64,000 nt of DNA from Argopecten irradians (taxonomy: Eukaryota > Mollusca > Bivalvia > Pectinida > Pectinidae): contig NC_091134.1 of NCBI RefSeq assembly GCF_041381155.1, forward strand, positions 38,461,338-38,525,337, read 5' to 3'. The notes beneath the pieces were generated by a model that worked only from the letters and a program-made list of their open reading frames with translations, had not been told where the DNA came from and did no database searches. This document shows, in pieces, positions 1 to 64,000 of this stretch. The position numbers were made by a program, and so were the translations under genes. The number at the start of each line of letters is the position of its first letter. The stretch's first letter is position 1.

Positions 1-1582
1 GTGGGTTGGTGCGAGAGTCTCCTGTTTTCCCCAGGTATAAGCCCCTGTAGGTTGGTGCGAGTCTCCTGTGGGTCTGACCTTTACCTTGCCTAAAAGGCAT
101 GTTAGATCTGAGATGTTACTGTACACAAAATGAACACGTTTTTCTTTTTGCTTCTTTTTCTTAATTTGCAAAAAAAAATGTAAAATAGCTTGAACTATTT
201 CTGACCTGCAAGTCAAAAACAGGCAATATGGTGTTTGTTGAGCTCTTACTCTTGTTTAGGTTTAGCATGTGGTCAACCTAATTTTGTTGTGTAACTGTAG
301 TTCACACAATGAAACAAAATAGATCGTATGAATACTGTAAATTATGCAGTAGCAAGAAGACCATGCATGCAGGGCTTTGTGCTGTGACAGAGATTGTTTT
401 TGACATTCACTGTTGGTGCAGAGAACTCACTCATTCTACTGTTAGTGATACTGTTCTTCTCTACAAATACACAGCTATGCTCCTCTTGTCATTTCCATTA
501 ATTTTTTCTTCAAAGAATGAAAATCTCATGAATTTCGTATTATAACCACAAAGAAATAAATACTGCTACTTTCAGAACTTTTGCAAAATTCAATTAACGG
601 GGCATTCCTTTGTTTTAAATCATTAGGGTATGTGTTGAATCAAAACTCATGGCAAATTAACGAGTAAATCCTCCAAATTAATTAATTCAACTAGTACTGA
701 AGAGAGAACCAAGAATATTTGTTTGCACATCATTCATACTGTTTGAAACACTTTCATGTGACCTTCATATAGTCACTAATTGAATGTAACATTCCAACGT
801 ATAAATATAACTGTATATTTCTACATAAAGATTAATATCTTGCCAAATGACGTTTTGTTGTTTTTTCAATTGCACTCAAAGGATGTTAATATTCGAATTG
901 TACTGAAAAATTGTCATAACAAACTTTATTTCTGTTCATCAAACTTGTCTTATTGATAGGAATGGTGATCAACAAGTGTGCCTTCCTTATTTACATGAAC
1001 TGTTTCTGGTCAACATATACTTTTGTAAAGAAACTTTATTTTGCGGCTAATTAGAATTCGTAAATAGATTCAACTACTTATACTATATAGAGTTTTACTT
1101 GTAAATCGCGAAATTAAATCGCTGTGAAAATATCGTTGGACAAGAAATTAATTTTATTCAACACGCCACGAAACCAAAGTTGGTTTACAGTATTTTACTT
1201 GATTATTCAAAACACTTGAACAAAAAAAGACGAGCATTAGTCTGTATAGTAAGATTTATTACAGCAACAAGACTAAGCAATGTCAACTCTCCAATGTAAT
1301 GTGGATATCGCTGTTATTGGGTTATATAACAGTCCGTACAACAAACCTTCACACACATCATTTTATTGTCACTCAACTCTCAGAAAGTTTTTGAATTAAT
1401 TTAAATTTTAATCTTCATCTTTATTCTACAAGAATCTCCCTCGTGTCTTAACCTAAAGAATCTACAAACATCTAAATTGGTGTAATTGACTGTCCTACTT
1501 CGGGATTTCAGTTTTCTTCAAAATTTACAATAAAATACACATTTTAACAAGACTAAGATTACTTCAGTTATACATCGACCCC

Positions 1583-2470
1583 CTATAGGATAACCTGCCA
1601 TGATAGCAACATTGATAATCAAGAGGTAAATTGTGAACAATTTCACCTGAATGAGAGAAAAAAGTTGTTTGCAACTCTTTAAAAATCGCTGTTTGCAAGT
1701 CTACATTTTACATGTTTGTACTAAACAAATTGTCATTCTTGCAACCCATTGTCAGAAATGTAACAAATTGTCATTCTTGCAACCCAGTGTCAGAAATGTA
1801 ACAAATTGTAATTCTTGCAACCCAGTGTCAGAAATGTAATACATGTCTCGGCTGATATTAACAATAGTGTATTTAGCAATGAGGACAACAAATAGATGTA
1901 TAATTGATATGAGCAGAAACTATTAATGCTTTAAGCACTACTAGGTCACCCATAAACAGTATATAATATAATACTGTAATGGATCTGCATGATGTAATAG
2001 TGTATTAGCATTCCATTATTCTAAGTGACTACACAGCTGTACATCATTCATTACTTTTGTGCCTCAATCATTATACAATACAATACTGTTACAACTGTAG
2101 TTTTGCTATCATAGTGTTATATTGATGATGGAGTTATCTGCTCTTGTGAGAGAGTATTGACGCCTGTCATTATCTTTAAACCAATGACTTTCTCAGCGAA
2201 AATAAATCTTGTAAAAACAGTGTCACATTGATACATGCATCAACCAGCCTGGAAATAATATAGTGTCCCCAACATTTCTGTGAAAGGTACCAAAACACCA
2301 CCTCGGTAACTCTAATGCTAAACTGGCCATTTTACAACTCTTGTTACCTCCTACATGATAATCTAACATGGTAGTAACATTGACTATCACAGTCAATTGT
2401 TAACAGTGTCACCTTAATGAGAAAAAATGGCTATTTATAACTCTTTAAAAATAGCTGTTTACAAGTCAAC
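1583..2470 (+). repeat. Diverged direct repeat, two copies of about 125 bp
   Basis: The segment at 1583-1707 recurs at 2346-2470 in the same orientation. Both run through GATA..AACATTGA, an AACAnTnTCACC block, AATGAGA, and AACTCTTTAAAAAT followed by GCTGTTT..CAAGTC. The copies differ by substitutions and small indels. This may be an old interspersed element present twice or a local duplication. Confidence 0.6.
1724..1837. repeat. 38-bp tandem repeat, three copies
   Basis: Three consecutive copies begin at 1724, 1762 and 1800, each opening with AACAAATTGT and closing with CAGAAATGT. They differ at about two positions, which suggests a fairly recent local expansion. The copies share one open frame only because 38 bp and the frame happen to avoid stops there. 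I see no reason to call it coding. Confidence 0.85.
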
Positions 2471-3559
2471 AAGCCAGACATGTTTTTTTCCTTAAAGTCC
2501 TCTCCAACATATTGGCTATATATCCGATGACATCATTCAACAGGAGACGAAAGTAGTCATTTTTCACTTTAACAGTAAAGCAATGGGACCTCTATTCACA
2601 TAGCCTCTATGATTTTATATTTTAAACGGACAGGAAATAATCATGATTTATAGATTAACAATCAATAATAACAAAATATAACCACTTTTTAACTAATTCT
2701 GATGAGCTTTCAAAGCTACGGCAGCCATAGTAACCTCTCATAAATATATCGGCACAACTGACAGATATAATAAGCCGATTAGATGAAATTATTTGGTGAT
2801 AACTATGAATTTTTTTTCTTTTAAAACAATTACATCTTTTCTTCTGAAAATTCAGGATTTTCCTGAAGCTTTCGATAAAGTTATATTGTATGGAATAGCA
2901 AGAGCAATTTATTATGTCCTTATACAGACACATTTTTACAATTATTATGAAGCTACTAATTTATATATACATTTTATAATTTAAAACGTTCACATACATC
3001 AGTTACATGTATAATGTTCACTCTATAAAACTTACTCACAACAATTCAAAATCTCAGTAACAATTCACATTCACTACCTGGAAATAACACTTGCTCATAC
3101 ACATACCTTTTCATGTTCTCACCAAGAAAATCAAGTGGGAGAGCAATTTTTAAAACCGTCTTTTTGAAATAAATAAAAACAGTGCGGTAAAAAGTAGAAT
3201 AAAAATATCTCTTCCTTTGTTACTGAAACAAGTCTTATTAATCTCTCTGTCAAATTAAGAACCATTCTCGCCTTCATAAGAATATTGTGGGAAGAATTAA
3301 TTTGTACACTGTATTAATGATGAACTCAGAAATACATGATTTCACACAAATTTGTACATTGATTCGTATGAATGGATTTCATGGAACAAAATATTTTTGC
3401 CAGGAGAATCAACCAACAGATCAATTTTATATCACATATATAGTCTTTGCATTATCCTGGCTGGGCAGTATTGAAGAAGTGAGTAATATCTCTGAACTAT
3501 CATAGACCAAGACAGGTCTATGGAATGAATTCTACTGTCCAGAGTAGGGATTCCAAGGT

Positions 3560-6500
3560 TCAGTCTGTATCCGAAGAGGAGTCCTGCTCCACTGGGTTTT
3601 CTGAGTTTGCCGAGCGTCCTAGAAAACATTTCATAAAAGATGTACAATAAGGTTTATTATCATGTAACCATTTGTACATGAAACAGGAGAGGAGAAAATG
3701 TAGCTTCCGCACTGGAATTTGAACCAGGGAACCCTGAATGCTCTACTGATTGAAATACCTCACAGTGTGGTTATGACCCCGGAACTAGGTACCCCTTGAA
3801 GCGAGAGAGAGAAAATCAGGATTTGAATAGAGCTAAGATCATAGCTATTATCTGAATTTTGAGATGTTTTTGGATACTGACGTTTGGTACACGTGATTCC
3901 GAATTTATCAGTCTCACATTGATATATAAATGGTTTTTTGAGAATTGTCAAAAAAAAAACTTACTAGATGTAAACATGCCACCACACCAAGGGTGTTCTA
4001 AGAGAACATTAAAATTTGTACATATATAAGAAAAAACCCAGTTCTAATGGAAATTAGATCAGTCGGTTTTACTGTGATATGCCAGAAAAGCCCATGGTGT
4101 TGAAATGCGTATGAAATGTTCAAACTCGCTCACTTTCCGCCATTACACAGTGTGGTCAAACATATTGTATGCTGAACCCTGTCCCTTGCTCTTAGAGTAA
4201 TGATATTGTCTAGAACTGCTCAAATCGCTCTGACAGTAGTGTGTTTTCCTTATTAGGTGAATTGTCTTGCCTAAAAAATTCATTTTATCACATCCACAGT
4301 GGTTATGTAGTTCATTTGTTTAACTTGCGTGACTTTGGCTCTGATATGGGTGCAGCGTACATATTGTACCTGCTTAATCGTATTAATCAACGATTTGTAA
4401 TTACACCGTTATCAATTAAAATACTAAACAATGTCCAATGACGTGAAATTTGTCAATATTTTATGTTATATGTTTCATAAGAAATCTTAAACAATACGTT
4501 TATGCCATATTTTGGTTTTTGGTTATGTAAAAGAATTAGCCTGAGTGGATTGTCCCTTTAACAAAACAATGAAGTCACAATGGATACCTACACGCAAGGG
4601 AAATACTCTGTAATATGCAAATACAGGAATATAAATTGGAGAGTAATGTTTGCAGAAGATTATTTTACCCGATCGAATCTGGTTGAGTGAGGCCAGTACA
4701 CGTAACATAAAGGCAGCAGGAACGGTGATGGTATCTCGGGTCTCCTCCAGCATCACCTCATTTCTCCTCATAATCTGTAAAATCCGAGGTTTTAATTAGT
4801 ACAACAGGATCTCACAACTGCTCCACAACGTGACATGATGAAATACAACAAGAAGGTTAAGGTAATATGCCCCCTCCACAATAAATCGTAAGTACAGAAA
4901 AAGTAAATGCTAATGCTGATCAGCAGTCACAGAAATAGCTTGTCTAGTACTGTTAAGTCAAGTTAATTGATATCTGTTCTGACATTGCTATATCTGGATA
5001 TAAGTAAAATTATATTAGATACCTCATTAGCTTTCTCCTCATCAAAACAGCTCTTCTCCTCCATAGGGGACCAGATCTTTACATCATAATCAATTCCACT
5101 GGTGGCTAGAACTAAATTATTTACGTTATTATGTGATAATGCTATTCACAAGCACATGAATCACTTTATAAATCACAACTCAACATTATTACAAAAGATG
5201 GCACTTGATAAATATAATGAGTCATTGATCGTAGAGCCAGTCATTTTAGTGAGTCCAAAACATGATTTTGCTTTAAAAGGAGAAACATTTATGATGTATG
5301 TAAGGGTATCCTACCGTACATTTACCTATCATTAATATTTTTCACTGATAAAATATCATTTCAACAAAGCCTTGTAAAATCATCTTCACAAAAATAACCA
5401 GCATAGACAGTTGGAGATCAGCTCCAGTTCCTGAACTTCCCATAGAAAAGCATTACAGAATTTAAGGAAGCTCTAAGATTTTAAATTTTGTAATGCTTTC
5501 CTATGAGGAATTTTTAGGCTAAGGAATTCCATCTATGTGGTATTACATTGTCTTTTGTCTAGTCCTATCAGAGATCAAAATGTTTCTGCGTACTTACTAG
5601 GGTCAAAGGGATGGGGCTGGAGACAGTTGACCACATGCCGGTCACCTTCCAGTAACATGACCAGTTTAGACGTGTAACGATCCCAGATAAAGATGTGACC
5701 ACAATCTGAACCACTCATAACAAACTGACTTCCCCAGAAGTTCGCCTCCTTGATCTGTCAAAACAAAATTGGCTAATTACTCTTACAATGATGAAATTGC
5801 CAACAATGATAAAAACGTTTTTGGTTTTTTTTTAATAAATTCACAGCTATTTAACAAAGAGCTATACTGCATAAAGTATGTGTTTGTAGTTGCTGTCTGC
5901 AGTTTTTCATTAACAAAAGTACTTGCATTGTAATACTGTATACTTCCATTGTATAGATGGAAGAGCTTCCAGAAGCAGATGAGCAACAAATCAGAATTTA
6001 TATTCTAGACAGAGAAGAGGGCATATCGAGTTAGGTAGGTTCAGGACAAGGTGAGCTGGTAAATTATAAATCTTTAATAGTAAAATTATGAAAAGTAGAA
6101 TTATGAATAGATCTATTTGGACAACCTAATGTGAATTTTATTCTTATAGCAATGGAACTTTTAGGTGGATAAAGGGATCCTTACCATTGTGCAAGCATTC
6201 TTACAGCCCCAGCACATCGAAGTAATACTAGCAGACTTATCATCATGTGGAGAGAGCATCTAGTATGTAGTCTCTAGGATTTATGCAATCCTCTTTAAGA
6301 AATAAAGAATTGAATTGTGCAAGCATTTGTGTAGCCCTAGAGCTTGAAATTAATGCTAGGAGCCTTACCATTGTGCGAGCATTCCTATGTCCGCGAAACT
6401 TTGAAGTAAAGGTTGGTTGGTGTATATTTCTTAATTCCATTTCCTCTTTCTCTCGTTCCTCCTGTCGTTTACGGTACAATTCCTGCAGTCGGATGGCTGT

Positions 6501-9500
6501 GATGTGACGCTCAAGAGTGTCTCTGTTTTCTCTGAGGAAAATGATATTTGAAGAGCACTGATTAAGCATATCACAGGTATTCCAGCAAATGAATATTTAG
6601 GTGCATCCAAGTTCAATTAAATTCACAAAATCACATGATTAAAAGCAGTAAATAGAGTTACCTCCTCCTGCGCGGTGTAGTGGTGTCATCATCACTGCTA
6701 TCATCATCCGTTGACAGCTGGAAGTTCCCTGTCGGAGGGCCACTTCGGCCTATCCGTCTTTGCCGGGTACTTGTCTCTCTAGCAGGATTTGGAGCTGAAT
6801 CTTGTGCTGTACTCTCAGAGTCTGTAAAATCAAAACTTACAAGACAATACATTCACATCGTGAAAATACACATTCATGGACTAAAGTTCATTTCATTTCA
6901 TTGTAGAAATGATTGACTACTTATTTCTTTGAGAACCTGTATATCATTATATATAGTGTATTGAGATATATATTTACAGCCTTAGTTACCAGCTGGTTCT
7001 CCTGCCAGATAAGGGATTTTACTTCCACTGCTATTACAACTTTTACTACTACTACTTACTCAGTTCAGCCTCTGCTCCACCTGTTGCTACAGATCCATCA
7101 CCATCACCCGATGCATCTTGAGACACTTGTGACGTTGACGGTTGTAACACTTGCGACGTTGAAGGTTGTGGCACCTGTGATGTCGATGGTTCTGATCCTG
7201 TGGATTTACTTGAAACGGCAACTTCCTCAGGTTGTGACATGGATTTCTGTTTGTCTGATGATGACTCATCAGACTTGAAAAGTCTAGGTTTGACACCTTT
7301 TAGATCTTTTTGTTCCTTCTTTTTCTTATCTCTATCATTTGGATCATCCTCTGGATCATCTGCCCCCACACTCAGTACACATGTCCCTGGAGAATTCTCA
7401 TTGACCTTTGGGTCAAGCTCACCCTCCTTTCCACTCTCACCACCTTGAGGGTCTGCATGACTAGATTCTGTATTACCCACTCTGCTTGTAGAGCACTCGG
7501 GGTGACCCCCAGATGCCCTAGATTCCGTATGATAATCCTCTGTCTCCATCAACTGTTCATGTTCAATTTTACACTCACTATCACTTGCACTGTCTAAATC
7601 CTCACTAACACACACAGGACTTTCTATCTCTAAACTACTGGCTGAGTCAATAGGTTTCTCAGGACTGACTGAGACATCCGGTCCCCGAGGACTGACTGAT
7701 TCAATAGGTCTCCTGGGACTCACTGACTCAGTGCTACCCTCAGGTTCATCTGAATGCCTTTGTCCATCAGGAAGGGCCGAATCACTTAGTCCATGAGGAA
7801 TGTCAGAATCACTAGGATCTTGTGGTTTTAAAGAATTACTTTGGATCTGAGGACTTGCTGCATCCTCTGAAATGTCATGATCAGGAGATGTTACACTACT
7901 GTCAAGGTTGTTCTCACTTTGGGCAGGATCACTCTGAAAACTTTCCAAGTCTCTATTATTGTCAATTTGAGACAACAGATCTGGATGGCTGTCATCCCGT
8001 TCAAATTGACTAGTGTCCCTAACAAGGGGAGCCAGCGAAGCATTCTCCGCACTCCTCTGTAGCAGGCCGGCCTCTAAGTTTTCAAACTTGGCAAATCCTA
8101 ACCTGATGGTACTGCTAGTGGTTCCCTCGGAGGAGTAATGCAAGCTGATGACTGGCTCCATTTGTCCTGGGGACAGTGGTGCCTCCTCATTACCATGGTC
8201 ACCAACAACAACTGCTGGCTGTTGACCCGACGTTGACCCCGAGGTAGACGGGACAGCTTCCTCAGTGAGTACTGTTTGGGATGAACTAGGTCTTTCTACC
8301 ACACTAGATATTGCACTTGATGAACTTTGACCAGTCTGGTCATTATCAGTTGCATCCTGTCGTCCCGAATTCCTATCTCTTACTGACACATCACCACCCT
8401 CATTTATAGATTCTGTTGTTGAGGACTGTCTACCACTATCTGACCTCTGAGCTCCCTCTGTAGTTCTAGGTCTCTCAGGATCGTTTACATCGTCTACATC
8501 TCCAGCAGTTCCTGGGGAAAAAAGACAATTAGTGAAACAGAACACTGCGAGTAGCTTTTTGTTGTGTAAAACCATTTGTTGTTGTGTTTGCTTAGAAACT
8601 GCAAATAAAAGAAATAATACAAATTCAAACATGATTTGATATCATTGTTCCACGCGCTAACCACAAAAGTTTCTCCCCATAAAACTATAGTACTGTGAGT
8701 GATGCGCATGAAATGCAATATGAAAAGTCCAAGGTCATTATGTGCGAGCAAAAATATTAATATGAAGAGAACTTGCTAGACAACAGGATCTGGAAAGTTT
8801 GTAAAGTTAACTATTATCTTACTGGACACATTTCTTTCTTCTGTCCCTGTGCCATCTCTGGAGGACATGGGTTCTTCGACACCACTACCCTGGGGCATGT
8901 AGGTTACTTCCACGGGCCCCTCCTGAGTGGTCTGGTTGGAATCTTCATGACTTATACCTTCAGCTCTAGATTCTGAACCTTCCCCTTGACCTTCCACACT
9001 TTCCCCTTGACCTTCTGAACTTTCACCCTGACCTTCTGTCCTCCTTAAGTTTCCATCCAGCCAGCGAGTTAGCATGTCAGACATTCGCTGCATAATTGAG
9101 GTGTGTGGGCTTCTCCTTTGTTCTGCTGTTAGAAACACATCATCAAAAGTAACAATGCTGAAACACTGATTTAAATCTGAAGGTGTTAAATGATTAAACT
9201 GATATTCAAATGAATTATGATGATAAAATATATTGATATATCAATAAATAAATACATAACAAAACATTAACCATCAGTATATGGTTATATGTATTGGGAT
9301 ATATATTTACAGCTTGAGTCACACCAGGCGTGGAAGGTGAATCACCTAGAGAACAACTATCAACATAAAGATTATCAGTACCAGGCAAACACTCCATGTA
9401 TGTCTGGAAGAATTAACTTATATATCTTGTAATAAAATTTCAGATGAGTTATCAATTACCAACTAAGGTAATAATGACATTACCTGAGCCCTGGGCTTGT

Positions 9501-12500
9501 CGTTCACTCTCTGGACGGGCATTAGGGCCTGTATCTGACCAATCCCCACGCAATCGTAGACGTTTAATAGGTGGATGACCAGCAGCAGCCTCCTCTAAAG
9601 CTTCTGTTGATGAGGAGGAGGAGCTAGCTATAACTCCTCCTAATGTCCCAGACACATCTCCTGGTAGGGCTCCACCCATAGCTCTACCAGCATCCACGCC
9701 CCTCCCCCCTCTGTTGAGTCCCACCCCACTACTCCCCGCCCTTTCCTCTTCACCTGCTTCCTTTGGAATTGCCCCACCCTCAGACTGACTATTTTCTTCC
9801 TCTTTCTGACTTGGTTGTACATCTTCTTTATCCTTCTCACTTTCTTTTCTCTCTTCATCAAATGTACACTTCTCCTCCTTACTTTCACCACCCTTCCCTC
9901 TTTCATCTTTCTTCCTGCCCTCTGCCAGACCTATTCCAATCCTTTTTCCTCCCTCAAGCTTCCCACTGTCCTTGCTTCCTTTTGCCCCATCCTTGCCCCT
10001 ATTATTTTTCCCCTCCTTTGACCCTCCATCTTCCCCAACCTTTTTGAATGTATGACTTTGTTCTTTATTTCCTACACCTCCCTTGCTATCACTCCCAGAA
10101 TTCCCCGTTTCTGCTTGGTTGGTGTTGCCACCGGTAAATGCAGTGGAGCGTAACTGTTTTGAGGCTGACTTTACTGGCTCTAAACTATCATCCGTCTGTG
10201 AAATATCCAATAAGTCTGAATAAGTTTCAGCAATTATTGTACAGGTCAGTCATATTGTGCATGTAAAGCTATTACAATCAGCAAATAATCATTTTGTCAT
10301 GTTATCAACCTAATTTTAAAAAAAAAGTATTTTCATGAAGTCTGTTAAACATAAACCTACCATATTCTGGTGTCTAGGATTAGAAGACTTGGACTCTGAT
10401 GGTAAGTTTTTCCCCAAGCATTTATACTTGTTTTCCTGAAAAATAAGAATATATAGTTTTGTATATAAAACAGGAAATTAATTCTTTCGGTCACCATTTC
10501 TCCAATCTTTAATGAACAATGCAATTGTTATGGAAAAGATAACTCAGGTTACGGAAAAGACTATTATATGTGCTAGACACAGAGAGCTACCACAATAAAA
10601 GAAACAGTAGAGCTTGATTTAATGATATTTAATTTATATAATGTAGAAGTAATTAGACACCCCCACCCCTGTATATTATGACAGACCCCTGTGGTGCTAG
10701 ATAATATGTGACGTCATCGATACATATCAATACTGATGCATAATGATGATGGCTGATGGTGCAACGAAAATGTTTCGTAACAACTGAAATTTCATCATGG
10801 GGAAAGAATGATCAAACGTGGGTCTGTCAAGTGGCCATGAATATCTAAACCCTTGTGTAAGATGGTGGCTAGCAAGCCTGGTGTTGACCAATCAAAATCT
10901 TACACTCATAATGAGATCCATGAATTCCTGTCCACTTGAAAGACCCATGCCAGATTCTGGTACCAGGGTAGTAGGTAGTCCCCCTTTGATTACAAACTTA
11001 TAATCAGTGTCCTACCAATAGACAGCCATGATATGTAAATCTAGCTGTATCGGTACAGAGAGTAGTGGCCAGTACTGTCTAACAAGCTTACCTTATGTCC
11101 GAATAGGTAAATATATTCAGATGAATAGCTAACGAGTACGTCTTCGCCATCTGGACTGTAGTTTAGGGATGTGATTCTATACGAACGGCCAGAAAGTGTC
11201 GGAGCTGTGAAGCGACACAGCATACCCGTAATACTTCGGCCAGCATAGTTACCTAGTAACAGAAAACCTGTACTGTAGAACTTCTGTCTTATTTCCACCA
11301 TATCGTTTCATAGCAGCAGAAAATAGATATCGCCCAGCTTTTATGCAAAAAATTTAATTGACTAGCAACAGAAATTGTAAAGGTATACATCCAGCATAAC
11401 TTTCTAGCAACAAAAAAATCCATTAAAGATTAATAGTAATGTTGTGTCAAAAAGGGTCAATCTACTTCTTACTATACAATGAAGGCATATTCACCGTCTA
11501 TATAGACCATAGATTCCATGGAAAGATAGTTTAGTACAAGTGTCTCATCCTTACCAGTAGCTCGTGTTCCCAACATCCGTCGATCAAAAATGCGAACAGA
11601 ACTGTCAGAACATGCAATAGCCAAGTGATAGGGTACGAAAGGGTTTACTGCAAGGGAGGTAACTGCTCGGTGACAGTTGATCAACACATCCTGAAAAAAA
11701 TAAAATCAATAATAATATCTGTTGTATATCTGAAAGGGCTAAAGTATTTCATATCCCTACTGTTGCCATAGCTACAGGAGTAATCAGTGGCTTAAAATTG
11801 TATTCTAAGATTTAGATAAAGATTTCTGTATTCTGTGTTGACAAGATTAGTCATACTGAACAAATAATATAAATGAAAAGTTGATTTAACAGATCCTGAA
11901 TACTTTTATTTCATTTTCATGCTCTAACAGCATTAAACATTAACAGATTAAAATGTTCCACCTCTTTACAGTCTTCCTTTGTACAGCTGGACTTAGCTCG
12001 GAGATCGAACCAGCGGACCGTACCATCTTCCCCACAGGATAAGAACAGGGATGCCTCGTTGGGTACCACCAATACCTAAACAACCATCAAAATCACTGAA
12101 CAACAATAAACTTTAGAAACAATACATTTATTTCAAGCATCATCTACTTTCATAATCATTTCAAATATCATGCTATGAAAAATTTTGATATACTAGACTT
12201 GCTGTGTGTTAGTTTTGGTACATGTGTATCAAAGTTAAAAACAGATTACTGAAGTAGGAATATTTGTATTACCTTGTATCTATTTCCACAGCTTAAAACA
12301 GATTAATGGAGTAGAAACCTCTATGTTACCTCATATGTTGTACCGAAGTGACAGTCAAACAAATTACTGGTGTAGGAGTCCGGTCTCTCCACCTCTGTGT
12401 GGTAGATCTTTCCATCCCCAGAACAACTCACAATCTGCCCCAAAGGATAACAGTTTTGTTTTAATTGTGAATGTAAAATGTTTTTCATTGCACCTTCACT

Positions 12501-15500
12501 TATGAAATATATCCATTAACTAAAGGTTTTTAGTTTTGGCAAATGATTAGATAATTAAATTAAGAGTTACTGTATTTTCTGAAGATTCTAAAATCTTGAG
12601 GAGGGGAGGGATATAAGGTGTAATTTTGAAATATTGATAAGCGGGAGGGGTGTAACTAATTCTGTAATCTTCAGAAGTACCAGAAGTTGAAACCTATTCT
12701 GAAATCTTGAAGTGAACAATGTAACAAACCCTGTATATACATTTCAAAGAATACAATGTATATATATTATGTAACTATATTTTTTAAACATACCTGTTTG
12801 TCACCAGAAGTTGGCAAGTACTTAGCACTGAATATATTGGCACGGTGACCAGAGCGAATAGACAGAACTTTCTGTTAACAAGAACAACACATCATGGATA
12901 GAAACATTGATATCTCGGTCAGACTGATTAGTACATTGATTAATTTAGACAGATTTACACATCAAATGGGGCATTTGAAAGCCTCATCCAAACATTAAAA
13001 ATAAAAAACGAACACAAATCACGCAAAGATTTTTACACAATTAGTTTTTAAATAATGCATGGTAATAAATATATAAATGTCCAATAGCAGGTCTGTTTTG
13101 CATCAATATAATTCTGTTTAATTTACTGACTCACTGGTTGGCACGAAAGCCCCAACCTGTCAATAAAGGCAACCTGTCTATAGTGACCGTTTTTCTGTCA
13201 CTCCTTCAGTGGTCTCTATAGACAGGTTTGACTGTACGTGTACAAATTTTATCCAAGATTTTCTTATTTAAACCAACTTTCATTTCCTATGTAACTTTTC
13301 ATGAATTACCGTATTCAACCCAATAAGCGCCCAGGGCATTTAAAAAATTAAACAAGAGGCCCATGGACCTTAACGGTCACCTGAGTTCAGATACAGAATG
13401 AAACAAAGACATGCATATAAACACTATATATTGTCCCATCAGGCCCTTGAAGTCAGTCAGTGATTTTATAAATTTGACTTTTTAATATCTATGAAGATTA
13501 TTTTGGTTCCATCAAATCTGTGAATTCAGAAGAAAGATTTTTGAAATGATATCCATTTTGAGTTTTTCACCCCTTTTGGCCCCACCCCTCTGGCCCCTGG
13601 GGGTCGGCCAGGACCAATATGGATATGATGTTAAAATGCTATCTCAGGCTAATAATTCTAACCCAGGTTGACTAATTTCCTATGAAAACTAAGCAAATAA
13701 TGGTCCTAAATGTGTTTTTCCTATATAAACTATAGTAAATTTGACCCCCTCCCCAGGGGAAAATCGGAGATCCCAGGGCCATGATATTCACAATATTTTG
13801 TAAAGGGCCTTATGTCCTTCCAATCTATCAAGAGTATCTGGTTCCATAAAATCTGTGAATTCAAAACAAAGATTTTTGAAATTACCATTTTGACCCCTTT
13901 TGGCTCCGCCCCTCTGGCCCCTGGGGGTCGGCCATGACCAATATGGATATGATGCTAAAATGCTATTTCAGGCTAATAATTCTAACCCAGTTTGACTAAA
14001 TTCCTATGAAAAATAGGCAAATTATGTTCATAAATGTTTTTCCTATATAAACTAAAGTAAACTTGACTCCCTCCCCAGGGGGAAACATGAGACCCAAGGT
14101 CATATAATTCACAATTTTTGTAAAGGACTGTAAGATCTTTCCATCTATGAGGAGTATTTGATTCTACCAGTTCCAGAATTTCAGAAGAAGATTTTTGAAG
14201 TTTTAGCCAATTTTACCCGTTTTGGCCCCGCCCCTAAGGCCCCTGGGGATCAGTCATGGAAAATTTGTTAATAAGATTCAATAGCCATCACATAGGGATA
14301 ATTCCGACTACAATTGACTAATTTCCTATTATAATGACTAAATAATGCTCAAAATTGTGTTTTCCCTACATAAACTATAGTAAACTTAACCCCCTCCCCA
14401 GGGGGAAACCTGAGACCTAAGGGTCATATAATTCACAATTTTCATAAAACACCTTATGACCTGTCCATCTTTGAAGAGTATTTGATTCTACCATTTCCAG
14501 TATTTAAGAGGAAGATTTTTAAAGTTTTAGCCTATTTGCCCCTTTTGGACCCGCCCCTCTGCCCCGAGGGGGTTAACCAGGACCAATATAGATACAATAT
14601 TAAAATGTTATCTCAGGCTAATAATTCTAAACAAGTTTGACTCATTTCCAATGAAAATTGAGCAAAAAATGCTCATAAATCTGTTTTCCCTATATAAACT
14701 ATAGTTAACTTGACCCCTCCCCAGGGGGGAAACGTAAGACCCCAGGGTCATATAATTCACAATTTTCATGAGACGTCACCTTAGACAATGTCCATCTATG
14801 AAAAGTATTTGATTCTACCATTTCCAGTATTTAAGAAGAAGATTTTTTTAAAGTTTTAGCCTATTTGCCCCTTTTGGCCCCACCTCCCTGACCCAAGGGG
14901 GTTGACCAACACCAATATAGATATGATATTAATATGTTATCTCAGACTTATAATTCCAAACAAGTTTGACTCATTTCCTATGAAAATTGAGAAAAAAATG
15001 CTCATAAATGTGTTTTCCCTATAAACTTTAGTAAACTTGACCCACTCCCCAGGGGAAAACTTGAGACTCCAGGGTCGTATAATTCACAATTTTTGTAAAA
15101 ATCCTCAAGACCTTTCCATCTATGAAGAGTATGTGATTCTACCATTTCCAAAATTTCAGAAGAAGATTTTTGAAGTTATAGCCTATTTGACCAATTTTGA
15201 CCCCGCCCCTAAGGCCCCTGGGGGTCAGTCATGGAAAATTGGTTAATAGGATTCAATGGCCATCTCATACTGATAATTCTGAGAATATTTGATTCATTTC
15301 CTATTACAAATGATCAAATAATACTCAAAAATGTGTTTTTTTCTCTATATAAACTATAGTAAACTTAACCCCCTCCCCAGGGGGAAACCTGAGACCCCAG
15401 GGTCATATAATTCACAATTTTTGTAAAGGACCTTAGGACCTTTTTATCTATGAAGAGTATTTAATTCCATCACATCTGTGAGTGGAGAAGAAAATTTTTG

Positions 15501-18500
15501 AAATTTTAGTCAATTTTACCCCTTTTGGCCCCTATCATAGCTCCCTGGGGGTGGGGACCATATAATTCACAATTTTGATTGGCCATATGCCTTAGAAGGT
15601 TTGTGCAAAATTTCATTGAATTTGCTTCAGCAGTTTTGGAGAAGAAGTCGAAAATGTAAATTGTTTACGGACATACGACGGACGACGCACGACGACGATT
15701 AGAAAAGGTCACTTGAGACTTCATCTCAGGTGACCTAAAAAATGAAAAGGTGAGTAATAAGATGAAATTATTGGAAACCTATACAGTTTTGTTTGCCCAT
15801 GGCAGGCAATTGACATTGAGGTCTCATGAAGGAGGAGAGGTGCTTATTGGGTCGAATACGGTATGACGGTGACATCACCTGCTTTGATACATGAAAATGA
15901 CAGAAAATACTTCCCATTGTTAATATCATATTTCTCTTTTTATCATAGTTTTGTCTAACAAATGGAACATGACATTAAGAGGATTCCACTTTATTTACCA
16001 TGGTATGTAATATGTATATCTTCCTTAAATGCAAGTAACATTGCCATAATTATGAAACCTTACACATTCATGTACTTATTTAATATTGGGTCTAATTAGT
16101 ACCACCTCCAGGTAGAATTGCATGATGTCACAACTCACAATCATGAAATTGCCACACACTATTGAACTTAATTATACATCAATGCATGTACATGCATGAC
16201 AGAATGAAACTGAAGGTATATTTCTTCTGATGGCTCAGAACAATACAGTTATTTCTAACACAGAGACATTGAACTTTACCTTATTGTTAAATGGATCTGT
16301 GACAACAAGATGTTGGTCATCAGATCCAGACAGAATGGTATGTCCAGTATTATTCCAGCAAATGGTGTTTACCTGAAAGTCAAACAAAACAAAATTAAGA
16401 CAGTGTACAAATTTAAGATGCCTACATCTGGTTACAGAGAACATCTTGCTTATAATGGCTTTAGTCATTCCATTGTTCTGTAATGGATTTACAGAGTTAA
16501 GAAGACCAACATGGATGGTAGAGGCTCTATACACAACATTAACTTGGGTAAAAATTTATTTACGTACATATCTATGCATATATATTTTGCAGAAGTGCTC
16601 AAATAAAAATCATTCAATCTTGTTAAAGTGCTAACACTCTCAGTTTTATCGTCAGTTCTTTAATTAGATAAAGTAACAGTTCAGTGTTCAACATTATAAA
16701 AAATCAAAGACAAAAATGCCATAATAGTATTGTTGATATGAACTTGATGTGATACCCGTATGATTCAAAGGGAGGTAACTCTTGAATCCCAGACAATTTA
16801 TATAATTAGTCGAGACTGACCAAAGTTTTTTCTTTCTTTCTCTTTCCTGATACAATATCTGTGTATATCTTGTATATTTACTTTAATTACTCAATTTTGT
16901 GTACCACAAAAAGTATACTCATAGCTTATATAATTGTTCACACCTTTGATTGAACTAAAAGAAAAACATTGTAGAAAATTTCTTATTGAAACTTTTCAGC
17001 ATCATAATCAGTAATCTTTTTCATTATTGTACTAGAGACTTACACATCCTGTATGGGCCTCAAGCTTTCGTTCCAACTTCAGACGTTGCACAAACTCTTT
17101 ATTTCCTGTAATGTAAGACTGTTATTATCACTATATGATAAATGTCAATATAAAATGTTCAATGTTCAAATTGTGCAAACATGTATGATCAGAGACAAAG
17201 GAAAATGGTGATTCTATCAAAAATGTATAACAGATTATACAGTTATACTTTACCAATTGCGATAGAAACAACTCTATATATATAATGGAACATGACTCTG
17301 GAATTAACGTTGGTTGCCACGTATAGTACAAATGTTTTGAATTACTATCCAGAAGTGTCATTTAAGCATTAAATTGCATTCAGTTAGTGCTTCAAGTTGA
17401 ATTTGTTGCTGTCTTGTTGGCATTCATACTCCTATAAAATTGCCAGATGAATGCAGTTCAATGCTTGTATTTATATTTGATAACAATTTTATGATAAAAT
17501 CCAAAGAGATTTTACATCTATAATGAATAAACAATTCATCATGATATCAAGGATGGAACAGCTATTTGAAAGGTCATTTTCCATGATCAGTGGTAAAACA
17601 ATGATGTCTCAACGATAAAGACATCAAAATAAACAGGTGGCATTTCCTGCTGTGGTGAATGTCTGTGTTTGATAATTAAATAAGGTTAAATGTAGTGGAG
17701 TTGCAATGAACAGGTAATTGTAATAACATATTTTTTATTTTGATTTGTGGAAAATTGTTCATAGTAAATTGATTTTGAAAATGAACCGATCAATTAAAGC
17801 TTATGCAGCAATATATACTGGATTGAACACAGAAACTATTATTTAAATGATTTTTTTGTTCTTTTCTGATAAAAATGGGGTGATGTTTTACATCTTTTAC
17901 ATATATAGGCTAGTGCTTCATTTAGGACTGAGATATGTAGGAGCTTGCACAGGTTTAGTCTGCTAAACCTGCGTATATTATTAGGCGTTTTTATTGCCTA
18001 TATATGAAAAAAATTATGTGCAGTGAATTGAAGGTGCAGTTTATTTTTGTTAGTTTTTTAGTTATTAAATAAAATATGGTATGGCGTTGAGGGAGTTGGG
18101 TTTAGGTCTTCAAGTCCTACTTTTTGGATATTTGACTTGAAAACCTGTAGCTAATATAGTGTAGTGCTTTGTAGTCAATTGAAGGAGTTTTTGTTCCATC
18201 GTTTTAATAACGTGTTAAGAAAAATGAGTGTTTAAAACCCTTCGGTGGCAGCTATGTGTCGATAAGTAAATGAATGTTATTGTCTGATGTTGTCGTAGTT
18301 AGATGAATAACCACAAACAGTCAAACTCAGTCAACATATGTATAATATTGTGCGTATTTATATGCATATGATTTATTTGGATCTATGCATATTATTCACT
18401 TTTTTACTAAAAAAAATCTCGATTGTCGATAAGTCATTAGGATGTTTCAAGCAGGCTACAGACTGACAGTCTGACATAGTTGCACAAGCACAGCCAATCT

Positions 18501-19528
18501 AATTAAAATCAGATCTTCGATTACGCTCTGATACTCAGCGCTCCAATACTGGAGCGTAGAGTATCAGAGCGTAATCGAAGATCTGATTTTAATCAGATTG
18601 AAGCACAGTAGTCGACCATACCAGTCAACCCGAGGAAATACCCACAAACTGTTCAAGAGACAGGTCAGGCTGAATACAACAAAAAATGCCTTCTCCAATA
18701 GAGTCATCAATCACTGGAATGCATTACCAAACAAGGTAGTCAACGCAAAGTCAATCAGCAGCTTTAAGACTCAGCTAAACAAATATTGGAAAACCAATAA
18801 CAAGTTTGTCCTAAGTGAACATCCTTAGTGAGGCCGGTAGTGTAACTTTTAAAATAGATTTGGTCAAAGGAAACTGCAAAAGAGACTCTATAAAACACCT
18901 ATGCAGCCTATAGACCAATTCTAATCCCCAGTCTATTCAGGTTTATGTACTCATTTACCATTAAGTAGGTACAAGTTGTTTGGGGATTGCCCCGCCACTT
19001 GTATCAGTGTTCCCCATTATATATCATTGTATCAATCTTCCCTATAGATAGATCAAAATTTTATGAAACTAAATCTATTAACTGGTACGTATACACATAG
19101 GGTACCCTCAATTCATTTGACACCAACATTTTAAAATGATACATATTTTCAGTCCTTATGACTGGAATTTATAGATATTTTATTTTTTGTTAATGGTGAT
19201 ACTTTTAAATATTTGTAAATAACACTAAATATCTGTGCGTGCGTTGCCGGAACTCAAAAGTCGGTGTAGGAGGGGGAAAAACCCCTATCTCCACCAAGAT
19301 CTATAATACCATCAATGCCTCTCTACAAGTGTGTACACTTTCAACGAGGCCGCCATCAGCGAAGTATCAGCGAAGTATACAGCATGTCAACAAGTCTAGA
19401 AGAAAACAACAAACGCAGTTGCATCTGATTTTGATAATTCTTCGAAAGAACATTTTACCTTTCGCAGCATTGTATAGCTTGGATTTTTCTCCGAAACCAT
19501 AAGATCTAAGTTGCACGGGTTGAAACAT
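3560..19528 (-). CDS. DCAF6: DDB1- and CUL4-associated factor 6 (WD40 and IQ-motif protein)
   Basis: Eighteen exons keep phase throughout and give 1,364 residues plus a stop: 19459-19528, 17044-17105, 16280-16372, 12794-12871, 12330-12434, 11962-12075, 11555-11690, 11092-11252, 10361-10435, 9484-10195, 8823-9125, 7060-8511, 6662-6821, 6369-6531, 5598-5754, 5023-5111, 4669-4774, 3560-3618. Residues 24-273 form the N-terminal WD repeats ([58 protein letters not shown]). [20 protein letters not shown] lies near residues 510-530. An IQ-like helix ([13 protein letters not shown]) and the closing WD repeats ([26 protein letters not shown]) lie near 1,180-1,310. The tail is [20 protein letters not shown] and then an acidic end. 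Family knowledge: DCAF6 presents substrates to CUL4-DDB1, coactivates nuclear receptors and binds calmodulin through the IQ motif. The protein is about 500 residues longer than I recall for vertebrate DCAF6, because exons 10-12 are expanded. The identity is very secure. The first exon rests on phase and on matching N-terminal length. Confidence 0.95.
3705..3765 (-). repeat. tRNA-derived SINE head remnant
   Basis: Read on the minus strand, the segment carries an A-box-like CAGTAGAGC and a B-box-like GGTTCAAATTCC about 20 bp later. This is the spacing of an RNA polymerase III tRNA promoter. No full cloverleaf can be folded, so a SINE head or decayed tRNA relic fits better than a working tRNA gene. 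Confidence 0.4.
5425..5530. repeat. Small inverted-repeat element in a DCAF6 intron
   Basis: Arms of 25 bp at 5441-5465 and 5481-5505 pair with two mismatches (CATAG-AAAGCATTACA against TGTAATGCTTT-CTATG), separated by 15 bp. Further partial pairing of GGAATTCC-like ends lies outside. This fits a short fold-back or MITE-like element between exons 15 and 16 of DCAF6. Confidence 0.65.
10690..10968. repeat. Inverted-repeat MITE, copy C of a three-copy family
   Basis: The arms GTGGGTCTGTCAAGTGG near 10818 and CCACTTGAAAGACCCA near 10932 are inverted repeats. The left half contains GTGACGTCATCGATACAT. The same arms and the TGACGTCATC-ATACATG block occur twice in tandem at 59.3-60.0 kb, so this is a dispersed non-autonomous family. 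It lies in the DCAF6 intron between exons 8 and 9. Confidence 0.7.
13307..15863. mobile_element. MITE with terminal TACCGTATTC repeats, split by a nested repeat
   Basis: The left end TACCGTATTCAACCCAATAA and the inverted right end TTATTGGGTCGAATACGGTA define an outer element. A second repeat fills 13350-15740, so the outer element was probably hit by a later insertion. The whole lies in DCAF6 intron 3. No transposase-like frame is present in the outer parts. Termini of this type are familiar from non-autonomous elements in marine invertebrates; the family name is left open. Confidence 0.65.
13350..15740 (+). repeat. AGGCCCA-type bivalve repeat with about seven internal units
   Basis: The element opens AACAAGAGGCCCATGG..GGTCACCTGAG and closes with CTCAGGTGACC, so the ends form short inverted repeats. 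Between them about seven units of roughly 320 bp recur. Each has a GACCCCCTCCCCAGGGG block, a TATAATTCACAATTTT block, an AAGAAGATTTTTGAA block and a TTTTGGCCCCGCCCCT block. Near the right end GGAGAAGAAGTCG precedes a GACGGACGACGCACGACG run. The same end architecture occurs in the two elements at 47.5 and 48.4 kb. No open frame is conserved across units. Confidence 0.75.
18495..18600. repeat. Near-perfect cruciform-forming palindrome
   Basis: Two 42-bp arms (18495-18536 and 18559-18600) are exact reverse complements apart from one base. The 22-bp centre is itself a hairpin, CGCTCCA against TGGAGCG around ATAC. Such identity implies a very young or actively homogenised structure. It directly abuts a LINE tail on its right and lies in DCAF6 intron 1. 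Confidence 0.9.
18598..19080 (+). mobile_element. CR1/L2-like LINE, 3' end of the reverse transcriptase ORF and tail
   Basis: The frame to the stop at 18828 encodes [20 protein letters not shown], then [17 protein letters not shown] and [11 protein letters not shown]. This is the standard C-terminal region of CR1- and L2-type retrotransposon polymerases, in the pattern R-x2-F-F-S-x-R-V-x2-W-N-x-L-P-x2-V-V. Only about 76 codons remain, so the copy is heavily 5'-truncated. The following 250 bp resembles a LINE 3' UTR, though its end is uncertain. It is antisense to DCAF6 within intron 1. Confidence 0.75.
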
Positions 19529-19660
19529 CGTGTTTCTGTGCAGGGCAGCAAATTTGCCCTATTGAAACTCTCAGTTTGTTTACAATTTCTTGCTGTCAGC
19601 CATGTTTCTTTCAGGGGAGGCTACCTCGTTATAACTTCCGGTACACAGTAAAAACGAAGT
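19529..19660 (-). promoter_or_regulatory. Likely DCAF6 promoter and 5' leader with a short upstream ORF
   Basis: An ETS-type site (ACCGGAAGT read on the minus strand, 19634-19642) sits about 110 bp upstream of the DCAF6 start codon. No TATA box is visible, as in many housekeeping promoters. If transcription starts near the ETS site, the leader contains a seven-codon upstream ORF (start at 19603, stop at 19580, encoding MADSKKL). That ORF ends about 50 nt before the main ATG at 19528 and could dampen translation. This is inferred from motifs only; no transcription start site is visible. Confidence 0.45.
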
Positions 19661-19799
19661 AACGTTTCCCACTAAAAATGTCTTGTCCACAAATAGTATG
19701 TTTTGTGTCTACTAATGTAATATTTTCCACCAAATTGCTATTTAACTTCTGTGCAAACAAAATACATAATCGTTTTCTCATTTCGTCATTGTATTGTAG

Positions 19800-20690
19800 A
19801 GAACCTGTCTATCACGACCACTTACCGGTCACGGTGATCTTTAACTTGACAGGTTCAGCTGAAAAGGTGGTCTTTACAGTTAGATTACTTGCTTATTATC
19901 TTTGTTGATTACTTAACCGAATGATGCACTTTAGAGATAAATTGATAATTATGGTCTCCTCATTATAAGAAAGACTTGACCTACTGCCATGGTGGTCTTT
20001 ATAGCCAGGTTGTATAAAAAGAGGTGTTGCTAATTGAGCTACTAAATCTTATATATATATATTTGTGCTTGTGGCTGGATCTATATATCTGCTTTTATTT
20101 ACTGGTGATCTTTATGGTTACTATAATATACTTATCTTATGAACAGGTTTTACCCTCTAATACAGTTTAATCTTCTGGTTTATACATAGACAGACTGTAT
20201 GCATATATACATTATTATCATGATTGAAGGTTTTACCCTCTGACAACCTTTCAACACGTGGGCAATCTGACCCTCTGGTCGTCTTTTTGAGACAGGTTTA
20301 CACTCTCTGACAGGCTTTATTGACAGGTTAACATACTGGTAGTATAATATTCTAAGATGTCTTCATTGATTGAAGGTTTCATCCTCTGATGGTCTTTATA
20401 CACAGGTTTTACAATGATTTCCTTAATAGACAGGCTAACCTACTGTTGGTATTCATAGACAGACTGTACATACAGGTGGTCTTTATAGACAGGTTTTACC
20501 CGCTAATGGCTTTTAAAGACAGATTAGACCTACTAGTGTTATACAGGTGGTTTTATAAAGCTAGGTTTTACAATCTGTGGGCATTTATTGATATTTAAAA
20601 ATATTGGTCTTTTTAGGCAGACTAATTACAGCCAACCGATAGTCTTAATAGTCTAACATTAACATACTGATCCAGGTCTTATAGTCAAAC
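19800..20690 (+). repeat. Degenerate minisatellite with GGTCTTTATAGACAGGTT theme
   Basis: Variants of GGTCTTTATAGACAGGTT followed by TTACCCTCTGATGG recur about every 50-70 bp through this stretch, with many indels. A related inverted segment occurs near 13,200. The region lies between the DCAF6 promoter and the Mondo 3' end. No coding potential is seen. Confidence 0.55.
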
Positions 20691-21119
20691 TTCTTATCTG
20701 TGTGATCAATTGTAAGACCCAAATTTAATGGCGTTTAGTTTTGCATACCATATTAGAACAAAGTGGTTAACAATTCTCTTTTGACCCATCTAAATCAAAT
20801 TGTGTTTGTAATTCCTGCTCAAGAGATTTACAAATGAATTATCATTTTGATTTCAGCCAAATCTAGCACATCAGCCTGGTTAACTGGTATAATAATATCT
20901 ATATTTTGTAATACATGCACATTAATGCATTGGTGTCAATATTTAAGGCCACATCCTTAAAATCTGTTTGAAATGGACCAACCCATCATCAGTTTGAAAA
21001 TTGGTCAGTTACATTATGGATTTTTTTTTATATATATGAAAGGACAAAAAAAATTGAGAAACCCTTACTATACAGACTGTAAAACTCTATCAACAGTCTC
21101 TGCAATTTACAGTGTTTAA

Positions 21120-21300
21120 ATGATCGGAGGGAAAAAAAAAAAAAAACAACAACAACAAGAGATCCAAGAGGGATCTTGGCGCCCACCAAAGATTGATCTT
21201 TGTCTGAGAAATGAAAGAGGAATATTTTCTCTACTTTTCAAACTTAAACTTCTTTTTTCTGATGATGGTGGGCTAAAAAATAAAAAAATAAATAAAGACA
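21120..21300 (+). repeat. Fragment of a bivalve interspersed repeat after a poly(A) run
   Basis: A run of 16 A residues and CAA repeats leads into AAGAGATCCAAGAGGGATC and TTGGCGCCCACC. This resembles the opening of another AACAAGAG-type repeat found in bivalves. Only about 150 bp is recognisable. The assignment rests on resemblance to the other AACAAGAG-type elements in the window. Confidence 0.35.
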
Positions 21301-22443
21301 TTCATTTGTAAGTGGAATTTTTCCAAGTCAATCTGCCATGCTAAAGCAATTTGATTTTTTGCCTTATGAACAGGTGATTGTTGTCTGATGAGATTCTTAC
21401 ACACTCACATGGCTTTATAAGCTTTGTATTAAAATTACAGACAGGTTAGATATGATAGCGTTTTCTTTCACAGATTTAATTTCAGTTTAAAAATAAGACA
21501 AACAAAACATTTAGAAAAACGATGTATTTTAACAATTATACAGTTACATATACATGTATGATAACAAAATATAGTTGAAGGACAACTTGAAAACAAGGTT
21601 AAAAACAGCAAACACAAGAGGTTTTTTGGTACATGCCTTTCTAATGCGAATTTCATAAGTACTACAATACTACAATGTAGTTGTAATGCCACTGGTTTTG
21701 GTGTATTTACATATATATACAACCAATTATCTACAACAAGCATCCTTATATGTATACCATTTGTTCTCCATGATCGTTGCATCAATAAGTTACACGCATT
21801 TCCCGAAATCCAGTTTAATATCTTTAAATGCTGTTTTAACATGCAATGCTTAAATAAATTTACAGTTGATAAGGCATAATTATTTTAATATCCATCTTAT
21901 AGAAAGTTTAGCTGCTATAAAAACGATCTAACCATATAGCTTATACTAGTGACACTGATTGATCCAGGTATGCTTTACTCGAAAATGCCCAAGGTATTTG
22001 TCGTCGGTTTGTTAAACACTTAAAACATAATCACCAATAATGAGAAACATAGTTTTATCATTTGATTTCGAGGATAAATACCATCACCTGATGCTATGCT
22101 GTTGTTTCATTATACTGTATTTTCACAAAAGTCTTCACTCAGAAATCACACATCGTCATTTGTACCACAACATACTTTCTCCCTCATATTTACTACATTA
22201 AAGCTCAGCTATGTGTATGTTTTTCTCAATGCATACTTTTTTTTCTCCTAGAAATAAAACTCTTTCTTTTATATAACTCAATTTGTGCATTTCACCCATA
22301 CTTCACTCTATAGCTACCTTTTCACCAGGAAAATATAAGCTTTTTTTGCCTTGCAATCTCACTTCCATAAATTGATCATGCTTCCATATCTCTCTAAGAC
22401 AACTCTCTCATCCAGGGTGTTTGAACTAACACCCAGCCAACAC

Positions 22444-25400
22444 TTATAACTGTTTCCCTGTAGACATACAGTTGATGCTAGAGACCTCACTGGTTGATGT
22501 CATCACCATACTGCACGAGTCCATCACACTATAGCTTATACTCGACAGAGCTTCGGACATTTCTACCAAGTTCACAGCCTGTGTGAAATGATGGTTTGAT
22601 ACCCCAGTACTGCTCATTGATTGTGTTGATAAAACTCCTTCCAAGGTGTGCGAGGGCGTTAGAGAGTCTAAAGAGGTGGAAGGCAGAAAGTGAACAAGGT
22701 CAGGTAAGTTATCGGGAATGTCAACCTGCTTGGCCAGGCTGTCAAGAAGACTGTCGCACAACATGTGATCGATTGTCAGGTGAGTAGATGTAGGAATCTC
22801 ACTTTCAGCCATGATTGTATCTATGATGCTAGCAGTGGAGTCATCCTGTTGATCTTGATGGTCCAGTGAGTTCCACATTTCCATACCATCTTGCATCGCT
22901 GGTGCAGACATGATGGATGAATGATGTACCACAGCAGGACCAGGAGATACCGCTGGACTTGGGGCGGACACTGGGGTCAGTGGTTTTGATGGACTTGTCG
23001 GAGCAGAGAAGGGGATCCCCTGTGAAATTGATAATGCTTCCTCTCTAAGGCACTCAGGTTTGGTCATAATGCTGGTCTTCTTACACAAGCTTGTCAAGGA
23101 ATTAAGAATTCCTGAAAAACATCATTGTACAATTTTAGTGCATGTTTCTTCAATATTTACCACCCAACCATGATCAGTGTCTAAAAATTAGCAAATCCTT
23201 TAACTTCGTTTGAGGTTTAATACAGCACAGAAGCTTAAATAGGCAAGTCAGGAGATACACTTTAATGCAATCAAGTAGGGTGTACGGATGAAACAGTGAA
23301 ATTTAACCATATGACAGTTTTTAATAAGTAAATTTGATATAAAGGTTTGCTGATTAATCCACTATACAAACCTGGTCTTAGACTGGTGAGGGACAAACGG
23401 TCAGTTGCCCACTGCATCACTGCCTTTACAAGTGTCTCACTGGTGGCTGAGGCGGTCATATTTTTGTATGCCTTATACAGCGGTTCCATCATAAAGCTGA
23501 ACTGTGTACACTTAAGGAAAGCATTTTTAGTAACTGGTAGTGGTCTATTTTATGCTTTGATTTGATTAGTTAAAGCCGGGATCAGATTTGAGAGGTGGGC
23601 TGTAAAGCTGGAGTATCTGAAAAGTCACTAACCAGTAGTTAGTACCTGGCAACTGCCCCACATGGGATTCAAACTTGTGACCCTGAAGTGGATGACAAGT
23701 GGCAATGTGTCGAAAAATCTTAATATCCACCGAGTCACTTGTTTTCAAATTCACCCATTTAAAGATGCTCCAACACCGACAAAACATAAATGGTATTCAT
23801 CATTTGAACAACAATTGGTGTTAAATAGTGTATAAATATGTCTAATTTATACAAAAATAATATAAAATTATTCATATGCAATCAGTTCTTTGTTCCATAA
23901 AGGATATAGTGCCACAGAATTTTTTCCGGACGCAATTATTTTTCCCCATATTTTTAACTTGAAGTAAAATTAGAATCTCAAACTTTTCAATGGTGATAAT
24001 GGTGTTAAGTAAGTAACTTTCTTCACTGAAAAATACTAAGTTGTCTGCTCCTGATTTTGATAGTGAAAAAATACCATTTGTCATTGGTGGAGCATCTTTG
24101 AAGTGATTACTAATTAACTTTGTAAAATTCTTATCCAGACTTACTGTATAGTTGTCATTTAAGTTCTGTAAATCAATTTCACTTGTTATATCAAAATCAA
24201 ATGGTTATTTTTTTAACATCTTGAAAGCAAATCCAATTTTATGATTCGCCAATAACATTACCTGCAACCAACTTATATGTATGCTATGCTCTTACCGCAG
24301 TTCTTATAATCAACATCAAAATTCTTTGTTTGTGAAGCAATAATTATAGCATCTGATGAAGAAAGTACTAAGGTTTTGCTAAATTAACAGACTTAGCTAT
24401 GTGGATTAGGTTTATCATACTTAAAGAATATCTTTCACAAAATGAAACCCAGTTTGTTCGAATGTCTAAGTTGTGTATGATCGACGACCTCCCCTTACTA
24501 GTGCTATATTGCCACCAGGTGGTGCTCTGGTAGATAATTTATTAAACTGCTTTAACTGATATAATAGTTTTACAAATTTGATTGCTGTTTATCTTAACTA
24601 ACAAGCTACAAGTTTATTATTGATCTGAAATCAAGACAAGGATACAATCCAAAATTTCCAGTTCTTGGAGGTGCGATCACGAACATAATCTGCATACAGC
24701 TTGTCCATATCATACTTAGGTGTCTCCAGGTTGTCTAATCCTGCGGCTGGCAGACGGTTCTGTAGTGCACTACAAAATAACAACATTAGATGTTTTAGAT
24801 GTGTCCATTTATGTATCAAGCTTACTCTTTACACAAATATTCTGTACTGTGTACCCTGATCACAACAAATCTAGCCTCAAAGGTTTCGAACATTTTAAAT
24901 GTTTTATCAATGTGACAATTTTTGAGCAATTTGTACAGAATATTCTCTAACGAAGAAAAGTGATTCCTCATTTTCTAAGAAGATGTTTTGTTTTGTATAT
25001 CATGTTTTGAGATCAAAAATGTGATCATGTCATCTTTTATTTGGATTCTGTATACACGTTTTCATGTACACAAACAACTCTCTGTAATGAGGAATCACTG
25101 GAGTTTACCAAAGTGTTGGATATATGTAGACTGATTTACGGAAAAACTGTGGTAGGATTTCCTCATAACTATATAGCTTCAAAGCAAAACGAGTATGTAA
25201 GCATGCCACATCTACAAAATTTACTAATAAATAATAAAAACTTTTTAAAAGGATATATCTTTGTTTCTGAAATAAAACAAACACAAGCATATGGAATGCA
25301 TTAGGATATATATATACATATATAAATATTACATTCACATGTAACAACCTATTAAAGAGAAAATCATTATTAATGTGAACACATATACAAATTACCATTA

Positions 25401-27716
25401 TAAGTTTCCTGATGAATCTGTAAGTGAAACAAAAGAATAAACAACAAAGCAACAACTTAAACAATACATATTACAATAGAAACCTACCACAGTTTCTGAC
25501 AACAGAGATGACTGTTGATGTCGTATTTCCCTTCAAATCAATAAATTCAAAATTATCAAATCTGAAAATAAACCAATACAGCATTTTACATGCATTTTCT
25601 AAACTTATGGTTTAGAAAAAGAAAACCTGAATTTAAAGTAAATTCAAATTTAAAGTTGATCCAATCCAACACTTTGATTGAAGTTTACCTGAAAGTGATA
25701 AGAAATGGTTGTAATATTAATGAAGAGTGAAGTTACTATCAAAAGATTATTCAAAATAACATTACACTAAAATACAATATCATGTGGTTTGATGACGAAC
25801 TTTACACATTATTTATAAAGTTTCAGGACTTACTGAATGTCAGACCCCAAGGCTTGTATTTCTTGCCGAAGGACACTGATCTCGTCTTGTCGAGCCTTAG
25901 ACTCGGCCCTACCCTGGCAGCAGTACATGGCAGCTACAATATGGAGACGTGTCAGAAATTTGGGTGAGGGCACCCCCACACAAACAGGGGGTGTCGACTT
26001 ATACCTAATCTAGACTAATAAACAACACATACAGTTCTCTTTCCACAAGTCAACAACACAGCAGCAAGGCCATCTACAGGGCAGTGACAGATGCCAGAAT
26101 TCCCTCACTTTATCCCTTGCAGAGGAGTTACCTCTCTTTCATACCAAGTTTTAATGTAACCTCCCATTACTAAGGATTTACCTCCCCTTAACTCTGGCAC
26201 AGGAATTATCATGCAGGCGTGAGGCATGGAAAGAGGATTGCAATGATTGTATTGTTGATTCCCTAACAGACCCTACTCTAGGGAAACAGGAAAACTTAAA
26301 ACACTATCTAAAACATTAAAAAAAAAAAAAAAAAAAACAATAAAAAAGAATTCTAAAAGCTACCTACTTTTACACAGCATGGCCGACTTGCTTTCTTTTG
26401 GTGAACAATCTTCCAGGGCTGGAACCAACTCTCTCAGGGTATCAAATCCTTTCTGTAAGAAAAAGCAACTATCCAGATGAACAACAATGGTAAAACACAA
26501 TAAAACATTTATCCAGATAGGTAAATATTGTCAGTATTATCAACAATTCATGCAACAAGCGACTAGAATAAACAAACCTGTTTAAAACAATCCAAGTGTT
26601 CCGATTGTAGAGTACCACTAATTTCAGTAATTTGTGTATGTGTGTATATATTAAAATTGCAAGATAAATTCACAGTGTCCGGTAAAATATATCAGAATAA
26701 CATGTGGTGCATAAGAAGTATTATCAACAGGATTTTCCATATGACACGGGATCCCTTCAAACGCAAGTGGGTAGGATATGAATCACATCAAATTGGTAAT
26801 ATGGGACAAAGTAGTAATTCCAACCGTGTGGACAAATAATGTCAAATGATAATAAAACTTGACGACCTTCCTCTAGTACGTTTGCCATTTTTTTTTGATG
26901 ATTCCTCAGGAAAGGAATATAAGTGACTAGTCCCTGTTTTATATATTTATATGCATCTATTACAAGATAACAATAGCTATATAATGTAATAAATGAAACT
27001 TTTTAGCCTTTTTTTTTTTTGGTGGGGTTAGAATTGTTTCAGTCAACAAACGAACCATTGAATAATTTTAAACAGGTTTTTCATTCACTCGGACTCACTC
27101 CATTACAATTTAATATCTGACAAGGTTAATCAATCTTTATAAAAGTTTAATAACAAAATACTGATGTCTTTAATTACTCTTTGGTAGACCCACCTGTTGT
27201 TCACCTACCTGATTGAATCATCATTTGCACTTAATTTCTTACATAGGATAACAGGCTCACTGACCAATGAGTGACCATATCAACTATCATTCCGGTTCAA
27301 TTTCCTGTTTGCATTGCCCAAAGGCTGGAAAATGAGCTAATGTGTTTATATGCAGCAACCACTCTTCAGTTTTTCCTTAGAGACCATTAATGTGACGTCG
27401 CTCCCGCCAATAAAGAGTGGAAGAGAAATAGCTTGTTATTTCAATTTTCTACCTATCACACTTAACCATACAAAATCACTTTTTAAACCAGCATATAATA
27501 CAAAGAAAGATAAAAGCATATCGGCCGAATTGGCACGATGCAAACCTGAATTTTGTCTCTGCGTTTATATTCTGCCTTGATGTGGGAATCTCTCTTATGT
27601 CGTGGGACAGGATTGGCAGGGCGTCCACATTTGCGTCCCTGTTTTGGAGACGTCCCAGAGGAAGAACAGTTTCCATCTGATTTGCGTCTGGTGTTCTTAT
27701 CATAGTGGCCATTCAC
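22444..27716 (-). CDS. MLXIP: Mondo/ChREBP-type bHLH-ZIP transcription factor, C-terminal half
   Basis: Six phase-consistent exons: 27546-27716, 26368-26452, 25834-25933, 24646-24769, 23372-23501, 22444-23111, giving 425 residues and a stop. The basic region KRDSHIKAEYKRRDKIQ keeps the H-E-R contacts for an E-box. Helix-loop-helix follows with KGFDTLRELVPALED and SKSAMLCKTAMY. The zipper is SVLRQEIQALGSDIHALQN. The DCD dimerisation domain carries YVRDRTSKNWKFWIFSFMME and TDRLSLTSLRPGILNSL. NWKFW followed by a hydrophobic helix separates Mondo from MLX. Family knowledge: Mondo proteins pair with MLX, shuttle between cytoplasm, mitochondria and nucleus, and activate carbohydrate-response genes. 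The last 200 residues form an unusual Ser/Thr/Pro-rich extension. The N-terminal MCR/GRACE exons were not found upstream, so this model is partial at its 5' end. The first listed exon begins in phase 0. Confidence 0.9.
23575..23760 (-). repeat. tRNA-related SINE of the bivalve GGCAGTTGCCAGG type
   Basis: Read on the minus strand, a B-box-like GTTTGAATCCC is followed by ATGTGGGGCAGTTGCCAGG and then GATACTCCAGCTTTACAGCC. This order matches a tRNA-derived SINE class widespread in bivalves. It lies in the intron between the two last Mondo exons. The copy is diverged and its ends are approximate. Confidence 0.65.
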
Positions 27717-28333
27717 CTGTAACATACATACAAAGAAACAGCTCTGTTAATTTTTTGTAAGGTATTATTACTATTATATAATAAAAACCAAATATAAACA
27801 GATCCAAATCAATTGGTTTGGTCAGTCTAAACCTGCGATGAACTGCATTGGCTTAGGAAAATGATGTAACATGAACAGGATAAAACTAAAAAAATATACT
27901 GGCCAGTATTTTGGATCTGAAAAAATGTTGAAAAATGTAAAAATCTAGAGTAATTTTAACCTAAAATTGTAGCATTTTAAATTGTTTTTAAATTTATGAC
28001 AAGCCAATGATTATTCTAACGTTAGTTACAATAGTTAAGGTTTTATTTTCATTTTTGCCGAGAGATTTGCTGTTGTTTGTACGGGAGCGTGGTAACTATT
28101 GACTCCCAAGATCAAATATTACTGTGACCCAATTTTTTTAGACAACGAAAACCTTCAATCACAGAGTTGGTGTTTTTTTTCTTTCAAAAATCCAGATAAA
28201 AAATTGTTGTTTTAAAACATGAAATTGCAAAGATATAGTGTTCAACATCAGACATTTATTTTCATTGATGAAAAAACATGCATCTTTATTTTGGAAATGA
28301 AATAACAAGACTTTTGCCAGGTTACCAAAAACC

Positions 28334-28679
28334 TTAAAGTGAACAGTCGGGCAAGGATGGCTAAAGTCGGTAAAAATGGTGTGAATGTATCCAGTATAAT
28401 TTCTTATGAAATGGAAAAATAAAATCTCTCGCCAAAATCTGTCTGCGTACGAAGAAATTAATTTAAAGTATAGGAATTCTAAAATGTCCTCCCGGCTGAC
28501 TATGTCCTTGGTTACATTTACACGCAGCCTGGCTTTCAATGCTTTCAACTTTTCTTTACTTTAATGGTCAGAACTGGGAAACGTAAGCAGAACTTGGCCG
28601 TCGTATTAATATGCGAGAACTTTTGGAAGGCCAATGAACGCATTTAGACTGGTTTTCTTTGCCCGACTATTCACTTTAA
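28334..28679. mobile_element. MITE with TTAA target duplication (type 1)
   Basis: The ends AGTGAACAGTCGGGCAA and TTGCCCGACTATTCACT are inverted repeats with one mismatch. Each is bordered outside by TTAA, the target preferred by piggyBac- and Kolobok-type transposases. The 346-bp element has no transposase. An open frame of 129 codons overlaps it but has no recognised motif and looks accidental. Confidence 0.8.
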
Positions 28680-29080
28680 ACTGTGCATAGAACTCTGAAT
28701 AATGGTTGATGTGCGCAATTTCAGATATGCGTAATTTTAGATATGTAAGTATTTTGCTTAGCAATATAATTATCAATAAATTATTTTTCTTTATTTCATT
28801 TCAATTCTTAAATATAATTTTAATGTTAGTGAGTCTATAGTAATAATAACTTTCTAAAGTAATTTTTTATTTAACAAAATATGCATTAATATTCTAACCT
28901 ATTTTATTGTATAATGTGTATTAAAAACCAGATACGTATACATATATATATGTTTCTGTAAAATCAGATTATTTCCCTTGTATAATTACTTTAGAGTATC
29001 ATAATTCTGAAATAGACTATATAACAGTAAAAATTCTAGCTGACTTGTATGAAATAGACTATACAATGAGAACCAATTTC

Positions 29081-29160
29081 ATTGGTGGAGCGGAGGTGGT
29101 CCGACCTATCATTGGCTAAGCTAGCAATAGACAAATGACGTCATTCAAGGGTATATATTC
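29081..29160 (+). promoter_or_regulatory. Compact promoter: two inverted CCAAT boxes, CRE and TATA box
   Basis: ATTGG occurs at 29081-29085 and 29111-29115, a perfect cAMP-response element TGACGTCA at 29136-29143, and TATATATT at 29152-29159. Order and spacing are those of a strong inducible animal promoter, predicting a start near 29,180-29,190 on the plus strand. No transcript can be seen from sequence alone. Confidence 0.55.
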
Positions 29161-29287
29161 CTTTGCGCACCACTTTTGATTTCTTGCCAGTTCAGCCGTC
29201 GACAGGAACGCACAATCTATCGCACTACTCCACATGCCATAGTAGTTGAACGGTGAAAATTCACCAAACTGGTGCTCAAGTTGGACA

Positions 29288-29443
29288 TGTGTTACCGTGA
29301 TTGTATCAAATTGATGAATTTAGATAAATTATGGAGTTTCGACGAAGAAAATACGACCAGAACATCTGTGATTGGAAGACTGGACATTGTCGGGGACTCA
29401 GTCTCCAAGCCAGGCACAAAGCCGGCAGTGAACATGCATTAAA
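29288..29443 (+). CDS. Candidate 51-residue protein from a compact intronless gene
   Basis: The ORF starts MCYRDCIKLMNLDKLWSF and ends GTKPAVNMH. It follows the promoter-like cluster at 29.08-29.16 kb by about 100 bp of presumed leader and is itself followed by AATAAA at 29503-29508. It is less AT-rich than its surroundings. I do not recognise the family; no signal peptide or membrane segment is apparent. It runs toward the TATA-driven minus-strand exon at 29.5 kb, so the two predicted transcripts would overlap head-on. A chance ORF in a noncoding RNA is the main alternative. Confidence 0.3.
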
Positions 29444-29511
29444 AAATCGAAAAAGAAAATATTGTAAACAAATAGAAACGGTATTAAAGTGAAACATATT
29501 CAAATAAATAC

Positions 29512-29598
29512 CTTAAGCTTTGTTGATATGTCCTTATCCAATTGTGTGATGGCAGCATTTATAGTATAAGTTGTTTCGTAATCGTCAACAACCTTCAT
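29512..29598 (-). CDS. Candidate alternative first coding exon of the Mondo gene
   Basis: An ATG at 29598 opens 29 codons (MKVVDDYETTYTINAAITQL, then DKDISTKLK) that end at a donor AAG|GTATTT in phase 0. The next recognised Mondo exon (27546-27716) begins in phase 0 after a clean acceptor, so the two join in frame. A TATA box lies about 40 bp upstream. If spliced this way, the product would have bHLH-ZIP and DCD but no glucose-sensing module. It could instead be the first exon of an unrelated gene, since phase agreement alone has a one-in-three chance. Confidence 0.45.
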
Positions 29599-29599
29599 C

Positions 29600-29648
29600 G
29601 TGGCTTAGGGCTTGTACAAGTTGATAGCGGGAGCTTTATATACCCATA
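29600..29648 (-). promoter_or_regulatory. TATA-box promoter upstream of the 29.5-kb exon
   Basis: On the minus strand GGTATATAAAG (plus 29633-29643) stands about 40 bp before the ATG at 29598. The expected start of transcription therefore leaves a leader of only about 10 nt. The motif is a strong match to the TATAWAAG consensus. Use as a promoter is inferred. Confidence 0.5.
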
Positions 29649-31325
29649 TCCCATAATGCATCTGTGATCTAAATTTAGCGTTGAACCCAAAGTATAATTT
29701 CCCACGAAATTAAATAGTTTCATAGAAATTGTTTTGAAAACAATGTCATATATGTAAAAAGATCAGCAAAATATTTCTGGCGTTAGAAAAATGTTGGGAC
29801 AATATTCGAAAACCTGTTTATTTTGCCATCGAATATCGTGTGGTATTGTAAATACCAAATTTTATCCATCGTCTCGCGTGTTGAGATCACGTAAACACCG
29901 AATTTGTTTCCGAAGATTTTGTATTAGCTTAAACATCTTGAATAATTTTAATGATTTGAATAAACTGTTTATGTGTAATATATCTCCAATCATACTCTGC
30001 AACAGCATCGTCCTCAAACCTGTTATAGGCCTGATTGCGGATACATTTATTCTGTAGCTCGATATCGAACTATATTTGAGCATTCCAGTGGTCAGTTTAC
30101 TTATGTTACCCATGAGCATGATAAACAATTATAATCGGTTATCTTTGGGATTGATAAATAATAACTTAGGACTTAACTCAGATCTATAATCCAGTACAAT
30201 ACATATATGAAGCCATGTCTGTTACACAAAGTACAGTATATGAATGCAAATCTCTGTATACAGTAACCCGCCAATATTACATTTTTTTCATTTCTGACTT
30301 ATAAAACAAAATCTAAGTTAAAATTTGTTTAACGATGTTCTATAATGGAGGCAAAAGGTATAGCTTTTCGTATAGGCTCTACCATGCAGTGACAGCCGGT
30401 TTGAGCCGGTTTCTACCGAATTCACTCTAGTCTAATATAGCTCATATACAACATGTAAGGCCAAGTGCTTTGCTGAACTACCAAAACTTGAAAGTGAAAG
30501 ATAAAACAAAACAAAAAATGTCAAAGAAATTTCGGACAACATCTTAAAAGCAGTCAAGTCAAAGTTATTTATGCATGCTAGTATTATAATTTTAATACCG
30601 ACCTGATATATAAACTCTATATTTCCACATGTGCTTCATTGTGTATCGTATGTTGAATAAAACAAATCGAATTAATGTTAATTGATGTGTTGATTTGATT
30701 TTTGATGTTGAAAATTGAAGAAAACAAAAAAAAACAACATACCAAATGTCAGCGTCATATACATGTATGATTCGTAGCTACTAGCTGATGAGTTATTTTA
30801 TTTCGAAGGCCTATATACAATTATCATCCTCGACATTCCAAGGGTATAACTGTCGTTAAATCCACTCCTGGACTATCAGAACTGTCTCCATTTGAACAAT
30901 GATAGTAACCCATGGGCGGCCTTCGATTATGTACTGTTAAAAAGCATCTTACGTTCCCCTCGACCTCATTCACGCTATGACATTCGCATTAATAAACAAC
31001 GTTGGAAGACATACAATGTTTTTATATGTGTGTGACATCAGAGATCTAATAAAATCTCTGGTAACATTCAGCTTCTGAAATATGAAAATAATCAAAACTT
31101 TCACTATACAGTTTTAATTGACACGGAAAATGAAATGCCAAAAAAAAAAAAAATGAAAAGAAATATTATGAAATAACCAAAAGCATATTGTTCTCGAGAG
31201 TAGTTCGTGTTTTAATGTTCACTTAGAAACCAGTAAAATCCTATTTAACCATTAAACTGTGTCAGTTGGCAATGGGAGTAAGTTGCCTTGGAAAGTGACA
31301 TAATGAAGTAGGCTAACCATAGGTG
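29649..31325. other. No gene recognised
   Basis: AT-rich sequence without motifs, convincing splice-site pairs or clear repeats. The Mondo N-terminal exons would be expected upstream of 27.7 kb. I looked for the Trp- and Arg-rich MCR motifs here and further right and did not see them. Confidence 0.4.
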
Positions 31326-31326
31326 T

Positions 31327-31424
31327 TTAGCACGTACGCTGGTAAGTCAAAGACCCACTATAAAGACTAATATTATCTCTATATATTAGTCTATATTGGG
31401 TCTTTGACTTACCAACGTGCTAAA
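31327..31424. repeat. Palindromic repeat with roughly 45-bp arms
   Basis: TTTAGCACGT..GGTAAGTCAAAGACCCA on the left is mirrored by TGGGTCTTTGACTTACC..ACGTGCTAAA on the right, around an AT-rich centre. The arms differ by small indels. It sits beside a decayed LINE and may mark an insertion of its own. Confidence 0.75.
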
Positions 31425-31479
31425 TACCAACGCGCTAACGCGTGTTTTTTATTACAAATTCTAATGAAGTAGACGAAGT

Positions 31480-32475
31480 GATAGAATTGTCTTTTGACAA
31501 CAGCTTTTTTAGATTTCATTGAAAAACACAGGTACTTAGGCGTATCTTTGAATTTTGACGCGAAATGAGATGATATCGACGAAATTTTAAAATATATAAC
31601 AAAAAAATAAATGTCATGAGAAAACTTAAAATGACTCGTGTTAAATCGTGACTTTTTTAATTTATAAAACATTTAATATTGCCTGATGAGTATTGAGTAT
31701 GGCTGTGAATTATGGGACAGTTGTACCAATTCAGAATCTGAAAGACTAGAAAAACTAAATTACTAGCAGCCAGAATAATAACTGGTTTACCATCGTATAC
31801 TAGAAACAATTTCTTATATTTTGAGAGCGGTCTCGAAAAATTATCTTTCAGACGAAAACGTCGTAAACTTTCTCTTTTATATAAAATGAATAATGACCTT
31901 GTTCCCGAATATTTATACACATTATTACCACCAACAGTAGGTCTACTCAGCATTGTCAGTATGTAACGAGAAATGGTGAAGATCATGAAATACCCTTTTA
32001 TCGCCTATCATCAACTAATTGTTCTTTTCTTTCATCAACACTCCATTTATGAAATGATTTAGATTTAGTCTCTTCCTACACTTCGGTCATTTAAGCAAGC
32101 ATTACTCTGATCATAACCGACAAAACCCCCCTCATAAATATCTATAAATAAATATGTAGGCAAACGAAATTTGAATCATACCAGACTCGGACATCGAAGT
32201 AATCCATTCCAGTATGATCTTTTTCTGGTAGGACTAGTGGAGAACCAACTTGTCCATGTGGATATCCATGTTGAAATTCTTTTCACTACTTTTTCGAATG
32301 TCTACTTTATACCAGACAGAGAAACAACTTATAAAATCTGGCTTCTTGATAAAAGTGAATGTTTCCATTGATATAAATATAATGTTTAATCAAAGCGAAA
32401 ACTTGTCTGATGAAATTAATGAAAATTTATTTGTTCAGGTACAAAATTACATAGGGTCCAGTAGCAGGTTTTAGA
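31480..32475 (+). mobile_element. Decayed Jockey-like LINE, C-terminal part of ORF2
   Basis: Broken frames spell the usual tail of a Jockey-type polymerase. They include HRYLGVSLNFDAKW, INVMRKLKMT, EYGCELWDSCTNSESERLEK, LAARIITGLPSYTRN, FRRKRRKLSLLYKMNNDLVP and YLYTLLPPT. Later come HTRLGHRSNPFQYDLFLVGL and SENLSDEINENLFVQVQNYI, ending at the stop near 32474. Several stops and shifts interrupt the reading frame, so the copy is inactive. It is 5'-truncated, which is usual for LINEs. Confidence 0.8.
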
Positions 32476-33116
32476 AAAAAAATTATCCTTTTTTCCCTCT
32501 AAGCCACACGTATATTTATGTATTCACTTTGTTGGATTTTGGGAAAAGGTCTTAAAATAACTAGTACCCAATTCCTTGTCATACGTTTTTGACAATCAAT
32601 ACGTTTAAACTATTAAACTATGGAGACCACTGACACGACACGACGTCAAAATGAGCAGACGGCAGTGGTTGATACCACATTAGTTTGGTATAGTAATATA
32701 GTGGGTGTGTAGTGAAAATGTAAATATATCCACCACAACAAACATTGATGCAGAAATCAGTAATGGTTGTTTCTCACCTTAAACCAAAACCTTTATAGCC
32801 TAGTACATTTACTCCACTTGGCATCTAAACTTATCACGATTCTGCATTTTCTCATTTAGAAGTTAAACTGATTGTGCATATTCATCGCAGTAAAAATATA
32901 TTGCTGCAGAAATTAATCTCGACTGTTATGGCTATCAGCATTTTACAACTTGCAGCTAAACTTTATTCTAGAACACATTGAAATTCTCAAAATGATTACT
33001 GTAGCTATACAGAAATCAATGTCATTTGTTAAGATAACGCCGTTTCACCACTTACACCAACAGGGTACATAATTTAGACTCTTGGCTGTGTCTTGGAATA
33101 CTCTATCCTATTTGCA

Positions 33117-34990
33117 TGTTCTATCTATTGATATATGCCATTTTATGGAATATGAAGTTATTTGGATATAAGAAATATGGGAAAATAATGTTCAAAAATC
33201 ATGTCAAGCATCTGCAATATCATTTTGGCAGAAAATTCAGTATTTGTCTTATTGAATTTAATCTTATTCTGTCTTTTGGATTTGTTCATACAGTGGCTTT
33301 GAAAGAAATGATGAAATTTATTTTGGAATGAAATGATGAAAATTGTATATATCATACATCAGGCAACGTTGACAAGTACCTGGGTTGTGAATTTAATAGA
33401 TGAGGATGTATTTCTGACTACATTGTACTTGCTAAAAAATGTTCACCAGTCTCTACATTTACCTTCAATTGTGGAATAGTTACCTTTTCCCGTGGAATAG
33501 TTCACAAACTATTCTACAGCAAAAGGTAACAATTCCACAGTAGTAAGTGATGATAGTAGACTTTGCTCCGACTATACCTCAAGCTTTAACAATAGATGAC
33601 ATTATAGCCATGTTTTAATTATCATGAATATACATGAAACATGCACTATACAAAATAAATAGTCATTTGTGTAATAAAAATATTAATTATGATTTTTTTT
33701 CGTTGCATGGGAAAAGATTTTCACCCAAATCACTTCCTATTCATATCCAACTATTCATTATCTTGACTATTCCACAGTTTGAGGTGTTTCTCATACTTAA
33801 AACATGGCACTGAATGTCACTGGTCCTCTTCACTATTACACTGGGTATTGTTTAACTATTCCACAGCTCCAGGTAAACCATTACTAGCTATTTAAACCTT
33901 GAGACCTATTCATGATTCATTTATTATTTATTTACCTCACTCGGAAAACAAGAATCATGATTTCATGCTTTTTTGAAAGATCCATGCACAGTTACTATAT
34001 GGTACTCACACTGAAACATTCACTCAGTTTAGTTTTCGCTGTTCAACATGGAGGATCATAAATACGTAGCTCTGTATATCCAGTAGTGATGATTTTTGGA
34101 TATGAATTGGAAGTGATTTGGGTAAAAATCTTTTCCCATGCAACGAAAACAACAACAAAATTTCATAATTAATATTTTTATTACAAATATGAATATTGAT
34201 CTTGTATAGTGCATGTTTCATGTATATTCATGATAATTAAAACAATGTTTTGGATATATACACAAAATAGTGAAATCATGTTGCAAAAAGAGTGTGTTTT
34301 TTGAAAGTATTCCTTGGGAATTATTATCTTCTTGAAAGGTGTTGGGATGTAAATTTGTGTGATTGATGCTATTTCTAAGGAATATGAAGTGACTCTTATA
34401 TACAAATATGGAAAAATTTCATTTTGAAAAATTCTGCATTTGTCTCATGGGATTTAATCTTGTCTCTTCTGGATTTGTTCAAGTGCATTCTTTTTTGGGT
34501 TATGGATAAAGTGTCTGTGAATGAACCAATCAAATTCATTTTGTAATGAAGTGATGAAAACTGTCTACATATATATCCAAATGTACGTATATCGGTATTA
34601 TGAAAATAAGTTTACAAATACTGCGATCACCACAACGTTGACAAGTACATGGGTTAATCTTTAATCCAACTCTCCGAGGATTTAATTTATGAGGATGTAT
34701 TTCTGATTACATGCTAAGTTATGTTCACCGTACCTAAGTCACTGCATTCACCTTCAAGTGTGGAATAGTTACTTTTTTCCCGTGGAATAGTTCACAAACA
34801 AGTCCACAGCAAAAGGTAACTATTCCACAGTAGTAGGTGATAATAGTAGACTTTGCTCCGACTATACCTCAAGCTATAACAATAGATGACATCACAGCCA
34901 GGTTTTAATTATCATGAATATACATGAAACATGCACTATACAAGATCAATAGTCATTTGTGTAACAAAAATATTAATTATCGAGGTTGTC
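33117..34990. repeat. Rearranged repeat module: direct duplication plus an inverted third copy
   Basis: The segment 33140-33690 recurs in the same direction at 34378-34990. Shared stretches include GAGGATGTATTTCTGA, CCGTGGAATAGTTCACAAAC, TGCTCCGACTATACCTCAAG and ATACATGAAACATGCACTAT. A further part, 33606-33750, recurs inverted at about 34080-34250 (ATGGGAAAAGATTTTCACCC against GGGTAAAAATCTTTTCCCAT). Each direct copy holds nested hairpins built from GTGGAATAGTT and AACTATTCCAC. Two more ACTATTCCACAG motifs lie between. No coding frame is shared by the copies. Confidence 0.8.
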
Positions 34991-35383
34991 TTTTTCTATC
35001 AAGATTGCTATTATATTTCAAATACGACCGCCACCTCATTGTGTATTCACTTATTCATTTATATAATCTTTCCAATCTCGTAACATTTGCATATATATAT
35101 ACTAACTTGCAGTGATAATACATGATGTTTGAAAAATAATAATATCATATCATCCATATGGCCACTATGTAATACAAGCGATATTGATAATGAAAATAAA
35201 TAAAAATTGAAAGTGGTCTGTTCACAATAGAAGCCCGATTATCCATGAAAATTCGTAAAACCATTCGTGACGAGTCAAGTAACTTTATTCGAAAAAAAAA
35301 TCAAATTCACATCAGTGAAAATCTTGCATTAATGCAGAAATCTGTTAGTTGTTCTGGATAAAAGCATAGCACAATATTCGATA

Positions 35384-37300
35384 AGACCTCAACCAATAGC
35401 GTCAACACCAGGGTGATTCATTTAAACCTTAACCAACAACGTCAAACGCCAGTGTGATTCATTTAAACCTTACCAAACAACATCAAACACCAAGGTGATT
35501 CATTTAAACCTTAACCAACAACGTCAAACGCCTGGATGATTCATTTAAACCTTAACCAACAACGTCAAACGCCAGGATGATTCATTTCAACTGTAGCCAA
35601 CAACGTCAAACGCCAGGGTGATTCATTTAAACCTTAACCAACAACGTCAAACGCCAGGATGATTCATTTAAACCTTCACCAACAACGTCAAACGCAAGGG
35701 TGATTCATTTTAACCTTAACAAACAACGTCAAACGCCAGGATGATTAATTTAAACCTTCACCAACAACGTCGAATGCCAGGGTGATTCATTTAAACCTTA
35801 ACCAACAACGTCAAACGCCAGTGTGATTCATTTAAACCTTCATCAACAACGTCGAATGCCAGGGTAATTCATTTAAACCTTAACCAACAACGTCAAACGC
35901 CAGGGTGATTCATTTAAACCTTCACCAACAACGTCGAATGCCAGGGTGATTCATTTAAACCATAACCAACAACGTCAAACGCTAGGATGATTCATTTAAA
36001 CCTTCACCAACAACGTCAAACGCAAGGGTGATTCATTTTAACCTTAACAAACAACGTCAAACATCAGGATGATTCATTTAAACCTTAACCAACAACGTCA
36101 AACGCTAGGATGATTCATTTAAACCTTCATCAACAACGTCAAACGCTAGGATGATTCATTTAAACCTTAACCAACAACGTCAAACGCCAGTGTGATTCAT
36201 TTAAACCTTACCAAACAACGTCAAACGCCAGGGTGATTCATTTAAACCTTAACCAACAACATCAAACGCCAGGGTGATTCATTTAAACCTTAACCAACAA
36301 CGTCAAACGTCGAGAAGGATGATTCATTTAAACCTTAACCAACAATGTCAAACGCCAGGATGATTCATTTAAACTTCAACCAAAAATGTCAAACGCCAGG
36401 GTGATTCATTTAAACCTTAACCAACAACGTCAAACGCCAGTGTGATTCTTTTAAACCTTACCAAACAACGTCAAACGCCAGGATGATTCATTTAAACCGT
36501 AACCAACAACGTCAAACGCCAGGATGATTCATTTAAACCTTAACCAACAACGTCAAACATCAGGATGATTCATTTAAACCTTAACCAACAACGTCAAACG
36601 CCAGAGTGATTCATTTAAACCTTAACCAACAACGTCAAACGCCAGGATGATTCATTTCAACTGTAGCCAACAACGTCAAACGCCAGGGTGATTCATTTAA
36701 ACCTTAACCAACAACGTCAAACGCCAGGATGATTCATTTAAACCTTCACCAACAACGTCGAATGCCAGGGTGATTCATTTAAACCTTAACCAACAACGTC
36801 AAACGCCAGTGTGATTCTTTTAAACCTTACCAAACAACGTCAAACGCCAGGATGATTCATTTAAACCGTAACCAACAACGTCAAACGCCAGGGTGATTCA
36901 TTTAAACCTTAACCAACAATGTCAAACGTCAAGAAGGATGATTCATTTAAACCTTAACCAACAACGTCAAACGCCAGGATGATTCATTTAAACTTCAACC
37001 AACAATGTCAAACGCCAGGGTGATTCATTTTAACATTAACCAACAACGTCAAACGCCAGGATGATTCATTTAAACCTTAACCAACAACGTCAAACATCAG
37101 GATGATTCATTTAAACCTTAACTAACAACGTCAAACGCCAGAGTGATTCATTTAAACCTTAACAAACAACGTCAAACGCCAGGGTAATTCTTTTAACGTC
37201 AAGCGATAGGGTGATTTGATAAAACCACGTCAAACGCCAGGATGATTTCATAAAAGCTTACATTAACAACCACGTCAAACGCCAGGATGATTCGATAACC
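35384..37300 (+). repeat. 41-bp satellite array, about 43-45 copies
   Basis: The unit runs through TTCATTTAAACCTTAACC, AACAACGTCAAACGCC and AGGGTGA, 41 bp in all. Variants alternate between AGGGTGA, AGGATGA and AGTGTGA, and between CCTTAACC and CCTTCACC. Rare marker variants recur: TTCAACTGTAGCC at about 35586 and 36656, about 26 units apart, and a GTCGAGAAGG or GTCAAGAAGG insertion near 36308 and 36928, about 15 units apart. Whole blocks have therefore been duplicated. The last three units (37200-37290) are degenerate, as expected at an array edge. Confidence 0.95.
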
Positions 37301-38364
37301 CCCTCCCCCACTCTTTCTCTTTTTCTAGCTGTCCATGTTAATGGACAAACTAGGTTAGTTTGCGTTTTTAATTCGGTATAGTAGCCAGTCAAACCAGAGA
37401 ACTGTTATGCTGGCTATTACAGCTAGACTTGTTTGGGGACTACCATACCCGCCCACCCGTCACTTATGCTAACACTACTGGTTACATTATATAGTCACCA
37501 GTCAGAAAATCCTTCCCTTCGTTCCACGTTAGGCTGACTGTGTCTACGTATGTACTAATATGAATCCATACATAAATCAAAGACATATTTAGATAGGTAT
37601 CGGTCAAACCGTTCTGCTTAATATTGTAAGCAGCTCGCGTGTTAAATTATAAATATGATTTACTGTACATATCGTAGCCCCAAAACAGGCCGAGGTTAGT
37701 CAAATTCCAAGCCTATTGTTTACCTACATGTATTTGTACGAAAGCCGAATGGCGATTGGGCCCATTTTGATGGAAGAAAAAAAAATAGCGTTATTACGGG
37801 AAACTTAAATTTAGCTTCATGAACCAAAGTTTGTCGTTCGATTCATTATATGCTACACTCCCACTTGCTGATAATTTAAATCACTGTCATATAGAGGCAT
37901 ATAATACGCTCACTGTACTCTAAATGTTACCAACATTGGTGGGTGTATCACAAGCTCCGAAGTGTTTTCTGTTACAAATGGTGATTCTTTTGGTCGAAAT
38001 ATTAGGTTCTGATTAGTGTTTAACCCAATCTCTATTTTGTGATATTTGTAAGATTTTCTCAATTTTAATATCCAACTTAGGTCAGATGGGGAAAATGGTA
38101 ACCAAATAGCCTAAGTGCTATTGTATATATATATATATATATAAATATAAATAAATAAATGGATGGCAAGTTTGCTCGAATGAAGTGTTGGTCTAGATTT
38201 GTAAGATTCCGAGCCCTATGCAATGAAATGGCCATATCCTTGGTCAGTTTTTTTCCTCAAACAAATCATTTCCACGCCATTTATATTTCTTGGAGGTCAA
38301 CACAGCAACAACACAAGCATTCGTTACAGCAATGCTGTCATTGGAACTTAAATACAATAAACCT

Positions 38365-39500
38365 ATTATGGGTAACAAATTTTAAGTCTGCAGATTTTCA
38401 TTTACTGGTGGCTATATGTAGTGTTACCCTTAGTTACAATTTCACTGAAATACCAATACCAATTTATTAATAAATACCAAATCCCAATTTTTGAAGAATT
38501 AGAGGTTATTATATGACAATTTTGATATTGCACCCTTTATCAGCCCGAAACCGCAATATCAGCCCAAGGGCCGCAGGCCCGAGAGCTGATATCAGGTCAA
38601 GGGCTGATAAAGAGTGATATATCAAAATTGTCATATCATGACCTTTTTATCACACATTTTGAAAAAAAAGAAGTAGGCCCTAATATTTTTTTACAATTTA
38701 AAAAATTGTTATACACTGTAACGGATTGAGCAGTTTCTACCTCAATAAAATTAACAATGATATTTTAACTGGTCATCACGAACTTTAGGTAATCTAATAT
38801 TGAAATAGTGGAAAGCGTTTCATTACATATATATTTACAATTTATAATCACCAGTTAAATGAACGATTTTGAATATGAATTTTAGCAAATAAAACATAAA
38901 TGGCGATGGTTCGTTTTCGACAATGAGGACATAACTCGTTTTGAACTGATCCTACAAAATCCGACAAAATTTCATGTCCAATCATCATGAAATAGACTAT
39001 TTTTTTATTTTATTTCTGATATCTTTCTCAATACGTTTATCCGAGCTATTTTCAAATGGAAAAGATCCGGATGGAAAAACAGGATGACGTGATATCAGCT
39101 CGGGCCGATAACTCATATCAGCCTGGGCTGATATCACGTTATGACGTCATAATTTGATATCGGCCCGGGCTGACATCAAATTATGACGTCATAATGTGAT
39201 ATGACGGCGCGGACAACCCCAGTTTAGTATGGGCAAAACGTCCATTATCAAAGACAAAAGTGTGATAAGTGTCATTATTATGAAATCAATGATAAATAAT
39301 GATAGCTTTGCGTTGAAAATTTTATATAATTGGGGCCAACATCATCTTGCTGGCTTTTGATAAGTAAATTACAGACTGGTGTGTTGGGACTACTGGCAGG
39401 CCCATCCGTCACTTATGCTAGCACTACGGGTGACATTATATATAGCCACCTGTGTAAAGTGAATGAAAATCCCCAGACTTAAAACTTGTTACCCGTAATA
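38365..39500. mobile_element. Fold-back element with internal palindromes
   Basis: The end at 38365-38431 (TGGGTAACAAATTTTAAGTC, GATTTTCATT, GGTGGCTATA) is inverted at 39413-39497. Inside lie a 36-bp-arm hairpin at 38511-38635 (ATATGACAATTTTGATAT against ATATCAAAATTGTCATAT) and a chain of GATATCAGC, CGGGCCGATA and TTATGACGTCATAA palindromes at 39060-39210. A related end fragment, GTCACTTATGCTAACACTAC, stands alone at 37435-37500. No transposase frame is present. The combination fits a non-autonomous fold-back DNA element. Confidence 0.6.
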
Positions 39501-40616
39501 ATATTGACTTCACCCAAACCTTTACATGTAATGAAGCGACAATTATGATCGTAAAGGAAATCTGTTTCATTGATTTCTCAGTATACTGAATCATAATTAG
39601 GTCAATCCTTTCTTTCGATAATTTATCCAGAGTGGCATGACACTCACTATTTACTATACACATAGCCTGATACTGGCCAAGGCTATTCGTGTGAATACAT
39701 ACAGCGCTATTGATCAAAATTTTCGTTCCACATTACATGTCCGTAAGATATTCTTAAATCACGCACTAAATAATTAAATCAAAGTTCCTAATATCTTGAC
39801 TCTGAAACGTAAAGTTCCATATTACTTTAATACAGTAACTTCATTACTCCACATCAACAAATTTTGTAAATTTTTGTAAATGACATGGAATACATTAGAC
39901 TTGTCTTGAATATTAAACTAAATAACCTCCTATATTTGTTTAGTCGCGATATCTCTAAAGTTGGTAAATCTACTGAACATGCCTGTAAATGGTTGACAGA
40001 CCAGATTAAACAGATATAATTGGCTCCAAACCCGAGATTAGGTCAAGTCGAAGCTGACCTGTTGAACTTTATGCACTGCATAGATAGTTCAGGCATGTAA
40101 ATGAGTGGGAATAAATCTATTCATTAACAAATTGTCGTCCGAAAAAATGAAAGATATTTATGCATTTATTTTATCCTTAGGCCAAGGTCATACAATTACA
40201 TGGATATAAGTATTTTATTTCGAGGTAATATCTTGAAAAATTCTAACTAATATCAATGGAAATAACCGTTTTATGCTTATTTACATATCATTTATCCTTT
40301 GAGATGTTTACTCGAGACATTTTGAGAAAATAAGTTAAACTTTGATGTGCTAATTCGATAATTTTTTTTAAAAATAGTAGCTTGATATTTCGATGTTTAA
40401 AACCATGATTGCAGCAGTACATTTCTGTAAGATCATCATGACATTTTAAACGACCATTTAGAACGTTACAAAATATATGATTCATAAATTTATTAACATT
40501 TGCACACACTGTATTGGATTATCTTATTGTTATGGAGAAACAAAACAGTATTAACTATAACGTGACTATGACGTAAATAGATATATTTAGATCGTGGCCA
40601 TCATAGGTACACCTAC

Positions 40617-40688
40617 CTGTTCGATATTAAATGTAGCTTCCCCAGAAGATTTTATCTTGCAATATAACAAACATGTCCATCCCTTTGA
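40617..40688 (-). other. Possible internal exon of an unidentified minus-strand transcript
   Basis: A pyrimidine-containing acceptor (GTTGATTTCAG) and a strong donor (CAG|GTAGGT) bound 72 bp that is open in phase 0, encoding SKGWTCLLYC, then KIKSSGEATFNIEQ. A TATA-like TCTATAAATAGC reads in the same direction near 40,835. No partner exon was found and the protein is not recognised, so this could be chance or a 5' UTR exon. Confidence 0.2.
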
Positions 40689-40849
40689 CTGAAATCAACA
40701 ATGTATGGGGCCGCAAAATTCTGTGTTAGCTCTAATAGTAGATTTTAATGTCAGAAGAAGCAAGCAAGCGAGAGATTATGTCTTAACATAAGTGATGCAC
40801 GAGTGACGCACTTCTGACAGTGCTTGTCAGCTATTTATAGACTAAAATG

Positions 40850-43800
40850 ATCTCCTGTATCTAATCGTAAACACTAAGTACAATACAAAGTCTTCCGATT
40901 TCAAGCGAGTATAGATTAGTAGTTTTTCGAATAATTATTTAATGCACAGATTTTAGTTTGTGTTCCAACAGAAAAACGCCTGTCAAGAAATCAAAATTTG
41001 AGATAGTGTTTTTATGTCATCTCCTATGTCAGTTATTCATTCTTACAAGTGACTCATAGATTAAAATATTCAAAACTATAAAAGAAGTTAGGTTGGTGTA
41101 ATTCTTACATTCCAATATGTTTGGTGTAAATTCGATTACATTGTACACGAAAACCACCGAAATAGGTCAAGTCCCAAGGTTTGAACAATACAATTGTAAA
41201 TATCAGTATGTTTCAAGGAAAAAAACCTTGGCTACCCTCCCCTCTTTTGTTTTTCTCTCTTGTTATCTATTTTCTTCTCATCTTTTTTTGTCCTTCTTTG
41301 TTTTCATTTCCTGTCTATTAAAAGTGCAATACACATTTATTTATTTTATCAATAAACATATCTATCGACTTTTAAACCATAAGTTATATATAACTTAAAT
41401 CTTCATTTAATCCTTACAAAAAGAAAAATAATTGTGAAAATGAAAGATAGTGTGTAAGGTAGATGACAATGGTGATTGAATGTGAAGATCACAGTAATAT
41501 TAGTGCTGAGGTATTAATGGATGAAGATATAATGTGAGTGCTGAGTGAATGAATTCAAATGATGGATGTGGTTTGGAGATCTGATAATGATATGAAGATG
41601 TATGAAATGTTGAGGATGAAGATAGTACTTTGTATGAGGATGGTAACAGTGAGAATGATTAAAAGGGAATGATTATATGATATGTATTGCAAATGAAAAA
41701 CTGAATAAAAATAAGTTATAAAAATGTCTTTATGTCTCGTTAGATTGTAAAATCGTTTGTGTATGTTTCCGCTGTGATTTGTGAAAATGGATTGGGTAAC
41801 TGAACATTCAATAAAATATTAAAGTGAATGTTCAATTTCAGTTTATTTTCTCGAAATCATTAATTTTGTGATATTTTTTACAGACAAAGCATGTAAGTGG
41901 AATTTCGATTTTTGTCGATATGAATTTGGTTTTCGGTGTTGAGAATGATGTAAACATGTCCATACTGATTTTAAAAAAGGTACATACATAAGAATATAAT
42001 TTATCAAAAGGTTTGCTACATAAACATATTAAGTATGTTGTTTAATGGGATATAATGCCATTTCAAAAATGTCATCAACTGAAAATGTTCATGGTGGTCA
42101 GATTAGCAATGTAATGTTTACGTGTATAAGAACAATGACCAAGTGATCTTGCAATGACCAACGTCAAAAGTCATTTAGTAGGCTGATATAACTGTATCAT
42201 TTCAGTTTGTTTGTATTTACTTAAATATTGCACCTATGGTCATGATTGAATTTCCATCTTGATTTTTTAGCTTAAAAACTACTTATTAAAATTAAGGTTT
42301 GGCGGCATTTCCGTGTTAAATTATTGAAATTCAGAAGTAAATAAAGTAACGTTAAAAAATAAACAAATCTGTAGCAATTTGTTACCATGTAAAATTGTCC
42401 AGTAAATGCGGGTTTAAATCAAAACAGTTGCAATAACGTGTTTTCTCTGTTTTTCGAACAGATGTGAATTTGTGTTATACAAGAAAAAGTTTTTATTAGA
42501 AATCAAAATTTGGGGAAAAGTTATTCTTGACCCTCACAATAATCAGAAACATAAAAATTATTGCTTAAGTGGCCAACCTTGAAGCCAAAATTGTTGATAT
42601 TATTACTGTTTAACAAGAACTTTATGAGAACTACACATATTGCAAAAAAATTATTAGTTGAAATCAACACACAGAAAAAAGGGATATTGCATAATTATGA
42701 TCATGTAACAGCCATTTTGCTGGGTTGTGATGATCAAGAATACAATTGATACTCATTTTGGTAAAATGTTTTGTAATGGGATTTGATAATAAATGATTTA
42801 AAAATAAAAAAAGTTTCTTCCCCTCTCTATATTACATGATTACTCAAAGTTGATCACTGGCTTATTCAAGGCTATTTTGAAGTCATAATGATATGTTACT
42901 TTATGCAAAATATAGTTATAATTATGTAATACCATTTAGTGTTTAGATATCGAAACTCGTTTTGTTTGAAGGTTTATTTTATTTAACTTTTGATACTGGT
43001 CCATAATACGAAGCATCAACAATGCATATATTTGGTGACTCATCGGATCGAGAAATCCTTCGGCAAATATTAAACGAAGAAAAGAAATTGAAGTTTCACC
43101 TCGATCATAATTTGATAATGTTATTTTTTATTTTTTTCCATAAAGGAACCAGATGGAGGATACATTTTAGGTACAATCGTAAAGTGTGATGAATTTTCCA
43201 TCTCAATTTGATTGCTCAAAACCTTTAATTTCTTAGTTTTACTGCTAGTTTTATAAAGTAGGTCTAAAAATTAAGATTTTTGTCCTGCAGATTTATTTTT
43301 TATAGTGAATGTAGTATCTGTCATGCATCAATGTCAAGGTTAAAACATAAGCTGACATTGTTTAGGGTAAGATTTTAGAAATGTTTGCATCTAAAAAGAA
43401 AAGGTGCTACTGGCTACTGACAAAGTTCAAAATATTAAGAACCATTTTCGTAGTACATGAATGATATTTTTTCTTTAATAAACTGAAAATACAGCAATTT
43501 CAAATTATTATACGTTTCTAAAGTTGGTTTTACTATAATATATGTACATGTATATGATTTCATATAGTTCAAATATTGCCATAAATGGAAAATAATTTCA
43601 AAATGGTAACATATCTGATTTCCTTTATTTTCGTGATTTTTTTTGTATGTTGAAAAACGATTTTCCGAAAGTATATTTTTAGCGAAAAACACATTCTGTT
43701 CCAAGTACTTGGAGGTTAGGCCTCGAATACAGAGGTTCTGGGAACACTTCAGTCGTATGTTCTATACCAATCTAGCTACCTTTTCGACCCGATTCAGAGC

Positions 43801-46560
43801 AGTTATAATGGCACTCCACAGGAGCAAGCGTCATTTGGCCATGGCCATTAATTACAGTTGCAGATACTTGAAATATGTGGACCTAGTATCCACTGACTCT
43901 CACCATTCTTACGTTTGCACGGTAAAATCACGTCTCCATACGCTGTACAATTATAGTTATGATATTGTATAGCATAACACATTAATGACATGTATCCAGA
44001 GAAAGTCGGAGGTCATTTTATAATACACATTGCAGTTATTTATTTATTGAAAGTACGAAAGTACCTACTAATTATAATACAAGTGCCGGTTGTATAACAT
44101 CTGACGTCTACTTGCCCACAAGAGGTACAGGTCTGGTATTAGAACGTCTTGTATCATTATGTAAAATGATGGTGATCACGATTAACAACTTCTATAGGAC
44201 GCAGACACAGCGTGTATATTAATTAAGTTGCTGACAACAAGCAATACGCGAGGCATGCCAATCTGTTGGTATGTTACACACTGAAGATATGCATTGCCAT
44301 CACAGTGACGCCACAACGCCTCCCAACCTCATAACCATAGACTCATGATAATGATGGTTAGCAGTTTTTGGTGACTTGATTTTGACCACATGTACAGTTT
44401 ATAACAGAAGATATTTTTAACCGGGAAAGATTATATTCTGACCACTGATGTTTTTGTTTTGTATTCGTTTTTATCCTGAAAGAAGTCTACTTTAAGTTAT
44501 TTTTCAAAGATGATAAACAGATCTCGTAGACAAAGCTGACACTGAATATGTCTTTTAACTTTGTTTTAGTTTTTATTGCCTTCTCACCAAATCCCAGTAT
44601 CTGGCATTAAATGTTGAATACAAGATCAATCGTTGATTTGACACCATTTCACCTACAATTGTGGTTTTATACATACACGTAATATATTTGTACCGTGACT
44701 CTCCAGCAACAATAGACAGACCAATCTTTAGTATATACTACATTGCTTTACGTCTAAATCCTCTACACAATATCTGCTAATGTTACGTAGACGTCGGCCA
44801 GTTAACATCTTATTTAGTAAAACCAACGTTACATAACATTGTATAGCTATTGTGGTATGTTCTACAAACACGACTTAAAGTAAGTAGAATTGAAGGCCCA
44901 TTGTTATACTTGCGAACAACAATGGATTTTGTAAGCACCAGTCGTCACTCGTAAATAACAAATCCACTATGGACAACGTGAAGCTATAGTGATGACAATT
45001 TTGTTAGAGAATGTATCACCAATATTGTAGACAACATACGAAGGATGGGGTTTCTATCAATCGAAAACTTACCGATAAATAAAATTAAATTGTTGATCAA
45101 TTGGCACTATGTCGATTGTTTTCGAAGTTATCTATATAGGTATTTTGAAATTGAACGTTTTGACATATCACATAGCCGGATAATTTCGCGGATAAACATA
45201 AGAAGCTTCTAATTTAAAAATTTTGCAATTTAATTGGTTAGCTTATGTACATATCGAAATTACTCAAAAATTGAGAATGGAAATAAATTTAGTTTGCGGT
45301 TGCGGCCATATACAATTTACATTTATTTGATGGAGTCACTTTCACTAAATTGAAAGGTAAAATGCAGTCATATGCAATTCAAATTTCAGTAATTTATAAT
45401 TAAGATAGGATGATCGAGATAGTACCATAATATGTCTGTATACATATATAGTGAAATGTAACGTAAGATGTTTGTAAAACAGAAAACCCCGATCACTTAC
45501 GCCCCCCCCCTCCCTTACAGATATGAATACAAGCTTACTTACAAATTAATTAGATATGTGCATCTAATGAAACCACTTACAAAGTCGTTCTCCTTCTCAA
45601 AGAGTCAATGACATTTATATGACACCAATTGGTATTGTCATTTACACATTTTGTGAATCTTACAAAAAGGCTCCGCTTGTGAAAAGACAAAAAGGTCATA
45701 TGAAATTTATTCTAAGCAATGATCCGTATCAGTCCATATTTTAAGTTAATAAATGATGAACCATACTAAATCATAAGCCATCTAGCACTAGTTCATCGGC
45801 ACAAACGGGTTTCCGTGCATCACTTGTCATTGAGTCGCATAAATAGATCGGCATATTCATACGGAATGTCAGCAACAAGTCCAGGCCACATGCACGTGAC
45901 TTCGGCATGCTAAAGACATGTTTGTTATACTGATACTACAGAGAATGTCGTGTAGAATTATAGAATGGTGAATCGAGATATTCTACCCTAAAGACAGACA
46001 CTGTGGCCGCCACATCGCATCTTCCATTACTATAACGACTGATTTCTTCAGACAATCGTAGTTGAAATTTTGTTTCTCCATGCATGAAAATGTAACCAAT
46101 ACTTAAAATTTAAACGAGATCCCAATATTTACGTTCTCGGCATTAAATAATCAGTCTACATTTTTACAACTACTAAAAATTTTGATGGTAAGACCCTTTT
46201 TCCGATGCCGTGACGTAACGTCTTTGTATTTAAACGTGGGGACATAAATATTCATTAACTTTGCCTAGAGGTCATGTGTAGAAAACATAAGCCGACACAC
46301 CTTATCCTCATTGGTAAACTGTATTTAGATAAGGACGTATAGGAGCCCTTGATTTAGATAATACAGAGCGATGTTGTCCCCAAATCGATATTGCTATACC
46401 TTTCCTAGATACCGACATGTCGAATACAGGGGCAACATCTAATCCTTGTAGACTAAACAGGACCTTATCGTATAAATACTTACAATGTGACAAAGTACCT
46501 ATAAAATATGGCCACAAACAATAGAGGTTATAGTGATTTGAATATGAACAGTCCAACAAC
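40850..46560. other. Gene-poor stretch, no feature recognised
   Basis: AT-rich sequence whose open frames lack splice context and recognisable motifs. The least AT-rich pieces are at 43.7-43.95, 44.1-44.35 and 45.8-46.05 kb. The last contains an E-box CACGTG. I can assign no function to them. Confidence 0.4.
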
Positions 46561-46561
46561 T

Positions 46562-46990
46562 ACGGAAGCCCTGGAGTGACTTTTTAGTTGTTAGTTATGA
46601 CTTAATTCCTAATAGTTAATACTTATTCGTTTAATACTTATTACTTATTTCTTATTAATTATAAAAATGAAACGACACGCTTCAAGGTGTTGTGTGGCCA
46701 TTTTGAATGAATATGCATGTTTGTAAAATAAAGGATGTCCCTATTACAATGTAAAATATGACAAACTCCAATCATTCTTACCTCTTCTTCGTTTGGACTG
46801 TCCATTGCCTCTGCATTTGGACTAGTACTGGCCATTGCCTTGGCCATTTTGTTTTTCAAGTGAAAATGTCGCGCCTTGACACAGCCATCAAGTAATAAAT
46901 AATTTAAGTGATAACAAATAAGTGATAAAAAATAAGTATTAAGAAAGAAGTCATAATTAATAAGCTAAAAGTCCCTCAAGGGCTTCCATA
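46562..46990. mobile_element. Inverted-repeat element of about 430 bp enclosing a coding-like exon
   Basis: GGAAGCCCTGGAGTGACTTT at the left end is mirrored by a right end that reads GGAAGCCCTTGAGGGACTTT on the minus strand. AT-rich arms continue inward for about 95 bp with recurring AATACTTATT. Between the arms, on the minus strand, an ATG at 46847 opens 22 codons (MAKAMASTSPNAEAMDSPNE) that end at a perfect donor GAG|GTAAGA (46782). No transposase is present. The exon-like core may be host sequence caught in the element or a chance ORF. Confidence 0.6.
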
Positions 46991-47537
46991 TTCAACTGAT
47001 GGAATGGCCTTAAATAGTTTCTGTTTTAAACTGCATAAAAGTCACAATGACAGTATATACCTATGAATGACAACAACAAAAAAATGAAAAATTTCGAATG
47101 ACTTTTATGTAAATATTCATATGACGTGGATGCTATATAAATACATACAATAACAATATACTTTACATGGAAAACACAATATTGTTTGATTCAATGTAAA
47201 ACTTGAATCATTGTCTTGACTTATAAATGTATAAATGACAGCTAGTTTCCTTCAGTTTTTCGTTAATCAGAGTAGGGTTATGATAACCAGAAAGGAAATG
47301 ATAAAACTTTATACACTTTATCAGCTGAAAGATTACAAAAAGAAATTGAAAGAGTAGCCTATAATTCATACCATGTTTTTTAGTGAAATAATGGAATGTG
47401 GCATAAAAACACAGAAATGGAGGAAACAACAAAAGATATTTCCATATAGCAATCTACGATATCCCTGAAAAACATCAATTTATTATAAAATGTTACCTTA
47501 CACCATTGTCCTAGAAAATTCTTCCTGGAAACATAAA

Positions 47538-48055
47538 ACAAGAGGCCCAGAGGGCCTGTATCGCTCACCTGGTTTGTAATGCCAAGTAATGTTCTAAATA
47601 CAGGTTCATTGTTTCTTTTCTGAAGGAATTTGAATATTTACCTCTAATTCCCCTACTGGGCCCTACCCATCCTGCCCCCCCCCCCCCCCGGGGTGGTGGT
47701 GGTAAGAGCCAAACTCTATACAAGTTCTGTTTCCCTTCCCTAATGGATACTATATATATGTTTGTGGCCAAATTTGGCCACAATCCATGCAGAACTCTAG
47801 GACATGTAGCAATTTATAGGATTTGCCTCTATTTCCCCTATTGGGCCCCGCCCCTCCTGCCCCCCCGGGGGTCAGAGCCAAAATTTATACAAGTTCTGTT
47901 TCCCTTTCCCCAAGGATGTTTGTGGCCAAATTTGGTTACAATCCATGCAGAACTCTATGACTAGTAGCGATTTAAAGGAAATGTTGATGGACGGATGACG
48001 GACGCCGCGCCATGACATAAGCTCACCGGCCCTTTGGGCCAGGTGATCTAAAAAT
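47538..48055 (+). repeat. AGGCCC-type bivalve repeat, short copy
   Basis: It opens AACAAGAGGCCCAGAGGGCC..CGCTCACCTGG and closes GCTCACCGGCCCTTTGGGCC and AGGTGATCTAAAA. The ends are inverted copies of each other. Two internal units each contain a GGGCCC(C/T)-rich block with a run of C residues and AATTTGGCCACAATCCATGC. Near the end GATGGACGGATGACGGACGC resembles the GACGGACG runs of the related elements at 13.4 and 48.4 kb. Confidence 0.8.
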
Positions 48056-48410
48056 GAATTCCATAATTATGAAGAGTTATGAATGAGTTAGAATGAATAC
48101 ATGTTTAAACTTACAAGATTACAAAGTTGAGTAGATGGACAGATATAATAACATAATTACACAAATAACTTTAAATTGAATGAGTATAATAGCACTAACT
48201 ATGAGTACACATATAAATATTGCATTTAATAAGCCTTAAGATGATTAATATCATGGAATTTGAATGTGCATTACTTCCCTTGTTCATAACCTTGCTACTG
48301 ACTCCCAATGCATACTTATCACCTCATGCACAGGTACCTGGTTCGTTTAAAAAATGGCATGTTGTAGTACAAAATATATGAGATATATTATGCACTAGAA
48401 CATGTCATTA

Positions 48411-49157
48411 AACAAGAGGCCCAGAGGGCCTGTATCGCTCACCTGGTTTTTTGTTAGTAATTATCACAAGACTCTGACAATTAGAAAAATAAGCAAAATT
48501 GACTCCCAAAGTTTAATTTTGAATAACAACCATACAATGATGCTATTGATACCATACAAATATGCTATCCAATACATAGGTTCAGAGACAAAGTAATTTA
48601 TATGAAAATAGTAGCCTTATTGACCTTTTTGACCTCGCATATATTGCCGTTTAAGGCCAGGGGGTAAGCCCTATCATTTGTACAATTTCAAATCCCAACC
48701 CTATAAGGATGCTACCATTGCATTATAAGTGCTCTTCCATTCTTAGTTGCAGAGAAGAAGTCGTTTATATGGAAATAGCTAAATTGACCCCTTTTGACCC
48801 CACCCTTCAGGCCCCCGGGGGGTCAGCCCCATCATTTGTACAATTTTGAATCCCCACCCTATAAGGATGCTACCATTGCATTATGGGTGCTATCCCATGC
48901 TTGGTTTCAGAGAAGAAGTCGTTTATATGGAAATAGCCAAATTGACCCCTTTTGGCCCCGCCCCTCAGGCCCCCGGGGGGTCAGCCCCATCATTTGTACA
49001 ATTTTCAGTTAGTAGCCCATAAGGATGCTACCAGTCAAATTTTGTTGAAATCCGACCAGCGGTTATGGAGAAGAAGTCGATTGTTGACGGACGCCGGACG
49101 CTGCGGTATCCCATAAGCTCACCTCGGTCCTTTGGACCAGGTGAGCTAAAAAAACGA
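48411..49157 (+). repeat. AGGCCC-type bivalve repeat, longer copy
   Basis: The same left end as the 47.5-kb copy is followed by three units of about 180 bp. Each unit has TTGACC(CC)TTTTG.CC.C..CC, AGGCCCCCGGGGGGTCAGCC, CATTTGTACAATTT and ATAAGGATGCTACCA. The right end reads GAGAAGAAGTCG, GACGGACGCCGGAC, then CTCACC..GGTGAGCTAAAA. It lies only 360 bp from the previous copy, in the same direction. Confidence 0.8.
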
Positions 49158-50165
49158 GCCAGGTATGTACCTGTGCCTCATAGGAACGGATTTACATTTA
49201 CATAGTGGATTATCTCCCTTGATGATAAACGTTCTACTGACCTCAAATGTTTATACATTTATTTCCTCATTGGTACAAATTAACATTTACCTTGCTTTCC
49301 CACTTTGCAATATTGTCGCTATTGGCAGTTATAAGAGCATGACTAACCACTGTTTATTATGGCATCATTGTTATAGTAATATCATCCACTCAAGTCCTGA
49401 TTTCTAAAATTAGAAAATACAGTATGAATATTTTGAGTTTAGAATTAAATGGTGTCTTTCATTTTCCATAACAGTAAAAATCGTCTCAACTTGATTGCAG
49501 CCCTAAATGTTTTCAACAATAATAAATATATATATATTAATGCATATGAAAATATAAGCATACCTTGTTAATGCTTTGAAAAATAACTCCAAAACATTTT
49601 TAATTTCCACAATTGCTGAGTATAGTCATACATAAGAAAATACCACTTCCTGCATTAGTTGTTAACTGTAAATCAACATATTTTTTGCATGCAATTGAAT
49701 AACTGTATCCATTTTATGTATCCAATTGTACGAATTCATGAAAATAATTACACTAGGACTATTCTGTCTTTGCATATTACAGAGTTAGCTCCCTTGCGGT
49801 AGGTACCGATATTGTTACATCATTCTTTTGTGAGCGCAATTCTAGTTGTTTTCTCAAAAAATTATGACGTTACGCTTGCAAACACAATCAATACCTACTT
49901 GCAACAGATATATTTGTAATATACAAATACAGAATAAAACGTTTGTAGGTCATTTTCCCTGATTTGTTCATTTTTTATTTTGATAATTAAAAACCTGCAG
50001 CAATAGGTTGACAGTAGTACAAAAACTACAAAAAAAATTAAACAAATACAACTATAGCATATATATATACTGCTATACATTTATACATATAAAGACATCT
50101 TTGTATTAAACTACAAAAACTGTTACTAATAAAGAGTGAACCTCATAAACTTGTTTTTACACTTA
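49158..50165. other. Flank and 3' UTR of the 50-63 kb gene
   Basis: The minus-strand 3' UTR starts at 50165. A poly(A) signal AATAAA on that strand (plus 49974-49979) lies about 190 bp past the stop, giving a short UTR. The remaining sequence to 49.16 kb shows no gene. Confidence 0.5.
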
Positions 50166-53100
50166 CTACCAAATTATTGTCTCTGAAGATTGTACTCTTT
50201 GTAGTTTTTGTTTTCCTTCTTGCTGGACTTGAGATGAGTCTTGGTCGGCTATAGAGTCAATATCAGTCTCTAGTATCTCAGAATCACTTTGTACTTCAGT
50301 TTCTCTATTTACACTTGGCAGGTTTCTTATTTTGCTTTGATTTGGAGGACAATGTTCCTGTAAAATTTCTGTCCCAGGCTTAACACCAGTTTCTGTTTTA
50401 ACAACTTGTGAAATTGGCTTTGTTGCTTTATTAGAAGAACATTGTGATTGCTGAACAGGATTACTTTTAATGTCTTTATCTTTGGTTGGAGGTTTGGCAG
50501 ATATGCGATCACGAAAGTTTTGTAATTTCCGTGGACTCTGAGTAAGCACTGTGAGAGAACATGGTACTAAGGTCTGCTGTGGACCCGGAGCTGAGGGATG
50601 GGCAACACTGGCAAGTGGACAGGAAGTAAGAACAGGATTCTCTGGAGCTGAGGAACGGACTGCCCCCACATGTAGACAGGAATTTTGGACAGGTTTATAA
50701 GGAGCACAAGGATGGACAACTCCAACAGGTTTATCAGGAACAGTATTTCTACCAGTAGGTAGGTCAGGGTTCTGCGTAGCTTGTCTTTGATGAGCGAGCC
50801 AATTAGGAGAACAAGATATAGATGGATTTCTTATATGGCCAATTTTATGTGGTGGGTTATAGTGTGTTTTACCCTTAGCACACTCTGAAGAGAAGACTGA
50901 AGTTGAAATTCCACAGGAAGAAGGTTTCAATCCATCTTTATCTTGCTGCATAGTTTTTCCAACACTGGGGTTACTTGAAGGATGGTATGTTGCGATGTTT
51001 TTTCTGGATGAACTCTTCAATGTTTCGTCGCTACTGGTTGACTTTGTTGGCCCTGTAACGAGTGACCCCTGTGATAGTTCATTACAGTCCTGTTTATGTA
51101 CACAAACAGGTGACTTTGACACTATAGGATGTAAGTGTTGAGTGTTGTTAAATGTCTTTTTATCATGATGAAAGATGTTTTCATTCACAGAATTACTTCT
51201 AAATTTCTCCATACCAAAGTCACTGGAATGTTTGTCTGATAAACAGTCAGAATGGTGTCCCTTACTGAGGTGTGTATGGATTTCTCCTTTCATATATTGT
51301 TCATGATTCTGCGAGATTGGCTTTTCAGTATCTGTCATGGGTTTCCCCTTTGATTTGCTATGGAATTTGGTATGTTTCTCTACCTGTGATGGTTCTGACG
51401 CTGCGATGGGTTTCTCTACCTGTGGTGTTTCAGATTTACCTTGGAATGTTGTAAAATTCTCTACCTCTGATTTTTCTGTTCTGCTATTGGATGAAGCAAG
51501 TTTCTCCACATGTGGTGTCTCTGACTTGCTATGAGATGTCATAGGTTTCTCTATCTGTGATGTCTCAGATTGACCATTGTCTTTAGCGGGTGTCTCTACC
51601 AGTGACATGTTACCAGATTCCATATCTCTCGACAGGTTTAGTTCCTCTAGTGTAGGGCAGCTGTCCATTGCAGTTACAGTTCCTTGTCTAAGTGTTTTCC
51701 GTCGTCTGCCACGCCTGATAGTTACGTTGGGGCTTATTTCCATATCAGGTTCTCTTTGTATGTGACACCCAGGAGAGTCTCTCTGATTCCCTATACTTGT
51801 GTAATCCGATACTGTACAGTAGACTGAAGAAGGGACAGGCAAGTTTGTAAATACCTCCTCAGGTGCCGCATAAACAGGCAGGTCAAAGTGTTGCCCGATC
51901 TCTGAAGGCTTGATTTTTTGCAGGTCTACATAACCTGGAGAGAGGACATTGTCTTTGTGGACAGTGTTAGTTTTGTCAGCTTGGTTGTCCTGTGTTGAGG
52001 TCACTGTGTCTGTAATGATGTTTGTAATATTGTCCATCTTCATGTACTCGGGAGATACAATCCCTTCACTAGAGACCGTAGCAGACTGACTTTGCTTCTT
52101 CTGTGTGGAGGGCACTGTGTTTGTGACATTATTTTTAAAACTATCCATCTCCATGTACCCAGGGGACACAACTCCATCACTAGAGACCATGTCAGTTTTG
52201 CTTTCCTTAACTTGTGTTGAGACAATTGACCCTGTGATAGTGTTTTTGATACTGTTCATCTCCATGTACCCAGGGGACACAACTCCGTCACTTGAGACCA
52301 TGTCAGTTTTGCTTTCCTTATCTTGTGTTGAGACAATAGACCCTGTGATAGTGTTTTTGATACTGTCCATCTCCATGTACCCAGGGGACACAACTTCTTC
52401 AAGAGGCTCTGTACTAGAAATTTGTTTTGTCTTCTCTTCTTCAATGCTGCTATTCTCTAATTCAAATGTGTCTGTTGTGGTTGTAATACATGTAGTATTA
52501 ACCTCACTTTTCTTTAGAAAGTCTAGAGTTGTGTAACCATCGCCCATGTTTAAACTTTCTGTCTTGATTTTACTGCTGCTATGGCCAAGGTCCCTTTGTT
52601 CTACATGTGATCCCATCGTGTTATATTTGTTGTTGCCTGTCCCTTGTAGAAGCGTAACTTTGGAAACACGTGAGGGAGCAGCGTATGGTTTAGCTGTCAC
52701 AGCCCGGCACCACCCCATTCTACCATTCTGTATGCCCGTGGCTGCAAACGGGTGTTCTGTTGAGTATGGTACTGCATAAATATTATCTAAACATGGTGTG
52801 ACTGGTTGCTCTGTTGATTTTCTAGCTGTTGCAAAATTTTCAGTATATTTGACATCGTCCCTTTTTGTAATATCGGGTCTTTCGTTAGCATTGTCTTTGT
52901 GAGAAATATTGGTGAATTGTGCCGAGAAAGTCATTGGAAACTCTGGAGATTTTTCGATATCTGGACACAAGGACTCCTCTGGAGGTGGTGGTAGGTCTGA
53001 GGTTGTATAGTCAAGAAGCATGGACGGTAACTCTGGAGGAGGGGGTAGGGGTAAATCTTCATCACTCTCCATGACAGAACACAAATTAACGTTGTTGTCA

Positions 53101-56100
53101 TCTGTAAGAGGAGGAACAGTGACATATCCAGGATCAGACTCCACAGTGTTAACACTAATGGAGTCCAGGGAGGCATAAACGTTCCTGTGACCAGGATCAG
53201 ACATTGAGGATCTGTTAGTGTAGTAATCTGATATAGGTTTGAAATCTGAATCTCCAGACCGGTCCGATCCAATACTGACCGAGTCTGGTGCTGACCGTGG
53301 GCAGATAACACTGTAACCTGAATTTGAATCCACAGAGGAACAATAATTAACCAATCCATAATGAGGCTTTGGAGGAACTGGCGGAGGTGCTAACATTTTT
53401 TTGGTTGGTTCCAAAGTTTTCTTGTTTTGAGTTTTACGTGGCAGAGCATAAACAACAGATCTGGGTAGAGGAGGAAGTTTAGGGTGATCTTCATCATCAG
53501 TGATATCTGATTTCAGAGAAGAGGTATCACTGTCTGTAACCCATGGTAATGGCATCACTGAGTATGGATGTATCAGTCTGAAATAGAATGGTGGAGCTAA
53601 GTGACAAAATCAAAACTTTAAAGTTATTAAATTTCAAAAGTTTTTCATATTAATTTTCAAAAGTTATAAAAGTTTTTTATGAAGATAAGCTTCAAAAGTT
53701 TATCAAATCCAGTAATTAAGCTTCAAAAGTTTATCATATCAAGTTAAATAGTTTCATTTTTTTAAAAAATAAACAGGATAAAGTCAGGAAAATGTTATGT
53801 CATAATTAAATGGTATGAGAGGTTAGCCATTTAATTTTTGGATGAAAGGAGTTTCATTGTATGATGAAACCAGATTAAACTTGGGAGAATCCAATCTTTG
53901 AAATGTATGACTGTGGAATTAAACTTAGTGCTATAGATTGGCAAGATATATATGTCGTGTAGTGTGTAGGATAGGAAGAAGATACCTGCCACTAGCCGTG
54001 GAGCTGACATCCTCGTTACTGCTGAATGATGGAACACGGACAGAGTTCAGAGGAATCTGGTACTCACTCAGCTCCTGTTAAACATGTAATGGCATCGATC
54101 ATATTCATATATGTACTCAATACCATGTAATATATATATTTGTACTTTTACAAGTCTCCTTCATTGTATACCGGTAACAACAGACCTTGGAGATCATCCA
54201 ATTAAATTAATTGAACTGTTTACTGTTAAATACTTAAGTTTTGCATAATTTCGAAAAAGACCTCAAACACCAATAATTCTATAAAACATAATTACAAGAT
54301 GTAAGATATAGTTAAAAGTCCATGATCACAAATCATTGTACAATGTATATGTGATTATATTAAACTAATGAAAATGTGAAATATGTACATAAAGTGAAAA
54401 TAAAATGATTTAAAGTAATATTTGAAACGAGATAAATATTTGTCTTATAAAGTTTATTGATACATTGTATATTTATCTTCTAAATGAAATTTAGTTTCAC
54501 CACAAAATTGTTTTCACCGATACAAGTTATCAATTTCAAGCAAAAAATTTCAATCAAGTGGAAAAATATTTCTATTTTATGAATCAAACCAGAAAAAAAG
54601 AACACCTTTTATAAATAATTATAGAACTTAAGCATCCTTACAAATTATTACAAGTTGAATTCTGTATAAATGGAAAATATTATAAGTATTAAACGGTACA
54701 AATATGACTCTATTACTGCGCGGGACGCTATACCGTTGACAAACGTACTTGTCTAGCCGCGCCGTGATCAGTGCAGCTGACACAGGTAGCTGATACAGTG
54801 ACTGGTGTGATTGTGCTATATTTAGATCGTGTGATTTGTAGTATCCGAGCATGCGGGATTACCGGAAGCGCAGTGACACTCGTGAATGGAGATTTTATAT
54901 ATATCACCATCAACGTATATAGTAGATCTAAGCCCCTGGTATCACACAAAATTACTTTCTTAGTAACCGATTGCTTGTGCCAAAGCCTTTCTGTTTTTTG
55001 AAAAACAAGTCTGTAACCCATAGAAAATAACTTTCAAACAGAAATTCAATAGACAGACAATAAAGATTGAGAAAAAACAGGTGGGTTTTTGTCAAGAAAA
55101 CACACGTTAATTATTGTTTTATTACAAGTAAATCATATATTCAAATATAACTAATGTATGAATAAATATTGTTTAACAGCGCTGCTTATATCGCTATTTT
55201 TTTTCCTTCTATTTTGCCTCATATAATCATGGTTGCATTTACAGGTAGCACATCAGAAAAAATATATAATTTACCCGGTACTGAAAATATTTTAACTTGC
55301 ATGGTATTGTGGAAATGTCATGAGAGGATTATTTCCAAACAGGATGATCTTAATGATATATAAATTCAACATACATATTTCGTTTTTCGGTGCACAGTTG
55401 AGTCGACATCTACCGACGTACTCTCGTGGACGTGGCTGTCCCTTTGATCAATCGGTCAGTTAGGTATAATTGACAGACATGCGAAGTGTATGGCCCCTCC
55501 CCCGTTACTATAGGTAAATATCATTGGCTGGCTAGCTCTAACCACACGTGTCAGTAATACAGGTGATTGACAAGGCGGCGTGGTTTCTGAACCGACTGGT
55601 GACCCATGCCAGCTATTTAGAAATTTTTTTGGACATGTTTCTAAAATAACTGGCATTTTGTATGATTTTTAAAATCATGGTTCACCAGAAAATCTACTAG
55701 ATTCTACTAGAATTTGTGTTTAGACTACAGATATACGTCATACAATATGTTATTACTACCAAGCACTGACGGCTGCGATGTCTGAAAAGCTACCGTAAGG
55801 AAAAGAAATCTTCCTTGTAATTCATAGAATAACTCCTTACATCCACAGCATTAATAACAATATATCATGTAAGTTTATCATTAGTGTATGCTTTTTTGGT
55901 ACAAAATTTCCTCGGCATGAAAATCCTCTGGTACGAAAACTCCCGTATTCGTTGACAGATCCTGATGCGATAAACTGTTTTTCTCCATCTTTTGACATCC
56001 GCGTCTCATAATCATTAATCCGGTTAATTCGCTCATTTGTTGTATGTCATACCGTTTGTGTATAGATCAATTAGTCGTAGTCTTGTTTTTTCGTCAGTTC

Positions 56101-59100
56101 GTTGTCCGTTGGAGTAGAGTTTACCGCGAACATGTGAGTGTCAGCTTACGCGTTTGTATTGCGTTGTTCTATATTTAAACTATGCGGCTAGTACACCACT
56201 TTCCTGCGCAGTGCTCAAGGTACCTGTATCAGCCGCACTGATCACGGCGCGGCAAGACAAGTTTGTCAACGGTATAGTGTCCCGCGTGGTAAAAGTTTAC
56301 TGCGATAAACAGGTGCTTGTTCAAACTTACCAGAATAGGTGACACCTGGCTGTTTTGTATTGTTCTGACTTTCGGGGAAGCAAATGTACTAACTGGTCTA
56401 CGGACTGGCCTCTGTAAAATTAACATAGACAAGATAGGTGAAAACCCCAAAATCCCTCACAGCAGGGTATAGTATACATAGAAAAACACAGAACAAAACT
56501 TATCTAGAAACTGGTTATTCAGAGTTAGAGAGCATAGAAAAAAATGCTGTTTATTTTTGTGCGCGAGGGTTCTGATGACAGTTGGCCTAGCCATTCGAAA
56601 CATGTAAACCAAATAAATAAATCCTTTTGTACAGAGTCCTTGGTGTTGATGCTTTCCTATTTCCATTTGTTATTCACTATTGTCTATGGAGTGCTGTGGA
56701 ATACTTTTTGTATCCACCTTGGATTCCTCCACCGAATCTTCATCAACCAGCAACTTCAGAACTTTGGATACCTCCGCCATCCCCTTTATTTACATAATTT
56801 GAATACATAATAAAAAGTATCCTTAGAACCACCAAATACTACATCTTAAACAGGGTGTTCATGTTATTTAAGTGTACGTTCAACTGTTGATGATAATGAA
56901 ATTTAATTTTATCACTTTACTTACAACAGGAGTACAATTTTCCTTATCCTGATTCTGCAGTTTAGGGGGTGTTTTCCCAAATGTTGAGAAAGGAGAATCC
57001 AGAAATCCTCCATTTTCTACAGAGAGTCGCTTTGACTTGGGTCTCTTTATGGCAGTAAGGTGTGAGAATTCATCAGGTTCATCAAACACATTAAAGTTTA
57101 CTGTATTCTGTGAGACTTGTGGACTGTGGATTTCTTCTGAACCTCGGTAATATTTCTGTGGATTTAAAAATGTATGCAATGATAAGAAATACAGATACCA
57201 TATACTGTAGATCATGAAATATGGTGAATACTTGATATCAAAGTCACATGTTCTAACAGAACTTTTCCAGTATTAATTAATATGTGTACTTCCTGACTAA
57301 AAGATAATAATTACAGATTTCTAAATATATTTAACCATTATTGTTATGTTTATAATCAATATTTGTACAAGGCTGTAACAAGGCATCTTTACAATAGAAA
57401 TGCATGTCAAATGGATCTTGAAATTAAATTTCGTTAAAGCTAATAAAACTATTAAAAGCAAACCTGTGGTAATTTCCTTTTATTCCAAAGCTTCATAAAT
57501 GTCTTGAAGTAAGCTTTCTTCTTTGGAGATGATATCTGATGGTAAATCTTGTGTTTCTAAAGAAAAAACAGTTACACATATTACACAAAGTCTGTCAGAA
57601 TGATCTCCCTTTAATAAACCTTTTATTGTTTCTAAGACTGCCAGACTTTTCTCCCTTAAATACTTAAAATCTTTAAACAGCGATTAAAAAAATAATAAAG
57701 AAAAATTGACAAAATATACTGAAAATGAAGATAATTGATCTCATAGTATCACATCATGAAATATGTGTAATGGTGTAGATTTAATCATTATTATTCTATT
57801 TCCTTAAAGTTTGAGAATGGTCTGTCATACCTCTTCCTCTATCCAGGTGTGAAATTCTATTTGCTTGTTTAGGAAGTCATCCATAGATATCTTGTCTGTA
57901 AAACAAAGAAAAAGAATCAAAACTATTGTCACTTCACACAAAATGCATATTACTATTATCTAATATTACATGCAATACATATACTAAAAAGAAATATGTT
58001 TACATGGGAAAAAATTCCAATTACATTGTAAATCAGGATTGATTGAATGAATTAATATATAGAAACAAAATATCCCAGAGAAATATTGCTGTCCTCCACT
58101 AAAAAAAATATATAAAGTAGCAAACTTCTTCCATAATAGTCTTTGGTAAATAGTAGTAGAAATCTTTTAGTTATCAAAATCCAAGATGGCCACCTGTCAA
58201 CCAGATAGGCTAACATGAAATAAAATGACATTGTTTATTTATCATCTAAAGAGATTTTCCATAAAGACTATTCCTGGAAACAAGATGTTTCAAAGAAACA
58301 CTTAACACATTTTTATGGTGGTATATTAAAGGCCCATTACTTTAGTGAAACAATTTTTTTCTTCTTAAAAACATCAATAATATACGAAAATGTATATTAA
58401 TGGCTTAAGAGGATGTTATAACATCAACCAAATGCCGGGTTCCCTGCGTAAATTATGTTAACAGTGAAAATTCATGTTGCTGTTTTGCTGTCTGGCGCAG
58501 TGATAATCAACTGACATTCCGTAATTAAGACAAAGGCAGGAAACATAAAACCATCAGCAATATGAAAATTAGCATTAAATTTATTTCAGTTAAATTGTTA
58601 AGAAGGTGATGGAAAGTGTAGTATTTACGGTAAGTTAATAACTTTTGTGACTCTATACAATTATCAATTTTGTTTTACATTCCCATTTTAAAAATTAAAA
58701 GCCGTTTCGGAAAGGTAGTGGGCCTTTAAACTTTACTGAATAAGCCGAGGATCATAGTATATGAAGATTTATTTTACATTTTCTTCCTACATTTTAATTC
58801 TTTCTTATAAGATGTTCATACTTTGTTCCTTCTTTTTCCTGATGAGCTCATGTCGTTGTTTCTCCCTACGTGTGAGTCGTCGTGCAAGTGTACGTTGTGT
58901 GTGACTGGCCTGGTTCATGTTCTCCACAGAGGAATCTACATAGGTAATATGGATAAAAACGTTAGAATGCAAGTCTTAAATATACATAAATAAAATAGAC
59001 AAAATGTGGTCAAAATATAGATTTTGTAAGCTTTTTTAACAATTTTAATTTGATCACTACTGACACACAATGTTTAAACAATCAGTCTGTATACCTGCAT

Positions 59101-62100
59101 AATACCACAAGTAACAAGTACATGGACTGTAATTCATTCTCTGTATACCTGCATAATACCACAAGTAACAAGTACATGGACTGTAATTCATTCTCTTTTC
59201 TCCCATACTTGACAGGGTTATCCCGCAGTTCCTTAGGAAAAGATAACTCTTTCTCCCATACTTTACAGGGATATCCTGTGGTTGCTAGTGAAAAGATAAC
59301 TCTATCTTACACAGTGGGTGTAGGACAGCTCACACGCGCTAGACAATAATGTGACGTCATCAATACATGCGGCATAGCTGCAGCGTGCATTGTCGATGAC
59401 ATCATCAACTTTGACGCATAACGACATTCCTGTGATAATTATGTGATAAAAACCTGGAATGCAATAGAAATTTCATATTTTTTCAAATAAGTATGGGAAA
59501 AAAAGAATTAAACATGGGTCTGTCAAGTGGACAAGGATATCTCAACCTATTTGAAAGATTTTGCCGTCAATCATTGGGTTAACATGCCAAAATCTTTCAA
59601 TCGGGTTGAGATATCCCTGTCCGCTTGACTGACCCATGTAAGATTCTATTAGTCTTTTACCGGAGTAGAGAAAATACAGCTTACACGCGCTAGACTATGA
59701 CGTGACGTCATCAATACATGTGGTGAGTATTGTCTGCGACATCATTAATTTTGACGCACTGTGACATTCCTTTGATTGAGGCGTTTTTGGTAATGACTAA
59801 TGTTTCTAAAAACTGCGTTTTCATAATGCTTCGTGAAAGTATGGGAGAAAAATAATCAGACATGGGTCTATCAATTCAAGTGGACAGGCATATCTCAACC
59901 CTTGTGAAAGATATTGGCCACCAACCCTCGGCAAGCCTTGGGCTGACCAGCCAAAATCTTTCACTTAGGTTGAGATATCCCTGTCCACTAGACAGACCCA
60001 TGTAAGATTCTATTAGTCTTCTGAGGTTTGGATGCTCAAATTTACCTGTATCTTCTTCACCACTTGGCTGTGAGTCTGAAGAACTGCACGCCATTTCTTC
60101 ATCACTGTACTGATATTGTAAAGTCTTTTTCGATTTTGTTGGAGGCTTACTTGGAGAGCCATCTTTCTTCTTCTTGTGGTATTTTGGAGATTGTGACTGT
60201 TCATCTGATACTGACAAAACTGTTCTCTTCTTATTCCTGTAAAAAACATAATTTTTTCCATTTTTATTTGATAAATTTCATAAAACTCTTTAAAATTTAC
60301 CAGCAAATGTTGCTTTGTTGGAGAACCTAATGGGATTATAATGTTATCATACAAATATTTTGTAAAAAGTAGTCCCTCAAAGCATCCCCTTTCTGTAAGA
60401 GTAATGCTAATCACTAATGGGATTTATCAGACATGGTTTTGCATCTATGAAAAATAAATGAACAATTGACAAAAATGGGCAACTACTAAAATTAATACAT
60501 TTTTAATAATTCAAGGTGTCATATTTCATCCCCCATTAAAGGCATTTTATTAGATTCCAAGGTGGAAATAGATGTTTTTAAATACCAAGTCGCTGATTTC
60601 TGCATTTCATGTCTAACTACATATATATATATAAGTAAAAAAGAACCGTGTCCATGTGAAAATAGACAATGAACAAGGTGATTATTTAAGAAGGAATTTC
60701 ATCAGATTTTTAGACAATTGTTTTATAATCTGGCAATCAGATAAAGATGTAAATACATTATTTCAAGAACTTAATAAGCTACATCCTGATATACAGTACA
60801 CAATGGATTCTAGTACAGTAAAACTACCGTTTTTGGATATATCTGTACATATTAAAAATGGTGAAATCACTACTGACTTGTATTGTAAGCCGACAGATTC
60901 GCATAACTATCTTGATTTTTATTCAAATCATGCAAGGCATGTAAAGCTAAATATCCCCTTTAATTTAGCGTCCCGTCTAATCACAATCGTAAGTGATAAA
61001 ACTGTTTTAGCTAAACGCTTAGATAACATCGCTATTGATATTATAAAAAACAGCATTATCCACAAGAAGTTATAGATTATGGAGTTGAAAGAGCAAAAAA
61101 AGAAGAACCTATTCATTTAAGGAAACCGAATAAAGTGGAATCCAAAAGCAATATAATACCTTTTGTCAGTACTTTTAATCCAAACAACTACAATATTTTT
61201 CTAATTGTAAAAGGTTGTGAAGATTACATGAAAAATAGCGACAGAATGAAATTGATTTTATCTAACAAGAAAATAATAAATTGCAAGCGTCAACCTAAAA
61301 ACCTTAAACGTATTTTATGTGCGTCAAAATTTGATTCGAAAATTCAAGATACTTCTGTCACTAAATGTATGCAAATGCGTTGCAAAACATGTGATATTAT
61401 TATAGAGTGTAAAAATTATACATTCAAAAATGGTTTTAATTTCAAAATTAAAACTTATATGAATTGTACATCCAAAAATGTCATATATGCACTTATTTGT
61501 AGCAAATGCTCAGATTTTTATATTGGTCAGACAGGAATGGAATTGAGAAAGAGAGTTACATTACACCGACAACAAACCAAAACAGACCATCTCAGATATT
61601 TAACAGTAAACGAACATTGTCATATGTGTGCTCATGATAACTAATATTTTACCAATATATCAAATGTCTAATTCAGATCTTTTAAAAAGAGAAAATAAAG
61701 AAATGTATTTCATTCAACTTATGAAACCTGTGTTAAATTCAGAACGGGACAAAGGAACTTCATATTAGTTTTTATTTTGTCCTCATGTTTTTGTTAGTTT
61801 CTTCCAGAACCATTCACAATATCTTTATGTACCATGTCATGACGTAATCTTACTATGACGTCATTGTACTATGACGTCATGTTTTACAAATAAAAGAATT
61901 CAAACCCCTGAAGACCGGCATGAGCTGAGAAAGCGCTAGGGAGGAAAAAACTGTTTTATAGTTGTGTTTTCTTTTTATGTTATATAGCTGGCCTCTTATA
62001 AGGACCCTCTTCCAATTTCTGTTGAAGTCTTATTTGGATTGTAATAGGAATGTAGTGGCCAGACCGGGATTTGAATCTGGGACCTCCGAATTTCGAAGAC

Positions 62101-62921
62101 CAGCTGAATGCTATACCACTGCATCTGCTTAAGTTATACCTGGTCGCCAATGATCGACACAGTCCAATCCCTTTCTATGGCAGTATATACTCTATGTAAT
62201 GAGATTGCACTCTCCCCTCCCTTTCCTCTCCTTAAATATTCCCCTCTTAGTTTTCACTTTATCGGGCAACTGGTCGTGATGGTTTTCTATTCGAGTAGAG
62301 TGTACATTATGAGATTGTATACACGATACCTGCTTAAATTTAGTCAAAATTTTCTAACAATTAATCTTGCAATAGATGTAGCAGATATTGCATGTCTTGA
62401 ATTAACATCGGAACCCTTCAGATTAGCTTATAAAATTATGCAAGAATCATCTGAACATCTAAAATTAATTTGAAAAATGTTATCACTCCTTCTTTGAGTA
62501 AGAAACTCGTAAAAGTTATATATATATATGCATTATATATATCATTTTCTGCTGATTTTATTTGGCATAAACGTCGTACAAATACTTATTTAAATTTAAT
62601 ATTGACTTTAAAGTTTTACTCGGTTACAGTAATGACGATTTACGATCTGGGGGTGGGGTATGCGCATGCTAATATACACAGTCAATAGGTCACAGGCTTA
62701 CTGTACCTACATGTACAGATTATTTACACCAAGTTACAGAGTAACAGAGCAAAAATTTAAATAGGCCGACAGGGCACCTGTTCAGTTCATTCAAAATACG
62801 TCTTTGGTTGTAGAATGAACGATGCACGACTAAATGTGTTTATTGTTGTGACTATGTTAACGATGTATTCTTTCAATATATTTCATTAGTAATTTAGTAT
62901 TTTGTACCTGAAAATATCCAT
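50166..62921 (-). CDS. Uncharacterised tyrosine-motif-rich docking-type protein
   Basis: Nine phase-consistent exons: 62908-62921, 60046-60236, 58822-58935, 57831-57895, 57464-57556, 56925-57155, 56331-56411, 53986-54074, 50166-53577, giving 1,429 residues and a stop. Exon 1 supplies only MDIF plus two bases. Residues 5-68 are Lys/Ser-rich with nuclear-localisation-like basic runs. Residues 69-159 form a basic helical region (LARRLTRREKQRHELIRKKK; ISMDDFLNKQIEFHTWIEEE; FKTFMKLWNKRKLPQKYY) that looks conserved but that I cannot place. The last exon (from residue 293) is disordered and dense in Tyr motifs: YALP, YAVP and YAAP, five 37-38-residue repeats with SPGYMEM or variants (Tyr near 693, 730, 767, 804, 842), and an SH3-type PPPVPPKP near 357. 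YMxM motifs in IRS and Gab adaptors bind PI3-kinase SH2 domains, so a docking role is inferred. No PH, PTB or catalytic domain is visible. Confidence 0.8.
51920..52400 (-). repeat. Coding tandem repeat, five 111-bp units with YMEM-type motifs
   Basis: Tyr codons of the repeats fall at plus 52377-52379, 52266-52268, 52155-52157, 52044-52046 and 51930-51932. The spacing is 111 bp three times, then 114 bp. The first two units are almost identical in protein (SPGYMEMDSIKNTITGS), the third and fourth are progressively diverged, and the fifth becomes SPGYVDLQK. The motif SP-G/E-Y-M-x-M survives in the first four although the flanks change, which suggests selection on the Tyr motif. Confidence 0.9.
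53580..53780. repeat. Short TTCAAAAGTTT motif repeats
   Basis: TTCAAAAGTTT or TTCAAAAGTTA recurs five times within about 120 bp just upstream of the last exon of the docking-type gene, in the intron. Spacing is irregular. It looks like a local slippage product; it lies right next to the acceptor at 53578. Confidence 0.5.
54711..56294. mobile_element. 1.6-kb element with roughly 80-bp terminal inverted repeats
   Basis: GGGACGCTATACCGTTGACA and TAGCCGCGCCGTGATCAGTG at the left (54711-54800) are mirrored at the right (56215-56294, with GGTATAGTGTCCCGCG and CACTGATCACGGCGCGGC). The element lies in the intron between the 56331-56411 and 53986-54074 exons. Its interior holds a 17-bp hairpin at 55606-55656 (TGCCAGCTATTTAGAAA) and a CCAAT and GC-box stretch near 55.5 kb. 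No transposase frame is visible, so it is non-autonomous or decayed. Confidence 0.65.
58326..58729. mobile_element. MITE with TTAA target duplication (type 2)
   Basis: AGGCCCATTACTTT at the left and AAAGGTAGTGGGCCT at the right are inverted, each bordered by TTAA. The target choice is the same as the 28.3-kb MITE but the ends are unrelated, so this is a second family. It is 404 bp long, non-coding, and lies in an intron of the docking-type gene. Confidence 0.8.
59085..59200 (+). repeat. 56-bp tandem duplication
   Basis: A segment with CTGTATACCTGCATAATACC and AAGTACATGGACTG occurs twice back to back without visible differences. This indicates a very recent duplication or an assembly artefact. 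It is intronic in the docking-type gene. Confidence 0.85.
59326..60020. repeat. Two tandem copies of an inverted-repeat MITE
   Basis: Copies start at 59326 and 59677, 351 bp apart. Each runs from CAGCT(C/T)ACACGCGCTAGAC through GTGACGTCATCAATACATG to arms CATGGGTCT..GTGGACA and TGTCC..AGACCCATG, then GTAAGATTCTATTAGTCTT. A third copy lies at 10.7-11.0 kb. The second copy ends only about 25 bp from the exon donor at 60045, so the element sits against a splice site. Confidence 0.8.
60640..61990 (+). mobile_element. Penelope-like element, 5'-truncated, with RT tail and GIY-YIG endonuclease
   Basis: The first part (to 61075) encodes the reverse transcriptase palm and thumb end: RFLDNCFIIW, LHPDIQYTMD, LPFLDISVHI and DLYCKPTDSHNYL. 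The second (to 61644) encodes the linker and a GIY-YIG nuclease: MRCKTCDIIIECKNYTF, VIYALICSKCSDFYIGQTG, LRKRVTLHRQQ. A further stretch gives KRENKEMYFIQLMKPVLNSE. The three pieces lie in different frames, so the copy is inactive. RT followed by GIY-YIG is diagnostic of Penelope-like elements. The coding sequence begins inside RT. It sits antisense in intron 1 of the docking-type gene. Confidence 0.85.
61905..61941 (+). ncRNA. Minimal hammerhead ribozyme-like motif at the 3' end of the Penelope-like element
   Basis: The core CUGAAGA (61908-61914; CUGANGA is the invariant pattern) and GAAA (61929-61932) flank a stem II made of CGGC, loop AUGA and GCUG. CCC (61905-61907) pairs with GGG (61939-61941) as stem I. 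UA just before GGG provides the U-H cleavage site. The helix III position holds the self-complementary GCGC. Penelope-like elements are known to carry minimal hammerheads with very short helix III that may work as dimers. One mismatch lies at the base of stem II. Activity is untested. Confidence 0.6.
62044..62130 (-). repeat. tRNA-derived SINE head
   Basis: On the minus strand an A-box-like TGGTATAGCATTCAGC is followed, about 30 bp on, by a B-box-like AGATTCAAATCCCGG. The acceptor-stem ends do not pair as in a working tRNA. It lies just downstream of the Penelope-like element. A SINE or tRNA relic is the best reading. Confidence 0.5.
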
Positions 62922-63426
62922 GAAGCACTTGCTCTGATTTTCAAAACAAACCGAATTTCAATTTGACCGCCTCAGCTGTAAACTGAAAGTAATTGCTTAG
63001 ACGTTTGAATTCTACACAATTTTAGCGTTGATCATACAAGTGTCTAAATCACAATGATTTATGGAAAATCATTTATTTTACTAATCGTTTATCCGATATA
63101 AACGGAACGCAGTGTCTACAGAATAAGCTATATTAATGATAATTATGAGATTGATAAATATTATTTAGTGTCTAATTACCATTAAATTCAAGTTTAAAGT
63201 AAAAAAATCATCGAAAATGGAATAATAGCATTTAAATACCATGAACTAGTTTAAAAGTTTATGACTGATGGCTATTCTTAAAAATGTATTAACCAGGTAA
63301 ACACATCGTCGTATTTGGGATAAAGTTGCCGACTCTCTCATCAAGTGATTTTACGGTGTACTGATTCATTAAGTGAACATAAACTGAAGATTTTGTGGTG
63401 AACATACTTATACTGGTCTTATTGAC
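62922..63426. promoter_or_regulatory. Head-to-head intergenic region, probable bidirectional promoter
   Basis: Only 505 bp separates the start codon of the docking-type gene (minus, 62921) from that of the HAD phosphatase (plus, 63427). Both promoters and 5' leaders must lie here or overlap the first exons. No TATA box with good context is visible. Confidence 0.5.
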
Positions 63427-64000
63427 ATGAAGCTCCATATTTTCCCTCGATCATCTGTAGGTCTAGTAAGGAAATGTTGGGAGTGCATGATACAGTGCAA
63501 ATCCTTGCCTGACCATACGTTTGGTCAAGCACGTCCACTGATGAATGACACTTCAAGTGTAAAGCGACTAACAGTCAATAATCTGGAACCGTTCTTACAG
63601 GCTTATGATACATTCATGTTAGACTGTGATGGAACACTATATGGTACTGATCATGTGACCGAGATTCCAAATGTGCCAGAGGCAATATCCAAACTAAGAA
63701 ATATTGGCAAGCATCTGTTATTTGTCACTAATAATAGCATGCATTCAAATGAACGTTATGTAAGCAAATTCAAAGAGGTTGGATTTGATGCAGATGAATC
63801 TGACGTTTTTGGTGTGGCCAATGCATCTGCGTTGTATTTACGAGACATTGCTAAAGTAGATGGGAAGGTTTATGTCATTGGTGGGCAAGGTGTGAAACAA
63901 GAACTTGACAAACACCAACTAGAAAATTTTGGAGCAGGCCCTGATCCAGACCAGGCATCATGGGACCCGAAAAAACTACTTCAAATGGAATTTAAGGAGA
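63427..64000 (+). CDS. HAD phosphatase, phosphoglycolate/pyridoxal-phosphate phosphatase family (5' part)
   Basis: The frame is open from the ATG to the window end (191 codons) and preceded by an in-frame TGA. HAD motif I is MLDCDGTLYG, with the nucleophile Asp near residue 66 and the acid Asp near 68. Motif II is the TNNS at 101-104 (LLFVTNNSMHSNERY). VFGVANASALYL and VYVIGGQGVKQEL follow as in PGP and PDXP (chronophin) proteins. Family enzymes hydrolyse 2-phosphoglycolate, glycerol-3-phosphate or pyridoxal-5-phosphate; the substrate cannot be told without the cap domain, which is cut off here. About 45 residues precede the usual family start, and MNDTSSVKRL at 63541 is an alternative start. 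The basic, Cys-containing extension could be a targeting sequence. This open frame continues beyond the window. Confidence 0.85.
   Translation, partial: MKLHIFPRSSVGLVRKCWECMIQCKSLPDHTFGQARPLMNDTSSVKRLTVNNLEPFLQAYDTFMLDCDGTLYGTDHVTEIPNVPEAISKLRNIGKHLLFVTNNSMHSNERYVSKFKEVGFDADESDVFGVANASALYLRDIAKVDGKVYVIGGQGVKQELDKHQLENFGAGPDPDQASWDPKKLLQMEFKE

Follow-up and report, generated by a model that had tools for sequence, protein, structure and literature searches.

A predicted nine-exon gene of Argopecten irradians that may encode a phosphotyrosine docking scaffold with a tandem YMxM array

A stretch of 64,000 nucleotides from the genome of Argopecten irradians (NCBI RefSeq assembly GCF_041381155.1, contig NC_091134.1, positions 38,461,338 to 38,525,337; hereafter the window) carries on its minus strand a single-copy, multi-exon gene that probably encodes a phosphotyrosine docking scaffold, with p85 and proteins of the Crk/Nck/RasGAP type as putative SH2 partners. 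An earlier note had compared the gene with the IRS and Gab docking proteins. We find that reading strengthened, because the preference of the tail tyrosines for particular residues at position +3 is strong, specific to tyrosine and survives collapse of the tandem repeat, and because PH and PTB domains were not found. The accompanying premise, that the known YMxM adaptors rely on PH or PTB domains for anchoring, turned out to be too broad.

Gene model

The gene model, including its exon joins, is predicted from signals in the genomic sequence. A long gene had previously been noticed between positions 50166 and 62921, and this observation holds: nine exons separated by GT-AG introns assemble in phase from 62921 to 50166 into an unbroken frame of 1,429 aa with no inner stop.

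62908..62921, minus strand: proposed coding exon 1 (14 nt; ATG start, GT donor, in phase with exon 2)
60046..60236, minus strand: exon 2, basic, with a KKKK stretch (GT-AG, phase, codon score)
58822..58935, minus strand: exon 3, basic and helix-prone, RTLARRLTRREKQRHELIRKKKEQ (GT-AG, phase, codon score)
57831..57895, minus strand: exon 4, helix-prone, ISMDDFLNKQIEFHTWIEEE (GT-AG, phase)
57464..57556, minus strand: exon 5, helix-prone, KKKAYFKTFMKLWNKRKLP (GT-AG, phase)
56925..57155, minus strand: exon 6, with SP/TP sites, KRPKSKR and KEN (GT-AG, phase, codon score)
56331..56411, minus strand: exon 7 (GT-AG, phase, codon score)
53986..54074, minus strand: exon 8 (GT-AG, phase, codon score)
50166..53577, minus strand: exon 9, the last, a 1,136-aa Tyr-motif tail plus stop (open frame, acceptor CAG, Tyr statistics)
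49974..49979, minus strand: AATAAA, candidate polyadenylation signal about 190 nt beyond the stop

Exon 1 (ATG GAT ATT TTC AG, giving the start MDIFR) is the weakest part of the model. Codon scores were trained on exon 9 and compared with sliding, overlapping stop-free intron windows. Those of exons 2, 6 and 8 are equalled by none of 101, 25 and 937 intron windows, respectively, and exons 3 and 7 receive fair support (20/577 and 24/1,062 intron windows as high). The scores of exons 4 and 5 are not distinctive (307 of 1,513 and 357 of 826 as high), so the inclusion of both rests on splice sites and phase.

Tyrosine motifs of the last exon

The product of exon 9 is indeed longer than the 1,100 residues noted before. 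Twenty of its 28 tyrosines conform to Y-x-x-[LIVMFP], against 8.3 expected, and none of 20,000 shuffles gave as many; once the tandem repeat is collapsed, the bias persists at 17/25 (p=9.3e-5). Among 19 anchor residue types and 14 offsets, p<0.001 was reached by tyrosine alone and at +3 alone. The residues are unevenly placed, 24 of the 28 lying within the first 592 aa of the tail and 4 in the last 544. Yardsticks from the same genome set a limit on the +3 test: the main tail frame of an IRS-like gene does not pass it (10/27, p=0.12), a DOK-like gene passes (7/12, p=0.013) and an FRS2-like gene is borderline (7/15, p=0.099), so that it is no clean classifier.

53439..53450, minus strand: YALP, Abl/Crk-type site, residue 336 (motif)
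53364..53387, minus strand: PPPVPPKP, SH3-ligand-like, residues 357-364 (motif)
52767..52778, minus strand: YAVP, residue 560 (motif)
52674..52685, minus strand: YAAP, residue 591 (motif)
51861..51872, minus strand: YAAP, residue 862 (motif)
51948..52394, minus strand: four tandem 37/38-aa units, one YMxM each (TRF, 111 bp x 3.7)
51921..51947, minus strand: start of a fifth, degenerate unit, SPGYVDL (motif)

YxxM occurs six times against 0.70 expected (1/20,000 shuffles as many), YMxM four times against 0.016 and PGY five times against 0.11 by shuffle. With the repeat collapsed, the enrichment is modest for both YxxM (3 against 0.51; 255/20,000 shuffles) and YMxM (1 against 0.01; 200/20,000). 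This counts against the docking reading, as does the fact that the YMxM sites are one duplicated unit. While YxxP overall is not clearly enriched (5 against 2.4; 1,733/20,000 shuffles), YAxP is so about 50-fold (4 against 0.074; 0/5,000 shuffles), and the YAxP sites of the earlier note are these four, far above chance. Three of the four fit the Abl consensus I/V/L-Y-x-x-P/F as given in an excerpt of PMC4532999. The SH3 ligand PPPVPPKP was likewise found as described. The disorder ascribed to the tail has weak support: from residue 294 onwards FoldIndex is negative in 817 of 1,086 windows, yet for the tail as a whole it reaches no more than -0.014.

The N-terminal part

The N-terminal part had been described as basic, helical and rich in Lys, which fits what we see: KKKK at residue 26, KRPKSKR at residue 196 and, by Chou-Fasman only, helix-prone stretches, the longest between residues 82 and 157. 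Residues 107-163 give a vague impression of resembling a helical segment of proteins of the RNA-processing type, which none of the searches bears out.

The basic stretches and S/T-P sites would suit a nuclear protein equally well. A nuclear or cell-cycle protein, whose role is set by these stretches, KEN and the S/T-P sites with the tail motifs being secondary, is in our view unlikely, although it draws on several features: S/T-P occurs nine times in the first 293 aa against 3.8 by shuffle (103/20,000 as many), KKKK, KRPKSKR and KEN are all present, and a Tyr +3 preference is absent from exons 1-8 (2/8). It leaves the Tyr +3 signal and YAxP unexplained, however; S/T-P sites are scarce in the tail (15 against 21.8 expected), and KEN, as a three-letter motif, carries little weight alone. 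A combination of both ideas, namely an unrecognised animal docking family whose N-terminal module, basic, rich in S/T-P, bearing KEN and nuclear or cell-cycle-like in character, replaces PH/PTB and links tyrosine signalling of the PI3K and Crk types to the cell cycle or to a nuclear or mitotic site, seems to us decidedly unlikely.

The two parts could also be separate genes joined on paper, with exons 1-6 or 1-8 in one transcript and the Tyr-rich tail in a second one that begins further downstream, perhaps at an ATG early in exon 9. The joins are predicted from genomic sequence, the codon scores of exons 4 and 5 are undistinguished, and the N-terminal part and tail differ in composition; yet each of the eight junctions is GT-AG and keeps the phase, and the codon score of exon 8 is that of coding sequence, which makes the split quite improbable. 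With a split, exon 9 would keep its docking reading but lose the pairing with the N-terminal part.

The tandem YMxM array

TRF reports one array (51988-52395, period 111, 3.7 copies, 81% matches). The repeat unit is 37 aa long, the fourth 38 aa, and the repeat tyrosines lie at residues 693, 730, 767, 804 and 842. Five repeats of the SP-G-Y-M-E-M type, as first proposed, is loosely right, with YMxM in four of them; the exact motifs are SPGYMEM three times, SPEYMKM once and SPGYVDL once.

Low-constraint expansion of a repeat in a disordered tail, with no signalling function, would suit the near-identical units, copies 1 and 2 of which differ at just 5 of 111 nt. We regard it as very improbable, since the Tyr signal persists once the array is collapsed and dN is lower than dS for each of the six pairs of copies. 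As a within-gene stand-in for an orthologue comparison, core and linker of the repeat were compared in five of the six pairs. The core changes less than the linker in 5/5, significantly so for copies 1 and 3 (p=0.013 for aa, 0.0025 for nt) and, for bases, copies 2 and 3 (p=0.011), and not significantly in the three pairs involving copy 4. Between copies 1 and 2 the differences are too few for this test (1/12 core and 1/25 linker residues). That the Y-x-x-hydrophobic motifs are sorting signals of the AP-2 type instead of SH2 ligands is extremely improbable: 15 of the 28 tyrosines do have L/I/V/M at +3, but the four enriched YAxP sites have Pro there, which AP-2 is not known to take, and no transmembrane-like stretch was noticed on reading the translation by eye.

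Proposed mode of action

Under the docking reading, tyrosine kinases would phosphorylate the Tyr-rich half of the tail, from about residue 298 to about 885. PI3-kinase would then be recruited by the tandem SPGYMEM units via p85 SH2 domains, and SH2 domains of the Crk/Nck/RasGAP type, most of the sites concerned fitting the Abl preference, by the YAxP sites, while the remaining Y-x-x-L/I/V sites may serve further SH2 proteins. PPPVPPKP and LPPLPR would bind SH3 domains, and the basic, helix-prone N-terminal part might stand in for a PH/PTB anchor or act as a targeting region for the nucleus or cytoskeleton. Genes for partners of the p85 and Abl types are present elsewhere in the genome, with p85 inter-SH2 exons at C6:5.168 Mb, above cut-off, and an F_actin_bind domain, as in Abl, at C4:39.647 Mb.

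An excerpt of PMC3514216 offers precedents: DOK1 pYAVPP binds Crk, DOK1 pYAEP binds RasGAP and Nck1, and IRS-1 pYMPM appears among the PI3K sites (ID50 0.7-1.1 uM in the literature), a pair that the array itself missed. The same excerpt gives Asp at +1 in the physiological Crk SH2 consensus, whereas the YAxP sites here have Ala.

Comparison with known docking proteins

Pfam scans (exon 9 product at E<=1, residues 1-346 at E<=10) gave no match to PH, PTB, SH3, DBB or NYAP, in line with the absence of PH and PTB noted before, and exon 9 gave no match at all. DUF6161 (E 0.3 and 0.64) and HTH_19 (E 0.29), far below cut-offs, and a single NCBIfam match (E 0.041) were set aside as chance; the best phmmer match in PDB had E 0.45. 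Viral and prokaryote contigs, scanned with the exon 9 product, yielded no relative. A paralogue search of the own genome found none, the sole other exon 9 match being a short fragment on C3 (29 aa at 79%, 78 bp at 91%).

The tail resembles IRS in its repeated YMxM/YxxM sites (six YxxM, four of them YMxM), some with Gly in front and Ser-Pro nearby, but the N-terminal PH and PTB domains of IRS are missing by Pfam. Gab anchors via an N-terminal PH domain, and its tail combines YxxM sites and Pro-rich SH3 ligands; these tail features are shared here, the PH domain (Pfam) is not. YAxP-type sites recall DOK, without its PH and PTB domains, and Cas (BCAR1), as p130Cas belongs to the YxxP docking proteins; no SH3 domain was found, however, YxxP overall is not clearly enriched and, in contrast to both families, most Tyr sites are not YxxP. 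The DBB domain of BCAP/Dof is likewise not found by Pfam, the genome's one match lying at C5:19.276 Mb.

According to an excerpt of PMC7464383, NYAP1/2 carry a YxxM homology motif and possess no other region N-terminal to it, which we read as PH/PTB-free. On this reading PH or PTB anchoring is not general among such adaptors, and a YxxM adaptor lacking these domains is, on that source, not a new kind. In the comparison with NYAP1/2 (and Myo16/NYAP3), whose homology motif joins YxxM to a Pro-rich stretch, YxxM and Pro-rich stretches do occur in the scaffold, but the gene scans gave no NYAP match, and the scaffold has a tandem YMxM array. NYAP_N matched nowhere in the own genome, where controls were equally silent.

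A PTB search of the own genome gave 11 match rows, none within the docking-scaffold gene. One lies at C15:21583640-21583801; three open frames with 9 YxxM follow it on that strand at a distance of 4.3 to 8.4 kb, probably as parts of one IRS-like gene. Because this gene, with PTB and YMxM, is present on C15, we reject a displaced IRS as the identity of the scaffold gene. C11 carries a PTB-containing DOK-like gene. Literature searches found nothing on YMXM in molluscs or on YAXP with Abl/Crk, from which we claim no absence from print, and bivalves are not mentioned among the matches listed for IRS/PTB/YXXM.

Implications

If the docking reading is true, the gene would provide a second route to PI3-kinase beside the IRS-like gene, independent of PH/PTB anchoring, and sites of the Abl/Crk and p85 types would share one chain. 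It would then offer a test case for the targeting of docking proteins without the usual domains and a test of whether YMxM arrays evolve through tandem duplication.

Gene model and its surroundings

The docking gene, a proposed nine-exon gene on the minus strand read as a phosphotyrosine docking scaffold, contains a 1,147-codon open frame that ends at 50166, and an AATAAA lies at 49979.

Exons of the docking gene, placed by sequence signals, with their codon-score support
62921-62908, minus: exon 1, 14 nt; no codon score taken
60236-60046, minus: exon 2; strong
58935-58822, minus: exon 3; fair
57895-57831, minus: exon 4; none
57556-57464, minus: exon 5; none
57155-56925, minus: exon 6; strong
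56411-56331, minus: exon 7; fair
54074-53986, minus: exon 8; strong
53577-50166, minus: exon 9; training set

Every junction is GT-AG with compatible phases, and the product of 1,429 aa has one stop, at its end; since the splice sites were picked by eye, the chain is no unbiased test. The codon score was trained on exon 9 and is thus no test of that exon.

Several repeats lie within the introns. Intron 1 holds an element (60659-61986, plus strand), which we take to be Penelope-like. It recurs many times elsewhere in the genome, in copies about 1.33 kb long and 95-97% identical (at least 73 match rows, with 40 candidates scored out of 430), and has a GIY-YIG-like region slightly below the Pfam cut-off (20.3 against 22.6 bits). 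The element in intron 7 (54710-56295; about 1.6 kb, with inverted repeats of some 80 nt at its ends) appears DNA-transposon-like, with no transposase frame noticed; related copies occur genome-wide (at least 102 match rows, with 40 candidates scored out of 87), the longest others being 83-91% identical among the candidates scored. Nested direct and inverted, MITE-like repeats occupy 59325-60020, one arm starting about 30 nt beyond the exon 2 donor.

Head to head with the docking gene lies a HAD-type hydrolase (63388-63999, plus strand; Hydrolase_6, E 4.1e-24), presumably phosphoglycolate-phosphatase-like. Some 470 bp separate the start of its open frame from the docking gene's proposed start codon, so that a promoter common to both is possible.

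Tyrosine motifs of the tail

Of the 28 Tyr in the 1,136-aa product of exon 9, 24 fall within the first 592 residues and four within the last 544. At 20 of the 28 the +3 residue is L/I/V/M/F/P, where shuffling leads one to expect 8.3 (as many in 0 of 20,000 shuffles). The preference persists in the collapsed sequence, from which three of four tandem copies were taken out (17/25 Tyr, base rate 0.30, p=9.3e-5). When 19 residue types (Trp, with fewer than five, omitted) served as anchor and 14 offsets from Tyr were scanned on this sequence, p<0.001 was reached for Tyr alone among anchors and +3 alone among offsets, the runners-up being the +6 offset (p=0.017) and, among anchors, Pro (p=0.023). The only proper negative controls are the shuffles and the alternative anchors and offsets, since two further long frames in the window, with 3 and 1 Tyr, hold too few. 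Exons 1-8 show no such preference (2/8).

Among individual motifs, YAxP occurs four times against 0.074 expected (0 of 5,000 shuffles), with I or V before the Tyr in three. YxxP overall is not clearly enriched (5 against 2.4), and YxxM is modestly so in the collapsed sequence (3 against 0.51; 255 of 20,000 shuffles). PxxP is enriched (17 against 8.5; 20 of 5,000 shuffles), P-x-x-P-x-K/R is not (2 against 0.9 in shuffles), and PPPVPPKP and LPPLPR resemble SH3 ligands.

Tandem array

TRF reports a single array, at 51988-52395 (111-bp unit, 3.7 copies, 81% matches). The earlier note had counted five SP-G-Y-M-E-M-type repeats: three are indeed SPGYMEM, whereas the others are SPEYMKM and a degenerate SPGYVDL. 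Between copies 1 and 2 there are five differences in 111 nt, and copy 4 is identical to the others at 72-74 of 111; dN is below dS in all six pairs.

We compared the 12-residue core with the 25-residue linker (Fisher test) in five copy pairs, leaving out pair 1-2, in which one of 12 core and one of 25 linker residues differ. Significance was seen for copies 1 and 3 (p=0.013 for residues, 0.0025 for bases) and, in bases, for copies 2 and 3 (p=0.011; residues, p=0.073), and in none of the three pairs including copy 4. As a within-gene substitute for a comparison of orthologues the test is weak, because the pairs overlap, hence are non-independent, and one codon was removed from the copy-4 pairs, placed for best base identity.

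Homology and same-genome comparisons

No family was found for the exon 9 product in the Pfam scan (E<=1), and residues 1-346 gave chance matches only (E<=10); thus no PH, PTB, SH3, SH2, DBB or NYAP domain was detected. The best sequence match to solved structures had E 0.45. In the scallop's own genome, exon 9 has no paralogue at E<=1 besides a 29-aa scrap, and all seven matches of the N-terminal part (E<=10) fall on exons of the docking gene itself. At the DNA level the scrap spans 78 bp at 91% identity; it lies in a repeated region at C3:61853491-61853568 and looks as if captured by a repeat.

The PTB family search of this genome gave 11 match rows at nine places, none in the docking gene. 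Having inspected the DNA at all nine, we assigned four by recognition, taking them to be IRS-like (contig C15), DOK-like (C11), FRS2-like (C1) and, judged from sequence about 9 kb downstream, talin-like (C13). The IRS-like locus holds nine YxxM and four YMxM, summed over three open frames. Elsewhere in the genome there are also a p85-type inter-SH2 match, an Abl-type F_actin_bind match and one DBB match; NYAP_N gave none, in a search run without a positive control.

The same +3 test on single open frames of this genome gave 10/27 Tyr for the IRS-like tail (p=0.12), 7/12 for the DOK-like gene (p=0.013), 7/15 for the FRS2-like gene (p=0.099), 6/14 for an unnamed frame about 5 kb from the PTB match on C4 (p=0.17) and 5/13 for the frame with the Abl-type domain (606 aa tested; p=0.31). 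The signal of exon 9 exceeds that of the docking-type frames, and the test misses some docking proteins.

Proposed function

The sequence observation of the earlier note holds, with small corrections; its interpretation, an IRS/Gab-like docking protein without PH or PTB domain, is supported in part. Going by PMC3514216 and PMC4532999, the YMxM sites would fit the p85 SH2 domain, and the YAxP sites would fit Abl as kinase and the SH2 domains of Crk, Nck and RasGAP as readers. As a counterpoint, the array of PMC3514216 failed to detect the IRS-1 pYMPM-PI3K pair, and the Crk consensus there has Asp at +1, where the YAxP sites have Ala.

In character the first 293 residues are unlike the tail, with basic stretches, helix-prone segments, one KEN and nine S/T-P (against 3.8); they might serve as an anchor, mediate dimerisation or direct the protein's localisation. 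YxxM adaptors with an empty N-terminal side are already known, NYAP1 and 2 having nothing N-terminal to the motif according to PMC7464383. In the disordered tail of IRS-1, YXXM tyrosines help its condensation, according to PMC9240053, and by analogy condensation is a possible property of the docking gene's tail too.
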